From Rhodobacterales bacterium (GTDB lineage: Bacteria; Pseudomonadota; Alphaproteobacteria; Rhodobacterales; Rhodobacteraceae), in contig PDRY01000016.1 in assembly GCA_002748265.1 (NCBI GenBank), positions 124,001 through 188,000 of the forward strand: a stretch of DNA of 64,000 bases. Reading direction: 5' to 3'. Positions 1-64,000 of this stretch are shown here, piece by piece. The notes below the pieces were generated by a model. That model was not told where the DNA came from. It did not search any database and saw only the letters and a program-made list of their open reading frames with translations. The translations under genes and the position numbers were made by a program. Within the stretch, counting starts at the first letter, position 1; each line of letters begins with the position of its first letter.

Positions 1-947
1 AGATGGCGCCCGGTGACGTCCTTGCCCATCGCTTCAGCTGCGTCTTCATTGTCGCGGATCGCGCGCATCATGCGGCCCCAGGGGCTCTTGAGCGCGAGCT
101 GCGCCAGCACCAGCAGCAGCACCAGAACAACGGTGAAGAGCAGCGTGTAGTTGAGCTTCACGAAGAGGGTGGAGGCCTCGGTGGCCTCCAGCCCGAACCC
201 GGCGGCGCGCTCCACAAAGGCGGGATCGGCCTGAAGGTCAATCTCGTAGGGCACGGGGCGGGGCAGGCCGATCACGTTCTTCACGCCGCGCGACAGCCAG
301 TCTTCGTTCTTCATGATCGCAATGACGATCTCCGCGATGCCGAGCGTGGCAATCGCCAGATAGTCGGACCGCAGCCCCAAAGCCGTCTTGCCGATCACCC
401 AGGCCGCTCCGGCGGCCAGCAGCGCACCGACCGGCCAGGACAGCAGAACCGGCAAGCCCAGCCCGCCCAGATAGCCCGACAGCGCCGGGTTCACGGATTC
501 GACTGCTTCGACGCCCGGATCGAACACGCCGCGATAGAGGAAAAAGCCGCCAATCAGGATCGCCAGAATGCCAAGGCTGCGGGCCTTGCCGCTGAGCCGC
601 TTGGCGGCGATCACGGCGGCGGCTATCACGCCGACTCCGATGGCAAGCCCGGCCAGAATGCGGGGGCCGCCCGCGGCCCAGGCCTCACCCACCGGCGCGG
701 CAGAGGTCAGCACCACCGCCAGCCCGCCAAGCGCGACAAAGCCCATCACGCCGATATTGAACAGCCCTGCAAACCCCCATTGCAGGTTCACGCCAAGCGC
801 CATGATGGCCGAGATCAGCGCCATGTTCAGGATCGACAGGGACGCGTTCCACGACCCCGAGAAGAACCAGAAATTCGTTGTCCCTTCGAGCAGGAACAGG
901 ACCGCGACGAGACTGAAGAGCAGGACGGAACGGGCAGAGGCGCTCAT
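1..947 (-). CDS. livM: Branched-chain amino acid ABC transporter permease LivM (3' end outside window)
   Basis: Inner-membrane permease of a LivFGHMK-type importer for branched-chain amino acids or related amides. The reading frame (MSASARSVLLFSLV...) is open from its ATG to the left edge, about 315 codons, so the C-terminus is missing. Hydrophobic segments alternate with the LivM/LivH signature region (NLQWGFAGLFNIGVMGF) and the late cytoplasmic loop SPWGRMMRAIRDNEDAAEAMG that contacts the ATPases. The start overlaps the livH stop as ATGA, showing translational coupling. Last visible gene of the minus-strand liv operon. Substrate cannot be told from sequence; some family members carry urea or short amides. 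Confidence 0.93.
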   Translation of the reverse strand, partial: MSASARSVLLFSLVAVLFLLEGTTNFWFFSGSWNASLSILNMALISAIMALGVNLQWGFAGLFNIGVMGFVALGGLAVVLTSAAPVGEAWAAGGPRILAGLAIGVGVIAAAVIAAKRLSGKARSLGILAILIGGFFLYRGVFDPGVEAVESVNPALSGYLGGLGLPVLLSWPVGALLAAGAAWVIGKTALGLRSDYLAIATLGIAEIVIAIMKNEDWLSRGVKNVIGLPRPVPYEIDLQADPAFVERAAGFGLEATEASTLFVKLNYTLLFTVVLVLLLVLAQLALKSPWGRMMRAIRDNEDAAEAMGKDVTGRH

Positions 948-1954
948 AGTGCTTTCCCCTTGAACAGGCCGGTGGGCCTAAACAGCAAGACGATGATGAG
1001 GATGACGAAGCTCACCGCGAATTTGTAATCGGTGGACAAAAGCTGCACGAGCCCGTCCGGGGCGAGACTGTCGGGCAGGGCATAGCCCAGAACCTTTTTC
1101 CACGCATAGGTGATCGTCACCTCCGAAAAGGCGATCACGAACCCCCCGGTGATGGCCCCCAACGGAGAGCCCAGCCCCCCGACAATCGCAGAGGCGAAGA
1201 TCGGCAGCAGAAGCTGGAAATAGGTGAAGGGCTTGAAGCTCTTGTCGAGCCCGTAAAGCACCCCGGCAATGGTCGCGAGCGCCGCCACGATGATCCAGGT
1301 GACCAGCACGACCCGTTCGGGGTTGATGCCCGAGAGCAGCGCCAGGTCTTCGTTGTCCGAATAGGCGCGCATGGATTTTCCGGTGCGGGTGCGGTTCAGG
1401 AACCAAAACAGCAGGGCCACGACGATCACGGCGGTGACAATGGTGATCCCTTGCGTGGTCTTGAACGCGAGCCCTTCGCGCAGGCCGGTCATCTCCTTGA
1501 AGGTGCGGGCCGAAATGATGAAACGCTCTCCATCCGCGAAGCGCTGATCGTCCGGGCCGATGATAATGCGCACAACGCCATTATAGACGAACATGACCCC
1601 CATCGACACGATGACGAGGATCACCGGTACGACCCGTTGCGCCCGGTAGAACCGATAGACCACCTTGTCCGTCAGCAGAACCAGCCCGACCGCGCCCAGG
1701 ATGCCGATGGGCAGCGCCAGCAGCGCCGTGGGCAGGGGGCCAAAGCTGACCCCGGCCGCTTGCAGGCCCCAGGTCGCCAGCACCGTGACCATGGTGCCAA
1801 AGGCCATCGTGTCGCCATGGGCGAAGTTCGAGAACCGCAAGATGCCGTAGATCAGGGTCACCCCAAGCGCCCCAAGCGCAAGCTGCGCACCGTAAGCGGT
1901 GGCGGGGATGATGACGAAATTGGCCAGGGCGACCATAGCGTTCAGGATATCCAT
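944..1954 (-). CDS. livH: Branched-chain amino acid ABC transporter permease LivH
   Basis: Second membrane permease of the liv importer, about 336 residues, the usual size. It opens with a hydrophobic stretch and the family hallmark GALGVTLIYGILRFSNFAHGD near residues 28-48; the loop NRTRTGKSMRAYSDNEDLALLSGINPERV lies near 190-220 and GGLGSPLGAITGGFVIA near 260. ATG at 1954 shares one base with the stop of the upstream small gene (TGATG); a GTG one codon earlier is equally possible, and GAGGAG precedes both. Works with LivM, LivF, LivG and LivK encoded beside it. Confidence 0.94.
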   Translation of the reverse strand: MDILNAMVALANFVIIPATAYGAQLALGALGVTLIYGILRFSNFAHGDTMAFGTMVTVLATWGLQAAGVSFGPLPTALLALPIGILGAVGLVLLTDKVVYRFYRAQRVVPVILVIVSMGVMFVYNGVVRIIIGPDDQRFADGERFIISARTFKEMTGLREGLAFKTTQGITIVTAVIVVALLFWFLNRTRTGKSMRAYSDNEDLALLSGINPERVVLVTWIIVAALATIAGVLYGLDKSFKPFTYFQLLLPIFASAIVGGLGSPLGAITGGFVIAFSEVTITYAWKKVLGYALPDSLAPDGLVQLLSTDYKFAVSFVILIIVLLFRPTGLFKGKAL

Positions 1955-2403
1955 CACTCGATCTCCTCACAGATGCCCAGATAGGTGATCGCCATGGGCA
2001 CAGCGGGCATGTGCAGGCTGTAGCGGGTCGCGCCATCGGCAGCGCGCGTCAGGAGATGCGGCGCGCCTTCGCGGGCAGAGATCACGACGAGCGCGTCGTC
2101 GTCCCACGTGTTGAGTATGAACTGGGTTTCACCATTCATGTCGCTCAGGACCGCTTCTCCGGCCCATGCCATCATGCGCCCGGCCTGGACCGCCTTGCTG
2201 ACGTCCAGATCCGCTTCATAGGTGGTCTGTGCGCACGGCTCGGCGTCGATGCATTCCAGGTCGAAACGGCAGGTGAATTTGGTGGTCTCGGTCTCGACCG
2301 GGGGATAAAGGACCCAGCCTTTGCCGTCCTGCGCCACCGCACCGCCGCCGATCCACAGGAGGAGCGCCGCGCCAGCGACCTTTGTCGTCATCGGGAACCC
2401 CAT
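1954..2403 (-). CDS. Small exported protein inside the liv operon, function unknown
   Basis: About 149 residues beginning MGFPMTTKVAGAALLLWIGGGAVAQ, a clear Sec-type signal peptide with likely cleavage after AVA. The mature part has four cysteines, three of them close together near the N-terminus (KFTCRF, LECIDAEPCAQT) and one near the end (LGICEE), suggesting a disulfide-bonded periplasmic protein. The ATG was chosen because GGGAGG sits six bases upstream; a GTG overlapping the livF stop is an alternative. It is wedged between livF and livH with overlapping ends, so it is co-translated with the transporter. I do not recognise the family; an accessory of the uptake system is only an inference. 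Confidence 0.75.
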   Translation of the reverse strand: MGFPMTTKVAGAALLLWIGGGAVAQDGKGWVLYPPVETETTKFTCRFDLECIDAEPCAQTTYEADLDVSKAVQAGRMMAWAGEAVLSDMNGETQFILNTWDDDALVVISAREGAPHLLTRAADGATRYSLHMPAVPMAITYLGICEEIE

Positions 2404-2405
2404 GC

Positions 2406-3233
2406 TCACCCTCCCAGGAAGGTGCGGCGCACCTCGTCATCGGCCATCAGCTCGGCGCCGGTGCCGGTATGGGCGTTCGCCCCCTGCACCAGCACATAGG
2501 CCTTGTCGGCAATGGCCATCGCCTGTTGGGCATTCTGTTCCACCATCAGCACCGGCAGCCCGGTCCGCGACACTTCGATAATGCGGTCGAACAACTCATC
2601 CATCACGATGGGAGACACCCCTGCCGTGGGTTCGTCCAGCATCAGGACCTTGGGCTGGGTCATCAGAGCGCGCCCCACGGCGACCTGCTGGCGCTGCCCG
2701 CCCGACAGCTCTCCGGCGGCTTGGTGGCGTTTATCCTTGAGGATCGGGAACAGCTCATAGACCTGCTCCATCGTGGCCTTGATGTCGTCCTCGCGGATGA
2801 AGGCCCCCATTTCCAGGTTCTCCTCCACGGTCATCGACGTGAAGATGTTGTTCACCTGCGGCACGAACCCCATGCCTTTGCGCACGCGGTCCTGCGGGGT
2901 CAGCTCGCTGATCTCTTCGCCGTCAAGGATCACCATCCCGCCGCGCAGATCGAGCATGCCGAACAGGGCCTTCATGGCGGTGGATTTGCCCGCGCCGTTG
3001 GGGCCGACGATCACCGCGATTTCACCCTGATCGACGCTGATCGAGCAGTCGTTGAGGATATTGGGGCCCTTGCCATAGCCGCCGGACATCTTCTCGCCGC
3101 GCAGGAAGGCGCCGCTGCCGCCGATGTAATCTGCGCTGCCCGACTGGCGGGTCGGGTCGATCTCGGCGCGGTGCCCGGCCTTGGTGATCGAGCGGTCGTT
3201 GTTGCCGCGATCGTCCTGATAGGCGTTGCTCAT
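2406..3233 (-). CDS. livF: Branched-chain amino acid ABC transporter ATP-binding protein LivF
   Basis: ATPase subunit of the liv importer. Walker A GPNGAGKST lies near residue 78, the signature LSGGQRQQ near 157 and Walker B VLMLDEPTAGVSP near 176; the VEQNAQQAMAIAD motif is typical of LivF. At 275 residues it is about 40 longer than usual because of a polar N-terminal extension (MSNAYQDDRGNNDRSITKAG). Start and stop overlap its neighbours as ATGA/GTGA. The extension could mean the true start is internal, but the upstream ATG has GGGAGC before it and overlaps livG exactly. Confidence 0.95.
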   Translation of the reverse strand: MSNAYQDDRGNNDRSITKAGHRAEIDPTRQSGSADYIGGSGAFLRGEKMSGGYGKGPNILNDCSISVDQGEIAVIVGPNGAGKSTAMKALFGMLDLRGGMVILDGEEISELTPQDRVRKGMGFVPQVNNIFTSMTVEENLEMGAFIREDDIKATMEQVYELFPILKDKRHQAAGELSGGQRQQVAVGRALMTQPKVLMLDEPTAGVSPIVMDELFDRIIEVSRTGLPVLMVEQNAQQAMAIADKAYVLVQGANAHTGTGAELMADDEVRRTFLGG

Positions 3234-4012
3234 GCTCCCACCATATCCTTGTTCTTGAGGCCACGGCCCAGATAAGCTTCGATCACGGCCTCGTTTTGCA
3301 TGATCTCGGCGGCGGAGCCTTCGGCCAGAACGTGCCCTTCGGCCATGACGATCACCGGATCGCAGAGCCGTTTGATGAACTCCATGTCGTGCTCGATCAT
3401 GCAGAACGTGTAGCCGCGTTCCTGGTTCAGCCGCTGGATCGCGTCACCGATTGTGTTCAGCAAGGTCCGGTTCACACCGGCGCCGACCTCGTCGAGAAAC
3501 ACGATCTTGGCGTCCACCATCATCGTGCGGCCCAGCTCCAGCAGTTTCTTTTGTCCGCCGGACAGGTTCCCGGCCTTCTCATCCGCCAGATGATAGATCG
3601 TCAGGAAATCGAGCACCTCATCGGCCTTTTCGGCCAGAAGACGGTCCTCGCGGGCGATCTGGCCGCGCTTGAACCAGGCGTTCCAGAGCGTCTCTCCGGT
3701 CTGACCGCCGGGGACCATCATCAGGTTCTCGCGCACGGTCATGGAGGAAAACTCATGGGCGATCTGGAACGTGCGCAGCAGCCCCTTGTGGAACAGCACA
3801 TGGGGCGCGAGCCCGGTGATCTCCTCACCGTCCATGTAGACCCGGCCTTCAGTCGGGGGCAGGCGCCCGGCGACGACGTTGAACAGCGTGGTCTTGCCCG
3901 CGCCATTGGGGCCAATCAGCCCGGTTATCGTGCCCTCGGCAATCTCAAGCGAGGCGCCATCGACGGCTCGAAAGCCGCCAAAGGACTTCACCAGCCCTTC
4001 GACCTTGATCAT
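3230..4012 (-). CDS. livG: Branched-chain amino acid ABC transporter ATP-binding protein LivG
   Basis: Second ATPase of the liv importer, 260 residues. Walker A GPNGAGKTT is near residue 37, signature LSGGQKKLLELGR near 150, Walker B IVFLDEVGAGVN near 170 and the H-switch in IEHDMEFIKRLCDPVIVMAEGHVLAEG near 205. The start MIKVEGLVKSFGG was chosen over an upstream in-frame codon because GGGGACAG precedes it at normal spacing. The Walker B glutamate is followed by V rather than P (DEV for the common DEP), a minor family variation. Coupled to livF by a four-base overlap. Confidence 0.95.
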   Translation of the reverse strand: MIKVEGLVKSFGGFRAVDGASLEIAEGTITGLIGPNGAGKTTLFNVVAGRLPPTEGRVYMDGEEITGLAPHVLFHKGLLRTFQIAHEFSSMTVRENLMMVPGGQTGETLWNAWFKRGQIAREDRLLAEKADEVLDFLTIYHLADEKAGNLSGGQKKLLELGRTMMVDAKIVFLDEVGAGVNRTLLNTIGDAIQRLNQERGYTFCMIEHDMEFIKRLCDPVIVMAEGHVLAEGSAAEIMQNEAVIEAYLGRGLKNKDMVGA

Positions 4013-4062
4013 ATCGCTGTCCCCTGTCGGACGTGTTTTTCTTGGGGAGCAGGGATTACCCT

Positions 4063-4091
4063 GCAAAAACGGCGCGGGAAACCCCCGCGCC
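4063..4091 (-). terminator. Intrinsic terminator-like hairpin between livK and livG
   Basis: Perfect 8-bp stem GGCGCGGG/CCCGCGCC with a five-base loop, followed on the minus strand by GTTTTTG. It lies directly after livK and before livG in the same operon, so it probably trims or partially terminates the message and raises the binding protein above the membrane subunits. A T-run also follows on the plus strand, but no plus-strand gene ends here. Confidence 0.75.
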
Positions 4092-4107
4092 GCCTTTTTT
4101 TGCGTGA

Positions 4108-5286
4108 TCAGCGATAGCCGACGGTGGTGATCTCGCCGCCCTCGATCACGATCTCGCGGAAGGTGCCGGCGCTTTCGCCCGGCTCGATCATTTCGATGGC
4201 GGTGACGCCTTCGTAGTTGATCTCTTCGCCCGCCGCGAGCAGCTCAAGCGCCTTGCCCAGCTGGCCTGGCAGGATCACTTCGCCCGGCGCGTTGGCCACG
4301 CTCATGACGTGGTCCTTGTAGTCGCCCGGTGCGGTGGAACCCGCAGCCTGCATGGCCAGCATGATCAGCGCGGCGGCGTCATAGGCTTCCCCCGCGTAGG
4401 GGCCGGTGGGATCGAACGCGTCGCCAGCAAGCGCTGCGAACATGTCCGCGCCATCGCCCTTGGCGGCGGCGTTCTGCCCACGCGAGCCTTCGATTTCGTC
4501 ACCGAAATTGGCGGTCAGCGTGTCCGACAGCATCCCGTCGGGGAAGTGGAACGTGTCGAACGCACCCTGATCGAGCGCCGCGCGCACGATGCCGGAGCCG
4601 CCCTGATCCACGTAGCCCGCGACGACCAGAACCTCACCGCCCGCAGCGGCCAGAGCCCCCACTTCGGCGGAGTAGTCGGCCTTGCCGTCTTCATGCGCGG
4701 CGACGATGGTCACGGTGCCACCCGCTTCTTCGAAGGAGGCTTTCAGGCTGTCGGCAAGACCCTTGCCGTAGTCATTGTTGGTGTAGGTGATGGCGATCTC
4801 TTCGACACCGTTTTCGCGCAGGATCTCGGACATGACGACCGACTGGCGTGCATCCGACGGGGCGGTGCGGAAGAACAGGCCGTTATCATCGGCTTCGGAG
4901 AGCGCCGGCGACGTGGCGGACGGCGAAATCATCACCATACCGTTCGGCATGGCCACATTCGCCAGGATCGCGCCGGTCACGCCAGAGCAGGCCGCGCCGA
5001 CAAAGCCGGACACGCCGTCACCGGTGATGACCCGCTCGGCCACGGAGGTGGCGGCCGCCGCGTCCACACAGGTGCTGTCGCCGCGCACGGGGGTGACGGT
5101 CTTGCCATCCAGCAGCTTGCCGCTCTCGGAGACTTCGCTCATCGCCAGCTCCGCGCCGCCCGCGATGGCGGGGGTCAGGGATTCGATCGGGCCGGTGAAG
5201 CCCAGCACGACGCCCATCTTCACCTCATCGGCGGTGGCGGCGGTGGTCAGAAGGGTGGCCGTGGTGGCTAGCAGCAGTTTTTTCAT
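4108..5286 (-). CDS. livK: Branched-chain amino acid ABC transporter substrate-binding protein LivK
   Basis: Periplasmic binding protein of the liv importer, 392 residues. The signal peptide is MKKLLLATTATLLTTAATA, then the mature fold begins EVKMGVVLGFTGPIESLTPAIAGGAELA. Two lobes typical of type-I periplasmic binding proteins follow (YTNNDYGKGLADSLKASFEEAGG near 190). GGGAGG stands nine bases before the ATG, so a much longer in-frame upstream extension is rejected. First gene of the operon, with a hairpin behind it. The ligand is unknown. Confidence 0.95.
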   Translation of the reverse strand: MKKLLLATTATLLTTAATADEVKMGVVLGFTGPIESLTPAIAGGAELAMSEVSESGKLLDGKTVTPVRGDSTCVDAAAATSVAERVITGDGVSGFVGAACSGVTGAILANVAMPNGMVMISPSATSPALSEADDNGLFFRTAPSDARQSVVMSEILRENGVEEIAITYTNNDYGKGLADSLKASFEEAGGTVTIVAAHEDGKADYSAEVGALAAAGGEVLVVAGYVDQGGSGIVRAALDQGAFDTFHFPDGMLSDTLTANFGDEIEGSRGQNAAAKGDGADMFAALAGDAFDPTGPYAGEAYDAAALIMLAMQAAGSTAPGDYKDHVMSVANAPGEVILPGQLGKALELLAAGEEINYEGVTAIEMIEPGESAGTFREIVIEGGEITTVGYR

Positions 5287-5387
5287 TCGAGTAACCTCCC
5301 AAAGGTTCTGTTGGTGCGCGGAGCCTAGAGACCCGCTTGCCCAATGGGAAGGGCCGATCTGCGCCGCCTGCTGCTGGCCGGAGCGCG

Positions 5388-5627
5388 TCAGTGCGGCGCG
5401 GCCTGCGCGCCCAGCACCCGCGCAGCGATCCGCTGCAATACCGGACCGGCCAGAACCGAGATGACAAAGGCACTGGGCCAGGCGATCAGGAAATTTTGGC
5501 CCCATGCCGGGAGCCAGCCCGCGCCGAACCCGGTGGCCAGCCCGGAAAAGAGCCCGGTGAGCGCGCTCGCAATTGTCGCGGCCATCATGAGCGAGGTCAG
5601 AAGACGACGTTTGGTGTCGAGGGTCAT
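5388..5627 (-). CDS. DUF2798 small membrane protein
   Basis: 79 residues with two predicted membrane helices (LLTSLMMAATIASALTGLFSGL and NFLIAWPSAFVISVLAGPVLQRI), matching the layout of the DUF2798 family, including the central W-x(7)-W-P-type segment. GGAAAG lies before the ATG. It diverges from a marR gene across 66 bases containing a perfect palindrome, so it is the probable target of that regulator. DUF2798 proteins have no settled biochemical function. Confidence 0.82.
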   Translation of the reverse strand: MTLDTKRRLLTSLMMAATIASALTGLFSGLATGFGAGWLPAWGQNFLIAWPSAFVISVLAGPVLQRIAARVLGAQAAPH

Positions 5628-5669
5628 GGCGGCTTTCCTTTCGAATCGATGATCGGTAATGTCAGGAAG

Positions 5670-5684
5670 CTTATATGATATAAG
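5670..5684. promoter_or_regulatory. Palindrome CTTATATGATATAAG, candidate MarR operator
   Basis: Perfect 7-bp inverted repeat around one central base, lying between the divergent DUF2798 and marR genes and ending nine bases before the marR ATG. It overlaps the marR ribosome-binding region (AAGGAT). Size, symmetry and position fit an autorepressor operator. The assignment is inferred from position. Confidence 0.6.
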
Positions 5685-5693
5685 GATACTGAT

Positions 5694-6134
5694 ATGCAAG
5701 GTGAGGAGACTGAAAACCGATCCCCACGGGTGGGCCATCTTGTGAAGGAAGCGCAGCTTGCGATCCGGGCCGAGATGGAAAATGCGCTTGGGCCGTGCAA
5801 CCTGACCCTCGCGCAGTTCAAGGTGATCGAACACCTGTCGCGGCACCCCGGCGATTCCAACGCCGATCTGGCCCGCGCGGGGTTTGTCACCGCACAATCC
5901 ATGCAGTCCATCCTCGCCAGGCTCGAAAGCGCAGGTCTTATTGAACGCAAGCCCGATCCCAAGGGCGGGCGTCGGTTGATCAGCCGCTTGACCCCAGCCG
6001 GGCGGGACGTGGTGGAGCAAGCCTGCGCGTGTGTCGCGCCGGTCGAGCAGGCGGTCATAGAGGCAATTGCGCCGCTCGATCCAGAGCCGTTCTGCGCTGC
6101 GCTGATCCGGATCCGGGACCAGATCGGTGCCTAG
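5694..6134 (+). CDS. MarR family transcriptional regulator
   Basis: 146-residue winged-helix repressor. The DNA-binding part is near residues 40-95: LTLAQFKVIEHLSRHPGDSNADLARAGFVTAQSMQSILARLESAGLIERKPDPKGGRRLISRLTPAG (wing at GGRR), flanked by dimerisation helices. The AAGGAT before the ATG overlaps a perfect palindrome, consistent with autoregulation. Divergent from a DUF2798 membrane protein. The effector is unknown; members commonly sense phenolics or oxidants. Confidence 0.9.
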   Translation: MQGEETENRSPRVGHLVKEAQLAIRAEMENALGPCNLTLAQFKVIEHLSRHPGDSNADLARAGFVTAQSMQSILARLESAGLIERKPDPKGGRRLISRLTPAGRDVVEQACACVAPVEQAVIEAIAPLDPEPFCAALIRIRDQIGA

Positions 6135-6137
6135 GGC

Positions 6138-7133
6138 TCAGGACTTGGCGCTCTGACTGCCGCGTTCGCGATAGGGGGTGATCTGGTAATGCCCCCGATA
6201 GCATTTCGAGAAATGCGACGGAGAGGTGAAGCCGCAGGCCAGGGCCACATTGATCACGCTCATATCGGTCTGCATCAAGAGGTTGCGGGCCTTGGCCAGA
6301 CGCAGCTCCATATAATACCGCTTGGGCGAGCGGTTCAGGTAGCGGCGGAACAGCCGCTCCAACTGGCGCGTGGACATGCCCGCCTGCGCCGCCAGCAGCG
6401 ACGGGCTGACCGGCTCTTCGATATTGCTTTCCATCTCCTGGATGACCTGGGACAGCTTCGGGTGGCGCACGCCGATCCGGGTCGGGATCGACAGGCGCTG
6501 CGTGTCCTGATCGGTGCGGATCGTGCTGTAGATCATCTGATCGGCCACCGCGTTGGCCAGATCCTCGCCCCAATGGTCCGCAATCAGTTTCAACATCAGG
6601 TCGATAGAGGCGGTGCCCCCGGCGGTGGTCATGCGGGTGCCATCGACGACAAAGACAGATTTCGTCAGATCGACCTCGGCGAATTCCTCCAGGAAGCTGT
6701 CGTGGTTCTCCCAGTGGATGGTCGCACGGCGGTCGTCCAGAAGGCCCGCGCGTGCGAGCACATAGCTGGCGGTGCACAGCCCGGCGATGGCGATTCCGCG
6801 TCGGGCCTCCCGGCGCAGCCAGTTCAGCAGCGGCTTCGACGTTGCAGCATGCACTTCCATCCCGCCGCACAGGACCAAAATGTCGTCGCGCGCCAGCTCC
6901 GGGAGCGGCGCGTCCAACGGAAAGGCAATCCCGGCGGAGCACTCGACCGCAGTCCCTTCGCCCGTCAGGAGCCATTCATAGAGTGGGCGCCCGGCCATGC
7001 GGTTGGCGATGCGCAGCGCCTCGACCGCACCGCTGAAGGACAGCATGGAGAACTGCGGAAGCAGAGCAAAGACAAAGCGTTGCGTGCGCTCGGGCGCCGC
7101 CGAAAGCGGTATGCTCTGATCCTGTGCGTCCAC
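6138..7133 (-). CDS. GlxA family transcriptional regulator (DJ-1/PfpI-like domain plus AraC HTH)
   Basis: 331 residues. Residues about 20-190 form a class-I glutamine-amidotransferase-like domain with the elbow AGLCTASYVLARAGLLDD and the following HWEN typical of GlxA/GbdR regulators. Residues about 220-325 are an AraC double helix-turn-helix (SLLAAQAGMSTRQLERLFRRYLNRSPKRYY ... VINVALACGFTSPSHFSKCYRGHYQITP). Relatives in Pseudomonas control glycine betaine, carnitine or arginine catabolism, but no such target gene lies alongside here. Convergent with marR, with only three bases between the stops. Confidence 0.9.
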   Translation of the reverse strand: MDAQDQSIPLSAAPERTQRFVFALLPQFSMLSFSGAVEALRIANRMAGRPLYEWLLTGEGTAVECSAGIAFPLDAPLPELARDDILVLCGGMEVHAATSKPLLNWLRREARRGIAIAGLCTASYVLARAGLLDDRRATIHWENHDSFLEEFAEVDLTKSVFVVDGTRMTTAGGTASIDLMLKLIADHWGEDLANAVADQMIYSTIRTDQDTQRLSIPTRIGVRHPKLSQVIQEMESNIEEPVSPSLLAAQAGMSTRQLERLFRRYLNRSPKRYYMELRLAKARNLLMQTDMSVINVALACGFTSPSHFSKCYRGHYQITPYRERGSQSAKS

Positions 7134-7309
7134 CTGTGCCCCCCTTGGTCCGAGTCGATCCGAAGACTATCGCCGCGAATGTGGAACGGGCGCAAGCCGC
7201 CCCGGACCTGCGCGCGCTTCACACCCGCGTATCTTCGGGGCAGTAACAGGGCTGCGAGAGGGGCGTCGATGGCTTGGCGTCATCGGGAACCTGCCAAAGG
7301 AGGGCCGCC

Positions 7310-8110
7310 ATGAGCAGCACGGGTTTCTTCATTGCCTCCAAACTGGTCTGGGCACTGATCCAGCCGGGCACATGGTTGATCGCGGGGCTGGCCTTCGCCG
7401 CTGTGGCCCTGATGCGGGGGCATGTGCGGGCCGGGCGGCGGATGGTGCTGGTGACCCTTGCCGCGATGCTTGCGATTGCGGTGCTCCCGCTTGGGGATCT
7501 TGCGCTGCGGCCGCTGGAGCTGCGCCACCCGCGCAACCCTGATCTGACACGCGTCGACGGGATTGTGATCCTAGGGTTTTCAAACAGCGGAGAGGATGCG
7601 GCGCATTGGGGGCAGGTGCCCTTGTCCGATGCCGCCGAACGGCTCACCGAGGGGCTGACGCTCGCGCGGCGGTTCCCCAATGCAAAAGTCATCTTTACCG
7701 GCGGCGTGGCCACGCTGCGCGATCCCGAGGGCGAGAGCCTGACCCCCGATGCCGAGGGCATGGGGCGGATTCTCACGGGGCTTGGCCTGTCTTCGGATCG
7801 TCTGATCCTTGAGCCGAAGGCCCGCAACACGCGGGAGAACGCGGCGCGCGCGCTCCCCCTCGCGGCGCCTAAGGACGGAGAGACCTGGGTGCTGGTGACG
7901 AGCGCCTTCCACATGCCCCGCGCTATGGAGAGCTTTGCCCGCGCGGGATGGCCCGAGATGATCGCCTATCCGGTGGATTTTCGCAGTAGCGTGCCGGGGC
8001 AGGGTGGTCTGTCCTGGGGGCTCATCGACGGGCTGGCGAAGCTCGACACCGCGTTGCGGGAATATGTGGGGCTTTGGGCTTACCGCCTGACCGCGCCCGG
8101 CGGAGACTGA
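7310..8110 (+). CDS. YdcF family (DUF218) membrane-anchored protein
   Basis: 266 residues. Two hydrophobic helices fill residues about 15-75 (FFIASKLVWALIQPGTWLIAGLAFAAVALM, MVLVTLAAMLAIAVLPLG), then the DUF218 Rossmann-like domain: DGIVILGF near 82, AKVIFTGGVATLRDPEGESLTPDAEGMGRIL near 125 and VLVTSAFHMPRAMESF near 190. The start follows AAAGGAGGG at ideal spacing. E. coli YdcF binds S-adenosylmethionine and SanA/ElyC relatives act in envelope biogenesis; the role here is open. Confidence 0.88.
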   Translation: MSSTGFFIASKLVWALIQPGTWLIAGLAFAAVALMRGHVRAGRRMVLVTLAAMLAIAVLPLGDLALRPLELRHPRNPDLTRVDGIVILGFSNSGEDAAHWGQVPLSDAAERLTEGLTLARRFPNAKVIFTGGVATLRDPEGESLTPDAEGMGRILTGLGLSSDRLILEPKARNTRENAARALPLAAPKDGETWVLVTSAFHMPRAMESFARAGWPEMIAYPVDFRSSVPGQGGLSWGLIDGLAKLDTALREYVGLWAYRLTAPGGD

Positions 8111-8245
8111 GCCGCATTTTGTGCAAAAAGCCACAGCTTGGCACCTTTCCGCCTAGGAGGCGCAGGCCCTGCCCGGAAAATGCCACATTTCGCCCGGATC
8201 GTTCCTAGGTCTTGTTCACGAGTGCTGAGGCGAAAGGAAAAAACC

Positions 8246-8338
8246 ATGAGCAGCCCCCGGTCCGACAAGCCGCAAAAGCCGGCGAAACCGCAAAAACCCC
8301 AAGCGCCGGTGCAGTTCACCGATTTTGCGGCGATCTGA
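8246..8338 (+). CDS. Possible 30-residue Pro/Lys-rich small protein
   Basis: A 30-codon ORF, MSSPRSDKPQKPAKPQKP... ending FTDFAAI, with GAAAGGAAA placed about seven bases before the ATG. Composition is lysine, proline and glutamine repeats (KPQKPAKPQKPQ), with no hydrophobic segment. It sits alone between the YdcF gene and the ndk terminator. No family recognised. The good ribosome-binding site favours a real gene; low-complexity content argues for caution. Confidence 0.4.
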   Translation: MSSPRSDKPQKPAKPQKPQAPVQFTDFAAI

Positions 8339-8347
8339 GCCGCGCAT

Positions 8348-8379
8348 GAAAAAGGCCGCTCCGGTGTTCCGAAGCGGCC
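8348..8379 (-). terminator. Rho-independent terminator of ndk
   Basis: Stem GGGCCGCTTCGG...CCGGAGCGGCC read on the minus strand, interrupted by one mismatch, with a four-base loop and followed by TTTTTC. It begins about 30 bases after the ndk stop codon. Confidence 0.8.
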
Positions 8380-8406
8380 CCTGATCCTCGGTGTCGATGG
8401 CGCGGC

Positions 8407-8829
8407 TTAGCCGACCAGTTCGAGACCGGAGAAGAAGAACGCGATCTCTTCCGCAGCGGTTTCCGGAGCATCGGAGCCGTGCACGGAGTTTTCGCCAACG
8501 CTTTCCGCGAACTCGGCGCGGATGGTGCCAGCGGCGGCGTCGGCCGGGTTGGTCGCGCCCATCACTTCGCGGTTCTTGGCAATGGCACCTTCGCCTTCCA
8601 GAACCTGCACGACCACCGGCTCGGAAGCCATGAAGTTGGTCAGTTCGTCAAAGAAGGGGCGGTCCTTGTGGACGGCGTAGAACTTGCCCGCCTGATCCTT
8701 GCTCAGGTGGATGCGCTTCTGAGCGACGATGCGCAGGCCGGCATCTTCAAACTTGGCGTTGATCTTGCCGGTCAGGTTGCGCTTGGTGGCGTCGGGCTTG
8801 ATGATCGACAGGGTGCGTTCGGTGGCCAT
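8407..8829 (-). CDS. ndk: Nucleoside diphosphate kinase
   Basis: Transfers the gamma-phosphate of ATP to nucleoside diphosphates through a phosphohistidine. 140 residues, the standard length. The active-site histidine is H117 in [13 protein letters not shown]-binding residues lie in [10 protein letters not shown] at the N-terminus and [17 protein letters not shown] near 91-107. GGAGAGCC precedes the ATG, and the longer in-frame upstream extension has no matching family sequence. Followed by a strong terminator, so it is probably a single-gene transcript. Confidence 0.98.
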
Positions 8830-8957
8830 CGGGGCTCTCCTTGGGTTGAATATTGCTCGCGCCCCTAGCACCATCGCGCCCGCTTGAAAACCCGCCATGA
8901 GGCTGGGCAAACCCTTGGTGACAAGGATTTGCCCTTCACGTGTTTTCTGACCGCCGC

Positions 8958-10328
8958 TTAGCTGGCGCGGGCCGCGGCAAGCGCGCTGCGCCGCTCGGAC
9001 AGCTCTTCGGCGACGAGGAAGGCCAGCTCCAGCGATTGCGACGCGTTCAGGCGCGGATCGCAAGCGGTGTGGTAGCGGTCCGACAGGTCCTCTTCGGACA
9101 CGGCCCGCACGCCGCCGGTGCATTCGGTCACGTCCTGGCCGGTCATCTCGAAATGGACGCCGCCGGGGATCGTGCCTTCGGCTTTGTGGATGGCGAAGAA
9201 CTCGCGCACCTCGCGCAGCACGCTGTCAAAGGGCCGGGTCTTGTAGCCGGTGGCCGATTTGATCGTGTTGCCATGCATCGGATCGCACACCCAGGTGACG
9301 TTGGCTCCTTCGTCCTGAACCGCGCGGATCAGGCGGGGCAGGTGCTCCCCGGCCTTGCCCGCGCCGAACCGGGCGATCAGGGTCAGGCGACCCTCTTCGT
9401 TGTCCGGGTTCAGCGTGGCGAGCAGGCGTTTCAAGTCATCGCTCTCCATGGAGGGGCCGCATTTCATCCCGATCGGGTTGAGGATGCCCCGCGCGAATTC
9501 CACATGAGCGCCGTCGGGTTGGCGGGTGCGATCCCCGATCCAGACCATATGGCCCGAGCCCGCAAGCCAGTTGCCCGAGGTGCTGTCCTGACGGCACAGA
9601 GCCTCTTCGTATTCCAGCAAAAGAGCCTCATGCGAGGTGTAGAACTCAACGGTCTCCAGCTCGTGCGTGACCTCTTCGTTGATCCCGGCCGCGCGCATGA
9701 AATCCAGCGTGTCGCTGATGCGGTTCGCCATGTCGCGGTATTTTTCGGATTCGTCCCGGTCGGTGAAATCCAGCGTCCACTGGTGGACCTTGTTCACATT
9801 GGCATAGCCGCCCGTGGAAAAGGCCCGCAGCAGGTTCAGCGTCGCCGCCGCCTGGGTGTAGGCTTGCAGCATCTTGGCCGGATCGGGGATCCGCGACTGG
9901 GCGGTGAAGTCCAGATCGTTGATGATGTCGCCGCGGTAGCTCGGCAGCTCCACGCCGCCGATCGTTTCCGTCGGGGCCGAACGCGGCTTGGCAAACTGCC
10001 CGGCCATGCGGCCCACCTTAACCACCGGCACCTTGGCGCCGAAGGTCAACACCATGGCCATCTGCAACATCACCTTGAACGTGTCGCGGATCGCATCGGC
10101 CGAGAAATCCTTGAAGCTTTCCGCGCAATCGCCCCCTTGCAGCAGGAACGCCTCACCCCGGCCCACGGCCGCCAGGTGCGATTTCAGGCGCCGCGCTTCT
10201 CCGGCAAAGACCAGCGGGGGATAAGAGGCCAGCTTGCCCTCAACCGCGTTCAGACTGCCTTGGTCAGGATAGTCAGGCATCTGCACCCGGGGCTTGTTGC
10301 GCCAGTCGCTCTTGCTCCAGTTGGTCAT
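8958..10328 (-). CDS. Class II 3-deoxy-7-phosphoheptulonate (DAHP) synthase
   Basis: First enzyme of the shikimate pathway: phosphoenolpyruvate plus erythrose 4-phosphate to DAHP. 456 residues starting [22 protein letters not shown], the usual start of the plant-like class-II family. Hallmarks: [11 protein letters not shown] near 80, [13 protein letters not shown] near 125, [13 protein letters not shown] near 220, [10 protein letters not shown] near 340 and [18 protein letters not shown] near 385 carrying metal and substrate ligands. Naming varies (aroG, aroF or aroH), so no symbol is given. It lies downstream of a tRNA gene on the same strand. Confidence 0.95.
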
Positions 10329-10426
10329 GTCGCTCTCCGCTGCGATTTGGGCCGAAGCCCATGGGTCCGGGGCGAAACTATAGGGATGCTGCGCGGCGGC
10401 GTCCAACCCCAAAAATGCGGGGGGAT

Positions 10427-10503
10427 TGGTAGGCCCGGAGGGACTTGAACCCCCAACCAAAGTGTTATGAGCACTCTGCTCTAACCAATTGAGCTACAGG
10501 CCC
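10427..10503 (-). tRNA. tRNA with CAT anticodon, probably tRNA-Ile2 (may be listed as tRNA-Met)
   Basis: A full 77-base cloverleaf with encoded CCA. The acceptor stem is GGGCCTG/CGGGCCT, the D arm GCTC...GAGC, the anticodon stem GAGTG/CACTT with loop CTCATAA, and the T arm GGGGG-TTCAAGT-CCCTC. Anticodon CAT fits either elongator Met or the lysidine-modified Ile2 that reads AUA. Pairs C4-G69 and C5-G68 are the determinants described for TilS recognition in E. coli, and the anticodon arm resembles E. coli Ile2, so Ile2 is preferred. It is not the initiator, because the acceptor and D arms do not fit. Confidence 0.93.
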
Positions 10504-10615
10504 GCCGTGCCGCGTTCCTAGCAGTCCGGCCCCCGCCGTCAAGCGGGGAGCGGAACTTGCCACTGGCGCCCGGAGGCGTGCCGCGCTAACCCAGCCGCAA
10601 GAGAAGGAGCCAGCC

Positions 10616-11641
10616 ATGACCCAGAAAAACGGCCTCACCTATGCCGATGCGGGCGTCGATATCGACGCCGGGAACGCGCTTGTGGAACGGATCAAGCCCG
10701 CTGCGAAATCCACCGACCGCCCCGGCGTGATGGCGGGGCTCGGCGGCTTTGGAGGGCTCTTCGACCTCAAAGCGGCGGGCTATGACGATCCGGTGCTGGT
10801 CGCGGCGACCGATGGTGTGGGTACCAAGTTGCGCATCGGGATTGATACCGGCCAGCTCGATGGGCTGGGGATCGACCTTGTGGCGATGTGCGTTAACGAT
10901 CTGGTCTGTCAGGGGGCGGAGCCGCTCTTCTTCCTCGACTATTTCGCGACGGGCAAGCTGTCGACCGATGCTGCGGCGCGGGTCGTCGAGGGCATTGCCA
11001 AAGGCTGCCGTGACAGCGGCTGTGCGCTGATCGGCGGCGAAACGGCCGAGATGCCTGGCATGTATGAGCCGGGCGATTTCGATCTGGCGGGCTTTGCCGT
11101 CGGCGCGCTTGAGCGGGGCCATACCCTGCCGGATGGCGTGTCCGAAGGCGACGTACTGCTGGGTATGGCCTCCACCGGGGTGCATTCCAACGGTTATTCT
11201 CTCGTGCGCCGTGTGGTGGAACTTGCCGGTCTGAGCTGGGATGCCCCCGCGCCTTGGGGCACGGGCACCGTGGCCGAAGGTCTGCTCGCCCCGACCGCGC
11301 TTTATGTGAAACCCGTGCTTGAGGCGATCGCTGCGGGCGGGGTGCATGGGCTGGCCCACATCACCGGCGGCGGCATCACCGAAAACCTGCCCCGCGTGCT
11401 GCCCGAGGGCCTGGGCGCCAGCGTGAACCTGGACGCCTGGGATCTGCCGCCGGTCTTTGGCTGGCTACGCGAGGCCGGAGGCATCAGCGATGCCGAGATG
11501 CTCAAGACCTTCAATTGCGGTATGGGCATGATCGTCGTCTGCGCTCCCGAGACCGCCGAGACCCTGACCAGCCTTCTGGGCGCCACCCGTCTGGGCACCG
11601 TCACCAACGGGGGCGGCGTCACTTATGAGGGCGCGCTGTGA
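10616..11641 (+). CDS. purM: Phosphoribosylformylglycinamidine cyclo-ligase (AIR synthetase)
   Basis: Fifth step of purine synthesis: ATP-dependent closure of FGAM to 5-aminoimidazole ribotide. 341 residues, normal for PurM. Conserved segments: [20 protein letters not shown] at the N-terminus, [12 protein letters not shown] near 63, [24 protein letters not shown] near 90, [12 protein letters not shown] near 140 and [18 protein letters not shown] near 247. AAGGAG precedes the ATG. The stop overlaps the purN start by four bases, the usual purMN arrangement. Confidence 0.98.
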
Positions 11642-12219
11642 TCAAAGTCGCGATCCTGATCTCGGGCTCGGGCACCAATATGGAAGCGCTCGTGCGCGCC
11701 ATGACCGGGGATTTCCCAGCGCGGCCCCTGGCGGTGATCTCAAACAAGCCCGAGGCCGGAGGGCTGGCCAAGGCCAAGGCGCTTGGCGTGCCCACCCATG
11801 TGATCGACCACCGCGGCCGCCCGCGCGAAGAGTTCGACGCCGAGCTTGCGCAGACCCTCACCGATCTGGCGCCCGATCTCGTGCTCCATGCCGGGTTCAT
11901 GCGGATCCTCTCGCCAACCTTCTTCGAAGGCTACAAAGGGCCGATGCTGAACATCCACCCGTCGCTTCTGCCCAAATACCCCGGGCTCAACACCTTCGCC
12001 CGCGCCATCGAGGCGGGCGATGCGGAGGCTGGCTGCACCATCCACGAAGTCATTCCCGAGCTCGATGCAGGCCCGATCCTCGGCCAGGCACGCGTTCCGA
12101 TCCTGCCGGATGACACGCCCGATAGCCTCGCGAAACGGGTGCAGTCCCGTGAATATGAGCTCTACCCGCTGGTGTTGCGCCGCTATGCGGAAGGCTTGCG
12201 CGAACGGATCGACATCTAG
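11638..12219 (+). CDS. purN: Phosphoribosylglycinamide formyltransferase
   Basis: Transfers the formyl group of 10-formyltetrahydrofolate to GAR, third step of purine synthesis. 193 residues. Catalytic residues align with E. coli PurN: N105, H107 ([12 protein letters not shown]) and D143 (ELDAGPI). The phosphate loop [11 protein letters not shown] is at the N-terminus. Start is GTG inside the end of purM (GTGA overlap), so the two are coupled. It converges with the M48 gene, with only four bases between the stops. Confidence 0.97.
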
Positions 12220-12223
12220 GCGC

Positions 12224-12904
12224 CTAGCCGAGCCACTTTGCCTCATTCGCGCGGATCGCATCCACCCGCGCGGGGGTCTTTGGGTGAGACATCAGCCAGG
12301 CGGGCGTGCCGCCGGGGCCGCCGGTCAGATGCTCCAGCTTGTCGAACAGGCTGATCTGGGGTGCGACGCCGATCCCGGCCTTGATCAGCAGCGCGCTTGC
12401 ATATTCATCGGCCTCGAACTCGTCACGCCGCGACAGCCCGGCTGCCAACAGCCGCATCAAGCCCCCGGCGATCCAGCCGCCAAACCCGGGAATGATCCGC
12501 GCCAAGATCATGGTGATCGCCGCGCGCGCCGCGTTCTGCCCGGCAAAGTCGATCATCCGCCGCCGCGCATGGCCCAGGGCCACATGGCCCAGCTCATGGG
12601 CGATCACCGATGCCATCTCTTCCGCGCTGACCTCGCCCGATCGGAACCGGTCGTAAAACCCGCGCGTGATAAAGATCCGCCCATCCGGCGCCGCCAACCC
12701 GTTCACGGGATCGACCTCGTAGATGAACACCCGCACCCGCGGCAGATCGAGCGCTCGCGCCAGCCGCATGCTCTGCTCCAGCAAAACCGGATCCGCCAGC
12801 TCGCTTGACCGCGCATCCAGCTCCCGCTTGGTCCGCCAGACGGAAAAGCGAAAAAACGCAACGGCATAGAGCAGCGCTAAAAGGATCGGAGTAAGCCTCA
12901 ACAT
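12224..12904 (-). CDS. M48 family zinc metalloprotease-like membrane protein
   Basis: 226 residues. One N-terminal hydrophobic helix (LTPILLALLYAVAFFRF), then a Ste24/HtpX-like catalytic domain: HELGH at 103-107 in VIAHELGHVALGHARR, and the third zinc ligand in EFEADEYAS near 163-170. A second hydrophobic stretch (AAITMILARIIPGFGGWIAGGLMRLLAAG) follows HELGH as usual. The start overlaps the end of the upstream VWA gene by seven bases, so the two are co-translated. Such proteases act in envelope protein quality control; the substrate is unknown. Confidence 0.9.
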   Translation of the reverse strand: MLRLTPILLALLYAVAFFRFSVWRTKRELDARSSELADPVLLEQSMRLARALDLPRVRVFIYEVDPVNGLAAPDGRIFITRGFYDRFRSGEVSAEEMASVIAHELGHVALGHARRRMIDFAGQNAARAAITMILARIIPGFGGWIAGGLMRLLAAGLSRRDEFEADEYASALLIKAGIGVAPQISLFDKLEHLTGGPGGTPAWLMSHPKTPARVDAIRANEAKWLG

Positions 12905-14106
12905 GGATCAGATATGGCGCCGCCCGCCGCGCGATCCAAGCCCCTTCTTATTTGTGCAAATACCTCGGGAGCCATGCGCTCCGCGTCGAAAATCTCGCGG
13001 ATCATGCCGACGGACTGGGTGTAGTCCCAATAGCGCCGGTCCAGAGGGTTGATCCACAGATGCTTCGGCCAGGTGTCACGCACCCGCTCCAGCCAGACGC
13101 GGCCCGGCTCTTCGTTCCAATGCTCATTGGCGCCGCCCACCATGGCGACCTCATAGGGCGACATCGACGCGTCCCCGACAAAGATGCAGGTCCAGTCGGG
13201 GCCGTAGCGGTGCAGCAGATCCCAGGTAGGGGTCTGCTCCGTCCAGCGGCGGCGGTTGTCCTTCCACACGCCCTCATAGAGGCAGTTGTGAAAGTAGAAA
13301 TGCTCCAACGTCTTGAATTCCGATTTGGCCGCGGAAAAGAGCTCCTCGACCAGCTTCACATGGGGGTCCATGGAGCCCCCGACATCGAGAAACAACAGCA
13401 CCTTCACGGCATTGCGCCGCTCGGGGCGCGTCTTCACGTCCAGCCAGCCATGTTCGGCGGTCGAGCGGATCGTGTTGTCCAGATCCAGCTCTTCGTAGGC
13501 GCCGTCGCGGGCCCAGCGGCGCAGGCGCTTCAGGGCGACCTTGATCGCGCGGGTGTTCAGTTCCACATCGCCGTCCAGATCGCGAAACTCGCGCTTGTCC
13601 CAGACCTTCACTGCCCGCTGGTGGCGGCTTTCCTTCTGGCCGATCCGCACGCCTTCGGGATTGTAGCCATAGGCCCCGAACGGAGACGTCCCCCCGGTGC
13701 CCACCCACTTGTTGCCCCCCTGATGGCGGCCCTTTTGCTCTTCGAGCCGCTGGCGCAGGGTCTCCATAAGCTTCTCGAAGCCGCCCAGAGCTTCGATCTC
13801 GGCCATCTCTTCGGGGGAGAGAACCTTCTCCATCTCCTTGCGCAGCCAGTCTTCGGGTAGCCCCACGGCCTCCATGATCTGCGCGTCCGAGATGGCTTGC
13901 ACCCCATCAAAAGCGGCGGCAAAGGCGCGGTCGAACCGGTCGATGTGACGCTCGTCCTTCACCAGGGCCGCACGGGCGAGGTAGTAGAACCCATCCACGT
14001 CATAGGTCACCAGATCGGCGCTGACCGCCTCCAGGAAGGTCAGGTGCTCACGCAGGGAGACCGGAACCCCGGATTTGCGCAGCGCATCGAAGAAGCTTAG
14101 GAACAT
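12898..14106 (-). CDS. VWA domain-containing CoxE-like protein
   Basis: 402 residues. The N-terminal half is charged and helical, with the CoxE-type linker YNPEGVRIGQKESRHQRAVKVWDKREFRDLDGDVEL near 150-185; the C-terminal half is a von Willebrand A fold with the metal site LLFLDVGGSMDPHV near 235. The canonical DxSxS reads D-V-G-G-S, so the first serine is glycine. Partners of such proteins are MoxR ATPases, and one is encoded about 2.5 kb upstream. The last 20 or so residues (PEVFAQIRRGLD...) are encoded by a dispersed repeat, so the natural C-terminus may once have been shorter. Confidence 0.88.
   Translation of the reverse strand: MFLSFFDALRKSGVPVSLREHLTFLEAVSADLVTYDVDGFYYLARAALVKDERHIDRFDRAFAAAFDGVQAISDAQIMEAVGLPEDWLRKEMEKVLSPEEMAEIEALGGFEKLMETLRQRLEEQKGRHQGGNKWVGTGGTSPFGAYGYNPEGVRIGQKESRHQRAVKVWDKREFRDLDGDVELNTRAIKVALKRLRRWARDGAYEELDLDNTIRSTAEHGWLDVKTRPERRNAVKVLLFLDVGGSMDPHVKLVEELFSAAKSEFKTLEHFYFHNCLYEGVWKDNRRRWTEQTPTWDLLHRYGPDWTCIFVGDASMSPYEVAMVGGANEHWNEEPGRVWLERVRDTWPKHLWINPLDRRYWDYTQSVGMIREIFDAERMAPEVFAQIRRGLDRAAGGAISDPC
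12944..12969 (-). repeat. Dispersed 26-base repeat, copy within the VWA gene 3' end
   Basis: On the minus strand it reads CCCGAGGTATTTGCACAA followed by ATAAGAAG. It matches the plus-strand copy at 52022-52047 at 25 of 26 bases, the single difference being in the centre of the near-palindrome TATTTG..CAAATA. Here it is translated as part of the VWA C-terminal tail. Confidence 0.75.
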
Positions 14107-14110
14107 CGGC

Positions 14111-14281
14111 CTAGAACATCGCCCGGTCGAGCGCGATCACCCCAAACAGCCCGATCAGGCCAAAGAGGATGCCGTGGACCATGGCCCATTGCACTTTATC
14201 CGCCCCGGTGCCGCCCCTTTTGCCCGCGCGCCAGGCGCCAAAGATCGCTCCGATCACGAGGCCAGCGAGGGGAAATAGCAT
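14111..14281 (-). CDS. Small two-helix membrane protein
   Basis: 56 residues: MLFPLAGLVIGAIFGAWRAG, a short basic/glycine loop (KRGGTGADKVQ), then WAMVHGILFGLIGLFGVIALDRAMF. Two membrane helices with a positively charged loop suggest an inner-membrane protein with cytoplasmic loop. AAAGGAG lies seven bases before the ATG. It fits tightly between the DUF2927 and VWA genes on the same strand, four bases from the VWA start. Family not recognised. Confidence 0.72.
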   Translation of the reverse strand: MLFPLAGLVIGAIFGAWRAGKRGGTGADKVQWAMVHGILFGLIGLFGVIALDRAMF

Positions 14282-14305
14282 GGGGGCTCCTTTCAGGGCA
14301 TCAGG

Positions 14306-15673
14306 TCAGTGCAGCGGGCTCAGCTGCGCGATCTCGCGCAGACGGGCCTGGACATTGGCGTCAGAGCCGAAGCCGTATCGCGCCCAGCCCATGCTGTCCA
14401 GTCGCACCGCCTGTGCTTCGACCCCGCGCCCGGCGAGGTCGAGCGCCTCGGCCTGGAACAGCATCAGCGTCGCGAGCAGAGCGGCGTTCTGGTGCCGCTG
14501 CGCGACGGGGATATAGGTCTGGGTCAGCTCCATCACGGTGCTCGCCTGTCCGGCGGCAAGCGCAAAGGCGGACAGCTGGACCGCAACATGGGCCCGCTGG
14601 ATCTGCATGCCGCCGTGGCTTGCATAGGCCTCATCGGCCTTGCGGAAGGCGGCGAGCGCCAGATCCGGGTGAGAGCTGACATGTAGCCGCCCGTAGACAT
14701 AATGCGCAAACCCGCGCCGGGTGCCGTGCCAGTTGAGTGCCCGCGTGAGGTTCAGCGCACGCTCCGCGTTGTCGCGGCGGGTGGCAGGGGCAGGGGCGCT
14801 GCCCAGGGCCGATTCCATTGCGCTGATCCAGGCCCGGGTCGTGTCGGATTGCGGTGCTCCGGCGCCGCGCGCGCCGCGCGGGTTGAGACGGGCAAAGATC
14901 GCGGGCAGCCGCGCGGCCACCTCTCCGCGGCTCATGCCGTTGGACAGCTCGGGCGCGTAGGTGGCGCGCAGGACCAGCATGTCGAACCCGGTCAGCACGG
15001 CGTGCATATTGTCATCGTTGAACACGCTGTCGGGCAGGCGATAGAGATCGTTGAGCGGGCCAAGCGCCTGCGCCATCTCCTCGTGGAGGCAGTCGCGAAT
15101 CTCCTGGGGGGATGCATCGGCGGGCACGAACAGCGTGGCGCGGTCGCGCCGCTCCAGCGTGGTCCAGTCGACTTGCGGCGTGTGCCGGGCAGCAAGGTAT
15201 TCGTCCCATCCGCTCACCCGCGGCACCACGAAACACGCCGCCTTGGGCACCGCGCGCTGCAGGGCGGCGCGGGGAACTGCGGCCACGGTGATCTGGGCCT
15301 GAGGCGCGCCGGTCATGGCGATGTCGAGCCCAGCCTCGCGTTGCAGACGGGTCAAAAGGTCCCGCAGATCGGCGGCGGTGGTGGCAGTGGCCGCGCCCGA
15401 CAGGCGGACGGTGATCGGTTGATCAAAGCGCGTGAAGCGCGGGATCGGGCGGCCGCTCTCCATCTTGAAAGAGAGGTCGAGAAAGTCGCCCATCATTTCG
15501 GTGTTCGATCGCAGGGCGGGCATGGCGCTGCTTCCGCTGAACCGGCGAGCGCCCGCCACCTGGGGCAGATCCGGCAGCAGGTTCATGCGCGTCGCGGGCT
15601 GCGGCGCGGTGCTTTGCGGCGCCGGTGCGCAGGAGGCGAGCAGGATAAGCGAGGCGAGCAGGGCGCGCTTCAT
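14306..15673 (-). CDS. DUF2927 domain lipoprotein
   Basis: 455 residues. Signal sequence MKRALLASLILLASCAPAP carries a lipobox (LASC), so it is probably an acylated periplasmic or outer-membrane protein. The DUF2927 region near 75-270 contains CLHEEMAQALGPLNDLYRLPDSVFNDDN, an HExxQ motif resembling the active helix of zinc peptidases with Q for the second histidine, followed by LVLRATYAPELSNGMSRGE. The C-terminal third is alanine-rich and helical, possibly TPR-like. The start overlaps the stop of the GNAT gene by four bases. Enzymatic activity is unproven. Confidence 0.85.
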   Translation of the reverse strand: MKRALLASLILLASCAPAPQSTAPQPATRMNLLPDLPQVAGARRFSGSSAMPALRSNTEMMGDFLDLSFKMESGRPIPRFTRFDQPITVRLSGAATATTAADLRDLLTRLQREAGLDIAMTGAPQAQITVAAVPRAALQRAVPKAACFVVPRVSGWDEYLAARHTPQVDWTTLERRDRATLFVPADASPQEIRDCLHEEMAQALGPLNDLYRLPDSVFNDDNMHAVLTGFDMLVLRATYAPELSNGMSRGEVAARLPAIFARLNPRGARGAGAPQSDTTRAWISAMESALGSAPAPATRRDNAERALNLTRALNWHGTRRGFAHYVYGRLHVSSHPDLALAAFRKADEAYASHGGMQIQRAHVAVQLSAFALAAGQASTVMELTQTYIPVAQRHQNAALLATLMLFQAEALDLAGRGVEAQAVRLDSMGWARYGFGSDANVQARLREIAQLSPLH

Positions 15674-16134
15674 CGGGCATTCCTCGAATATTTGATGAAC
15701 GGGGTTAGACCGGCCACACTGTCATAGAGCGCACGGGCGGTGTGGTTGAAATCCTGGGTGAGCCAATACACATCGGCGGCGCCTTGGTCGTCGGCATAGG
15801 CGTAGACGGCCTCGATCAGAGCGCGGCCCGCGCCGGTGCCCCGTGCCGCAGGCGCGACATAGAGGTCTTGCAGGTAGCACACCGGCTCTTCCCGCCAGCC
15901 ATGGCGGTGCAGCAAGGCATGGGCCAGCCCGATCAGCGCGCCGCCTTGTTCGGCAACGATGCCGTGGAACTCTCCGTCCGCGCCGCTCAGCATCCGCTCA
16001 AAGGCGCGGGTGTAGGCGGGCTCGGGCAGGGCGGTTTCGTAGAAGGCCAAGTAGTCGCGCCACAGCTCGGCCCACTGCGGGCGATCGGTCGCGCGCAGCT
16101 CACGGAGGGTGAGAGAGGGGTTTGAGTTGGTCAC
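15670..16134 (-). CDS. GNAT family N-acetyltransferase
   Basis: 154 residues with the GNAT fold: N-terminal LRELRATDRPQWAELWRDYLAFYET, acetyl-CoA loop LYVAPAARGTGAGRALIEAVYAYADDQG near 90-118 (R/Q-x-x-G-x-G/A), and VYWLTQDFNHTARALYDSVAGLTPFIKYSR at the C-terminus. The latter pattern is common in amino-acid or diamine acetyltransferases of this group. The start is a GTG. Translationally coupled to the DUF2927 gene. Substrate not predictable. Confidence 0.88.
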   Translation of the reverse strand: MTNSNPSLTLRELRATDRPQWAELWRDYLAFYETALPEPAYTRAFERMLSGADGEFHGIVAEQGGALIGLAHALLHRHGWREEPVCYLQDLYVAPAARGTGAGRALIEAVYAYADDQGAADVYWLTQDFNHTARALYDSVAGLTPFIKYSRNAR

Positions 16135-16629
16135 GAGGGGATTCCCAAAGATATGTCAGCAGCTCTTCTTTGCGCGCCAATCAGACCGGAGTTTGATCGT
16201 ATTGCGGCAAAGCTTTGATCATGTCGGCCAGGCGACGTCGGACGTGCGCGGTGGCTGCGCGGGCGTATGGTGATGACGGCAGGTCGCTGCATGACACGGT
16301 CTCCTTACCCGATTTGTCGGCCTGTCCCCCCTTTCGGAGCAAGAGGGGAGGGGGGAGGGGGGCAATTGGGGCGGGATTGTGGCACGGCTGCGCTATAGCT
16401 CTTGCGATACTTTAGCTTCGATCCACATCATATTGTTTGGATTGCTATCTGTTGATTTTATCCACAGGGGTGAATGTGGCGGCTTTGGGGCGCTGTGGGC
16501 CCATTCCCGCACTTAGGTGCGCGAATCGCTCCCCCCTGCGCGACTTCAGCCGCGCGAGGGCGCAAAACGCCTTCCCTCCGCCGGGGAGCGGAGGGCTTCA
16601 GCCGTATTCAGATGGTGCAGATGAGGCGA
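16135..16629. other. 495-base gap without a gene
   Basis: No ORF with convincing codon use or ribosome-binding site was found on either strand. The gap holds a plus-strand run of G-tracts (separate entry), an A/T-richer stretch near 16400-16460, and one consensus DnaA box TTATCCACA at 16458-16466 with a weaker 7-of-9 match about 35 bases upstream. It must contain the promoter of the GNAT/DUF2927/VWA/M48 genes. No recognised structured RNA (tmRNA, SRP, RNase P) is visible. Confidence 0.6.
16345..16375 (+). other. G-quadruplex-type tract
   Basis: Runs of 4, 6, 6, 4 and 3 G separated by A, A, CAATT and C, satisfying the G3+N1-7 pattern on the plus strand. It lies about 210 bases upstream of the GNAT start in the non-template orientation relative to plus-strand transcription. 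Whether it folds is unknown. Confidence 0.55.
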
Positions 16630-17472
16630 TCAGCGCCCGCCGCGACGGGCCATGAAGGCGAGCCGCTCGAACAAAGACACATCCTGTTCATTCTTCAACA
16701 ACGCGCCGTGCAGACGGGGCAGGGCGTCGCCCGGAGATTTGGCCAGATCTTCGGCTGACAGGTCTTCCGCCAGCAGCAGCTTGAGCCAGTCCAGCACCTC
16801 GGAGGTGGAGGGCTTCTTCTTCAGCCCCGGCGTGTCGCGAATCTCGTAGAACTGCGTCAGGGCCGTCTCCAGCAGGCGCGGCTTGATGCCCGGGAAATGG
16901 ACATCAACGATGCTCTTCATCGTGTCCATGTCGGGGAACCGGATATAGTGGAAGAAGCACCGGCGCAGGAACGCGTCGGGTAGCTCTTTTTCGTTGTTAG
17001 AGGTGATGATGACGATGGGCCGCTGGCGGGCCTTTACGGTTTCGCCGGTCTCGTAGACGTGGAACTCCATCTTGTCCAATTCCTGAAGCAGGTCGTTCGG
17101 GAATTCGATATCAGCCTTGTCGATTTCGTCGATCAACAGCACCACGCGCCCTTCGGCGTCGAAGGCTTGCCACAGTTTGCCCTTGCGAATGTAGTTGGAC
17201 ACATCGCCCACTTTTTCGTCGCCCAGCTGGCTGTCGCGCAGGCGCGAGACGGCGTCGTATTCATAGAGCCCCTGCTGTGCGCGGGTGGTCGATTTGATCC
17301 CCCATTCCAGCATCGGGAGCCCCAAAGCGCGCGAGACCTGCCGGGCCAATTCCGTCTTGCCGGTGCCCGGCTCGCCTTTCACAAGGAGCGGTCGCTCCAG
17401 GGTGATCGCGGCATTGACGGCGATGGTCAGGTCGTCGGTGGCAACATAGGCATCGGTGCCGGTAAAACGCAT
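16630..17472 (-). CDS. MoxR family AAA+ ATPase
   Basis: 280 residues. Walker A GEPGTGKT at 33-40, Walker B VVLLIDEIDKAD near 110, sensor-1 PIVIITSNNEKELPDAFLRRC near 153 with arginine finger, and a C-terminal lid domain. MoxR ATPases act as chaperone-like remodelers together with VWA proteins; the CoxE-like partner is encoded downstream on the same strand. The ATG is preceded by GGAGCACCCGCC. The promoter must lie in 17473-17608, which it shares with the divergent dksA. Confidence 0.93.
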   Translation of the reverse strand: MRFTGTDAYVATDDLTIAVNAAITLERPLLVKGEPGTGKTELARQVSRALGLPMLEWGIKSTTRAQQGLYEYDAVSRLRDSQLGDEKVGDVSNYIRKGKLWQAFDAEGRVVLLIDEIDKADIEFPNDLLQELDKMEFHVYETGETVKARQRPIVIITSNNEKELPDAFLRRCFFHYIRFPDMDTMKSIVDVHFPGIKPRLLETALTQFYEIRDTPGLKKKPSTSEVLDWLKLLLAEDLSAEDLAKSPGDALPRLHGALLKNEQDVSLFERLAFMARRGGR

Positions 17473-17608
17473 GGCGGGTGCTCCATTGGCGGCAAGGTCC
17501 GGCGGACCCTATGCGCGGCGCGGCGCGGGGTCCAGCGGTGAAATCGGGGGGTGACACCGGCCCTTATGAGGAGTAGGACGCGCCCCAAGGAAACGGGGAG
17601 GACGCGCC

Positions 17609-18076
17609 ATGGTCAGCACCTCGGCGGCCGCTCCCGACAAGGGAAAGAGCCGCATGAAAGCTGAGAACTTCCTGCCGGACGATTATCGCCCCGCTGAAGA
17701 TGAACCCTTCATGAACGATCGCCAACTGGAGTATTTCCGGCGCAAGCTGCTGGCTTGGAAGTCCGATCTGATGTCCGACAGCCGCGACACCGTCGCCGGG
17801 ATGAAAGACAGCAGCCGCAACATTCCCGACATTGCGGATCGCGCCAGCGAAGAGACCGACCGCGCGCTAGAGCTGCGCACCCGTGACCGTCAGCGCAAGC
17901 TGGTCACCAAGATCGACGCCGCGCTGCGCCGGATCGAGAGCGGCGATTTCGGCTACTGCGAAGTGACCGGCGAGCCGATCAGCCTCAAGCGGCTGGACGC
18001 GCGCCCCATTGCGACGATGAGCCTTGAGGCTCAGGAACGTCACGAGCGGCGCGAAAAAGTCCACCGCGACGACTAA
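17609..18076 (+). CDS. dksA: DksA/TraR family RNA polymerase-binding regulator
   Basis: 155 residues; works in the RNA polymerase secondary channel, usually with ppGpp. The coiled-coil tip keeps D74, D77 and A79 (PDIADRA), the residues required for function in E. coli DksA. In the zinc-finger region only C117 survives: the pattern GYCEVTGEPISLKRLDARPIATMSLEAQ has T, S and A at the other three cysteine positions, as known for alphaproteobacterial DksA. GGGGAGG supports this start; ATG at 17654 (MKAENFLPDDYRPAEDEPF) is the more usual family start and has GGGAAAG before it. Confidence 0.93.
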   Translation: MVSTSAAAPDKGKSRMKAENFLPDDYRPAEDEPFMNDRQLEYFRRKLLAWKSDLMSDSRDTVAGMKDSSRNIPDIADRASEETDRALELRTRDRQRKLVTKIDAALRRIESGDFGYCEVTGEPISLKRLDARPIATMSLEAQERHERREKVHRDD

Positions 18077-18079
18077 GCC

Positions 18080-18670
18080 ATGCGCCCGGTTCTGATCCTC
18101 CTCACCGAAGGGTTCGCGGATTGGGAAACGGGCCTGATAGCGGCGAACCTGCCCCAGGTTGACGGGCTGAAGGTGCGCAACGCTAGCCTTGATGGCACGG
18201 CCGTCACTTCCATGGGCGGTCTACATGTGAGCGATCTCGCCCCGTTCGACCCTTCGGGCGATGATGTCGTGGTCCTATGTGGCGGCGCCATTTGGGAGAG
18301 CCCCGACAGCGACGCTCTGATTGACCGGCTGACCCCGATGATGCGTGCAGCCCGCGGAGCAGGTGCCAGCCTGGCCGGGATCTGCGCCGGGGCGACGGCT
18401 CTGGCCCGGATGGGGGTGCTGGACGGCATTCGTCACACTGGCAATGGCTTTGACAGCATGACCCAATGGGCCGGGACCGATTATCCGGGTCACACGCTTT
18501 ATTGCGATCAGCCCCATGCCGTGCGCGATCAGGGGATCATCACCGCATCCGGCGTTGCCCCGGTCAGCTTTGCTGCTGCCGTGATGGTGGAAGCCGGGGC
18601 CGGGGCCGAAGTGGGCGCGATGGCCAAACAATATCTGGGCGCGGAGTTTCAAACGACATGGGATATCTGA
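18080..18670 (+). CDS. DJ-1/PfpI family protein
   Basis: 196 residues. The nucleophile elbow is AGICAGATALARMGVLDG near residues 95-112 with the cysteine in GIC; the N-terminal LILLTEGFADWETG contains the conserved glutamate partner. The late histidine/glycine segment (QGIITASGVAPVSFAAAVM) is family-typical. It starts three bases after the dksA stop, so it is co-transcribed. Relatives include glyoxalases and type-1 amidotransferase-like proteins; catalytic role unknown. Confidence 0.88.
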   Translation: MRPVLILLTEGFADWETGLIAANLPQVDGLKVRNASLDGTAVTSMGGLHVSDLAPFDPSGDDVVVLCGGAIWESPDSDALIDRLTPMMRAARGAGASLAGICAGATALARMGVLDGIRHTGNGFDSMTQWAGTDYPGHTLYCDQPHAVRDQGIITASGVAPVSFAAAVMVEAGAGAEVGAMAKQYLGAEFQTTWDI

Positions 18671-19812
18671 ACGGTCGTCACATCGCCATTCTGGGCGGCG
18701 GCATCGCGGGACTGACAGCGGCGCGCGCGCTTGCGCAGCGTGGGGCTCGGGTTGAGGTTTTCGAACAAGCTTCGGCTCTGCGTGAGGTTGGCGCCGGGCT
18801 CCAGATCACCCCCAACGGGGCCCGCGCGCTTGAGGCGCTTGGGCTGAAGGCGGCGCTTGAGGCCGGGTCGGTTCGCGCCATGGCCGTGGAGCCCATGGAC
18901 GCTGTGTCAGGCCGCCAGATCGCGCGATTCGATCTGAGAGGGTTCGATCAGCCGCCCTATCGCTTCTTTCACCGCGCGACGCTGCTCGACATCCTGGCGC
19001 AGGGCGCCCGCAAGGCAGGCGTGGAGATCCATCTGGGTCAGCCCGTCACGCCCGATGGCTCGGATGGCATGGTGCTGACGCCGCAAGGGGCACGCCGCTT
19101 TGATCTGGTGGTCGGGGCCGACGGCCTGCATTCCAAGGCCCGTCCCGTGCTCAACGGCGCAGCTGATCCGTTCTTTACCGGGCAGGTCGCATGGCGGGCG
19201 ATCATCGACCGCCCCCGTGCCGCGCCGGTTGCGCGGATCTGGATGGCGCCGGGGCGGCATCTGGTGACCTACCCGCTGCCGGGCGAGCGGATGAACATCG
19301 TTGCCGTGCAGGAACGCCGCGCCTGGGCCGCCGAAGGCTGGCACCACGCGGATCAACCCGCCAATCTGCGCGCGGCCTTCGCCGGGCTTTCGGGCCGTCT
19401 GACCGGGCTCCTCGCGCAGATCGAAGAGGTGGCGCTCTGGGGGCTGTTTCGCCACGAGGTTGCACAGAATTGGGGGCGCGGCGCGCTCGCCCTGATCGGA
19501 GATGCCGCCCACCCGACGCTGCCGTTCCTGGCGCAGGGGGCCAATATGGCCATCGAGGATGCGTGGCTTCTGGCTGCGCTTTGTGACGCGGCCCCGCAGG
19601 CCGATGCGCTTGCCCGCTATCAGAAGCTGCGCCGCCCGCGCGTGGTGCGTGCTATTGAAACGGCAAACCGCAATGCCGCCCGGTATCATCTGAACGGCGC
19701 CGCGCGTCAGGCAGCCCATGGGGCGCTTTCGCTCATGTCGCGGGCGCTGCCGGGGGCGTTCCTGGGCCGTATGGAATGGCTCTACGGATACGATGTCACG
19801 GCCCAAGCGTAA
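18658..19812 (+). CDS. FAD-dependent monooxygenase (salicylate hydroxylase-like)
   Basis: 384 residues. N-terminal dinucleotide motif GGGIAGLTAARALAQRGARVEVFEQ, the second FAD motif VVGADGLHSKARP near 155 (DG motif), and LIGDAAHPTLPFLAQGANMAIEDAWLLA near 280, the GD motif of class-A flavoprotein hydroxylases. The ATG lies inside the end of the DJ-1 gene (13-base overlap) and GGAG stands 13 bases upstream; this start keeps the complete nucleotide-binding fold. Likely hydroxylates an aromatic acid using NAD(P)H and O2; the substrate is not determined. Confidence 0.9.
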   Translation: MGYLNGRHIAILGGGIAGLTAARALAQRGARVEVFEQASALREVGAGLQITPNGARALEALGLKAALEAGSVRAMAVEPMDAVSGRQIARFDLRGFDQPPYRFFHRATLLDILAQGARKAGVEIHLGQPVTPDGSDGMVLTPQGARRFDLVVGADGLHSKARPVLNGAADPFFTGQVAWRAIIDRPRAAPVARIWMAPGRHLVTYPLPGERMNIVAVQERRAWAAEGWHHADQPANLRAAFAGLSGRLTGLLAQIEEVALWGLFRHEVAQNWGRGALALIGDAAHPTLPFLAQGANMAIEDAWLLAALCDAAPQADALARYQKLRRPRVVRAIETANRNAARYHLNGAARQAAHGALSLMSRALPGAFLGRMEWLYGYDVTAQA

Positions 19813-19857
19813 GTAAAAACGTTTGCCGTGCGTTGCCCTGCGCGTTAAGAACATTTC

Positions 19858-21087
19858 ATGAACAATGGACCTGACTCTTCGGACATGAGATCCCGGATGC
19901 TCCGCAATCTGCGGCTCTACCCGTGGGCCACAGGGCTTGAGGGGCTGCTGTTCTGGCAGGCGACTTGGTTCCTGTATTTTCAGGAAACACTGTCCGGTGC
20001 GCAGGCGGTGCTGCTGTATGTGGTCTATGACATCTCTAGCACGCTGCTCGAAGTGCCTTCAGGCGTGATGTCGGATCGGTGGGGGCGGCGGGCCACGATG
20101 ATCTCGGCGGCGGCGGCTGCCTTGGCCGGGGCCATCGTGCTGAGCCTTGCGCAAAGCTTTGCGGTCTTCGCGCTTGGGCAGGCTTTGATTGGCGCCGCAG
20201 TGGCTTTTGCCTCGGGCACCCGCAATGCGCTGTTGTTCGAATCGCTCGAGGCGCTTGGGCGCGGCGATGAGGTCGAAGCCCACGAGCTGCGCGCCTGGCG
20301 GGCGAGCTTTGTGGCTCTGGCGGTGTCGGCCGTGATCGGCGGGGCGATGGCGCTCTGGGCGCCGGTGCTGCCGTTCATTGCGTCGATCCCGGTCGGCCTG
20401 GCGGCGCTTGCGGTCGCGATCAGCTTTGCCGAGCCTCCTGCCCAAACCCGTCCTGAGGCCGCCCGTCCGCAGCTCGCGGCGCTTGGGGAGGCGTTTCGCA
20501 GCCCGGTTTTGCGGTGGCTCTTCGCGTTTTCGGTCGCGGGCTATGCCTTTAGCCACGTGCCCTTCGTCTTTGGCCAGCCCTTCATCCTCGTGGCGCTCGA
20601 CGGGATCGGCGCGGGGCAGAGCGCGCCGCTCGCCAGCGGCGCGGTGAGCTTTGCCATGATGGCGATCTCTGTGCTGGTATCCCTGCGCGCCGGAGCGTGG
20701 CGGGCCCGGTTCGGGCTGGTGCCGCTGCTGCTGACGGCTTTCGCGATCCAGGTCGGACTTGCGCTTGTTCTGGGGGCCAGTGGCAGCGTGTTGGCCATCG
20801 CGGTCCTGCTGCTGCGCATGGTGCCCAACGCGCTCTCTGCGCCTTTCGTCGTGGCGCGGGTGCAGCCGCTTTTGCATGGTGAGGCGCGCGCGACCTATCT
20901 GTCGTTGCAAAGTCTCTTTGGGCGGCTGTTTCTCTCCGCGACCTTGTGGGCCGCTGCACGTGCCGGCGGGGAAGGCGCGCTCGAAAGCGAAGCGCTGAGC
21001 CGCGTTTTGCTGGGCTATGGCGGGCTGGGGCTCGTGATCCTCTTGGGGTTCGCTATCACCGTGCGCAGGGCGCGTGTCGAACCCTGA
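19858..21087 (+). CDS. MFS transporter
   Basis: 409 residues with about 12 hydrophobic helices. The major facilitator signature is in the loop after helix 2: VYDISSTLLEVPSGVMSDRWGRRATM near 60-85 (D-x-x-G-R-R). The N-terminus RLYPWATGLEGLLFWQATWFLYFQ suits a small-molecule exporter or drug:proton antiporter of the family. Ribosome-binding site is weak. It follows the monooxygenase by 45 bases on the same strand, so joint function is possible but unproved. Confidence 0.88.
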   Translation: MNNGPDSSDMRSRMLRNLRLYPWATGLEGLLFWQATWFLYFQETLSGAQAVLLYVVYDISSTLLEVPSGVMSDRWGRRATMISAAAAALAGAIVLSLAQSFAVFALGQALIGAAVAFASGTRNALLFESLEALGRGDEVEAHELRAWRASFVALAVSAVIGGAMALWAPVLPFIASIPVGLAALAVAISFAEPPAQTRPEAARPQLAALGEAFRSPVLRWLFAFSVAGYAFSHVPFVFGQPFILVALDGIGAGQSAPLASGAVSFAMMAISVLVSLRAGAWRARFGLVPLLLTAFAIQVGLALVLGASGSVLAIAVLLLRMVPNALSAPFVVARVQPLLHGEARATYLSLQSLFGRLFLSATLWAAARAGGEGALESEALSRVLLGYGGLGLVILLGFAITVRRARVEP

Positions 21088-21089
21088 CG

Positions 21090-21341
21090 CTATTTCCAGC
21101 GGCGCAGTTTGGGAATGTCACGGGTGACGACCCACGCCACCGGGCGCGGCCATCCACCCTCGCGCAGCTTGTTGAGGCAAAACGCCTGCATCTGCTGCGC
21201 CGTCATCTCCGGCTGGGTGAAGGCGCCGTCCTGATAGCAATAGGAGCAGTATTCCCCGCTCACCGACCCGTCCGCCTCGCGCCCGCCGCCTTTCGGGTCC
21301 TGCTTGAGCGGCATCCCGCAGCTTTGGCATCGCGATCCCAT
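21090..21341 (-). CDS. Putative zinc-ribbon domain protein
   Basis: 83 residues. Four cysteines form two knuckles, CQSCGMPL near residues 5-12 and CSYCYQDGAF near 32-41, matching the Zn_ribbon_2 type family; the remainder MTAQQMQAFCLNKLREGGWPRPVAWVV is helical. GGAGCC precedes the ATG. Convergent with the MFS gene and just downstream of xthA, probably in the same transcript. A DNA or RNA contact role is possible only by analogy. Confidence 0.85.
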   Translation of the reverse strand: MGSRCQSCGMPLKQDPKGGGREADGSVSGEYCSYCYQDGAFTQPEMTAQQMQAFCLNKLREGGWPRPVAWVVTRDIPKLRRWK

Positions 21342-21361
21342 GGGAGGCTCCTTCTTGGGGG

Positions 21362-22168
21362 TTAGAGGTCCAGCTCGACCCAGACCGGAACGTGATCGGA
21401 AGGTTTCTCGCGGCCGCGGATTTCGCGGTCGATCCCGGCGCCGCGCATCAGATCCGCCGCTTGCGGGGTCAACAGGATATGGTCGATCAGGATGCCATTG
21501 TCCTTCTGCCAAGCGCCGGCCTGATAGTCCCAGAAAGAATACTGCCCGGCCGCCTGGTTGGTGGCGCGGAACGCATCGGTAAAGCCCAGATTGACCACGC
21601 GCCGGAACGCGGCGCGGCTTTCAGGGCGAAACAGCGCGTCTTCGCGCCAGCTTTCGGGTTTGGCGGCGTCGCGGGGCAGGGGGATGATGTTGTAATCCCC
21701 GGCCATCAGCGCCGGAGCCTCATCGGCCAACAAGGCCTGCGCACGGGCATAGAGCCGCTCCATCCAGGCCAGTTTGTAGGCATATTTCCCGCCGGGCACG
21801 GGCGTGCCGCCCTCCAGCTCCACCGGGTTGCCATTGGGCAAATACAGCCCGCAAACCCGCAGCGCACCGCGATCGCCGCTCACCGTCGCTTCGATCCAGC
21901 GGGCCTGTTCGTCGCTGTGATCACCGGGCAGGCCACGCTGCACATCCTCAAGCGGCAGCTTCGACAGAATAGCCACGCCGTTAAAGCTCTTCTGGCCGTG
22001 GGTGGCGACATTGTAGCCGCGATCCTCGAACAGTTCCGTCGGGAACGCCTCGTCCACGGACTTGATTTCCTGGAGCAGCGCCACATCCGGCGCGGCCTCG
22101 TCCAGCCAGTCGCATAGCGCTTGCGCGCGGGCCTTGATGCCGTTGATGTTAAACGTCGCGATCTTCAT
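21362..22168 (-). CDS. xthA: Exodeoxyribonuclease III
   Basis: 268-residue AP endonuclease/3'-5' exonuclease of the EEP superfamily. N-terminal MKIATFNINGIKARAQALCDWL with the metal residue N, QEIKS near 34 (metal glutamate), YLPNGNP near 108, AGDYNIIP near 152 (catalytic D and N) and the C-terminal SDHVPVWVEL with the catalytic histidine. GGAGCC lies before the ATG. A long in-frame upstream extension overlapping the PfkB gene is rejected. Functions in base-excision repair. Confidence 0.96.
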   Translation of the reverse strand: MKIATFNINGIKARAQALCDWLDEAAPDVALLQEIKSVDEAFPTELFEDRGYNVATHGQKSFNGVAILSKLPLEDVQRGLPGDHSDEQARWIEATVSGDRGALRVCGLYLPNGNPVELEGGTPVPGGKYAYKLAWMERLYARAQALLADEAPALMAGDYNIIPLPRDAAKPESWREDALFRPESRAAFRRVVNLGFTDAFRATNQAAGQYSFWDYQAGAWQKDNGILIDHILLTPQAADLMRGAGIDREIRGREKPSDHVPVWVELDL

Positions 22169-22228
22169 GGGCCGGGCTCCTCTTTGGTTCTGATTGACCC
22201 ATGCGCGCGCGCGGGGCAAGTGTGGGGC

Positions 22229-23170
22229 ATGACCCAAAGCCCGATCCTGACTGTTACGCTCAACCCTGCGCTCGATCTGTCGACGATCACCGGTGTCGTG
22301 CGCCCGGATCGAAAGCTGCGCTGCGCTGCGCCGCGGGTTCAGCCCGGTGGGGGCGGGGTCAATGTGGCGCGTGTCATCAAGGCGTTGGGCGGAGACGTCC
22401 GGGCCATGGTCGCCGTGGGTGGGCATGAGGGCCACCTTCTGGTGGGACTGCTGCGGGAGCAGGGGCTCCACCCGGCGGTGATCCGGCTCGATCAGCCGAC
22501 CCGCAGTTCGCTGACGGTGACCGCGCTGTCGGATGGTCACCAGTTTCGATTCGTGATGCCCGGGCCCGACTGGGGCGCGGAGGACGTGGCCTTGGCCGAA
22601 GGCCGCATCCGCACCCATGCGCCAGCCGGAGCCGTGGTCGTGCCGTCCGGCTCTCTACCTCCGGGCGTTGCGCCTGGGTTCTTCTCGACCCTGGCGCCCC
22701 GGCTGAGCGGCGTGCGCGTGATCCTCGACACGTCGGGCAATGCCCTGCGCGCGGCGGCGGACGCCACCGGTCTGCACACGCTGAGGATGGATGACGAAGA
22801 GGCGCGCGAGCTGTCTGGTGAAAGCTTGTCCTCAATCCCGCAAATCGCGCGGCTCGCCGCCGAGCTTCAGGCCAAGCACGTTGCGGAAACGGTCATGATC
22901 GCGGCCGGCGCGCGGGGCACGGTGATTGCCACGGACGAAGGCCAGTGGCTTTGCGCGCCGCCGGTTGTGAAAGTTGTCTCCGCAGTTGGTGCGGGGGACA
23001 GTTTTGTGGGCGCCTACGCGCTTGCCATTGCCGAGGGCGTTCCCCCTCTAGAGGCCTGCATCCTCGGTACGGGCGCCGCCGCAGCTGCTTGCGAAACGCC
23101 AGACTCTGATCTGTGTTCGGGATCGTCGGCGCGCGAGAGGGCGCAAGAGGTCTCCGTCACGCGGCTGTAA
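22229..23170 (+). CDS. 1-phosphofructokinase family hexose kinase (PfkB type)
   Basis: 313 residues of the ribokinase/PfkB superfamily. N-terminal ILTVTLNPALDLSTITG is the 1-phosphofructokinase/tagatose-6-phosphate kinase signature, GGGGVNVARVIKALGGD is near 38, and the catalytic GAGDSFVGAYALA near 255 contains the base aspartate. The end CSGSSARERAQEVSVTRL is divergent. Divergent from xthA with about 60 bases between starts. It could be 6-phosphofructokinase II, 1-phosphofructokinase or tagatose-6-phosphate kinase; no phosphotransferase genes are nearby to decide. Confidence 0.88.
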   Translation: MTQSPILTVTLNPALDLSTITGVVRPDRKLRCAAPRVQPGGGGVNVARVIKALGGDVRAMVAVGGHEGHLLVGLLREQGLHPAVIRLDQPTRSSLTVTALSDGHQFRFVMPGPDWGAEDVALAEGRIRTHAPAGAVVVPSGSLPPGVAPGFFSTLAPRLSGVRVILDTSGNALRAAADATGLHTLRMDDEEARELSGESLSSIPQIARLAAELQAKHVAETVMIAAGARGTVIATDEGQWLCAPPVVKVVSAVGAGDSFVGAYALAIAEGVPPLEACILGTGAAAAACETPDSDLCSGSSARERAQEVSVTRL

Positions 23171-23231
23171 CCGCGTCTTTGTCGGGCGAAGTTTCGGCGG
23201 GCGGGGGCGGTGCCCCCAACCCATCCTCCAC

Positions 23232-23801
23232 TCAGAGCTTCGACGCCCCGCGAGCAAGCGCCGCGACCCCGGTGCGTGCGATCTCTTGCAGCCCAAGAGG
23301 GCGCATCAGCTCGGCAAAGGCATCGACCTTGTCAGGGGTTCCGGTCATCTCGAAGATGAAGCTTTCATGGGTGCTGTCCACGACGCGGGCGCGGAAGATA
23401 TCGGCCAGCCGCAGGGCTTCGACCCGCGCCTCGCCGCCGCCCGCGACCTTGAACAGCGCCAGTTCCCGCTCCACGGACTTGGCCTCTTCGGTGAGGTCAT
23501 GCACGTCGCGCACGGAGACGATCCGGCCAAGCTGCGCCTTGATCTGTGCAATGATCTGCGGCGTGCCCGAGGTGACAATAGTGATCCGCGACAGGTGACC
23601 TTCGTGGTCTACCTCGGCCACGGTCAGGCTCTCGATGTTGTAGCCGCGCCCGGAAAAGAGCCCGATCACGCGGGCCAGTACGCCCGGCTCGTTCTCGACG
23701 ATGACGGCGAGGGTATGACGCTCCACCACGTCCGAAAAGGTCGGGCGCAGGTTATAGGCGGAGTGGCTCGTGGAGCCTTTCTTGATTTTCAGTGCGGACA
23801 T
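23232..23801 (-). CDS. ilvN: Acetolactate synthase small (regulatory) subunit
   Basis: 189 residues; binds valine and sensitises the catalytic subunit. ACT domain near residues 29-100: HTLAVIVENEPGVLARVIGLFSGRGYNIESLTVAEVDHEGHLSRITIV. The C-terminal half is the ALS_ss_C domain (VERELALFKVAGGGEARVEALRLADIFRARVVD). Its length and two-domain build match IlvH/IlvN of alphaproteobacteria. It is separated from ilvB by a LysE-family gene, all on the same strand under one attenuator. Confidence 0.96.
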   Translation of the reverse strand: MSALKIKKGSTSHSAYNLRPTFSDVVERHTLAVIVENEPGVLARVIGLFSGRGYNIESLTVAEVDHEGHLSRITIVTSGTPQIIAQIKAQLGRIVSVRDVHDLTEEAKSVERELALFKVAGGGEARVEALRLADIFRARVVDSTHESFIFEMTGTPDKVDAFAELMRPLGLQEIARTGVAALARGASKL

Positions 23802-23822
23802 GCTGTCCTCCCTCTAGGCGGG

Positions 23823-24461
23823 TTATTTGCTGCCGGTGGCAGTGGTCGTGAGGATCGCGCCTCCAAAGAATACCAAAAGCGCGCCAAAGACCTGCTCAAC
23901 ACTGCGCTTGACCGATAGTAGCCGGTCCCGCACGCGTGGATCCGCGAAAAAGAGTGCGACAATGGCGAACCAGAACACATGGGCCAGCGCGATGAAGACA
24001 CCGTAGCAGAGCTGTGCAATAAGCGGTGTCTGCGGCGTGACCACTGTGGTGAATACGCTCAACACGAAAACGGCCGTTTTGGGATTGGTCGCGTTTGTCG
24101 TTGCGCCCCAGCGGAATCCTTCGAGCGGGGTCATCGCCGTGCCGGTAGCTGCGGCCATGTCCGAGCTTGCGCTGCGGATGGTTTTGATCCCTAGATAAAT
24201 AAGATACGCGCCGCCAACCAACTTGGCGATGGCAAAAGCAGTGGTTGAGGCCGCCAGCAGAGCACCGACTCCGAGGATCGCTGCTGCCACATGCACGTTC
24301 AGACCGATGCCAACGCCAAGAGCCGTCGCCAGCCCAGCCTTGCGGCCACCAATCAGCGCATTGCGGCTGACGATCGCGAAATCGGGACCGGGGCTCATCA
24401 CTGCCAGAAGGGTGATCGTGGCCACCGCCAAAAATTCGGGCGTTAGAAATATGGATGTCAT
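23823..24461 (-). CDS. LysE/RhtB family amino acid exporter
   Basis: 212 residues, six predicted helices. LysE signature near the N-terminus: TLLAVMSPGPDFAIVSRNALIGGRKAGLATALGVGIGLNVHV, and FRWGATTNATNPKTAVFVLSVF near 115-135. The start overlaps the ilvB stop by four bases, and the stop is 21 bases before ilvN, so the gene is embedded in the ilvB-ilvN operon. This placement suggests export of a branched-chain amino acid or an intermediate, an inference from context only. Base composition is slightly less GC-rich than the neighbours. Confidence 0.9.
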   Translation of the reverse strand: MTSIFLTPEFLAVATITLLAVMSPGPDFAIVSRNALIGGRKAGLATALGVGIGLNVHVAAAILGVGALLAASTTAFAIAKLVGGAYLIYLGIKTIRSASSDMAAATGTAMTPLEGFRWGATTNATNPKTAVFVLSVFTTVVTPQTPLIAQLCYGVFIALAHVFWFAIVALFFADPRVRDRLLSVKRSVEQVFGALLVFFGGAILTTTATGSK

Positions 24462-26209
24462 ACCAGTGCCCCTCCGGCGCCCTTAATGGCGTTTGTAGCC
24501 TTAGCATCCCCCAGCAGCATCTTGTTGTGGGGCTCACCCGACGGGATCATCGGGAAGCAGTTTTCATGTTTCTCGACAAGGCAGTCGAACAGCACCGGAC
24601 CGTCGTGCTTGATCATCTCCATGATCGCATCGTCCAGATCGGCGGGGTCCGACACCAAAATGCCCTTTGCCCCGAAGGCTTCGGCCAGCTTCACGAAATC
24701 GGGCAGCGATTCCGACCAGCTGTGCGAATAACGCTCTCCGTGTAGAAGCTGCTGCCACTGGCGCACCATCCCGAGCCGTTCATTGTTCAGGATGAACTGC
24801 TTGACCGGCAGGCCATACTGCACGGCGGTGCCCATTTCCTGCATGTTCATCAGCCAGGAGGCTTCGCCCGCGACGTTGATCACCAGGCTGTCGGGATGGG
24901 CAAGTTGCACGCCAATGGAGGCCGGGTGGCCATAGCCCATGGTGCCCAGCCCCCCAGACGTCATCCAGCGGTTTGGCTCTTCGAAGCCCATATACTGGGC
25001 GGCCCACATCTGGTGCTGGCCGACTTCGGTGGTGACGTAGCGGTCCATGTCCTTGGTAAGTGCCTCAAGCCGCTGCATCGCATATTGCGGTTTGATCGTA
25101 TTGCCTTCTTGCGTGAAGGCGAGACAGTTGACCTTGCGCCATTCCTCGATCTGGGCCTGCCACTTGGCGATGCCCGCGCGGTTTACCTTGCGGCCCCGCG
25201 CCTTCCACAGGTTCAGCACGTCCTCAAGCACATGGGCCACGTCCCCGACGATCGGCACATCCGCGCGGATCACCTTGTTGATCGAGGACGGGTCGATGTC
25301 GATATGGGCCTTCTTGGATTTCGGGCTGAACGCATCCACACGGCCGGTGATCCGGTCGTCGAACCGCGCACCGATCGCGATCATCAGATCACAGCCATGC
25401 ATCGCCAGGTTGGCCTCATAAAGGCCGTGCATCCCCAACATGCCCAGCCAGTTCTTGCCCGATGCGGGGTAGGCGCCGAGGCCCATCAGCGTCGATGTGA
25501 TCGGGATGCCCGTCGCCTCAACCAGCTCGCGCAGGAGCTGGCTGGCCGCCGGGCCAGAGTTGATCACGCCGCCGCCGGTATAGAACACGGGGCGCTCGGC
25601 GGTTTCGATCATCTCGACCAGCGTGGCGATGGTCTCCGGATCGCCCTTCACGGGCGGGTTGTAGTGCGACGTCATCGCCTTGGGCGGGGTGTACTCTTCG
25701 GAGGCAAACTGCACATCCTTCGGGATGTCGATCAGCACCGGGCCGGGGCGACCGCTTGACGCGACGTGGAACGCCTCGTGGATCGTGCCGGACAGCTTGC
25801 CGGTGTCTTTCACCAGCCAGTTATGCTTCGTGCAGGGGCGGGTGATGCCCACGGTGTCGGCCTCCTGGAAGGCGTCCGAGCCGATCATGAAGGTTGGCAC
25901 CTGGCCGGAAAACACAACCAGAGGAATCGAATCGAGCAGCGCATCCGTCAGCCCGGTCACGGCGTTCGTCGCGCCGGGGCCGGAGGTCACGAGCGCCACA
26001 CCGACCTTGCCGGTGGAGCGGGCATAGCCTTCGGCGGCATGAATCGCGGCCTGTTCATGGCGCACAAGGATGTGGCGGATTTCGTTTTGCTGGAAAATCT
26101 CGTCGTAAATCGGAAGGACAGCACCGCCGGGATAGCCGAATACCACTTCGACGCCCTGATCCTTCAGGGCCTGAACCACCATCTTCGCGCCGGTCATCTG
26201 ACGTGCCAT
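24458..26209 (-). CDS. ilvB: Acetolactate synthase large (catalytic) subunit
   Basis: 583 residues, thiamine-diphosphate enzyme making acetolactate or acetohydroxybutyrate for valine, leucine and isoleucine. The cofactor-activating glutamate is in FGYPGGAVLPIYDE / HEQAAIHAAEGYARSTGK near 48, the FAD region near 250-300, and the ThDP/Mg motif is NVAGEASWLMNMQEMGTAVQYGLPVKQFILNN near 445-475 (GEAS for the common GDGS, typical of this alphaproteobacterial form). First structural gene after the leader peptide and attenuator. Also called ilvI. Confidence 0.97.
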   Translation of the reverse strand: MARQMTGAKMVVQALKDQGVEVVFGYPGGAVLPIYDEIFQQNEIRHILVRHEQAAIHAAEGYARSTGKVGVALVTSGPGATNAVTGLTDALLDSIPLVVFSGQVPTFMIGSDAFQEADTVGITRPCTKHNWLVKDTGKLSGTIHEAFHVASSGRPGPVLIDIPKDVQFASEEYTPPKAMTSHYNPPVKGDPETIATLVEMIETAERPVFYTGGGVINSGPAASQLLRELVEATGIPITSTLMGLGAYPASGKNWLGMLGMHGLYEANLAMHGCDLMIAIGARFDDRITGRVDAFSPKSKKAHIDIDPSSINKVIRADVPIVGDVAHVLEDVLNLWKARGRKVNRAGIAKWQAQIEEWRKVNCLAFTQEGNTIKPQYAMQRLEALTKDMDRYVTTEVGQHQMWAAQYMGFEEPNRWMTSGGLGTMGYGHPASIGVQLAHPDSLVINVAGEASWLMNMQEMGTAVQYGLPVKQFILNNERLGMVRQWQQLLHGERYSHSWSESLPDFVKLAEAFGAKGILVSDPADLDDAIMEMIKHDGPVLFDCLVEKHENCFPMIPSGEPHNKMLLGDAKATNAIKGAGGALV

Positions 26210-26246
26210 TTCTTTGTCCTTCGCCTACGTCACTCGCTTTGGTCAC

Positions 26247-26276
26247 AAAAAAGCCCCCGGGGGGTAATCCGGGGGC
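26247..26276 (-). terminator. ilv attenuator terminator
   Basis: Perfect 8-bp stem GCCCCCGG/CCGGGGGC with loop ATTACCCC followed by six T, on the minus strand, 38 bases before the ilvB start and 24 bases after the leader-peptide stop. It stands upstream of the structural genes, so read-through must be regulated. Three bases of its 5' arm are also used in the alternative antiterminator helix. Confidence 0.85.
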
Positions 26277-26317
26277 GCATGGAGGTTGGTCTGGCGACCG
26301 TTACCGGGCCATGCGCC
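26274..26317 (-). promoter_or_regulatory. ilv antiterminator helix
   Basis: GGCGCATGG, inside the last leader codons (26309-26317), is the exact complement of CCATGCGCC (26274-26282) at the foot of the terminator. Pairing would remove the lower terminator stem and allow transcription into ilvB. A ribosome finishing the leader would cover the first arm; one stalled at the Leu-Val-Val-Ile-Val codons would leave it largely free. A small hairpin GGTC-GCCA-GACC lies between the arms. Confidence 0.65.
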
Positions 26318-26348
26318 TTTTTCCTACAATTACGACAAGATCCGTCAT
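26301..26348 (-). CDS. ilv operon leader peptide
   Basis: 15-codon ORF, MTDLVVIVGKRRMAR then TAA, with GGAG about six bases before the ATG. Five consecutive codons (CTT GTC GTA ATT GTA) encode Leu-Val-Val-Ile-Val, precisely the end products of the pathway downstream. It lies between a candidate promoter and a terminator on the ilvB strand. This is the signature of ribosome-mediated attenuation. Too short for routine gene calling. Confidence 0.82.
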   Translation of the reverse strand: MTDLVVIVGKRRMAR

Positions 26349-26373
26349 CGGGGGCTCCATTGTGTGCGGGAAA

Positions 26374-26401
26374 CTTATGCATGTGCAGAAAGGAGGGTCA
26401 A
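26374..26401 (-). promoter_or_regulatory. Candidate sigma-70 promoter of the ilv operon
   Basis: On the minus strand, TTGACC and CATAAG are separated by 16 bases. Transcription would start some 15-20 bases before the leader ATG, giving the short 5' end expected for an attenuated operon. Consensus match is moderate (5 of 6 and 4 of 6). Confidence 0.45.
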
Positions 26402-26691
26402 CCCGGGTCATGGAGAAAATGTCGCGTTTTGGGTGTTTTGCGTAACTATCGTAAAACAAGGGGTGTCGCGGGTGCGAAAAATGTTTGCGTCAGTTGTTTT
26501 CGTTGTTCTGCAAGGGGCTGCTTGGCGTTGAAAGGCCGCCCATGCACAAAAATTGGTCAAAAAATCTGACAATATGTCGCATCAAGGTGCAAAACGCGGT
26601 TCCCACGGCTTCAAAGGAGCGCTAGTCTTTCTGCACTTTAACGATCCGCCCTTGTGGGAGCAGGGGCCAAAACAACCTTGGGAGGTCATAA
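26402..26691. other. Intergenic region between ilv and TRAP operons
   Basis: No ORF supported. The DNA is noticeably more A/T-rich than the surroundings. It must hold the plus-strand promoter of the TRAP transporter operon, whose ribosome-binding site GGGAGG is at its right end. No strong inverted repeat or riboswitch-like fold was recognised. Confidence 0.5.
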
Positions 26692-27777
26692 ATGGATCGT
26701 CGCTCTTTTCTGAAAAATGCCGCGCTCGGCTCCACCGCCGCCGCTGCCACCACCGCTCTGGCCGCTCCGGCCTATGCGCAAGGCAAGCGGACCCTGACCC
26801 TGGTCACCACCTGGGGCCGCGGTCTGGCCGGTGTGCATGACAGCGCGCAGCGCAACGCCGACATGATCACCGCCATGACCGATGGCCAGATCACCGTGGA
26901 TCTGAAAGCGGCTGGTGAACTGGTTGGCGCGTTCGAGGTGTTCGACGCCGTGACCTCCGGTCAGGCTGACATGTATCACGGTGCCGATTACTACTTCGTG
27001 GGTCAGCACCCGGGCTACGCCTATTTCACCTCCGTGCCCTTCGGCATGACCGCGCAGGAGCTGACCAACTGGTACTACCAGAACGGCGGCATGGAGCTGC
27101 ATGACGAGCTGGGCCAGATCTTTGGCCTTAAATCCTTCCTCGGCGGCAACACCGGCGCTCAGGCTGGCGGCTGGTACAAGAAGGAAATCACCGGCCCCGA
27201 AGACTTCCAAGGTCTGAAGTTCCGTATGCCGGGTCTGGGCGGTGAAGCCCTGGGCAAGATGGGCGCCTCCGTGCAGAACCTGCCGGGCTCCGAAGTGTAT
27301 CAGGCGCTTGCCTCCGGTGCGATCGATGGCACCGAGTGGATCGGCCCCTGGGCCGACGAGAAGGCCGGTTTCCAGGAAATCACCAAGACTTACTACACCG
27401 CCGGCTTCCACGAGCCGGGTGCCGGTCTGTCCATGGCGATGAACCGCGAAGTGTTCGAAAGCCTGACCCCGGCCCAGCAGAAGATCTTCGAGGTCGCTTG
27501 CATGGAAGGCCACCAGTGGAACCTGAGCCAGTTCCTGGCCGAAAACGGTGCCGCTCTCGAGCGCCTGCAGGCTGGCGGCGTGAAGGTCATGGAATTCCCG
27601 GACAGCGTTTGGGAAGCCATGGGGGCTGCCTCGAAAGAGACGCTCGACCAGTACATGGACGATGAGCTCTATGCGCGGATCCGCAACAGCTACAACGACT
27701 CCATGCGCAAATCCTCCGCGTGGCTGCAGAAGTCCGAAGGCGTGTATCGCGCCCAACGTGACCGCCTGATGGGCTAA
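26692..27777 (+). CDS. TRAP transporter substrate-binding protein (TakP-like, Tat-exported)
   Basis: 361-residue periplasmic receptor of the DctP family. N-terminus MDRRSFLKNAALGS carries a twin-arginine motif, with cleavage likely after APAYA. Binding-site regions: LKFRMPGLGGEALGKMGASVQNLPGSEVYQALASGAIDGTEWIGPWADEKAGF near 175-230, which includes the ligand-contacting arginine and the EW pair seen in TakP-type, 2-oxoacid-binding proteins. Signal motif and this block resemble Rhodobacter TakP. Heads a three-gene operon. The ligand could be a keto acid or related monocarboxylate; not proven. Confidence 0.93.
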   Translation: MDRRSFLKNAALGSTAAAATTALAAPAYAQGKRTLTLVTTWGRGLAGVHDSAQRNADMITAMTDGQITVDLKAAGELVGAFEVFDAVTSGQADMYHGADYYFVGQHPGYAYFTSVPFGMTAQELTNWYYQNGGMELHDELGQIFGLKSFLGGNTGAQAGGWYKKEITGPEDFQGLKFRMPGLGGEALGKMGASVQNLPGSEVYQALASGAIDGTEWIGPWADEKAGFQEITKTYYTAGFHEPGAGLSMAMNREVFESLTPAQQKIFEVACMEGHQWNLSQFLAENGAALERLQAGGVKVMEFPDSVWEAMGAASKETLDQYMDDELYARIRNSYNDSMRKSSAWLQKSEGVYRAQRDRLMG

Positions 27778-27884
27778 GCCCGCGGTTTTGCACTATCGGC
27801 GGGGGCTGCGCGCGGCGCGGCCCCTTCGCCACAATCCGGGGAACGCCCCGGCAAAATTCAAGAGACCCGATCAGGGAGGGGACG

Positions 27885-28859
27885 ATGGCGGAAGAGGCCG
27901 CGACGGGGCTTTGGCCCAATTATGACGGCTGGCTGATCCAGCAGATCGAGGCGCTGCAGGGCACCGGTTGGCTGGGATGGCTGATCGGGCAAATTTTGGA
28001 AGCGCCCTACAATATCGTCTTCGCGCTGACCCATCCGGGGATGTGGCTCGACTGGTCGAACAAGGAAGCGGTGATGCGCTTCGTCTATTTCGGCGGCTCC
28101 AAGGAACTGCTGTTCGCCGTCCTGTTCCTGTTCCTGGTGGTGACCGGGATCGGGCTTGCCTCGCGCCGCTTCATGTGGGGCTGTGTGCGCACCTTCGAAG
28201 GGATCACGAACACCATTGGCCGGATCGCCGCCTGGGCGGGGCTGCTTATGGTGCTGCAACAGATCCTCATCATCTTCATGCAGCGTATCTTTGCCGTCAG
28301 CCAGATTTCTCTGGGCGTCGGGGCTTCCGTGTCTAAGGACGTGTCCTGGTGGGCCGAGATGCTGAAGTTTGAGAACGCGCTGATCGTGACCCTTTGCGTG
28401 GGCTACACCTTCGTGCAGGGCGGCCATGTGCGGGTGGACCTCATTTATGCGGCGGTCAGCCACCGGGTGAAGCGGATCATCGACATGGTTGGTTCCATGA
28501 TCTTCATGGTGCCCGCGGCCTGCCTGATCTGGATGTATGGTTGGTTCTTCCTGTGGCGCCATCTGATCGTGCCGAAGCCCTCGGCTTCGGACACGCTCGA
28601 CAAGCTGCTGATGAAGTCCCGCGCGCTTCGCTGGAACGTGGAGACCATCGGGTTCAGCCCCAACGGGTTCAACGGCTACTTCCTGTTCAAGATCTTGCTC
28701 GTGGCCTTTACGGCGCTCGTGCTCTTGCAGGCGGTGACGTTCTTCTACCGCTCCTATCTCGAACTGCTCGAGGGCGAGGACGCAGTGGACAAGTATCTCG
28801 ATCATGACGCTCAAGAGCCGATCGAGGATGAAATGCACGCCAGCGAGCATCTGGCGTAA
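27885..28859 (+). CDS. TRAP transporter small permease (DctQ/TakQ-like)
   Basis: 324 residues, longer than the roughly 170-200 of ordinary DctQ subunits. Hydrophobic segments occur near 70-95 (ELLFAVLFLFLVVTGIGLAS), 120-140, 165-185 (ENALIVTLCVGYTFVQGGHVRVDL, the conserved small-permease loop), 200-225 and 265-290. GGGAGGGG precedes the ATG. Lies between receptor and large permease. The extra length matches the mannitol/chloroaromatic-type (FcbT2-like) branch. Confidence 0.9.
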   Translation: MAEEAATGLWPNYDGWLIQQIEALQGTGWLGWLIGQILEAPYNIVFALTHPGMWLDWSNKEAVMRFVYFGGSKELLFAVLFLFLVVTGIGLASRRFMWGCVRTFEGITNTIGRIAAWAGLLMVLQQILIIFMQRIFAVSQISLGVGASVSKDVSWWAEMLKFENALIVTLCVGYTFVQGGHVRVDLIYAAVSHRVKRIIDMVGSMIFMVPAACLIWMYGWFFLWRHLIVPKPSASDTLDKLLMKSRALRWNVETIGFSPNGFNGYFLFKILLVAFTALVLLQAVTFFYRSYLELLEGEDAVDKYLDHDAQEPIEDEMHASEHLA

Positions 28860-28873
28860 GGGAGGCAGAGCGC

Positions 28874-31255
28874 ATGCTTTTCGGATTGGACGGGATCGAA
28901 CTCGGTCTCCTCATCGTTTTTCTCTGCCTCTTCGGGGGTATTCTGTCGGGCTTCCCGGTGGCTTTTGCCATCGGCGGATCGGGGGTGATCGCGTTCGCGA
29001 TCATTGCCATGCTCGACGCCAACGGCCTGCTGATCCATCAGGCGATTGATGAATCCTCGGCAGAATATGCCAAGCTGCTGGCCGAAGGGGTCCGGCAGGA
29101 TTCGATATCCGTGTTCCGATACCCGGACTTGCCACGTGTGGCGGAGCCGATCTTCCCGCAGTTCGTGGACGGCGTGGTGACCGGCGGCGGTTGGGAGACC
29201 GCGGTGGACCGCAACCTGTCCTTCATCGTGAACCGCATCAACGAGCGGGTTCTGGCGGGGGCGTCGATCGAAACGCTGCTGGCGGTTCTGATGTTCGTTC
29301 TGATGGGCATCACGCTGGAGCGCTCGCGGATTGCAGATGATCTGCTGACCACGATGGCGCGGGTCTTTGGCCCGCTTCCGGGCGGTCTGGCGGTGTCCGT
29401 GGTCGTCGTGGGCGCGTTCCTGGCCGCGTCGACCGGGATCGTGGGTGCGACCGTTGTGACCATGGGGCTGCTGTCGCTGCCGACCATGCTGCGGGCCGGG
29501 TATCACCCGCCGCTGGCGACGGGGGTCATTGCCGCCTCGGGGACGCTGGGGCAGATCATCCCGCCCTCGATCGTGATCGTGCTCCTGGGCACGCTGGCGG
29601 GGGATCTCTACTCCACCGCGCAGGAAGAGCGCGCGCAGCTTGTGGGCTGCTCCGATGCGCTGACCTATCTGGGCGAGCCCGCGGTCGTGTCGGTCGGCAC
29701 GTTGTTCCAGGCGGCGCTGCTGCCGGGCATCCTGCTTGCGGTGCTTTACGGGCTCTATGCCTTTGGCTTTGCCATGGTGAACCCGTCCAAGGCGCCCGCC
29801 GTTCAGGTGGACGGCGGCAAAGGTGACGTCGTCACGCGGAACGAAGCCCTGACCTGGTTCGTCGGTGTGCCCGGTGCCCTGATCGGTGCGCTGCTGGTGG
29901 CCGGTCAGCTTGGGCTGGTCGGGTCTCAGGATGTGTCGGTGTCCAGCTTCTCGGATGCCGGGCAGACGGCGAGCCTGCGCACGACGGTCGGGCCGGAATG
30001 CCAGGCCTCGATGATCGAGCTGCATGGCCAGGACGCCTGGGATGCTGCCGTGGCCGAGCAGGCCGCGATTGATGCAGCGGGCGGCGTCGCGGAAGCGCAC
30101 CGCATGAGCGAGGACGAGATCGCCGCCGCGCGGGCCGAAAAGGTGGCGAATGCGCCTCTGATCGGCAAGGGCATCGCGGTGTCGGCGCTTCTTATGGCGC
30201 TGTGGCTGGCCGTGGCCGTGGGCGTGGCGCCGACGGCGGACAAGCGCCCGATGATGATCGGCGGGGCCGGGATCGCGGGGCTGTTGCTGTTCGATGCGCT
30301 CTTTGCCGGGCCGCTGGCCTCTCCGGGCACGCGGGTGCTGATCTTTGCGCTGCCGCTGGCCGTGGCGCTCTGGGGCTGTGCGAAAGCCGCGCCGCTTCTG
30401 GGCCGCAACGATCTGCTGCGGGTGGTGTTCCCGCCGCTCGTGCTGATTGTCGCGGTGCTTGGCTCGATCCTGGGCGGCATCACCAACCCGACGCCCGCTG
30501 CGGCGCTTGGGGCGGGCGGCGCGATCATGCTGGCGGCCTATCGCCGGCTTGAGGCCCAGGGCCGCAACCCGCGCATGGTGCTGTATACGACGCTCGCAAT
30601 CATGGTCATGCTCATTGTCGGGACCAATTTCGACATGCGCATGGGGCAAGAGACCGTGCTTTTTGAGAACCGGCTCGCCTATATGGTGGTGTTCGCCGCC
30701 TTCCTGGTCGCCATGTTCGGCATCTTGTGGAGCTGCTGGGTACTGTTTGCCGATGGCGTGCTGACCCCGGTGGTGCGGGAAACCGCGAAGGTCACGTCGA
30801 TGGTGTTCACCATCCTGATCGGCTCGCAGCTTCTGAACCTGGTGGTGATCTCCTTTGGCGGGGAACACTACATCCAGCAGTTCCTGCGCAGCTTCGACAA
30901 TGAATTCGTCGTCTTCCTGACGGTGATGGGCGTGCTGTTCATCCTCGGCTTCGTGCTCGACTTCCTGGAGATTATCTACATCGTGATCCCCATTGTCGGG
31001 CCCGTCATCTATGGTGGCACGATGGATCCGAAATGGGTGACGATCATGATCGCGGTGAACCTGCAGACCTCGTTCCTGACCCCGCCCTTTGGCTTTGCGC
31101 TGTTCTACCTGCGCGGGGTGGCCCCGCCAGAGGTCACCACGGGGCACATCTATCGCGGTGTGATCCCCTTCGTGCTGATCCAGGTGCTGGGTCTGGCGCT
31201 GCTGTGGTTCTTCCCCAGCGTCGTGACCATCGTGCCCAACCTGATCGGGCACTGA
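28874..31255 (+). CDS. TRAP transporter large permease, extended form (DctM/TakM-like)
   Basis: 793 residues against about 430 for common DctM. The N-terminal DctM half includes GGILSGFPVAFAIGGSGV (near 15-35), an inserted hydrophilic stretch (residues about 55-110), and the transport motif ASGTLGQIIPPSIVIVLLG near 225-243. Residues about 310-560 form an insertion with several extra helices and a polar segment. The second half ends FLEIIYIVIPIVGPVIYGG ... LQTSFLTPPFGFALFYLRG near 700-755. GGGAGG precedes the ATG. Transport is expected to be sodium-coupled. Confidence 0.92.
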   Translation: MLFGLDGIELGLLIVFLCLFGGILSGFPVAFAIGGSGVIAFAIIAMLDANGLLIHQAIDESSAEYAKLLAEGVRQDSISVFRYPDLPRVAEPIFPQFVDGVVTGGGWETAVDRNLSFIVNRINERVLAGASIETLLAVLMFVLMGITLERSRIADDLLTTMARVFGPLPGGLAVSVVVVGAFLAASTGIVGATVVTMGLLSLPTMLRAGYHPPLATGVIAASGTLGQIIPPSIVIVLLGTLAGDLYSTAQEERAQLVGCSDALTYLGEPAVVSVGTLFQAALLPGILLAVLYGLYAFGFAMVNPSKAPAVQVDGGKGDVVTRNEALTWFVGVPGALIGALLVAGQLGLVGSQDVSVSSFSDAGQTASLRTTVGPECQASMIELHGQDAWDAAVAEQAAIDAAGGVAEAHRMSEDEIAAARAEKVANAPLIGKGIAVSALLMALWLAVAVGVAPTADKRPMMIGGAGIAGLLLFDALFAGPLASPGTRVLIFALPLAVALWGCAKAAPLLGRNDLLRVVFPPLVLIVAVLGSILGGITNPTPAAALGAGGAIMLAAYRRLEAQGRNPRMVLYTTLAIMVMLIVGTNFDMRMGQETVLFENRLAYMVVFAAFLVAMFGILWSCWVLFADGVLTPVVRETAKVTSMVFTILIGSQLLNLVVISFGGEHYIQQFLRSFDNEFVVFLTVMGVLFILGFVLDFLEIIYIVIPIVGPVIYGGTMDPKWVTIMIAVNLQTSFLTPPFGFALFYLRGVAPPEVTTGHIYRGVIPFVLIQVLGLALLWFFPSVVTIVPNLIGH

Positions 31256-31272
31256 TCCGCACCCCTTGCATC

Positions 31273-31308
31273 AAAGACCCGCGCGCCTCTGGCCCGCGGG
31301 TCTTTTCT
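31273..31308 (+). terminator. Bidirectional terminator after the TRAP operon
   Basis: Perfect 11-bp stem AAAGACCCGCG/CGCGGGTCTTT with an eleven-base loop and T-rich tail TCTTTTCTT. It lies 17 bases after the large permease stop and just before the stop of the convergent DapA-family gene, serving both. Confidence 0.85.
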
Positions 31309-31310
31309 TG

Positions 31311-32192
31311 TCAGGACGGCAGGCGATCCAGAACGGCATCCAGCTGCGCGCAGATCTCGGCCGGTGCGGCTGTCATCGGTAAGCGCAGCTCGGGGCTGTC
31401 GATGATCCCGCGCCGCCAGAGCAGATGCTTGATCGGCGCCGGGCTGGGCGCGGCAAAGATCAGCCTGGCGATGTCGTCCACCTCGCGCCACAGGCTGTGG
31501 GCCTGGGCGAAGTCGCCTTGTGCGACATGGGCCATGATCCGGGCGTGGACCGGGGCGAGCAGATGCGCCGACACCAGAACCGCCCCGCGCGCGCCATGGA
31601 GGATGGCCGTCAGGAACAGCCCGTCCTCCCCCGTCATCACGGAGAAATCGTCAGGCGGGTCCAGCATCAGATCGCGCGACTGGTCGGCATCGCCTGAGCA
31701 ATCCTTGAGCCCCACGATCCGTGGCTCCCGCGCCAGATCGCGCAGTAGCGCGTTCGTCATGCCGATCCCGGTGCGGTAGGGGATGTTGTAGAGCATCACC
31801 GGCCCCTCAACAGCCCCCAGCAGCGCGCGGATATGGGCTGCAATCCCCTCCTGAGACGGGCGGAAATAGGAGGGCGGTGTGACCAGCCAGCCATCGGGCT
31901 GGGGCAGGGCGCGGGCGTGGTCGATCAGCGGTGCGGTCGCCATCCCGGACAGGCCCACCCAGACGGGCAGGTCGGTTTCGCGCCGCGCGATGTCGATCAA
32001 GCGGGTCAGCTCTTTGGTGCTCAGGGCGGGGCCTTCGCCCGATGTCGCACCGAGGATCAGGCCGCTCAGCGGCTGCGTGGCGCAATGCTCCAGCAGCCGG
32101 ATGAAAGACGGCTCATCCAGTGCTCCGTTTCGAAACGGGGTGATCAGGGGCAGCCAGATCCCTTGCGGGAGGCTGTGGGGCGGTGGGGTCAT
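31311..32192 (-). CDS. Dihydrodipicolinate synthase (DapA) family protein
   Basis: 293-residue aldolase-type TIM barrel. The Schiff-base lysine is in RIVGLKDCSGD near 168, the catalytic tyrosine in MLYNIPYRTGIGM near 140 and the substrate loop is LILGATSGEGPAL near 43 (GATSGE where true DapA usually has GTTGES). The arginine after NIPY is present. AAAGGA precedes the chosen ATG; longer in-frame starts lack one and run through a terminator. Could be DapA or a pyruvate-dependent aldolase of sugar-acid metabolism. Confidence 0.88.
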   Translation of the reverse strand: MTPPPHSLPQGIWLPLITPFRNGALDEPSFIRLLEHCATQPLSGLILGATSGEGPALSTKELTRLIDIARRETDLPVWVGLSGMATAPLIDHARALPQPDGWLVTPPSYFRPSQEGIAAHIRALLGAVEGPVMLYNIPYRTGIGMTNALLRDLAREPRIVGLKDCSGDADQSRDLMLDPPDDFSVMTGEDGLFLTAILHGARGAVLVSAHLLAPVHARIMAHVAQGDFAQAHSLWREVDDIARLIFAAPSPAPIKHLLWRRGIIDSPELRLPMTAAPAEICAQLDAVLDRLPS

Positions 32193-32232
32193 GATGGTGT
32201 CCTTTCTCAAGACGAGACCGGACACGCGCATG

Positions 32233-32261
32233 AAAAAACCCCGCGCGAGACCGGCGGGGTT
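32233..32261 (-). terminator. Rho-independent terminator upstream of the DapA-family gene
   Basis: Minus-strand stem AACCCCGC/GCGGGGTT with a nine-base loop, ending in six T. It lies about 100 bases after the bpt stop and about 40 before the DapA-family start. It may simply end bpt, or act as an attenuator for the next gene since a short ORF precedes it. Confidence 0.78.
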
Positions 32262-32288
32262 GAACAGACGCACAAAGGCCAGCCACCC

Positions 32289-32333
32289 CTAAAGGGTGGG
32301 TTTCTTCACGAAAGAGGCGCGGATCATGGTCAT
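32289..32333 (-). CDS. Possible 14-residue leader peptide
   Basis: Short ORF MTMIRASFVKKPTL then TAG, between bpt and a terminator that precedes the DapA-family gene on the same strand. Its stop lies in the loop of a small hairpin CCACCC/GGGTGG. The ribosome-binding site is poor and only two lysine codons are present, so amino-acid attenuation is not clear. Could be chance. Confidence 0.3.
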   Translation of the reverse strand: MTMIRASFVKKPTL

Positions 32334-32363
32334 GGCGCGATCATGCCGCTTCGGCGCGCGCTG

Positions 32364-33233
32364 TCAAGCGGGATCGCGGGGCGGGGCCGGGGGCTCTTCG
32401 TCCGGGGCGCTGCGGGCATGGGGCAGGCTGATCCGGGCCACCTGTTCGGCGATGGGATCGGTGGAGAGCGGGTGCAGATCGGCGCTGAAACTGTCGGGAT
32501 CATCGAGCGGCTGCCAGGTGCCGCCGTGGTAGATCTCGAGGCCGGAGAACCGGGACTTGTAGCCCATCTTGGGCGATCCGGGCACCCAGTAGCCCAGGTA
32601 GACATAAGGCAGCCCCAGCTCGCGCGCGATGCGGATGTGATCGAGGATCAGGTAGGTGCCGAGGCTGTCTTTCTCGTGGTTGGGGGCGAAGAACGTGTAG
32701 ACCATCGACAGCCCGTCCCCGAGCAAATCGGTGAGCGCGGTGGCACGCAAGATCGCGGGGCGACCGGCGGTATCCGCGGGGCGCAGGTAGTTCACCAGCC
32801 GAGTACGCACCGGACTTTCTTCGACCATCGCCGCGAATTCGAACATGTCCATGTCGGCCATGCCGCCGGTGGCGTGCCGCGCATCCAGATAGTCGCGAAA
32901 CAGCGCGTAGTGGTCATCGGTCACCCAGGCGGAGCTGAACTCGCGTAGCAGCCCTTGGTTCCGGCGCAGCACGCGGCGTTGGCTGCGCGAGGGGGCGAAG
33001 GTTTCGACATTGATCCGCGCCGAGAGGCAGGCGTTACACTCCGCGCAGGACGGGCGGTAGACGACATTCTGGGATCGGCGGAACCCTTGTTGGGAAAGGG
33101 CGTCGTTGAGCGCCTCCGCACCGACGCCCTGCAGCGCGGTGAACAGCTTCCGCTCCGTCCGTCCCTCAAGATAGGGGCACGGCTGCGGCGCCGTCACGTA
33201 AAACTGCGGCGAAAGAGGCAGGCTGTGGCGCAT
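32364..33233 (-). CDS. bpt: Aspartate/glutamate leucyltransferase (arginyltransferase family)
   Basis: Adds leucine from Leu-tRNA to N-terminal Asp or Glu, marking proteins for ClpAP through the N-degron pathway. 289 residues. Conserved [17 protein letters not shown] near 18-34, [17 protein letters not shown] near 63-79 and the GNAT-like C-terminal half ([40 protein letters not shown] near 190-230). This length is typical of bacterial Bpt. No clpS/clpA gene is adjacent. Confidence 0.93.
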
Positions 33234-33300
33234 CTCGATCCGGTTTTCATACCATTCAGGCTTATAGCCTAAGCGATCTGCGCCAACTCTGCCAACCCCG

Positions 33301-33777
33301 TTACCACCCAGCGGCGGGGCGGTTGATCATCGCAGTCCCCAGGACCATATCGCTGAGCCCTTGGCCGCGCTCGCTGGTCGCCATCATCACCACCGACGCG
33401 ATCTGCACGATGGTCACCGCGAACGAGAGCATGTAGCCCACGGTGTGGAAGAACGCGGTCGAGGTGCTCAGGCGCCCGCCATCGTCTTCGCGCAGTTGGA
33501 TGGACATCATGCGCATCCCCCAGGTGGCGGAGCCGGAGCTGAGCGTGATCCAGCGGTAGAAGAAACCAATCATCCCCATGATCGCGGGCAGCAGGAAGAT
33601 GCCAAAGATCGTCAGCGCAAGCGGCACGATGGTGATGACGAACACAAGCGTGGCCAGGATCAGCACAAGCAGAACATCCAGCCCCCAGGCGATCAGGCGC
33701 TTGGTGCCGACGCCATCATAAAACTCCGGCTTCATCGCGGGATCGGGCAGGGCAGAAACGGGGTCGGCGGCGTACAT
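33301..33777 (-). CDS. RDD family membrane protein
   Basis: 158 residues with three hydrophobic regions. RDD hallmark: [26 protein letters not shown] near 26-50 (R...D within helix 1), then [22 protein letters not shown] near 75-95 and a third helix [23 protein letters not shown]. Family members are small multi-helix proteins of uncertain function, some linked to ion or osmotic stress. It stands alone between bpt and a DUF2852 gene on the same strand. Confidence 0.88.
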
Positions 33778-33810
33778 CTTTCAATCCTTTCGAGCAATAC
33801 CGGTGATGTG

Positions 33811-33845
33811 GCAAGGAAGGCCCGGCCCTTCAAGAGGGCCGGGCC
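33811..33845 (-). terminator. Terminator-like hairpin after the DUF2852 gene
   Basis: Perfect 11-bp stem GGCCCGGCCCT/AGGGCCGGGCC with a five-base loop; on the minus strand it is followed by TTCCTTG, a weak T-tract. Lies between the DUF2852 stop and the RDD start. Confidence 0.65.
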
Positions 33846-33854
33846 ACTGGTCGA

Positions 33855-34325
33855 TCAGGCGTCGGCCTTGGGCGCGTCGTCTTCGTCCATGTCGCGGGTG
33901 CTGCGATTGTCCATGAACTCGTCGAACTCGGCTTTGTCCTTGGCTTCGCGCAGGCGCTCCAGGAACTCTTCAAAGGCGCGTTGCTCGTCTTCCAGGCGGC
34001 GCAGCGTTTCGGCTTTGTAGGCGTCGAAGGCGGCGTTGCCGGAGGGGCGAATGGCGGCCATGGCCCGGTGGCGGGCTTCGTGGCGGGCGTGGCGACGGGC
34101 GCCGCAACGGCCGGATTGGGTGCCATCATGGCGGTGGTGTTTGCTGAACATGCGTTTGCTCCAGATCATGTAGATGAGAAGGGCCAGCCCAACGGGCCAG
34201 ATAAAGATGAAACCCAGCACCATGGCGGCGATCCAGGCACCTTTGCCTTTGTCGTCCAGCCAGTTCTCGGCCCGGGCGAAGGGGCCGGGGCGCATCGGGA
34301 TGGGGTCGGTCGAAACGGCGGTCAT
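33855..34325 (-). CDS. DUF2852 domain-containing protein
   Basis: 156 residues. One or two hydrophobic helices near 30-55 (AWIAAMVLGFIFIWPVGLALLIYMIW) are followed by a histidine/arginine-rich stretch (KHHRHDG...RRHARHEARHR) and a charged C-terminal coiled coil (AETLRRLEDEQRAFEEFLERLREAKDKAEFDEFM). This layout is the DUF2852 family of alphaproteobacteria, function unknown. It is followed by a strong hairpin. Confidence 0.87.
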   Translation of the reverse strand: MTAVSTDPIPMRPGPFARAENWLDDKGKGAWIAAMVLGFIFIWPVGLALLIYMIWSKRMFSKHHRHDGTQSGRCGARRHARHEARHRAMAAIRPSGNAAFDAYKAETLRRLEDEQRAFEEFLERLREAKDKAEFDEFMDNRSTRDMDEDDAPKADA

Positions 34326-34510
34326 ATCAGTCAGCTCCTGTCTTGGTGGGCGCGTTGAGCGCGGTGGGGTGAATGTTTATTTGCTTCACATCACCGATAT
34401 GGGAGGGGGTATCGGGGCTCGCAAGGGGGTGAAGTAAAATAGTTTAACATTATCTCCGCTTGCCGCCGAAGGACGGGCATGTGATCTCTGTTTTCAAAGG
34501 AGAAAGCGCT

Positions 34511-34981
34511 ATGAGCAAATCTTTGAAACGCGTCACGAAGGCGCTGCAGGACGCCGGATTCGACATCACTCCGGTAGAGATGGCCGACGGCACCCGCACG
34601 GCGGCAGATGCAGCAAAAGCGGTCGGCTGCGAGCTGGACCAGATCGCGAAATCCATCATCTTTCAGGGGCATGAGACCGGAGAGGTCATCTTGTTCCTGA
34701 CGGCGGGCGGCAATCAGGTCGATCCCGGCAAGGCCGCTGCTTTGGCCGGAGAGCCCCTGGACCGTGCAGATGCCGCGGCCGTGCGGGCCCAGACCGGTTT
34801 TGCCATCGGGGGCGTGTCGCCGGTGGGTCATCTGAATCCGATCCGGGCCTTTATCGACCCGCGCCTTGCGGAGTTCGAGGTGCTCTGGGCCGCTGCGGGC
34901 ACGCCGCGCCATGTCTTTCCGATCTCGGCCAAGGCCCTCGAAGATCTGACCGGCGCGCAAGAGGCGGATTTTACGCGCTGA
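34511..34981 (+). CDS. YbaK/ProX-type aminoacyl-tRNA deacylase
   Basis: 156 residues of the INS/YbaK domain, which hydrolyses mischarged tRNA such as Cys- or Ala-tRNA(Pro). Conserved parts: RTAADAAKAVGCELDQIAKSIIF near 33-56, the lysine in AKS, and FAIGGVSPVGHLNPIRAFIDPRLAEFEVLWAAAGTPRHVFPIS near 98-140. AAAGGAG precedes the ATG at good spacing, favouring it over an earlier in-frame codon. A free-standing trans-editing factor. Confidence 0.92.
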   Translation: MSKSLKRVTKALQDAGFDITPVEMADGTRTAADAAKAVGCELDQIAKSIIFQGHETGEVILFLTAGGNQVDPGKAAALAGEPLDRADAAAVRAQTGFAIGGVSPVGHLNPIRAFIDPRLAEFEVLWAAAGTPRHVFPISAKALEDLTGAQEADFTR

Positions 34982-35022
34982 TCCCTTTGCGGGCGGGATC
35001 GTAAAGCGCTAGCGTGCCGCTC

Positions 35023-35625
35023 ATGTCCGACACCATGCCCTTGCCCGCCCGCATCGCTCAGACGCTTGCCGAAGAGATCATTCGCGGGGATCACGATCCC
35101 GGCGCGCGCCTCGGGCAGGACCAACTCGCCCAGCGTTTTGCCTGCAGCCATGTCCCCGTGCGCGAGGCCTTGGCCCAGCTCGTGGCGATGGAACTCGCCA
35201 CTACCGCGCCCCGGCGCGGGGTGCGCGTGGCTGAAGTGACCCCCGAAGACCACCGCGATATCCTCGATATGCGCCTTGCGCTTGAGCCGCTCGCGGTCTC
35301 TTTGGCGGCGGCGCGGGTGACGCCGCAGCAGTTGGAGCGGATCGAGGCGCTGCGGCAGGACTGCGACGCCGCGCAAGAGGCGATCGGCTGGGAGCGTGCC
35401 AACCGCGCCTTCCATATGGCGATCCTTACACCCAGCAACCGGCCCCGGTTGCTGCAAACGGTCGAGGGGCTGCAAAGGCTTTCCGCGCGCCATTTCCACA
35501 GCAAATGGCGAGAGAGCTGGGTGCGCAAATCCGATGCGGAACACCATGCCATTGTGCAGGCCATGTCCCATGGTGACGGTGCTTCGGCGTCCGCCATCTT
35601 GCGCCGTCATCTCGCGCGGGGGTGA
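35023..35625 (+). CDS. bioR: GntR/FadR family regulator, probably biotin repressor BioR
   Basis: 200 residues. N-terminal GntR winged helix RIAQTLAEEIIRGDHDPGARLGQDQLAQRFACSHVPVREALAQLVAMELATTAPRRGVRVAEV near 8-70, then an FCD-type all-helical effector domain. It lies directly upstream of bioY-bioB, and the 88-base interval contains TTATCTATAA, the known BioR-box sequence of alphaproteobacteria. On this basis it is called BioR. ATG at 35023 is chosen; a GTG nine bases earlier is possible. Confidence 0.85.
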   Translation: MSDTMPLPARIAQTLAEEIIRGDHDPGARLGQDQLAQRFACSHVPVREALAQLVAMELATTAPRRGVRVAEVTPEDHRDILDMRLALEPLAVSLAAARVTPQQLERIEALRQDCDAAQEAIGWERANRAFHMAILTPSNRPRLLQTVEGLQRLSARHFHSKWRESWVRKSDAEHHAIVQAMSHGDGASASAILRRHLARG

Positions 35626-35690
35626 GGCGCGCTCTTGCGTTTGGATATTTTATCAACAAAAGTGGCGTGGGTGATGCGAGTCACCAATAA

Positions 35691-35700
35691 TTATCTATAA
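35691..35700. promoter_or_regulatory. BioR box TTATCTATAA
   Basis: Exact match to the described alphaproteobacterial BioR operator, with TTAT/ATAA half-sites. It ends 13 bases before the bioY ATG, immediately before the ribosome-binding site, and overlaps a TATAAAAT stretch that may be part of the -10 region. Binding would repress bioYB when biotin is sufficient. Confidence 0.8.
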
Positions 35701-35713
35701 AATGGAGAACGCC

Positions 35714-36265
35714 ATGACCGTCACGACTCTCAAGCCCACCATGCTTCGCCATGGCGCGGCGATGATCGGCGCTGTGCTGTTGCTGACCTTGTCCGCCAAG
35801 ATCAGTGTTCCTTTCATCCCGGTTCCGATGACGCTTCAGGTGGCTGCCGTGCTCGCGCTTGCCGGCGTGTTCGGACTGCGGCTGGCGGCGCAGGGCTATG
35901 GGGCCTATCTGGCCGCCGGGGCTGTGGGCCTGCCGGTCTTTGCGGGCACGCCCGCCAAAGGGCTGGGCCTGGCCTATATGGCGGGGCCGACGGGCGGCTA
36001 CCTCCTGGGCTTTCTGGCCGCGATCCTTCTGATCGGCGTGGCGCGGGATCGCTTTGGCACGAAGGGCGCGGTCGCGGCGATGCCGGTCGGCTTGGCGGTG
36101 ATCTATGCGCTTGGCATTGCGTGGCTTGCGCGGTTTGTCCCTGCGGGCAAGCTGCTTGAACTGGGCGTGCTGCCGTTCCTGTTTGGCGATCTGTGCAAGC
36201 TCGCGCTTGCTGCGCTGATCACGCTCGGGGCCGCGGCGCTGCGCGACGGGGGCCGCGATGTTTGA
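35714..36265 (+). CDS. bioY: Biotin transporter BioY
   Basis: 183-residue biotin-binding membrane protein (S-component type), about six helices. Characteristic motifs: [36 protein letters not shown] near 22-55 and [43 protein letters not shown] near 60-105. GGAG six bases before this ATG decides against the ATG at 35702. Stop overlaps bioB by eight bases. No bioM/bioN energising genes are visible here. Confidence 0.95.
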
Positions 36266-37208
36266 CGACAGCATGACCGCCACGGCGGACCGGGCGGAGG
36301 CGCTGCTGCGCGCCCCGCTTCTGGAGCTGCTGCACGAGGCTGCTGCCGTCCACCGGGCCCATCACGATGTCACCGACATCCAGAAGGCCAGCCTGCTGAG
36401 CATCAAGACCGGCAGTTGCCCGGAGGATTGCGCCTATTGCCCGCAATCGGCGCATCACAAGGAAGTCGGTCTTCAGAAAGAGCACTTCATGGAGCCGGAC
36501 TCCGTCGTCGCCCTCGCGCAAAGGGCGCGTGATGCCGGGGCTGAACGGTTCTGCATGGGCGCCGCGTGGCGCCGTGTGCGGGACGGGGCGGAGTTCGACG
36601 CCGTGCTGGACATGGTGCGCGGCGTGCGCGCACTGGGCATGGAGGCCTGCGTGACGCTGGGGATGCTGGAGCCTCACCACGCCCGCGCCCTGGCTGAGGC
36701 GGGGCTGACCGCCTACAATCACAACCTCGATACCGGGCCCGAATTCTACAGCGAGATCATCGGCACCCGCACCTATCGTGACCGGCTTGAGACGCTGGAC
36801 CATGTGCGCGCGGCGGGGATCTCTGTGTGCTGCGGGGGGATCATCGGCATGGGGGAGAGCTTGCGCGACCGCGCAGAGATGCTTGCCGTGCTCGCCGGGT
36901 TCGATCCCCAGCCCGAAAGCGTTCCGATCAATGCTCTGATCCCGGTTCCGGGCACGCCCTTGGGTCATCTCCGGCGCACTCCGGCGGTGGAAATCATCCG
37001 CATGGTGGCCGCCGCGCGCGTGCTGATGCCCCAAACGCGGGTGCGGCTCTCCGCGGGGCGCGACGGGTTTTCGGTGAGCGATCAGATCCTGTGCTTCATG
37101 GCCGGGGCGAATTCGATCTTCTACGGCGATACGCTGCTGACCGCGCCGAATGCGAGCCTGTCCCTGGATGGTGAGCTGTTCGACACGCTCGCCGCCATCG
37201 AAGGCTGA
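36258..37208 (+). CDS. bioB: Biotin synthase
   Basis: Radical-SAM enzyme inserting sulfur into dethiobiotin. 316 residues. The [4Fe-4S] cysteines are C54, C58 and C61 in [12 protein letters not shown]; downstream cysteines in [17 protein letters not shown] and [12 protein letters not shown] are ligands of the [2Fe-2S] cluster region, and [10 protein letters not shown] near 260 contains the cluster arginine. Starts within the end of bioY. The other biotin genes (bioF, bioD, bioA) are not in this window. Confidence 0.97.
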
Positions 37209-37210
37209 AC

Positions 37211-37240
37211 GAAAAAGGCCGCCCTTTGCAGGGCGGCCTT
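37211..37240. terminator. Bidirectional terminator between bioB and gatB
   Basis: Perfect 11-bp stem AAGGCCGCCCT/AGGGCGGCCTT with a four-base loop. On the minus strand it is followed by TTTTTC, ending gatB; on the plus strand it also closes the bioYB message. Confidence 0.82.
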
Positions 37241-37261
37241 CACAGCTTCTGCGGTGCCGGA

Positions 37262-38773
37262 TTAGAGGCCCAGCTTGGCCGCGACGATTTCGTTGACCGC
37301 TTTCGGATTGGCCTTGCCGCCGGTGGCCTTCATCACCTGACCCACGAACCAGCCCGCCAGTTTCGGGTTGGCCTTGGCCTTTTCGACCTGCGCGGGGTTG
37401 GCGGCGATGACCTCATCCACGGCGGTCTCGATGGCGCCGGTATCGGTGACCTGCTTCATGCCGCGCTCTTCGACGATGGCTTCGGGATCGCCCCCTTCGG
37501 TGTAGACGATCTCGAAGAGATCCTTGGCGATCTTGCCGCTGATCGCGTCCGAAGAGATCAGCCCGACGATCTTGCCCAGCTGCTCGGGCGATACCGGGCT
37601 GTCCTTGATCGTCTTCTCGTCTTTCTTCAGTCGGCCGAACAGCTCGTTGATGACCCAGTTGGCGGCGAGCTTGCCGTCGCGGCCCTCGGCTACACCTTCA
37701 AAGAAGGCGGCGTTCTCGGCTTCGGCGGTCAGCACGCTTGCGTCGTAATCCGACAGTCCGAAATCGGCGATGAACCGGGCTTTCTTCGCGTCGGGCAGCT
37801 CGGGCAGGGAGGCCGCGATGTCATCGACCCAAGCCTGCTCGATCTCCAGCGGAAGGAGGTCGGGGCAGGGGAAGTAGCGATAGTCATGCGCCTCTTCCTT
37901 GGAACGCTGCGTGCGGGTTTCGTTCTTGTCGGGGTCATAGCCGCGCGTTTCCTGGTCGATGGTGCCGCCATCCTCCAGAATGGCGATCTGGCGGCGGGCC
38001 TCCACATCAATCGCGGCCTGGATGAAGCGCATCGAGTTCATGTTCTTGATCTCGCAGCGGGTGCCCAGATGGCCGAAATCCCCGGTTTCGCGGTAGCGCT
38101 CATAGGCGCCCGGCTGGCAAACGGACACGTTCACGTCGGCGCGCAGGTTGCCGTTTTGCATGTTCCCGTCGCAGGTGCCCAAGTACCGCAGGATCTGGCG
38201 CAGCTTGCCGATGTAGGCGGCGGCCTCTTCGGGGCCGCGGATGTCCGGGCGCGAGACGATCTCCATCAGGGCGACGCCGGTGCGGTTAAGATCGACAAAG
38301 GACATGGTCGGATCCATGTCGTGGATCGACTTGCCCGCGTCCTGTTCCAAGTGGATCCGTTCGACCCGCACCAGACGTGCGGTGCCGTCGCCCATTTCAA
38401 CCAGCACTTCGCCTTCACCCACGATGGGGTGATAGAGCTGGCTGATCTGGTAGCCCTGCGGCAGGTCGGGGTAGAAATAGTTCTTCCGGTCGAAAGCCGA
38501 CACAAGGTTGATGTCCGCCTTGATGCCCAGCCCGGTGCGCACGGCCTGTTCGACGCAGAATTCGTTAATGACCGGGAGCATCCCCGGCATCCCCGCATCC
38601 ACGAAGGCCACGTTGCTGTTGGGCTCTGCCCCGAAAGACGTCGAGGCGCCGGAAAACAGCTTCGCCTTGGAGGAGACCTGCGCATGGATCTCCATGCCGA
38701 TCACAAGCTCCCAATCGCCTTTGGCTCCGGCGATCACCTTCGGCTTGGGCGCGTCATAGGTCAGGTCAAGCAT
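37262..38773 (-). CDS. gatB: Asp-tRNA(Asn)/Glu-tRNA(Gln) amidotransferase subunit B
   Basis: 503 residues, tRNA-binding and kinase subunit of GatCAB, which converts Glu-tRNA(Gln) to Gln-tRNA(Gln). [26 protein letters not shown] is the N-terminal signature, [19 protein letters not shown] lies near 105, and the C-terminal YqeY-like domain starts near 370 and ends [31 protein letters not shown]. The ATG at [12 protein letters not shown] is used; an upstream in-frame extension is not conserved-looking. gatA and gatC are not adjacent. Confidence 0.96.
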
Positions 38774-38890
38774 GGGGCGGGTCCTCTTTGGCTTTGAGCG
38801 AGCGATACTTCGCGCAAGGGGCGGGATCAAGGGGCGGGCGACGATCCGGCGACTTGCAATATCGGGAAGGATCGGCATGGTGGCGGCGTC

Positions 38891-39679
38891 ATGGTTATCA
38901 GACGGATCATCCTGGGGGGGATGATGGCTCTGGGGCTGACGGGTGCCGCGCGCGCCGAACTGTCCGCTTCGCTATCAACCCTGTCCCCCGCGCCGCAAGT
39001 GCTGCCCCCCGTGTCTGCGGCGATCTTCGAAGGGCCGCGCCCGATCGCCCGTCGCCCCCTGGCCGCGCCCGAAGCCGTGCTGCGCCCACAGGCGCGGAGC
39101 CTGGTGATCCCCGATGCCCGCTGGGACCATCGTCCCAATGGCCGCGCCTGGACGATGGCGGGCCTGCGCGCCATGGGGCAACAGGGCGCGCCCATCACCG
39201 ATGTGGTGCCGCGTGACATCAACGATTGGTGCCCCGGCTATGTGGACGCTTCCACCGGAGAGCGCCGGGCCTTCTGGGTCGGTTTCCTGTCGGCGCTCGC
39301 CTTCCATGAGAGCACGTGGAACCCGCGCGCCGAGGGCGGCGGAGGCCAGTGGATCGGGCTGTTGCAGATCTACCCGCAATCCGCCCGCCATTTCGGGTGC
39401 CGGGCCACCACCGTCGAAGAGCTCAAGAGTGGCGCGGCGAATGTGTCTTGCGCGATCAAGATCCTGTCCCGGACCATCCCGCGCGACCGGGCCATTGCGG
39501 TGAAGGATGGTCGTTGGCGCGGCGTCGCAGCCGATTGGGGGCCGATGCGCAACGCCAATCGCACGGCGCAGATGCAACGCTGGACGCGTGCGCAGCCCTA
39601 TTGCAAGGCCGATACCGCGCCGCAGCGTGCTTTGCGCCCTCTGGCGCGGCCTGCCAGTGTGATCCTCGCGGCGGACTGA
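38891..39679 (+). CDS. Exported SLT-type lytic transglycosylase-like protein
   Basis: 262 residues. Signal peptide [22 protein letters not shown]. The SLT domain spans about 125-215: [36 protein letters not shown] with the catalytic glutamate in FHES, followed by [16 protein letters not shown]. Three cysteines could form a disulfide in the domain. Cleaves peptidoglycan glycan strands if active. Diverges from gatB. Start codon is assumed; a nearby downstream ATG would also give a signal peptide. Confidence 0.88.
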
Positions 39680-39685
39680 GCGGCC

Positions 39686-40231
39686 TTAGAGGGAGGGGTG
39701 CAGCGGGCGTGCTGGGTTCCCGCCCACGGTTGCGCTTTCGGCCACGTCACGCGTCACCACTGCGCCCGCACCAATGATGGCATTGTCCCCGATCCTGACG
39801 CCGGGCAGAAGGATCGCGCCGCCGCCGATCCAGACATTGTCTCCGATGGTGATGGGGCGTCCCATCTCAAGCCCGTCAGCGCGGGCTTGCGGATCGCGCG
39901 GGTGATCGGCGGTCAGGATCTGCACATAGGGGCCAAGCTGCGTGCCCCCGCCGATACGGATGGGGCACACGTCCAGAAAGACGGCTCCGTAATTCACAAA
40001 GCACCGCGTGCCGAAATGGATGTTGGTGCCGTAATCCACGTGGAATGGCGGGCGGATCACCACGCCATTGGCGGTTCCCAACAGATCATCCAAAAGCGCG
40101 TCGCGCGGATCGCCCAGAATGGTGTCGTTATAGGCTTTCATGCGGCGCTGCGCGGCCTTGCGCCGGGAGACCAGATCCGGATCGCCCGCGTCGTAATGCG
40201 CCCCGGCGCTCATGGCCTCATAGGCCGTCAT
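39686..40231 (-). CDS. Sugar O-acetyltransferase (maltose/galactoside acetyltransferase type)
   Basis: 181 residues, left-handed beta-helix of hexapeptide repeats. N-terminal Maa-type segment with RRMKAYNDT, then [54 protein letters not shown] (near 62-110) holding the catalytic histidine in TADHP, and [35 protein letters not shown]. Acetyl-CoA is the donor; the acceptor sugar is unknown. The start overlaps the stop of the upstream acyltransferase gene by four bases. Confidence 0.92.
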
Positions 40232-41097
40232 CTCAGCAAGACGGGACGCTTCGTCGCCTTCACAAGGCTCACCCCCGGCGCGTCCTTGTCTCCAAGCGCG
40301 AGCGTGGCGCGGCGCAGGATCTCGATCCCTTCATCGGAATTCGCAGGCAGCGATCCGGGGGAGATCGGTTCCCCAACGGTGATCGTGTAGGGTTGGCGAT
40401 CCTTGTTCAACGTCTCGTGGAACAGGGTGATGTCGCGCAAGGTGGGGTGGACCGCGTCGAACAGGTAAAACAGCGCCGAGTTGCGCGCCTGCAGGTGAAC
40501 AGGGATCACCGGCAGTTTGTATTTGCGCGCCAGCATCGCGGCCGAGGGCATCCATTCGCGCTCAAACAGGCGCAGCCCGCGGCGTTTGGCGAGGCGGCCC
40601 GAGGGGAAGATCACGCCCAGGCGGCCTTGCTCCACGGCCTCGCGGGTGAGGCGCATGGTTTCGCGGGTCTTGCCATGGCTGCGGCGGTCCTTGCGCCATT
40701 CGACCGGGATAATCATGTCATCCATCTGCGGCAGCACGCGCAGGATGTCGCCATTGGCATAGTAGTAGGGATTGGACCGGATCGGGCGGAGCGCGTGATC
40801 CAGAATGATCCCGTCTGCAATGCCCGTCGGATGGTTGGCAACGATCAACGCGGCCCCCTGGCGCGGGATATGCTCCAGCCCTGAAACGGTCACATCCTTG
40901 CACAGCATGTCTGCCATGTGCTGCATGATCTGCGGCGTGTCGAAATCGCGGATCTGCTCCCCGATCTCGACGGAGCGGTTGTAGGACAGGGCGCGGTTGA
41001 GCCCGAGCCGTGCAAGCTTCACGGGAAGATCAGCGCGAAACAGCCAGGGCGCGCGCTCTGCGATCAGCGGGTCGATGCGGTCCTTCATGTTGTCCAT
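40228..41097 (-). CDS. Lysophospholipid acyltransferase family protein
   Basis: 289 residues. PlsC-like fold: the acyltransferase motif [23 protein letters not shown] is near 82-105 (H and D separated by five rather than four residues, a variant of this subgroup), [15 protein letters not shown] near 165-180 and [13 protein letters not shown] near 205. No obvious transmembrane segment. ATG at [10 protein letters not shown] has GGAAGAGG upstream and is preferred over a GTG 24 bases earlier. Possibly acylates glycerolipids or ornithine lipids. Confidence 0.88.
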
Positions 41098-41149
41098 GAC
41101 GGCCTCTTCCTTCGGGTTCACCGCAGTTTAATGGCTCACCAGCGTTCTG

Positions 41150-43702
41150 TCATCGCTGAATTTCAGCCCCAAGGATCCGGGTCACCATTTCGCCGGTATC
41201 GCGGCTCAGGCCGGGCAGCGCGGCGATGCGCTCCAGCTGTGCGCGCATCATTTGCTGCCGGTCGGCGTCATAGCGCGCCCAGCTCTGGAACGCGGAACTG
41301 AGCCGCGCCGTAAACTGCGGGTTGAGCGGATCGGTGGCGATCAGCCGGTCGGCAAAGAGCCGATAGCCCGCACCGGAGCGGTGGTGGAACCCGGCCGCGT
41401 TGCCAGCAAGCGCACCGAACACCGCGCGCAGGCGGTTGGGGTTCTTTGCGTCAAAGGCCGTGTGCTGGGTGAGCCGCTCCGCCGTGGCGGCGGCCTGATC
41501 GGGGGCGGCATGGGCCACCTGAAGCGACAGCCAGCGATCCATCACGAGCGCATTGCCGCTCCAGCGGGTTTCAAACGCGGTCAGTTCGTCCTGGCCCTCC
41601 CCGATCCGCAGCAGGGCCGCCAGGGCGGCGAGGCTTTGGGTCATATTGTCGGCTTGGGCGAATTGCGCGCGGGCACGTTCGCCGCCATCGCGCAGGCTCA
41701 GCAGTGACAGCGCGGCATTGGCGAGCGCCCGGCGCCCGGCGTCTTCGGCCTGTGGGCTGTAGGGGCCGGGCACCTGGTGGGTGTCGAACAGGCGCGCCAG
41801 CTGCGGCTCTAGCGCGCCAGCCATGGCCGCGCGCAGCGCCTTGTGGGCGGCGTGGATTGCGTCGGGGTCCGGCGTGGTGCCCGCATCGAACAGGCTCTGC
41901 GCCAGATCGTCTTCTCCGGGCAGGGCCAGGCAGAGCGCCTTGAAGGCGGGATCCAGATCATCGTCCAGCAGGTTTCCAAGCCCGGTGAGATAGGCGTCAT
42001 CCACGGGCGCGCCTTGCGCGATCATCGCCATCAGGCCGGTTTTCGACAGGCTGCGCCCCGCTTCCCAGCGTGCGAACGGATCCGTGTCATGGGCAAAGAG
42101 CAGCGCGCGCCGGTCGGGCAGGGCGCTTTGGTCGATCAGCACGGGCGCGGAGAAGCCGCGGTTCACCGACACGGCCACATCGGCACCTTCGGGGATGTCG
42201 AACACTTCGCTTTGCTGGGGTTTGGTCAGCTCGATCAGGCGGGTGGGTGCGATCTCCTGACCATCGCCATCGAGCAACCCGACCGCCAGAGGGATCACCA
42301 TCGGGGCCTTGTCGGCTTGTCCGGGCGTAGGGGGCACGTCTTGCGACAGGTGCAGCGTCAGCTCGCCGTTCTCCTGAGCGGCGCGCAGGGTCACGCGCGG
42401 CGTGCCTGCCTGAGAGTACCACAGCTTGAACTGGGTGAGGTCGCGGCCGGTTGTGTCTTCGAAACAGGCGAGCCAGTCCTCAATCGTGCAGGCCTGCCCA
42501 TCGTGGCGCTTGAAATATAGATCCACGGCGCGGGCATAGTCGGCATCCCCGACCAGCCGCTTGAGCATTCCGATCACCTCGGCGCCTTTCTCGTAGACGG
42601 TCGCGGTGTAGAAATTGTTGATCTCGACAAAGCTTTCGGGCCGCACAGGATGCGCCAGCGGGCCAGCATCCTCGCGGAACTGCACGGCCCGCAGCATCAG
42701 CGTGTCGTCGATCCGCTTCACCGGGGCGGAGCGCATATCGGAGGTGAACTGCTGATCGCGAAACACGGTCAGCCCTTCCTTGAGGCAGAGCTGGAACCAG
42801 TCGCGGCAGGTGATGCGGTTGCCGGTCCAGTTGTGGAAATACTCATGGGCGATCACGCTTTCGATCCGCTCATAGGCGTCGTCGGTCGTGGTCTCGGGCG
42901 AGGCGAGCACAAGCGCTGCGTTGAAGATGTTGAGCCCCTTGTTCTCCATCGCGCCGCCGTTGAAATCGTCGATGGCGACGATGTTGAACAGGTCGAGATC
43001 ATAGGCCCGGCCATAGGTGCGTTCATCCCAGGCCATCGAGGCCTTGAGGCTCTCCATTGCCCAGGCGGTCTTGTCCTGATCGCCGTCGCGCACCCAGATG
43101 TTCAAGGTGACGTCCCGGCCCTCCGATGTCGTGAAGTGATCCTCTCGCGCATGCAGATCGCCCGCGACGAGCGCAAAGAGATAGGCGGGCTTGGGCCAGG
43201 GGTCGTGCCATTCGGCCCAGCCGTTGCCGCTGGCCGTCATCTCTCCGTTCGAGAGCAGCACCGGGGCATCGCCTTCGATTCGCACGGTGAAGGGGGCCAT
43301 CACGTCGGGGCGGTCCGGGTAGTAGGTGATCCGGCGGAACCCCTCGGCCTCGCATTGCGTGCAATAGAGCCCCTTGGACATGTAGAGCCCTTCGAGCGCG
43401 GTATTGGCCTGGGGATTGATCTCGACCTCGGACTCCCAGGTGAAGGGCGCATCGGGCACGGCCACGCGCAGCCCGTCATCGGTCAATTCGGGCGTCACGG
43501 CTGTGCCGTCGATTGCGGCGGAAATCAGCGTCAGGTCATGCCCATGCAGGTGGAGGCTGCCATCCGAATCGGGCTTTGGCACAAAGCGGATGCGGGCGCG
43601 CACCCTCGTCGCCGCCGGGTCGAGCACGAAGGTCAGATCGACCGCCTCGACGGCAAAGGGAAAGGGCGTATAATCCGCAAGATAAATCGTCTGGTCGGTC
43701 AT
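41150..43702 (-). CDS. pepN: Aminopeptidase N
   Basis: 850-residue M1 zinc aminopeptidase. GGAMENKGLNIF (substrate N-terminus recognition) is near residue 250, the zinc site HEYFHNWTGNR near 286 with the distal glutamate in CLKEGLTVF about 20 residues on. The domain order (beta, thermolysin-like, small beta, helical C-terminal superhelix) matches E. coli PepN in size. The start MTDQTIYLADY follows GGAGGCGTCCC; a longer in-frame extension is discarded. Probably cytosolic, since no signal peptide is seen. Confidence 0.97.
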   Translation of the reverse strand: MTDQTIYLADYTPFPFAVEAVDLTFVLDPAATRVRARIRFVPKPDSDGSLHLHGHDLTLISAAIDGTAVTPELTDDGLRVAVPDAPFTWESEVEINPQANTALEGLYMSKGLYCTQCEAEGFRRITYYPDRPDVMAPFTVRIEGDAPVLLSNGEMTASGNGWAEWHDPWPKPAYLFALVAGDLHAREDHFTTSEGRDVTLNIWVRDGDQDKTAWAMESLKASMAWDERTYGRAYDLDLFNIVAIDDFNGGAMENKGLNIFNAALVLASPETTTDDAYERIESVIAHEYFHNWTGNRITCRDWFQLCLKEGLTVFRDQQFTSDMRSAPVKRIDDTLMLRAVQFREDAGPLAHPVRPESFVEINNFYTATVYEKGAEVIGMLKRLVGDADYARAVDLYFKRHDGQACTIEDWLACFEDTTGRDLTQFKLWYSQAGTPRVTLRAAQENGELTLHLSQDVPPTPGQADKAPMVIPLAVGLLDGDGQEIAPTRLIELTKPQQSEVFDIPEGADVAVSVNRGFSAPVLIDQSALPDRRALLFAHDTDPFARWEAGRSLSKTGLMAMIAQGAPVDDAYLTGLGNLLDDDLDPAFKALCLALPGEDDLAQSLFDAGTTPDPDAIHAAHKALRAAMAGALEPQLARLFDTHQVPGPYSPQAEDAGRRALANAALSLLSLRDGGERARAQFAQADNMTQSLAALAALLRIGEGQDELTAFETRWSGNALVMDRWLSLQVAHAAPDQAAATAERLTQHTAFDAKNPNRLRAVFGALAGNAAGFHHRSGAGYRLFADRLIATDPLNPQFTARLSSAFQSWARYDADRQQMMRAQLERIAALPGLSRDTGEMVTRILGAEIQR

Positions 43703-43771
43703 GGGACGCCTCCTGATGCTATGCTGCAGAGGTAGGCCGCACGCGACCTGGACGCAATGGCGGAGACAGGA

Positions 43772-43930
43772 ATGGCGCGGCGCAGAGATTTCCACGATCC
43801 GGCCCCGGCGAAGGGGATGAAGGGCACCGTCGTTCTGGTGGCCGTCTTGCTGGCCGGGCTTGTTCTGGTCACCGCTATCACCGGCCGCGCACCCGAGTTT
43901 CCGAACCCCGCAGAAGAGGTCACGGAATAG
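43772..43930 (+). CDS. Small single-pass membrane protein
   Basis: 52 residues, MARRRDFHDPAPAKG followed by one helix (TVVLVAVLLAGLVLVTAIT) and a short acidic tail (PEFPNPAEEVTE). Positive N-terminus implies N-in, C-out topology. GGAGACAGGA precedes the ATG; an ATG five codons earlier is in frame. It diverges from pepN. Family unrecognised; plausible but unproved gene. Confidence 0.6.
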   Translation: MARRRDFHDPAPAKGMKGTVVLVAVLLAGLVLVTAITGRAPEFPNPAEEVTE

Positions 43931-44048
43931 CCCGTAGGGCCGTGACCTGACGTTCCGTCAGTCCGAGTGCTGAGCCCCCCGTTGCTCCATTGCCCATGGT
44001 TTCGATCTGCCCTAGCGTGCCCGCTCAGGAGAAGAGCAGGAGGACCCC

Positions 44049-46181
44049 ATGACGCAGCGCGAAACCCGGCACGGATTGTCGGTAGATCAGACCCTTGTCC
44101 AATTCATCGAAGGGCAGGCGCTGCCCGGAACAGGGGTGGAGCCCGACGCATTCTGGCAGGGCCTGTCGGGCATGGTGGCGGACCTCGCCCCTCGCAATCG
44201 CGACCTTCTGGAGCGCCGCGCGGCCCTGCAGGCCCAGATCGACACCTGGCACAAGGCCAATCCGCATATGGTGGCGGGGGCCTATCGCGATTTTCTTCGC
44301 GAAATTGGATACTTGGCGCCCGAAGGTGATCCTTTCCAGATTGAAACCAGCAATGTCGATCCGGAAATCGCCCAGACCGCGGGGCCGCAGCTTGTCGTGC
44401 CGGTGATGAATGCGCGCTTTGCGCTCAACGCGGTGAACGCGCGGTGGGGGTCCTTGTATGATGCGCTCTACGGGACCGATGCGCTTGGCGATCTGCCTGC
44501 GGGCGGGGGATACGATGCCGCGCGGGGCGCCCGCGTCGTGGCGCGGGCGAAAGAGGCGCTCGACATGGCCGCGCCGCTGGTCTTTGGCTCGCACAAAAGC
44601 GTCGAGGGCTACCGGATCGAAGATGGCGCGCTTGTCCCGGCGCTGCGCAATCCGGATCAACTGGTCGGCTGGCGCGGGGCACCGGACGCGCCCGAGGCCG
44701 TTCTGCTGCGCTGCAACGGGTTGCACCTCGAGATTCAGATCGACCGCACCCATCGCATCGGGGCCGACGATCCGGCCGGTGTGGCGGATATTCTGATCGA
44801 AGCCGCTCTGACCACGATCATGGACATGGAAGACAGCATCGCTGCTGTCGACGGCCCGGACAAGGCTGTGGCCTACGGCAACTGGCTGGGCCTGATGAAA
44901 GGCGATCTGGAGGCCAGCTTTGACAAGGGGGGTCAGCAGATGACCCGCCGCATGGCCGATGACCGCAGCTATGATGGCCCGAATGGGGCGTTCGAGTTGC
45001 GGGGGCGCTCGCTCATGCTGGTGCGCAATGTCGGGCATCTGATGACGACGCCCGCCGTGCTGGATGGCGACGGGAATGAGATCCCAGAAGGGCTGCTCGA
45101 TGCGCTGTGCACGGTGATGATCGCCCTGCATGATCTGAAGCGGGACGGTGGGCCGCGCAACGCGCCTGCGGGCAGCGTCTATGTGGTGAAGCCCAAGATG
45201 CACGGTCCCGACGAGGTGGTCTTTGCCACCCAGATCTTCGACCGGGTCGAAGACATCCTCGGCCTGCCGCGCAACACGGTGAAGATCGGCCTGATGGACG
45301 AAGAGCGCCGGACCTCCGCCAACCTGGCAGAATGCATCCGGGCTGCGAGCCATCGGATCTGCTTTATCAACACCGGCTTCCTGGACCGCACGGGTGATGA
45401 GATTCACACCTCCATGGAGGCGGGCCCCGTCCGCCCCAAGGGCGAGATGAAGAGCGCCGCGTGGCTGCCCGCCTATGAGGACCGCAATGTCGATATCGGC
45501 CTGGCCTGCGGGTTCCGGGGCAAGGCGCAGATCGGCAAGGGCATGTGGGCGATGCCGGACCGTATGGCCGACATGATGACCGCAAAGCGCGCCCATCCCG
45601 AAGCAGGGGCCAACTGCGCCTGGGTGCCGTCTCCGACGGCGGCGGTGCTCCATGCGCTGCATTATCATGAGGTCGATGTTGCGGCGCGTCAGGCGGCCAT
45701 CGCGGCAGAGGGGCCGCGGGCGTCTCTGGCGGAGCTTCTGACGCCGCCGGTCGTTCCGTCCCGGTCCATCACGAGCGAGCAGATCACGGACGAGTTGGAG
45801 AACAACGCCCAAGGGATCCTGGGCTATGTGGTCCGGTGGGTCGATCAGGGGATTGGCTGCTCCAAGGTGCCGGACATCCACGATGTCGGCCTCATGGAGG
45901 ACCGCGCCACCTGCCGTATCAGCGCGCAGACGCTGGCGAACTGGCTTCACCACGGGCTCATCACCGAAGAAGAGGTGATGGCGGCCATGGAGAAGATGGC
46001 CCAGGTGGTCGATCGGCAGAACGCCGGTGATCCCAGCTACGCCCCGATGGCGCCGCGTTTTGACGGGCCCGCGTTCCGCGCGGCCTGTGCCCTGGTGCTG
46101 GAAGGTCGCGTGCAACCCTCGGGCTACACCGAGCCGCTGTTGCATCGGTACCGCCAAGAGCGCAAATCAGAGGCAGGCTGA
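44049..46181 (+). CDS. glcB: Malate synthase G
   Basis: Condenses glyoxylate with acetyl-CoA to malate. 710 residues, the length of monomeric isoform G. Key segments: [36 protein letters not shown] near 252-287 (metal-binding ED), [27 protein letters not shown] near 438-464, [12 protein letters not shown] near 500 and the C-terminal catalytic domain with [33 protein letters not shown] near 595-625. AGGAGG precedes the ATG. No isocitrate lyase gene is next to it. Confidence 0.98.
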
Positions 46182-46240
46182 GCGCGGCCCGGCATTGGCC
46201 GCGCATCACAATTGACAGGTTTTCAGGAAGGATACCGAAT

Positions 46241-46669
46241 ATGGCGACAATCGCATTGAACAAGGCGCGGATGGTGATCCGCAAGGCTCTGGCCCATGGT
46301 CGCGAGGCGGAGATGAAACCGCTTTCGGTCGTTGTGCTGGACGCGGGCGGGCATGTGATCGCGTTCGAGCGCGAAGATGGCGCGGCGCCCGGGCGTTTTG
46401 CCATCGCGCAGGGCAAGGCCTACGGCGCCGTAATGCTGGGCATGGCGGGCACCGCGCAGATGAAGCGCGCCGAAGATCAGGCCTATTTCATGGCCGCCGT
46501 GAATGGCGTCTATGGCGGGCAGGTCGTGCCGGTGCCGGGCGGTGTTCTGGTGCGTGACAAGAAGGGGACCGTGATCGGTGCCGTCGGGGTCACGGGCGAC
46601 ACCTCGGACAATGATGCCGCCGCCGCCATGGCCGGGATCGAAGCGGCGAAGCTGATCGGGGAGATCTGA
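46241..46669 (+). CDS. HbpS/GlcG-like heme-binding family protein
   Basis: 142 residues of the GlcG/HbpS (DUF336) fold: LSVVVLDAGGHVIAFEREDGAAPGRFAIAQGKAYGAVMLGM near 28-68, PVPGGVLVRD near 97, and VIGAVGVTGDTSDNDAAAAMAGIEAA at the end. These octameric proteins often accompany glycolate or diol metabolism. It follows glcB by 59 bases on the same strand, as in glycolate loci. Exact role is unclear. Confidence 0.9.
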   Translation: MATIALNKARMVIRKALAHGREAEMKPLSVVVLDAGGHVIAFEREDGAAPGRFAIAQGKAYGAVMLGMAGTAQMKRAEDQAYFMAAVNGVYGGQVVPVPGGVLVRDKKGTVIGAVGVTGDTSDNDAAAAMAGIEAAKLIGEI

Positions 46670-46672
46670 GCC

Positions 46673-47425
46673 ATGCGTGGGCCGGTGATCGGCATCATGG
46701 CCAACGCGGTCATGATCAATGACGAATACCCGGCTCAGGCCGTCGGGGAGAGCAATATCGAAGCCGCCCGCGACGTGGCCGGGGGGATGCCGCTGCTGAT
46801 CCCCGGCGATGCGCGGGCCTGCGACGTGCCGGCGCTTCTCGATCTGTGCGACGGGTTCATGTTTCCGGGCGGGCGCCCCAATGTGCACCCTTCCGAATAC
46901 GGTCACGATGAAACGGAGGCCCATGGCGCCTTTGATCGGGGGCGCGATGCGGTCGCTTTGTCCCTGATCCGCGCCAGTGTCGAGCGTGGGCAGCCTGTCT
47001 TTGGCCTGTGCCGCGGGTTTCAGGAGGTCGCGGTTGCCTTTGGCTCCACGCTCCATCCCGAAATCCGGGATCTGCCGGGGCGGGACAACCACCGCATGCC
47101 GCCCGATGGCACGCTGGAGGAAAAATTTGCTCTGCGCCACGAGGTCACCTTCACCGAAGGTGGCCCGTTCGCCAGCCTGATGGGACAGCAGCGGGTGATG
47201 ACCAACACGCTGCACGGTCAGGGGATCTGCACCCCCGGTCCGCGCGTGGTGATCGACGGACGCGCGCCTGACGACACGCCCGAGGCGATCTATATCGACG
47301 GGGCGCCGGGCTTTACCATGTCGGTGCAATGGCACCCGGAATGGCGCGCAGGGGAAGACCCCGTGTCGCGGGCGCTGTTCACCGCTTTCGGAAACGCCTG
47401 CCGGGACTGGGCAGCAGCGAAATGA
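46673..47425 (+). CDS. Gamma-glutamyl-gamma-aminobutyrate hydrolase family protein (PuuD-like)
   Basis: 250-residue class-I glutamine-amidotransferase-like hydrolase. The nucleophile is in PVFGLCRGFQEVAVAFG near 112, the catalytic histidine and glutamate in SVQWHPEWRAGEDP near 222. The fold start GPVIGIMANAVMINDEYPAQAVGESNIEAA is typical of PuuD/peptidase C26. Starts three bases after the HbpS-like gene and overlaps the next start (ATGA). Substrate could be gamma-glutamyl-GABA or another gamma-glutamyl amide. Confidence 0.92.
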   Translation: MRGPVIGIMANAVMINDEYPAQAVGESNIEAARDVAGGMPLLIPGDARACDVPALLDLCDGFMFPGGRPNVHPSEYGHDETEAHGAFDRGRDAVALSLIRASVERGQPVFGLCRGFQEVAVAFGSTLHPEIRDLPGRDNHRMPPDGTLEEKFALRHEVTFTEGGPFASLMGQQRVMTNTLHGQGICTPGPRVVIDGRAPDDTPEAIYIDGAPGFTMSVQWHPEWRAGEDPVSRALFTAFGNACRDWAAAK

Positions 47426-48096
47426 AACGCTCGCGGATCAACGCCATCATGGCCGAGGCGGCGGAGCTGATCGCGCGCCACGGCTTTGCCCTGCCGCCGT
47501 TCGCCTGGTGGAGCCCCGAGGAGCTCCGCGCCCGCGCGCCGCGCCACGTGATCGACGCGCGCTGCGGGTGGGACATCACCGATTACGGGGCAGGCGATTT
47601 CGATACGATGGGGCTGTTTCTGTTCACCTTACGCAATGGGATCCTGTCCGATCTGAGCGCCGGGCGCGGCATGTGCTATGCCGAGAAGCTGTTGATTTCC
47701 CGAGTGGATCAACTGAGCCCGATGCACACCCATGCCATCAAGGCGGAAGACATCATCAACCGTGGCGGCGGCACCCTTGTGGTGGAGCTCTACGGCTCTG
47801 ACGATGCGGGCGGCTTTGCCGAAGATCGCGGCGGGCGGGTGCTGTGCGACGGGATCCCGCGCGATTTCGCCCCCGGCGAAAAGCTGCGCCTTGCGCCCGG
47901 CGAAAGCGTGACCCTGCGCCCGGGCGATTGGCACGCCTTTTGGGCCGAAGGCGCCGATGTCCTGATCGGAGAGGTCTCGACCGTCAATGACGATGAGACC
48001 GACAACATCTTTCGCGACCCCATCGGGCGGTTTGCGCAGATCGAAGAGGACGTAGCCCCGACCCACCTCTTGGTGAGCGATTACGCCGGGCTTTAG
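47422..48096 (+). CDS. D-lyxose isomerase family cupin protein
   Basis: 224 residues. Cupin metal site: DQLSPMHTHAIKAEDIINRGGGTLVVELYGSD near 95-127 (two histidines and a glutamate) and a later histidine in GDWHAFWAEGADVLIGEVSTVNDDETDNIF near 172-200. N-terminal SRINAIMAEAAELIARHGFALPPFAWW is characteristic of YdaE/D-lyxose ketol-isomerases. Coupled to the PuuD-like gene by a four-base overlap. Its stop overlaps the convergent flavin-reductase gene. Confidence 0.88.
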   Translation: MKRSRINAIMAEAAELIARHGFALPPFAWWSPEELRARAPRHVIDARCGWDITDYGAGDFDTMGLFLFTLRNGILSDLSAGRGMCYAEKLLISRVDQLSPMHTHAIKAEDIINRGGGTLVVELYGSDDAGGFAEDRGGRVLCDGIPRDFAPGEKLRLAPGESVTLRPGDWHAFWAEGADVLIGEVSTVNDDETDNIFRDPIGRFAQIEEDVAPTHLLVSDYAGL

Positions 48097-48587
48097 CGCG
48101 CGGGCGTGCCGAAGGTGCCGCCCGCGAAGATCAAGGGCGTGCCCGGTTTTACGGCCATTTCGACCACCCGCCCGATGATTAGCGCATGATCGCCGCCGGG
48201 ATGGACCGCCTCGCGCTCGCATTCGAAATGGGCCAGGCAACCGTCGATCAGGGGAACAGAGCGGGGGCTTTCCCTAGGGGGCACATCCGCGAACGCATCG
48301 GCCCTTGCGGCAAAGGCGCGGGCAATCCGTTCCTGATCCGCGCTCAGAACATGAATGGCGAAGTGATCCGCTTCAATGAAGGTCTGCGCCCGGCTTGAGC
48401 TGAGCGCGACGGACCACAGCACCAAAGGCGGCTCCAGCGACAGGGACGCAAAACTGTTCGCGGTAATGCCGACCGGCCCGGCGGCGCCCTGGGCCGTGAC
48501 CAGCGTCACGCCGGTGGCGAATTGTCCAAGCGCGTCGCGAAAGGCGCGGGGGTCCTGGGCGGGGTCGAGCACGGGGGGAGGCCTCAT
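48093..48587 (-). CDS. Flavin reductase family protein
   Basis: 164 residues with the FMN-binding split-barrel: FRDALGQFATGVTLVTAQGAAGPVGITANSFASLSLEPPLVLWSVALSS near 15-65, HFAIHVLSADQERIARAF near 77 and HALIIGRVVEM near 135. These are NAD(P)H:flavin oxidoreductase partners of two-component monooxygenases. Last in a minus-strand gene series with the TRAP transporter, but 48 bases separate it from the permease gene. No oxygenase component is adjacent. Confidence 0.9.
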   Translation of the reverse strand: MRPPPVLDPAQDPRAFRDALGQFATGVTLVTAQGAAGPVGITANSFASLSLEPPLVLWSVALSSSRAQTFIEADHFAIHVLSADQERIARAFAARADAFADVPPRESPRSVPLIDGCLAHFECEREAVHPGGDHALIIGRVVEMAVKPGTPLIFAGGTFGTPAR

Positions 48588-48635
48588 TGGTTGTGAGCGG
48601 CCAGTGTGCCTCAGATTGCGCTGAAGGAACAGGGG

Positions 48636-49544
48636 TCAGAGCCGCCTGAGGACCGGTCCCATCAGGGCCGGGGTCAGATACATCGGCACCTGAAAGCAGC
48701 CCGTGAACAGCAGCAGATCCTGCGCGGTCTGCGTCGGCACAACGGCCAGGAAGATCGCGAAATTCCGGTTTCCGGCGCAGAGCGCCAGGGGCAGGGCCTC
48801 GGGCCGTCCGCGCAGTTTGTGGGCGGTGGCGGCCTGCAGCGCGTAATTCACCGCGAAGACCGCGAGCAGGGTGAGCGGCAGCGCGGGATCGCCGCTGCGC
48901 AGGGCCGGGCCGATGGCGCTCATCAGGGCGATCACGACCAGCATCATGGCGATGGCCATCAGCCCGTCGATCTGTGGCAGATGCTCCCCAAGGGAAGGCC
49001 GCGCGCCCCGGATCACCAGCCCGCCACCGCCCGCAATGAGGATCAAGGCCAGCAGCCGGGCAACGGCCCCGCCGATCTCGCTTGCGCCGGTCACGGCGGG
49101 CAGAAATGCGAGCACGGGCAGCACCGTCACGGGCAGCAGCACCGTCCCGATCACGACCTGCCGCAGGGCGGGCTCAGGCTGGGCGCGCAAGATAACGGCG
49201 AGCCCTGGCGCGCCGTTCAGGGGCGGTGCAGCCAGGGACAGGATCACGCCGGTGGCGAGCGCCGTGCCCGCCACTCCGACCCCCAATGCGATCGCCAAAG
49301 CTGCAAGCGGCAGAGCAAACTGAAAGATCAGTGCAAAGCGCAAGCCTGACCAAAGCGCGCGCCGGTCCAGCCTGAGCCCCGCCGGTCCGATCCGTAGGGC
49401 TGCCAGGAACAAGAGCGCGCCGATCAAAGGCAGGATGAGCGGCGTGAGCGCCGTGGCCAGACCCGGCCATCCAACGCCCAGCAGCAGCCCCGCCACCAGC
49501 AGCCACCGCCCCCGGTGTGCTGCGGCGGCGAGCAGGGCGCTCAC
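48636..49544 (-). CDS. Bile acid:sodium symporter-like (BASS/AEC superfamily) permease
   Basis: 302 residues, about nine or ten hydrophobic helices covering the protein (e.g. WLLVAGLLLGVGWPGLATAL, LIGALLFLAALRIGP). The segment GVILSLAAPPLNGAPGLAVILRAQ near 105-130 and ALPLALCAGNRNFAIFLAVV near 255 correspond to the crossover regions of the BASS fold. Start is GTG overlapping the MarR stop as GTGA. Likely exports or imports an organic anion linked to the hydantoinase island. Assignment is by fold pattern only. Confidence 0.72.
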   Translation of the reverse strand: MSALLAAAAHRGRWLLVAGLLLGVGWPGLATALTPLILPLIGALLFLAALRIGPAGLRLDRRALWSGLRFALIFQFALPLAALAIALGVGVAGTALATGVILSLAAPPLNGAPGLAVILRAQPEPALRQVVIGTVLLPVTVLPVLAFLPAVTGASEIGGAVARLLALILIAGGGGLVIRGARPSLGEHLPQIDGLMAIAMMLVVIALMSAIGPALRSGDPALPLTLLAVFAVNYALQAATAHKLRGRPEALPLALCAGNRNFAIFLAVVPTQTAQDLLLFTGCFQVPMYLTPALMGPVLRRL

Positions 49545-50059
49545 AAGGTGGCCGCCGCCCGCGCGGCCTGATCGTAGCTGCCCGACAGCGCCCGCAGCAG
49601 CGCGGCGAGGCGTGAGACCTCCTCTTCGGAGTGCCCCTGAGCGCGGAGGCTGTCGATCAGGATCTGCTTGCGGACCTCTCCGTAGCGCGCGCAGAGCGCG
49701 GCGCCCTCCTCGGTTGCGGACAGGGTCTTCTCTTTCCCTGCACGTCCGTCCTGCACCAGCCCGCGATCGCGCAGCTTGCGTGCCGCGTAGGTGACAAGGT
49801 GGGTGTCTTCGACATTCAGAAGCAGGCAGAGTTGGGCCATCGTCTTGGCCCGCCCCCGGTGGTGAACCAGATGCAGGACCTGCACTTCCATGGCCGAAAG
49901 CCCCGGCGCGCCCGCGGCCGCCATGCAATGCGTGGTCCAGCGGTGGAAGGCGTGGATGCCGGTGACAAGCGCGAACTCCATCTCGGACAGGGCGGGAAAG
50001 CCGCTTTGCGCGAGATGGGCCGAAGAAACGACTGGGCCGATGGGGGTGTCGGCACTCAT
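49541..50059 (-). CDS. MarR family winged-helix regulator
   Basis: 172 residues. The winged helix lies near 55-125: LSAMEVQVLHLVHHRGRAKTMAQLCLLLNVEDTHLVTYAARKLRDRGLVQDGRAGKEKTLSATEEGAAL, with flanking dimer helices. Several relatives sit in TRAP/hydantoinase loci, and this one is inside the operon, translationally coupled on both sides (ATGA with dctM, GTGA with the permease). It may control the palindromic promoter between dctP and the hydantoinase gene. Confidence 0.88.
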   Translation of the reverse strand: MSADTPIGPVVSSAHLAQSGFPALSEMEFALVTGIHAFHRWTTHCMAAAGAPGLSAMEVQVLHLVHHRGRAKTMAQLCLLLNVEDTHLVTYAARKLRDRGLVQDGRAGKEKTLSATEEGAALCARYGEVRKQILIDSLRAQGHSEEEVSRLAALLRALSGSYDQAARAAATL

Positions 50060-51360
50060 CGGCTCATCATCCGGTCTGGCAGCCACAGGGCGATTTCGGG
50101 CCAGATCGACAGGATCGCGACGGCGACCACCAGCAGCCCGAAATAAGGCGCGGCATAGAGCGCGATGCGGAAGATGTCCCGCCCGGTGATGTTTTGCAGA
50201 ACAAACAGGTTGAAGCCGACGGGCGGGGTGATCTGGCTCATCTCGACGACCAGAACGAGGAACACACCGAACCAGATCGGGTCGATCCCGGCGGCGAGCA
50301 CCATGGGCAGGATCACCGACACCGTCAGCACCACGATCGAGATCCCATCGAGGAAACAGCCCAGCACGATGAAGAACCCGACAAGCGCCGCCAGAAGCGC
50401 GAACGGGGAAAACCCTTGCTCTCCGATCCAGGCAGCGAGCGCGCGGGGGATGCCGGTGTAGCCCATGGCAACGGTCAGGAAGGATGCGCCCGCCAGGATG
50501 AAGGCGATCATCGCCGTGGTCAGCGTGGCGCCGCGCAGGGCGTCTGCGGCGCTTTCCACCGTGAGTGCGCCGGTCGCGGCGGTCAGGATCAGCGCGCCGG
50601 TTACGCCGACAACCGCGGCCTCGGTCGGGGAGGCGATCCCGGCATAGATCGAGCCGATGACGGCAATGACCAGCAGCACCGTAGGGGCCAGAAGGGCAAG
50701 GGCGCGCAGGGTTTCCCCCAATGTGGGGGCCGGTTCAGGCGGCGGCATTTTGGAGCGGTTCAGGAGCGCCCAGCCCGCCGTGTAGCCCGAAAACAGAACT
50801 GCCAGCAGGAGGCCGGGCCCGATGCCCGCGAGGAACAGCCGGGCGATGCTCTGCTCTGTCGCAGCGCCGTAGACGATCATGATGATCGAGGGCGGGATCA
50901 GGAATCCAAACGTGCCCGACCCGGCCAGGGTGCCGAGGATCTTGGCCTCGGGATAGCCGCGCGCGGTGAGCTCGGGCACCGACATGCGCCCGACGGTGGC
51001 GGTGGTGGCTGCCGAAGACCCCGACACGGCGGCAAAGAGTGCGCAGCCAAAGATGTTCACATGCAGCAGCCGTCCGGGCAGCCACTGGGTCAGCGGGGCG
51101 AGACCGGTGAACATGTCCTGGCTGAGCCGCGAGCGGTAGAGGATTTCTCCCATCCAGATGAACATGGGCAGCGCGGTCAGATCCCAGACATTCATCGCGC
51201 CCCAGACCTTGGTCGAGAACACGAGCCCCGGCGGGGCAGGCGCGGCGAGCCACATGGCGACGAGCCCCACGGTCATGAGCGAGAACCCGGCCCACAGCCC
51301 AAGCGCAAGGCAGGCGAAGAGCACGGCCAGAAGGATCAGCGACAGGACCATGATGCTCAT
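50056..51360 (-). CDS. TRAP transporter large permease (DctM type)
   Basis: 434 residues, standard DctM length, about 12 helices. Conserved regions: SGSSAATTATVGRMSVPELTARGYPEAKILGTLAGSGTFGFLIPPSIIMIVYGAATEQSIARLFLAGIGPG near 110-185 and QITPPVGFNLFVLQNITGRD near 380-400. Coupled to dctQ and to the MarR gene by four-base overlaps. Ion-coupled import of an organic acid or amide for the adjacent hydantoinase pathway is inferred. Confidence 0.95.
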   Translation of the reverse strand: MSIMVLSLILLAVLFACLALGLWAGFSLMTVGLVAMWLAAPAPPGLVFSTKVWGAMNVWDLTALPMFIWMGEILYRSRLSQDMFTGLAPLTQWLPGRLLHVNIFGCALFAAVSGSSAATTATVGRMSVPELTARGYPEAKILGTLAGSGTFGFLIPPSIIMIVYGAATEQSIARLFLAGIGPGLLLAVLFSGYTAGWALLNRSKMPPPEPAPTLGETLRALALLAPTVLLVIAVIGSIYAGIASPTEAAVVGVTGALILTAATGALTVESAADALRGATLTTAMIAFILAGASFLTVAMGYTGIPRALAAWIGEQGFSPFALLAALVGFFIVLGCFLDGISIVVLTVSVILPMVLAAGIDPIWFGVFLVLVVEMSQITPPVGFNLFVLQNITGRDIFRIALYAAPYFGLLVVAVAILSIWPEIALWLPDRMMSR

Positions 51361-51920
51361 GCCGTGGGCTCCTCATTGTGGCGCTCGGCCTGTTCATGCG
51401 CACGGAACCCGGCAAGTTTGCCGCGCGCTTCCAGGGCGGCTTCGTCCAGAAGGGCAACCGCAAGAAGGGCAAGGCCGAAAGCCATGGCGCCTTGCGGCAG
51501 CCAGAGCGGGACCTTGACGATCCCGTAAGAGACGGAGTTGAACTCCCAGCTGTCCCACGCCTGCAGCCCCGAAAACCACGCCGCCCAGATGGCGAGCGCG
51601 GCGGCGCCGATCAGTACCAGCAGGGTCAGGGCGCGGGCGGCCTTGGGCGGTAGGTTGCCCGCCAGCATCGTCACGCGCACATGAGCGCCCGCCTTCAGCG
51701 CCGGTCCAAGCGCTAGCATCACCGCGCCGGTGAAGAGAAAACCGCCGATTTCTGCTATGGACGGCACGCGGAGGCCGGGCGGTGCGAGCCCGAGCGCGAG
51801 GGCCGCGCGGTCCGTCAGTCGCCCGGTGATCTGCGTCAGCACCATTAGGGCAATGGCCACGATGGCGAGCGCTGAAAGGATCAGCGCGGCGCGATAAAGA
51901 AGATCGAGAAACCTGCGCAT
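51357..51920 (-). CDS. TRAP transporter small permease (DctQ type)
   Basis: 187 residues, four hydrophobic helices. The third-helix region GGFLFTGAVMLALGPALKAGAHVRVTMLAGNLPPKAARAL near 60-100 is the DctQ signature (HVRV). GGAGCTCCC precedes the ATG at MRRFLDLLYRAALIL; an upstream in-frame extension into the repeat region is rejected. Follows dctP after a 161-base interval containing a terminator and a repeat. Confidence 0.92.
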   Translation of the reverse strand: MRRFLDLLYRAALILSALAIVAIALMVLTQITGRLTDRAALALGLAPPGLRVPSIAEIGGFLFTGAVMLALGPALKAGAHVRVTMLAGNLPPKAARALTLLVLIGAAALAIWAAWFSGLQAWDSWEFNSVSYGIVKVPLWLPQGAMAFGLALLAVALLDEAALEARGKLAGFRAHEQAERHNEEPTA

Positions 51921-51982
51921 GGGAGCTCCGGCATCAAAGGAAGGGGGCGTGACCTTAGGGAGCGCCTGCGGCGCGCCGTTTT

Positions 51983-52047
51983 GGGTTTGGCCCTGCGGGC
52001 CGTTGGGGCGCTGCCCCAAACCCCGAGGTATTTGGACAAATAAGAAG
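51983..52047 (+). repeat. Structured dispersed repeat: three-way-junction hairpins plus TATTTG..CAAATA core
   Basis: An outer helix GGGTTT/AAACCC encloses two mini-hairpins, GGCCC-TGC-GGGCC and GGGGC-GCT-GCCCC, giving a three-way junction in 41 bases. It is joined directly to CCCGAGGTATTTGGACAA followed by ATAAGAAG, which recurs at 12944-12969 with one change. Lies between dctP and dctQ. Looks like a mobile or transcript-processing REP-like element. Confidence 0.65.
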
Positions 52048-52073
52048 GGAGGGGCGTTGAGCGCGCCCCTCCC
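52040..52073 (-). terminator. Terminator-like hairpin after dctP
   Basis: Perfect 10-bp stem GGGAGGGGCG/CGCCCCTCCC with a seven-base loop; on the minus strand it is followed by TTCTTATTTG. It lies nine bases after the dctP stop and before dctQ, so receptor message probably outnumbers permease message. Confidence 0.72.
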
Positions 52074-52081
52074 GCTTGGTC

Positions 52082-53047
52082 CTATTGGGCCCGGTAGGCG
52101 TCGAGCAGCGCGGTGCCTGCGTCACCTGCTTGTTCCTGCCATTCGGCGGTCATAGTGGCGCCGATCTCTCTGAGCTCCGTGCTCAGGGCTTCGGACGGCG
52201 CGGAGACGGTCATGCCGTTTTCCTTGAGCGCCGCGATCTTGGCTTCGGTTTCCGCACCCGACATTTCCCAGCCGCGGTTCTGGGCCGTATCGGCGGCGGC
52301 GCGGACGGCGGCTTGGGTCTCTGCGGAGAGCGCCTCGAAGGCCTTGGTGTTCACGATCACCATGTTCTTGGGCAGCCAGGCCTGCGTGTCGGTGTAGTGG
52401 GAGGTGAAGTCCCACGCCTGAGAGGAGACGCCGGTGGAAGGCGAGGTGATCATGGCCGCCACGCGGTTGGTCGAGAAGGCGGTTGGGATGTCGCCGGTTT
52501 CGACCTGGGTCGGAACGGCGCCCATGAGCTGCGCGAGGCGCTCGGTCGCGGCGTTATAGGCGCGGAAGTTCTGGCCTTTGAGGTCAGCCACCGAGGTGAG
52601 CGGCGCCTTGGTGTAGATCGACTGCCCCGGCCACGGCACGGCAAAGAGCAGGGTCAGCCCCTGTTCGGCCAGCTTTTCCTCGACCATCGGGCGCGAGGCT
52701 TTCCACAGGTTTTCCGCGTCGTCATAGGAGGCGGCCAGGAACGGCACGCTGTCCACTCCGAAGATCGGGTCTTCGTTGGCCAAGCGCGAGATCAGGACTT
52801 CTCCGATGGGCGCCAGGCCGCGGCGCACGGCGTCCTTGATTTCGGGATGCCCGAAGAGTGCGCCGGCTGAGTGGACGGTGATGGTCAGATCGCCATTGGT
52901 GGCGTCTTCCACGTCCTGAGCGAACTGCATGATGTTCTGGGTGTGGAACACGCTGTCGCCATAGGGCGTCGGCATGTCCCAGGTTTCGGCGGCCAGCGGC
53001 GTGGCAAGCGCGAGGGTCAGGGCCGTGGTGGCAAAGAGTTTGGTCAT
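52082..53047 (-). CDS. TRAP transporter substrate-binding protein (DctP type)
   Basis: 321 residues. Sec signal peptide MTKLFATTALTLALATPLAA. The mature receptor starts ETWDMPTPYGDSVFHTQNIMQFAQDVE; the ligand-binding region SVADLKGQNFRAYNAATERLAQLMGAVPTQVETGDIPTAFSTNRVAAMITSPSTG near 155-210 contains the conserved arginine. GGGAGC precedes the ATG. First gene of the dctPQM-MarR-permease-reductase series and divergent from the hydantoinase gene. Ligand is possibly a hydantoin, oxoproline or related acid; inferred from the neighbour only. Confidence 0.93.
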   Translation of the reverse strand: MTKLFATTALTLALATPLAAETWDMPTPYGDSVFHTQNIMQFAQDVEDATNGDLTITVHSAGALFGHPEIKDAVRRGLAPIGEVLISRLANEDPIFGVDSVPFLAASYDDAENLWKASRPMVEEKLAEQGLTLLFAVPWPGQSIYTKAPLTSVADLKGQNFRAYNAATERLAQLMGAVPTQVETGDIPTAFSTNRVAAMITSPSTGVSSQAWDFTSHYTDTQAWLPKNMVIVNTKAFEALSAETQAAVRAAADTAQNRGWEMSGAETEAKIAALKENGMTVSAPSEALSTELREIGATMTAEWQEQAGDAGTALLDAYRAQ

Positions 53048-53110
53048 ATGATCAGCTCCCGGTTGGTGTGAGGGTCTTGTCGCCCGTTGATGGAACTGAG
53101 CTTGACTCAC

Positions 53111-53142
53111 TGTCTGACATTTTGTCAACAAATTGTCAGACA
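53111..53142. promoter_or_regulatory. 32-base palindrome between dctP and hydantoinase gene
   Basis: The arms are TGTCTGACA and TGTCAGACA, with inner TTTTGT/ACAAAT; 14 of 16 pairs match across the centre. Each arm is itself a 9-base palindrome (TGTC-N-GACA), and the centre TTGTCAACAA is another. It ends 17 bases before the hydantoinase ATG and is 64 bases from the dctP ATG, so it can control both divergent transcripts. Confidence 0.7.
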
Positions 53143-53159
53143 ACCAACGGGAGGCCGCT

Positions 53160-56100
53160 ATGAGCGTTTGGGATTTCTGGATTGATCGGGGCGGCACCTT
53201 TACCGATGTGGTGGGGCGCGCGCCCGATGGGAGCATCCATCCGCGCAAGCTTCTGAGCGAAAACCCGGATGCCTATGAGGACGCGGCGATTGAGGGGATC
53301 CGCCAGCTTCTGGGCGGGTTGAACCCGGCGAGGATCGGCACGGTGCGCATGGGCACAACCGTTGCCACGAACGCCTTGCTGGAGCGCAAAGGCGACCGCG
53401 TGGCGCTGCTGATCACCAAGGGCTTTCGCGATGCTTTGCGGATCGCCTACCAGGCGCGGCCCGACATTTTTGCCAAGGAAATCATCCTGCCCGAGCAGCT
53501 CTATGAGCGGGTGATCGAGGTGCCTGAGCGCATTCGCGCGGACGGTGCGGAGGAAGCTCCGCTCGATCTTGAAGCGCTGCGCGGCGATCTGGAATCGGTG
53601 CGGGCGGATGGGATCGACGCCGTGGCGGTGGTGCTCATGCATGGATGGATCAACCCCGCGCATGAGGCCGCCTTGGGCGCCATGTGCCGCGATCTTGGCT
53701 TTGGACAGGTGTCGGTCAGCCACGAGGTGTCGCCGCTGATCAAGCTGGTCGGGCGCGGGGACACGGCTGTGGTGGATGCCTATCTCAGCCCGATTCTGCG
53801 CCGCTATGTGGCGCGGGTGGCCGGGGCCCTGGGGGCCACGCCTCCGGGGGAGCCGGGGCCGACGCTGCAGTTCATGATGTCCTCTGGCGGTCTGACAGCG
53901 GCGGAGCGGTTCCAGGGCAAGGATGCCATCCTGTCTGGGCCTGCGGGGGGCGTTGTCGGCATGGCCGAGACCGGGCAAGCAGCCGGGTTTGACCGCGTGA
54001 TCGGATTCGATATGGGCGGCACGTCCACGGATGTTGCCCATTATGCGGGCGATTATGAGCGCGTCTTTGACACCGAGGTCGCTGGCGTGCGCATCCGCGC
54101 GCCGATGATGCAGGTTCATACCGTGGCCGCCGGGGGCGGATCGGTGCTTCATGCCGAACAGGGGCGGTTCCGCGCCGGGCCTGACAGTGCGGGCGCCTAT
54201 CCGGGACCGGCCTGCTACCGCCATGGCGGTCCGCTGACGGTGACCGATGCGAATGTGATGCTGGGGAAGCTGAACCCCGATCTGTTCCCGGCGATCTTTG
54301 GCCCGAATCAGGATCAAAAGCTTGACCGGGATACCGTGATCTCGCGCTTTAAAGATATTGCGCAAAGCCCTGCTGGAGAAAGTAAATCTCCGGAAGAGAT
54401 TGCGGAAGGGTTCATCCGCATTGCCGTGGGTAACATGGCCGAGGCGGTCAAGAAGATCTCGGTCCAGCGGGGCTATGATGTGACGCGGTATCTGCTCAAC
54501 AGCTTTGGCGGTGCGGGGGGGCAGCATGCGTGCCTTGTGGCGGATGCTTTGGGCATGGAATCGGTGCTGATCCACCCGCTGTCCGGCCTGCTTTCGGCCT
54601 ATGGGATCGGGCGGGCGAAGGTCTTTGCCAGCCGCCAGCGGGGGATTGAGGCGCCTTTGAGCGAAGCCGATCTGCCGTGGGATGCGCTGCGCAGTGAGGT
54701 CCGGACTGAGATGGCGGAGCAGGGGCTCGCCCCCGATGGCGTGATCCTGCGGGACCGGCTGCATCTGCGCTATGAGGGCACCGATACAGCCCTGCCGGTG
54801 GCCTTTGACGGAGACCGCTCCGCCGCGCGCGCGGCTTTCGAGGCCGATCACAAGGCGCAGTTCGGCTTTGCCTCGCCGGAGAAGGACGTGGTTGTAGCCT
54901 CTGCCGAGGTGCAGGGCGTGGAGCAGCGCGCAGATGACGCGCTTGGGGGGGCTCAGGATCCGGCGTGGCAGGACATGGCGAGCGATCAAAAGGTGCCGAT
55001 GTTCTCAGGCGGGGCGTGGCACGATGCCGGTGTGTTCCGCCGCGAGGACATGCAGCCGGGCGCTCAGATCAAGGGCCCCGCGCTGATCATTGAGCCGAAC
55101 CAGACCATTGTCGTGGAGCCGGGCTGGACCGGGCGGCTCACCGGGCGTGATGACATCTTGCTGCACCGCCATGAAGCCGCGCAGCGCGACGCCGCGATTG
55201 GGACAGAAGCGGACCCGATCCTATTGGAAGTGTTCAACAATCTCTTCATGTCCATCGCCGAGCAAATGGGCGTGACGCTGCAGAACACGGCCCAGTCGGT
55301 GAATGTGAAGGAACGGCTCGATTTCTCTTGTGCGGTGTTCGACGCGGGCGGTGCTCTGGTCGCCAATGCACCGCATATGCCGGTGCATCTGGGCTCCATG
55401 GACCGTTCGGTTGAGGCGGTGATCCGCCAGAACCCCAATATCGCGCCGGGCGATGTGTATATGCTCAACGCGCCCTATAACGGCGGCACCCATTTGCCTG
55501 ACATCACTGTGGTGACGCCCGTGTTTGACGATGCGGAGCAGGAGATCCTCTTCTGGGTTGCTTCGCGTGGGCACCACGCCGATGTGGGCGGGCAGGCGCC
55601 GGGGTCGATGACGCCTCTGGCGACGCATATCGACGACGAAGGCGTGCTGATCGACAATTTCAAACTGTGCGCACGGGGGGTGTTCCTGGAAGAAGACACC
55701 CACCGCCTGCTGACCGATCACAAATGGCCCTGCCGCAACCCCGGCCAGAACATCGCGGATCTCAAGGCTCAGGTCGCCGCCAATGCGCGCGGCATCAACG
55801 AGCTGCGCAAGATGGTGGCAGAGTTCGGGCTGGACGTGGTGCAGGCCTATATGGGCCATGTGCAGGACAATGCCGCCGAGGCCGTGGCCCGCGTGATCGA
55901 CAGGCTGCACGATGCGGAATACGACTACCCGACCGACAATGGCCAGGTCATCCGCGTGAAGCTGACCGTGGATCGCAAGGCCCGCCGGGCCAAGGTGGAT
56001 TTCACCGGCACCAGCGATGTGAAGGCGAACAATTTCAACGCGCCGGAGCCCGTGACGCGGGCGGCGGTGCTCTATTGTTTTCGGGTGATGGTCGAAAGCC

Positions 56101-56753
56101 CGATCCCGATGAATGCGGGTTGCCTGCGCCCCATCGACATCGTGATCCCCGAGGGCTGTATGTTGCGGCCACAGTATCCGGCGGCGGTGGTGGCCGGGAA
56201 TGTGGAGACCTCGCAGCATGTCACCAACGCCGTGTTCGGGGCGCTTGGCGCCTTGGCCAATAGCCAAGGCGGGATGAACAACCTCACCTTCGGGAATGAG
56301 ACGTATCAGTACTATGAGACGCTGTGCTCGGGCTCTCCGGCCGGGGTGATGAACGATGGCCGGGCCTTTGCGGGCACGTCCGGGGTGCATGTGCACATGA
56401 CCAACTCACGCCTGACCGACCCGGAGGTTCTGGAACTGCGCTATCCGGTCCTGCTGGAGGATTTCCACATCCGCGCCGGGTCCGGTGGGCAGGGCGCCTA
56501 TCCTGCGGGCGATGGCACGCGCCGCACCCTGCGGTTCCTTGAGAAGATGGATTGCGCGATCCTGGGCTCTCACCGGATCGTGCCGCCCAAGGGGATCGCC
56601 GGGGGCAGCGATGGGCAGGTTGGGCTGACGCAGGTGCGCCGGTCCGATGGGCGCATCGAGGATCTCAAGCCTTGCGATCAGACGGTGCTGGAGCCGGGCG
56701 AGGCGGTGATTGTCACCACGCCTACCGCCGGCGGCTACGGGGCGAAGGGGTAG
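53160..56753 (+). CDS. Hydantoinase/5-oxoprolinase, fused HyuA-HyuB protein
   Basis: 1197 residues joining both ATP-dependent hydantoinase subunits. HyuA-like part (about 1-680): [48 protein letters not shown] near 60-90 and [16 protein letters not shown] near 280, an ASKHA-type phosphate fold. HyuB-like part (about 683-1197): [49 protein letters not shown] and [17 protein letters not shown]. The order matches eukaryotic and some bacterial 5-oxoprolinases. GGGAGG precedes the ATG. Hydrolyses a cyclic amide with ATP; the exact substrate is unknown. Confidence 0.93.
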
Positions 56754-56777
56754 GGGCTCTGCCCCCGCCCTTTGGGC
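56753..56777 (+). repeat. Tandem mini-hairpins after the hydantoinase gene
   Basis: GGGGC-TCT-GCCCC immediately followed by GCCC-TTT-GGGC, starting on the stop codon of the hydantoinase gene. The pairing pattern resembles the two mini-hairpins inside the repeat near 51989-52017. There is no T-tract, so it is not an ordinary terminator. Probably a partial copy of the same element type. Confidence 0.4.
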
Positions 56778-56801
56778 CTTTCGGTCGAGATGAAGGGGGC
56801 G

Positions 56802-57653
56802 TCAGCCCTGCTCAATGGGGTTGGTGAGCACGCCAAGCCCGTCGACTTCAACCTCGACCCGATCTCCGGGCTTCATCCACAGCGGCGGGGTGCGGCCTGC
56901 GCCAACGCCCGAAGGCGTGCCGGTCACGATCACGTCGCCGGGCTCCAGCGTCATGACCTGGCTCGCAAGCGAGACAATCTGCGCCACGGGGAAGATCATG
57001 TCATCGGTGCTGGCCTGCTGGACCACGTCTCCGTTCAGGCGGGTGGTGAGCGTCAGCCCCGCGCAGCCTGCCGGAAGCGCGTCGGCGCTCACGAAGAGCG
57101 GGCCGAACGCGCCGGTGGCGTCGAAGTTCTTGCCCATGGTGAACTGGGTCGTGCGCCGCTGATAGTCGCGCACCGAGCCGTCATTGAACAGCGCATAGCC
57201 CGCGACCGCCGACAGGGCGTCATCGCTGCTCAGGTTCCGGGCGCGGGTGCCGATGACGGCGGCGATCTCTCCCTCGAAATCGAACTGCTCCGACAGCGCC
57301 GGGCGCAGCATGGGCTGGTCATGGCCAACAAGCGTGGTCGCCACGCGCAGGAAGAAGGTCGGGTATTCGGTCACCGCGCTGCCGGTTTCGGCGGCGTGAT
57401 CGGCGTAGTTGAGCCCCACGCAGAGGATCTTGCCGGGCCGGGTGAGCGGGGGGCGCCAGGTGAAGGTGCCTTCGGCCAGCACCCGCCCGGTGGCGAGATG
57501 CTCCGCGATGGCGGCCAGGTCTGAACCCTGGGCCAGCAGCGCGGCGAGGTCTCCGCGATACTCGGGCGCACGGGCATCAAAGCCGCGCAGCCCGTCGCTG
57601 GTTTCCACCGCAAGGCCTTCATGACCGTCCTGAACATAGCTCGCAAATTTCAT
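56802..57653 (-). CDS. Fumarylacetoacetate hydrolase family protein
   Basis: 283 residues. FAH fold: KILCVGLNYADHAAETG near 82 with the general-base histidine region, FDFEGEIAAVIG near 127-138 carrying the metal glutamates, and YALFNDGSVRDYQRRTTQFTMGKNFDATGAFGP near 155-187. Related enzymes hydrolyse or decarboxylate acylpyruvates or act as hydratases. AGGGAGAG precedes the ATG at MKFASYVQDG. Convergent with the hydantoinase gene; may complete a cyclic-amide degradation pathway, an inference. Confidence 0.92.
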   Translation of the reverse strand: MKFASYVQDGHEGLAVETSDGLRGFDARAPEYRGDLAALLAQGSDLAAIAEHLATGRVLAEGTFTWRPPLTRPGKILCVGLNYADHAAETGSAVTEYPTFFLRVATTLVGHDQPMLRPALSEQFDFEGEIAAVIGTRARNLSSDDALSAVAGYALFNDGSVRDYQRRTTQFTMGKNFDATGAFGPLFVSADALPAGCAGLTLTTRLNGDVVQQASTDDMIFPVAQIVSLASQVMTLEPGDVIVTGTPSGVGAGRTPPLWMKPGDRVEVEVDGLGVLTNPIEQG

Positions 57654-57731
57654 GGAATCTCTCCCTGTCATTGCGCGCAGCTTGCGCGTCCGCGCGCTTT
57701 GCCGCAAGAGAGGCCCGAAAGGAGCCTTCCC

Positions 57732-58424
57732 ATGAGCCATGCCTTCGACCGTAGCCCGAAGATCGCACCGTCGATCCTGTCCGCTGATTTCGCCGATTTC
57801 GGGCGCGAGATCCGCGCCGTTGAGGATCAGGGCGCCGACTGGATCCATGTGGATGTCATGGACGGCCATTTCGTTCCGAACCTCACCTTTGGCCCGCCTT
57901 TGGTGAAGGCCCTGCGCCGACATGTGACGACGGTCATGGATGTGCATCTGATGATCGCCCCCGTCGATCCCTATATCGACGCCTTTGCCGAGGCCGGGGC
58001 GGATGTGCTGACCGCACATCTGGAGGCAGGGCCCCACACGCACCGCACCTTGCAGGCGATCCGCAGCGCGGGCTGCAAGGCGGGGCTCGCGCTCAACCCC
58101 GGAACGCCCGTGGAAGCGGCGGCGCCGCTGCTGGATCTGTGCGATTTGGTCTGCGTGATGACCGTGAATCCCGGCTTTGGCGGGCAGAAATTCATCGAAA
58201 CCCAACTGGATCAGATCGCGGCTTTGCGCGCGATGATCGGGGATCGTCCGATCCATATCGAGGTCGATGGCGGGGTCGATCCCACCACCGCACCGCGGGT
58301 CATTGCGGCTGGCGCTGACGTGCTCGTCGCGGGATCTGCGGTTTTCCGGGGCGGCACTGTGGATCAACCGGAGGTTTACGGGCAGAATATCACTGCAATC
58401 CGCGAATCCTTGGGGGCGCGTTAA
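57732..58424 (+). CDS. rpe: Ribulose-phosphate 3-epimerase
   Basis: 230 residues, TIM barrel interconverting ribulose 5-phosphate and xylulose 5-phosphate. Signature residues: IAPSILSADFADFGREI near 10-26, HVDVMDGHFVPNLTFGPPLV near 39-58, MDVHLMI near 71, VMTVNPGFGGQKFI near 142 and IEVDGGVDPTTAPRVIAAGADVLVAGSAVF near 177-206. GGAGCC precedes the ATG. The gene ends in GCGTTAACGC, a ten-base palindrome over the stop codon. Confidence 0.97.
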   Translation: MSHAFDRSPKIAPSILSADFADFGREIRAVEDQGADWIHVDVMDGHFVPNLTFGPPLVKALRRHVTTVMDVHLMIAPVDPYIDAFAEAGADVLTAHLEAGPHTHRTLQAIRSAGCKAGLALNPGTPVEAAAPLLDLCDLVCVMTVNPGFGGQKFIETQLDQIAALRAMIGDRPIHIEVDGGVDPTTAPRVIAAGADVLVAGSAVFRGGTVDQPEVYGQNITAIRESLGAR

Positions 58425-58480
58425 CGCTTTGTTAGCTGTTCTTTCCCAAGGTGGCCCCTGAGCCCGATGGGAGAGACAAC

Positions 58481-60514
58481 GTGAGCGCCCATTCCCTGCG
58501 TTCCCGCGCGCCGCAAGCCGATCAGGAGGGCGAGCCGCGCCCTGGAAATCCCAACGCATTGGTCGACGGGCCGGGCTCTTGGCGATCATGGCATAATCTG
58601 CGCCGGGAGCACGAAGTCGCCCGGAATGCTTTTGTTGACGAACAATCGATCCGGCTCGTCGCCAAGGCCGTCATTACCGCGATCCTGATCTTCGCCGGTC
58701 TGTGGCGCAGCGCTCTTGTGCTTGCGGCTCTCATGTTTGGAACCGAGCTTATGGGGCGCGCCCTTGCTCTGTATGGACGAGTTCGTCGGAGGGATCGGCG
58801 CGGGGTTTTCTTGCTCGGCGGGTTCTGGATGACGCTGAACATATCCGTGATCAGCATGATCACCCCGTCGATACTGCTCAGCACGCAAGGGTCTATGCCG
58901 CTGTTTGTCATCGGCGCGCTTTGGAATCTTGGGTTGATCTTCTACGTTTCGATCCACTTCGGCACGATGCCGGTGCACAACCTGGTGACGCTCGGATTGC
59001 TATCGGCGGCGACGTTCATCGTTTTATGGTTTAGCATGACGAATGACTTCTTGCGGGGCTCTCTGATCGAAAGCCTCGCCTGTGTGGTCTTTCTCGTCGC
59101 CTATAACGCCGTCGCGCTTCACACGCTGTTGCGGCAGAACCGGATCAGCCTGGCGCTGCATCAGGCAAAAACGGATGCCGAAGCCCGGCTTGCCCAGATC
59201 GAATATATTGCGCGCCATGATGAACTGACCGGGCTCTTCAATCGACGCTCCTTCGATGAAGCGCTCGCGGCCATGCTGCGGGACTGTTCCGACCGGGTCC
59301 CTATCTGGGTCGTGATGGTCGATCTGAACGGTTTCAAGCCTGTCAACGATCTCTACAGCCATGACGCGGGCGATGAGGTGCTGCGCCATGTCGCGCGCCG
59401 CCTGAGTGAGCTGGCAGGGCCTAAGGGGGTTGTTGCGCGGATTGGAGGGGATGAATTCATACTCGCGCAGCCCGCCATGCCCGAGGGGCACGCGGCGCGG
59501 TCCCTGATTGGGACGATCGCAAGCCAACTGCGGGAACCGATCTCATTTGGCGTTCATCAGCTTCGCGTTTCGGCGGCGGTTGGACTTGCGGAGGCGAGCG
59601 ACCCGCAGACCAAAGTCACGACAATCTGCGCGAGGGCCGATCAGGCCATGTACCGCTCCAAGAGCTCTCTTGATGGGGTCCCTGCGATCTATTCTCCGCA
59701 GTGGGATGCCCGCCGCAATCCGCTCGCTCAACGGACCGAGCTGATCGGCGCCATGCGTGCGGGCGAGATCGTTCCCTACTTCCAGCCCAAGGTCGATATG
59801 AAGAGCGGGAGGCTCCTCGGTTTTGAGGCGCTCGCGCGGTGGGTCCGCCCGCAGGGTGATGTGTTGACGCCGTCTCGTTTTCTTCCCGCTGTTGAGGATG
59901 CTGGGCTCGGGGGCGTTCTGGTCAATCATGTCGCCGGGCACGTAGTCAGACAACTTCGCACTTGGCAGAGCATTGGCTTTTGTCCCGACGATGTCTCGAT
60001 CAATGTTTCCGAAGCGGCGCTTGCAACTGAAGGAGGCTGCACAGAGCTGTTGGCGATCATCGCTGACTTTCCCGATCGCAAGCGGCTCACGCTCGAGATC
60101 ACGGAAGACGTGTTCTTTGCCCGGCCGGGTGATCCGGTTCAGAAATCGATCGAACGGCTGCGCGCTGCCGGGTGCCGGATCTCTCTCGATGACTTCGGAA
60201 CCGGCTACGCTTCGTTCCGGCACCTGCGGGAGCTGGTGTTTGACGAGGTCAAGATCGACCGCAGCTTTACCTCGGATCTCGGTCGGGACCGATCTGCCGA
60301 CGTCCTTGTTGAAGCGGTCATTTCGATTGCGGACTCGCTGGGCCTGCAGGTGATCGCGGAAGGGGTCGAAACCGAAGAGCAGCGCCAGAGGCTTATGGCC
60401 ATGGGGTGCCGAGCGGGCCAAGGATACCTATGGAACCGCGCGCTGTCCGCGCGCGAGGTCGAAGAGGTCTACGGCGCGGGTGCTCTGACGGTGAAGACGT
60501 TTCAGTCCTGTTGA
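58481..60514 (+). CDS. Membrane-bound diguanylate cyclase/phosphodiesterase (GGDEF-EAL)
   Basis: 677 residues from a GTG start with GGGAGAG upstream; a GTG 10 codons earlier is also in frame. A cytoplasmic Pro/Arg-rich head is followed by about six hydrophobic helices (residues about 50-205), a short coiled coil, a GGDEF domain with intact GGDEF near 322, and an EAL domain with intact EAL near 449, EITEDVF and DDFGTGYASF near 570. Both catalytic motifs look complete, so it could make or degrade cyclic-di-GMP. No sensory domain is recognised beyond the membrane part. Confidence 0.93.
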   Translation: MSAHSLRSRAPQADQEGEPRPGNPNALVDGPGSWRSWHNLRREHEVARNAFVDEQSIRLVAKAVITAILIFAGLWRSALVLAALMFGTELMGRALALYGRVRRRDRRGVFLLGGFWMTLNISVISMITPSILLSTQGSMPLFVIGALWNLGLIFYVSIHFGTMPVHNLVTLGLLSAATFIVLWFSMTNDFLRGSLIESLACVVFLVAYNAVALHTLLRQNRISLALHQAKTDAEARLAQIEYIARHDELTGLFNRRSFDEALAAMLRDCSDRVPIWVVMVDLNGFKPVNDLYSHDAGDEVLRHVARRLSELAGPKGVVARIGGDEFILAQPAMPEGHAARSLIGTIASQLREPISFGVHQLRVSAAVGLAEASDPQTKVTTICARADQAMYRSKSSLDGVPAIYSPQWDARRNPLAQRTELIGAMRAGEIVPYFQPKVDMKSGRLLGFEALARWVRPQGDVLTPSRFLPAVEDAGLGGVLVNHVAGHVVRQLRTWQSIGFCPDDVSINVSEAALATEGGCTELLAIIADFPDRKRLTLEITEDVFFARPGDPVQKSIERLRAAGCRISLDDFGTGYASFRHLRELVFDEVKIDRSFTSDLGRDRSADVLVEAVISIADSLGLQVIAEGVETEEQRQRLMAMGCRAGQGYLWNRALSAREVEEVYGAGALTVKTFQSC

Positions 60515-60531
60515 GCCCTACAAGCCCGGCC

Positions 60532-61470
60532 TCAGGGTTCCAGCAGGGCCAGACGCTCCGTCATCCTCACGAACAGAGCATCGTCATCGACATCGCCAAT
60601 GAACAGCGCGTTGGGTTGCCGATCTGTCACCCGCCACCAATCCGCTACGGTCATTCCGCGCGTCAGGGGGCTTTCGGTTTCGATCTCGACATTGATCTCT
60701 CGTCCCGAAAACAGATCGGGCCACAGCAGCCACGCGATCACGCAGGGATCATGGAGCGGCGCGCCTTCGGAGCCGTATTTCTCCTTGTCGAAACGCTCAA
60801 AAAACTCGGTCCAGCCCGCCAGTTGAGCCCCGATCCGCGGGCCAATCGCCCGAAACGCGTCGTTGCGCGCGCGCGTCACAAGTGCCTTATGCGTCACATC
60901 AAGGGGAAGGACCGTGATCGGAATACCGGACTTGAAAACAATATCAGCCGCTTGCGGGTCGACATAGATGTTGAATTCGGCGGCAGGCGTGATGTTTCCC
61001 ACCTCGAAATAGGCGCCGCCCATGAGCACGATCCGCGCAACACGATCTGCGATGTCCGGTGCGGACTGCAACGCCATGGCGATATTGGTCAGGGGGCCGA
61101 TCGGGCACAAGGTGACGGAGCCGGGCTCCTCCGCCCGCAAGGTCTCCACGAGGAAATCCACGGCATGGGGGTCCTGCACTGGCATCACCGGCTCTGGCAG
61201 CGGCGGCCCGTCGAGCCCGGTCTTCCCATGCACATGCTCTGCCGTCACCAATTGCTCTGACAGCGGCTTGACGCAGCCCGCGTAGACGGGAATGTCCGGT
61301 CGTCCGGCCAGTTCGCACACCTTGCGTGCATTTTTGGCCGTCAGCGCCAGCGGGACATTGCCTGCCACGCAGGTGATGCCCAGCAGGTGGAGTTCGGGGG
61401 AGGCGAGCGCCAGGAGGATGGCGACTGCATCGTCCTGGCCCGGATCGGTATCAATGATGATCTTACGCAT
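60532..61470 (-). CDS. Inosine-uridine preferring nucleoside hydrolase
   Basis: 312 residues. The calcium-binding signature DTDPGQDDAVAILLAL lies at 7-22 (D-x-D-x3-DD). Other family segments: GITCVAGNVPLALTAKNA near 34, IGPLTNIAMALQSAPDIADRVARIVLMGGAYFEVGNITPAAEFNIYVDPQAA near 122-173, and the C-terminal LHDPCVIAWLLWPDLF near 236 with the catalytic aspartate-histidine. Releases the base from ribonucleosides for salvage. Convergent with the GGDEF gene, divergent from an EamA-type transporter gene 147 bases away. Confidence 0.95.
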   Translation of the reverse strand: MRKIIIDTDPGQDDAVAILLALASPELHLLGITCVAGNVPLALTAKNARKVCELAGRPDIPVYAGCVKPLSEQLVTAEHVHGKTGLDGPPLPEPVMPVQDPHAVDFLVETLRAEEPGSVTLCPIGPLTNIAMALQSAPDIADRVARIVLMGGAYFEVGNITPAAEFNIYVDPQAADIVFKSGIPITVLPLDVTHKALVTRARNDAFRAIGPRIGAQLAGWTEFFERFDKEKYGSEGAPLHDPCVIAWLLWPDLFSGREINVEIETESPLTRGMTVADWWRVTDRQPNALFIGDVDDDALFVRMTERLALLEP

Positions 61471-61617
61471 GGCTGGAGTGATTTCACGCGGGCCGCCGCC
61501 TCGCAAGGGGGAACCGGCGCTTCGCCCGCCGAAGGGAGATCGGTTTGATCTTACCCGGCTTGCTCTTCGGAGGCGCAACACCCAAACTGGGCAAAACATG
61601 CGGCAGGCGGAGGGCCA

Positions 61618-63201
61618 ATGAACAGCGCGTTTTACATGGTTCTCGCCTCTGCAGTGCTCTGGGCGATGCAGCCCGCCTTTATCTTGTACTTCGGACGCTC
61701 TGGCGAAAGCGCGTCGATCCTGTTTTTCAACACGTTGGCCACGGCACTTGCCGCGGCGGCGTTCCTAGTCAAGTCCTCCGCGTTTCGGCGCGGCGTCGCT
61801 CTGGTGTTCAGCGCGCCGCATCGTCGGACTTTCCTTGCGTTCACCTTCCTCGACGGCGCTTTGGTCGCCTGCGCGTATTTCTTCCTGTTCCTCGCCTCCA
61901 ACGCCGCCAATCTTGCGGCTCCGGCGGTGTTCTTTGAGGCTTGGCCCATCGTGGCTGCGCTGTTTCTGATGTGGGTCTCGCCGCTGAAGAGCGACCACCG
62001 ACAACCGATCTTGCGCGCGACGGCGCTGCTGCTTCTGGGGTTCGTCTTCATTGGCTATTCTGAGGTTGAGACCCTCAACTTCCTGGGCTCGCGGAACCTC
62101 GCATGGAGCCTGGCCTCGGCGTTGTTCTTTGGCATCGCCGTGGGGGTCATTCAGGTGATGGTGCGCGACAAGATCCCGGCGCTTCAGGACATCGGGATCT
62201 TTCCCGTGGTGATCCTGTTTCGGGCCCTCTTCACGAGCCTTTTCCTGGCGGTGGTGATCGCAATCCACACACAGCAACTGCTGCCCACGCTTCCATCATG
62301 GAGCGACGGGGGGGTCGCGATCGTATTCGGCTTCATCGTTGCGATCAACTCCATCCTTTACCACATCGGCATGGCGAGATCGCAGCACAACGCCTTGGCG
62401 CTTGTCGCGCTGATCTCTCCGGTGCTGGCGCCGCTTTTCATCTTTATGATCGGTCACGGATTGCCCAATCAGGTCTTCTTCGTCGGCGGGGCCTTCGTGT
62501 TTGCCGGGATCTCGCTCTCAAGCCGCCACGCGGATCTGAGCCTGCAAGCCCAAGCCGTGCTGGTGTCTATCCTGCTGTTTGGGACGCTGATCCTGATGAC
62601 GGAAGGCTCGGCCAGTGACGCGCGGTTTGGCTATGTGGATTCCATCGCCGTGTTCTACGGGCTGCTGCAGGCCATCATCTATCAAAAGCTCTATGATCGG
62701 AACAAAGAGATTGGCGGCGCGCTCGTCGAACTGGGCACGGCGTTCAAGCTGCGGGACCGCCCCCGCGTCTATGAGAAGGTCTCAGAGCTGCGGTTCCTGC
62801 GCTCGGGGCTGATTTCGATCTCAGAGATTATCCTGATCACCGCGCTTGCGGCGGGCACAGCGGCGGTTGTCACCCTGACCCGCGACAGCGGCTTTGTCGG
62901 GGACATCTCGGCCTTTCTGATCAGCTGCGCGGCGGCTGCCCTGGTCGTGTCGTGCTGGAGCATGCAGTACAACTCTATGCGCATGAGCCTGAGCTTGAGC
63001 GGCCCACGGCGGCTCCGGATCAACGGGGTGCGGCCGCAGCGGATGGATGTGCGCGGGCGGCTGTTCAGCTATCTGGTCCTGTGCATCATTCTGATCTGGT
63101 TCGTCGCGCTCATCGCGATGAAAGACGCGCAGTATTTCGAAGAGGCGCTTAAAGCGAGCCACATCATCCGCCCAAGCCAGACGGTGAACCCGCATCCGTG
63201 A
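61618..63201 (+). CDS. EamA/DMT-type transporter with C-terminal membrane extension
   Basis: 527 residues, far longer than the roughly 300 of ordinary ten-helix EamA transporters. Residues 1-300 hold about ten helices with two EamA repeats (MNSAFYMVLASAVLWAMQPAFILYF; WSLASALFFGIAVGVIQVMV ... LALVALISPVLAPLFIFMIGHGLPNQVFFVGGAFVFAGISLSS). Residues about 320-505 add four or more helices separated by a charged loop (YDRNKEIGGALVELGTAFKLRDRPRVYEKVSELR), unassigned. Diverges from a nucleoside hydrolase, so a nucleoside or base substrate is possible. GGCGGAGGGCC precedes the ATG. Confidence 0.8.
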   Translation: MNSAFYMVLASAVLWAMQPAFILYFGRSGESASILFFNTLATALAAAAFLVKSSAFRRGVALVFSAPHRRTFLAFTFLDGALVACAYFFLFLASNAANLAAPAVFFEAWPIVAALFLMWVSPLKSDHRQPILRATALLLLGFVFIGYSEVETLNFLGSRNLAWSLASALFFGIAVGVIQVMVRDKIPALQDIGIFPVVILFRALFTSLFLAVVIAIHTQQLLPTLPSWSDGGVAIVFGFIVAINSILYHIGMARSQHNALALVALISPVLAPLFIFMIGHGLPNQVFFVGGAFVFAGISLSSRHADLSLQAQAVLVSILLFGTLILMTEGSASDARFGYVDSIAVFYGLLQAIIYQKLYDRNKEIGGALVELGTAFKLRDRPRVYEKVSELRFLRSGLISISEIILITALAAGTAAVVTLTRDSGFVGDISAFLISCAAAALVVSCWSMQYNSMRMSLSLSGPRRLRINGVRPQRMDVRGRLFSYLVLCIILIWFVALIAMKDAQYFEEALKASHIIRPSQTVNPHP

Positions 63202-63204
63202 TCG

Positions 63205-64000
63205 TCAGTTGAGCGCGACGGGGCCCTTTGCGCGGAACTCCGTCGGGCTCGCGCCTTCGGCTGCGCGGAAAGCGCGCGTGAAGTAGGCGGGCGAGGAGAA
63301 CCCCAGATCGCGCGCGATGTGCGCCACGGGGGCTTTGCTGTTGCGCAAAAGCTTGCGCGCCTCGAACATCCGGCGATCTGCCAGAAGCGCATGGGCCGGT
63401 CGGCCCGACACGGCTTTGCAGCAGCGGCTCAGATGGGTCGGCGTGACGCCGAGAGCGGCAGCGTAATCCGCAACCCCCTTGTGCTGATGAAAGGCCTCCG
63501 CGACGAGCCCGGCATAGGCTTCGACCAGACGCTCAGCGGCATTGGGATCGCTGCGCTCCTCTCCGCCAAGCTGACGCTCCAGGAAGATCGCAAGCAAAGC
63601 CAGCCGATGATGGGCGGCCCGCTGGCATCCGGCTTCATCGCTCAAAAGCTCGCGCTCAAGCTGGTCGAGCAGGATGGCAAGCTCCTTTTGAACGCTCACG
63701 TCACGCAGGCGAAGATGATGAACATCGTCGGGCCAGTCATAGGCCATCGCTTCTGGGATCGTGATGATCTGGGCAAAGCCCGTGGTCCCAAGCTCAACGC
63801 CATACAGAGTGCCTGCGGGGAGGTAGACCACATTGTTCGGCCCAAAACCGCGCACGCGCCCGGCGACCGTGATCCGGCCTTGGCCTTTGGTGAAGACGAT
63901 CAGGCGCGGGCTGGCATGGGCGCGCATGGACTCGGTCCGCCAGCGACCCGCACTAGAGGTATGGCCTATCGACGAAATGGAGAGCCGGTCTCCGGCGGGA
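63205..64000 (-). CDS. AraC family transcriptional regulator (5' end outside window)
   Basis: Frame is open to the right edge, and upstream of the internal ATG it reads PAGDRLSISSIGHTSSAGRWRTESM, typical AraC N-terminal sequence, so the start lies beyond the window. The N-terminal cupin arm is visible (SPRLIVFTKGQGRITVAGRVRGFGPNNVVYLPAGTLYGVEL). The C-terminal DNA-binding part is GVADYAAALGVTPTHLSRCCKAVSGRPAHALLADRRMFEARKLLRNSKAPVAHIARDLGFSSPAYFTRAFRAAEGASPTEFRA. Convergent with the EamA gene, three bases apart. Probable regulator of neighbouring genes, target unknown. Confidence 0.9.
   Translation of the reverse strand, partial: PAGDRLSISSIGHTSSAGRWRTESMRAHASPRLIVFTKGQGRITVAGRVRGFGPNNVVYLPAGTLYGVELGTTGFAQIITIPEAMAYDWPDDVHHLRLRDVSVQKELAILLDQLERELLSDEAGCQRAAHHRLALLAIFLERQLGGEERSDPNAAERLVEAYAGLVAEAFHQHKGVADYAAALGVTPTHLSRCCKAVSGRPAHALLADRRMFEARKLLRNSKAPVAHIARDLGFSSPAYFTRAFRAAEGASPTEFRAKGPVALN

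Follow-up and report, generated by a model that had tools for sequence, protein, structure and literature searches.

A ribosome-mediated transcription attenuator very probably controls the ilvB-lysE-ilvN genes in the window, that is, the whole 64,000-nt stretch of DNA analysed here, to judge from its sequence, the conservation of its parts and folding predictions. It occupies 26247-26401 on the ilvB strand, between ilvB, whose start is at 26209, and a divergent ORF with its start at 26692. Ribosome-mediated attenuation had already been proposed in a preliminary description of this DNA. It is still the best explanation, and the elements then named are conserved, but the account of the switch had to be corrected, as the helix between the segments that we call arm2 and arm3 appears insufficient alone. 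The features of the locus are as follows.

26396-26401, minus strand: -35-like TTGACC, its exact place confirmed
26374-26379, minus strand: -10-like CATAAG, after a 16-nt spacer from the -35
26349-26358, minus strand: Shine-Dalgarno segment GGAGCCCCCG, predicted to pair with the 3' arm of the terminator when arm2:arm3 forms
26355-26358, minus strand: GGAG, Shine-Dalgarno-like, 6 nt before the leader ATG
26301-26348, minus strand: leader ORF MTDLVVIVGKRRMAR, ATG to TAA, 15 codons
26325-26339, minus strand: control codons CTT GTC GTA ATT GTA (Leu Val Val Ile Val)
26309-26317, minus strand: arm2 GGCGCATGG, within the last leader codons
26298-26307, minus strand: stop-codon hairpin CCG-GUAA-CGG, 3 bp, with the leader stop codon in its loop
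26274-26282, minus strand: arm3 CCATGCGCC, the complement of arm2, its final 3 nt common to the terminator
26253-26276, minus strand: terminator hairpin GCCCCCGG-8-CCGGGGGC, 8-bp stem
26247-26252, minus strand: terminator U-tract, six T
24458-26209, minus strand: ilvB, acetolactate synthase large subunit (NF006581, 1117.6 bits against a cut-off of 974)
23823-24461, minus strand: gene for a LysE/RhtB-type amino-acid exporter, overlapping the end of ilvB (PF01810, 5.1e-36; TIGR00949, 146.8 bits, below the cut-off of 183.95)
23232-23801, minus strand: ilvN, acetolactate synthase small subunit (NF008864, 224.6 bits against a cut-off of 119)

The promoter-like TTGACC-16-CATAAG, the 15-codon leader, its five consecutive Leu/Val/Ile codons and the terminator with its 8-bp stem and six T had all been described before and are present as stated, though a strict sigma-70 scan lists no promoter in the leader region. 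An in-frame ATG farther upstream (26358-26360) would give a longer leader, MEPPMTDLVVIVGKRRMAR (MEPPMTD...). As GGAG sits between the two ATGs, the shorter start is likelier. A terminator scan of 26150-26700 yields four sites, the sole one on the minus strand being this terminator, and shuffled sequences average 0.8. When the 400-nt upstream region was shuffled 2000 times with its dinucleotides preserved, 9 of the shuffles held an ORF of 8-40 aa with at least five consecutive I/L/V codons. The fold of RNA 26210-26385 has a z of -2.9, equal stability being reached by 3 of 200 shuffles.

As for the operon, the preliminary description was right about the three genes and their order, but lysE is not typical of ilvB-ilvN operons. 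In tblastn searches of the best 80 of at least 597 ilvB-encoding stretches, this LysE lies between ilvB and ilvN in none of the 78 relatives with ilvN in view. The spacing between ilvB and ilvN is 0.3-2.7 kb in 21 of these 78, for example in L005, L028 and L072, and this LysE is absent there.

Conservation is the decisive evidence for a leader over chance. Relatives were taken as the same best 80 of at least 597 stretches, most of them from Rhodobacteraceae or roseobacters. One of them, L071, was dropped because its contig ends there and leaves no upstream sequence, so that our alignment A1 holds 80 rows, namely the window and 79 relatives. TTGAC occurs within 75 nt upstream of the leader start in all 80 rows, with NNTANN 14-19 nt past it in 77. 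The leader has 15 codons in 70 rows, and the arm motifs GCGCATGG and CCATGCGC are kept in 76 and 77 rows, respectively. Conservation of the Leu/Val/Ile codon run, on which the preliminary description had proposed to judge the case, is borne out: a run of at least three I/L/V codons is found in 79 of the 80 rows and one of at least five in 68. The exception, L061, has a broken run only (LIDVV). In another relative, L049 (L049:3834-3962), an in-frame TAG separates the control codons from arm2, a natural variant that should disturb attenuation.

The element extends across the window's family. A covariance model, R2, matched 165 of 198 genus representatives of that family (E <=0.001). In one genome (G408), a second high-scoring element precedes another ilvB copy, and G468 and G508 also gave second R2 matches. 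We then followed the 20 listed of the 33 family genomes without an R2 match, together with 8 hand-chosen weakly matched ones; as L235 was unusable, 27 remained. A branched-chain leader followed by a terminator is present in 20 of these 27 R2-missed or weakly matched genomes, our diverged relatives, a generous count because the leader peptides at several loci were named by eye, and no leader-terminator pair was found in the other 7. Weak R2 matches (L098-L106, E <=0.01) were set aside as apparently unrelated; they look mostly like terminators.

The control codons are distinctive in their choice and in their position. Across the 80 rows of A1, CTA makes up 51% of Leu codons in the leader runs versus 1.5% in the ilvB genes, GTA 52% of Val codons versus 4.8%, and ATT 46% of Ile codons versus 14%. 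The runs of the ilvB leaders are mixed, with 97 L, 214 V and 81 I. According to excerpts of PMC1183508, a paper that also lists trp, ilv and leu attenuator operons, rare control codons were an early proposal for the leu attenuator, an explanation there termed an oversimplification. In 66 of the 80 rows, the I/L/V run ends exactly 8 codons before the stop, a register that would suit a stalled ribosome whose edge lies just short of arm2.

Compensatory change, which the preliminary description had named as a further test of the helices, tells almost nothing in close relatives, since there is so little variation in their arms. The arm helix is nearly invariant, with 98.6% of cells paired in the 80 rows of A1, and a single change on both sides, from G-C to A-U in L047, was found over its 9 pairs and 80 rows. 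In the terminator stem, 96.7% of cells are paired; pairing survives changes on both sides in 20 cells. The loop-end pair accounts for 17 of these and is unpaired in 21 other cells. Two of the three pairs of the stop-codon hairpin change on both sides, in one row each. As for the permutation test described next, applied to the close ilvB set, the stop hairpin is without covariation (4172 of 5000 permutations as high) and the arm helix gives 55 of 5000.

The 20 diverged relatives are where the test succeeds. Their arms differ, as in L213 (GCGCAGTCGC/GCGACTGCGC) and L231 (GCGCATCG/CGATGCGC). An energy test with swapped partners was weak: of the 20, the native arm helix beat all swapped ones in 1, and the native stop hairpin did so in 7; a permutation test on helix length was chosen after this result. 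By that test both helices covary. The arm helix averages 6.45 bp in native combination versus 5.31 bp when permuted, with none of 5000 permutations as high, and the stop hairpin 3.70 bp versus 2.67 bp, with 1 of 5000 as high. A stop-codon stem of at least 3 bp is present in 15 of the 20, and in 11 of those 15 the stop codon lies wholly in the loop. We infer that the stop-codon hairpin is possibly a pause hairpin, where RNA polymerase waits for the ribosome. In the set of efflux-linked elements described below, covariation is absent from the arm helix (3734 of 5000; z -0.6) and slight in the stop hairpin (477 of 5000).

Arm3 was also set against the familiar consensus letters of pause sites. 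A G stands at -10 or -11 from CATGCG in 61 of 79 ilvB elements, L061 being left out, and in 11 of 14 efflux elements, which makes arm3 as a pause site a lead and nothing firmer. The ATGCGC of arm3 hardly changes. Of 17 efflux-linked elements 14 keep it, and in several of the efflux-linked elements arm2 mismatches it. This invariance might reflect a pause signal or a role in trans.

How the terminator might be switched is less simple than the preliminary description suggested. Its helix, said to be mutually exclusive with the terminator, is conserved as arm2:arm3, but exclusion holds only in part, because arm3 has just 3 nt of the terminator stem, which is all that arm2:arm3 overlaps with the window's terminator; it is predicted only when the 5' segment is included. 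With the RNA 5' of a stalled ribosome omitted, the base of the terminator is paired with a probability of 0.83 in the window and 0.80 on average in the 80 rows of A1. At equilibrium, arm2:arm3 alone would thus hardly displace the terminator, and both can be expected largely to coexist. When the upstream RNA is kept in the fold and the ribosome footprint is barred from pairing, the predicted pairing of the terminator base in the window is 0.00 for the stalled ribosome versus 0.99 for one at the stop codon, and the corresponding means for the 80 rows are 0.36 and 0.90. Terminator pairing is lower in the stalled state in 78 of the 80 rows, and lower by more than 0.2 in 66.

The window's value of 0.00 arises because 26349-26358 pairs, in the predicted fold, with the 3' arm of the terminator. 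Shuffling the 5' region while keeping the Shine-Dalgarno core raises the stalled value for the 80 rows from 0.36 to 0.53. Most of the difference between the two ribosome states would be due to pairing of the Shine-Dalgarno region with the 3' arm of the terminator, an interaction that the models support for the window and to some degree for the 80 rows. This signal may be partly a by-product, since the rows are related and a Shine-Dalgarno sequence can pair with a U-tract. No stalled/stop difference is predicted for the 20 diverged relatives (0.80 versus 0.78), and Shine-Dalgarno:terminator pairing is absent there; in 4 of them the longest arm helix reaches into the terminator, and in 10 it stops 1-5 nt short of the terminator. 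For this reason, we propose the two-layer antiterminator for the window's group only.

The proposed mechanism would run as follows. With ample charged Leu-, Val- and Ile-tRNA, the ribosome would reach the leader stop codon and cover arm2 and the stop hairpin; arm3 would then be left unpaired, the terminator would form and transcription would stop about 40 nt before ilvB. When a branched-chain aminoacyl-tRNA is scarce, the ribosome would stall on CTT-GTC-GTA-ATT-GTA, its front edge not quite reaching arm2. Arm2:arm3 could then form and take 3 nt at the base of the terminator, after which the Shine-Dalgarno segment would pair with the terminator 3' arm, so that the terminator would be blocked and RNA polymerase would read on into ilvB.

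Other readings of the same locus have to be weighed against attenuation of ilvB. The leader might be a general sensor of ribosome speed, reporting any slowing of translation, antibiotics included. That the same module precedes Bcr/CflA-type efflux genes, with shorter runs, speaks for such a sensor, but the leaders before ilvB keep mixed Leu/Val/Ile runs that match the products of this operon, and we regard this reading as improbable. It is extremely unlikely that the hairpin is an ordinary constitutive terminator, merely lowering basal transcription, beside an incidental ORF. In its favour, the terminator of the diverged relatives is predicted, at equilibrium, to form in both ribosome states; against it, the I/L/V run, the rare codons, their spacing and the helices are all conserved, and the terminator sits between a conserved promoter-like site and ilvB.

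A main role in trans, in which the terminated leader RNA or its peptide would regulate other genes and cis attenuation would be secondary, deserves mention for the precedents. The S. meliloti trp leader RNA rnTrpL and its peptide peTrpL act in trans, according to PMC7298713 and PMC10117765, and Rfam lists the related family Atu_C8 as an sRNA. In addition, the arms are nearly fixed in close relatives despite their freedom to covary, and the efflux-linked arm3 keeps its ATGCGC (14 of 17) while several arm2 mismatch. Set against these points, the control codons, their rarity and fixed spacing and the site before ilvB all fit control in cis, and the arms change together in the diverged ilvB relatives. 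We therefore hold a main role in trans to be very unlikely, and attenuation of the ilvB operon in cis stays our preferred reading.

The preliminary description placed the attenuator in a class known for ilv operons of proteobacteria, which is correct but too broad, as there are published cases in alphaproteobacteria. An alphaproteobacterial ilvB leader peptide is listed as previously described in PMC1273637 (2005) and an S. meliloti ilvIH cis-regulatory element in PMC2573895, both citing Vitreschak 2004, and PMC4117421 describes attenuation of Caulobacter ilvBN, with Ile and Val codons in the leader, citing Tarleton 1994. Since alphaproteobacterial ilvB/ilvIH attenuators are already published, the window's attenuator belongs to a known class. 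The published attenuators share with it a leader of branched-chain codons and a controlled terminator before an acetolactate synthase operon. The likeness to the systems of Vitreschak 2004 and Tarleton 1994 is drawn through the citing papers, and the stop-codon hairpin, the putative Shine-Dalgarno:terminator pairing and lysE come from the present sequence. The window offers a well-documented Rhodobacterales member of the published class, whose rare control codons and covarying stop-codon hairpin are testable.

The enterobacterial trp, ilv and leu attenuators resemble the window's in their control codons and in the stalled ribosome and choice between a terminator and an alternative helix that are proposed for it. 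trpL likewise has a hairpin, its first, whose loop contains the stop codon. Whereas the second arm of trpL follows the stop codon, arm2 of the window lies inside coding codons before it. Unlike the enterobacterial type, the window's predicted ribosome-free fold pairs arm2 with arm3 rather than with a third segment. Rfam RF02502 (Atu_C8), a Rhizobiales sRNA family, is also alike: its arms are nearly those of the window, and it too has a stop-codon hairpin and a terminator. The window scores 23.0 bits (E = 0.036) against it, below the gathering cut-off of 50 bits; the only gathering-level Rfam match in the window is a tRNA elsewhere.

This likeness leads to what seems the apparently new part of the study, a link with drug efflux that lies outside the window. 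We consider the chances about even that one conserved alphaproteobacterial module, of which the window holds a copy, has come to serve two kinds of genes: ilvB in Rhodobacterales, and efflux genes of the Bcr/CflA type in other alphaproteobacterial families as well as on certain plasmids of roseobacters and Rhizobium. Pump synthesis would then depend on how fast the ribosome moves along a Val-rich leader, a speed governed either by the supply of amino acids or by drugs that block translation, and Atu_C8 would be this pump attenuator. Among the matches listed in open-licence literature, which was our scope as distinct from subscription journals, none describes an attenuator before Bcr/CflA genes.

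None of the strong R2 matches beyond the window's family lies before ilvB, and in 12 of 13 non-family genomes examined, the exception being G189, ilvB has no short upstream ORF with at least four consecutive I/L/V codons. We built a terminator-free model, R3, from 48 of 79 ilvB references, L061 being left off the reference list. It matched 16 of 385 genomes of the class (E <=0.001), 5 times before ilvB, all in the window's family, and 11 times before Bcr/CflA-type transporters. At this threshold, the module is seen before just two kinds of genes, for amino-acid synthesis and for drug efflux. Each of the 11 efflux matches stands directly before a gene whose protein is at least 51% identical to the transporter of L092 (L092 included), and all four transporter proteins tested pass the Bcr/CflA efflux model TIGR00710. 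Run on 56 sources, R3 found the window's element and 16 of 17 efflux elements, and the best E among the remaining 38 was 0.9. The element accompanies 12 of 17 class loci whose transporters are at least 50% identical to that of L092 (query included) and none of the 13 less similar loci (<50%). In the genome that the window comes from, a transporter gene of this type (L136, 41% identity) lacks the element.

The leaders of the efflux-linked elements (L087-L097 and L107, and on plasmids L140, L141, L142, L144 and L145) keep the same register, 10 of 15 having a run whose end lies 8 codons ahead of the stop. Their runs are shorter, with at least five I/L/V codons in 2 of 15 and at least three in 11 of 15, and Val accounts for 39 of 48 run codons. 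Four of the 15 (L093, L094, L096 and L097) have no run of three I/L/V.

The sole locus examined above the Atu_C8 cut-off in 190 genomes of the class, L107 (L107:1501-1620), is one of these efflux elements and belongs to the 11 efflux matches of R3, with a Val-run leader, MRMMQVSVVVGRRMGKAA, before the efflux gene. It differs from the window in standing before a Bcr/CflA-type efflux gene and in having an arm3 without overlap with the terminator. The Atu_C8 'sRNA' family thus looks like an attenuator leader in its efflux version, which suggests that it is worth checking for re-annotation as such. Induction of the pump by slowed translation becomes directly testable.

As for plasmids, ten regions were hand-picked from 40 listed of 3428 records. 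The element is present in five of the ten, from Leisingera caerulea, Phaeobacter piscinae, Roseobacter denitrificans (pTB1), Rhizobium sp. Kim5 and R. lusitanum. In the Leisingera caerulea region (L140), a nearby gene is annotated as a chloramphenicol phosphotransferase.
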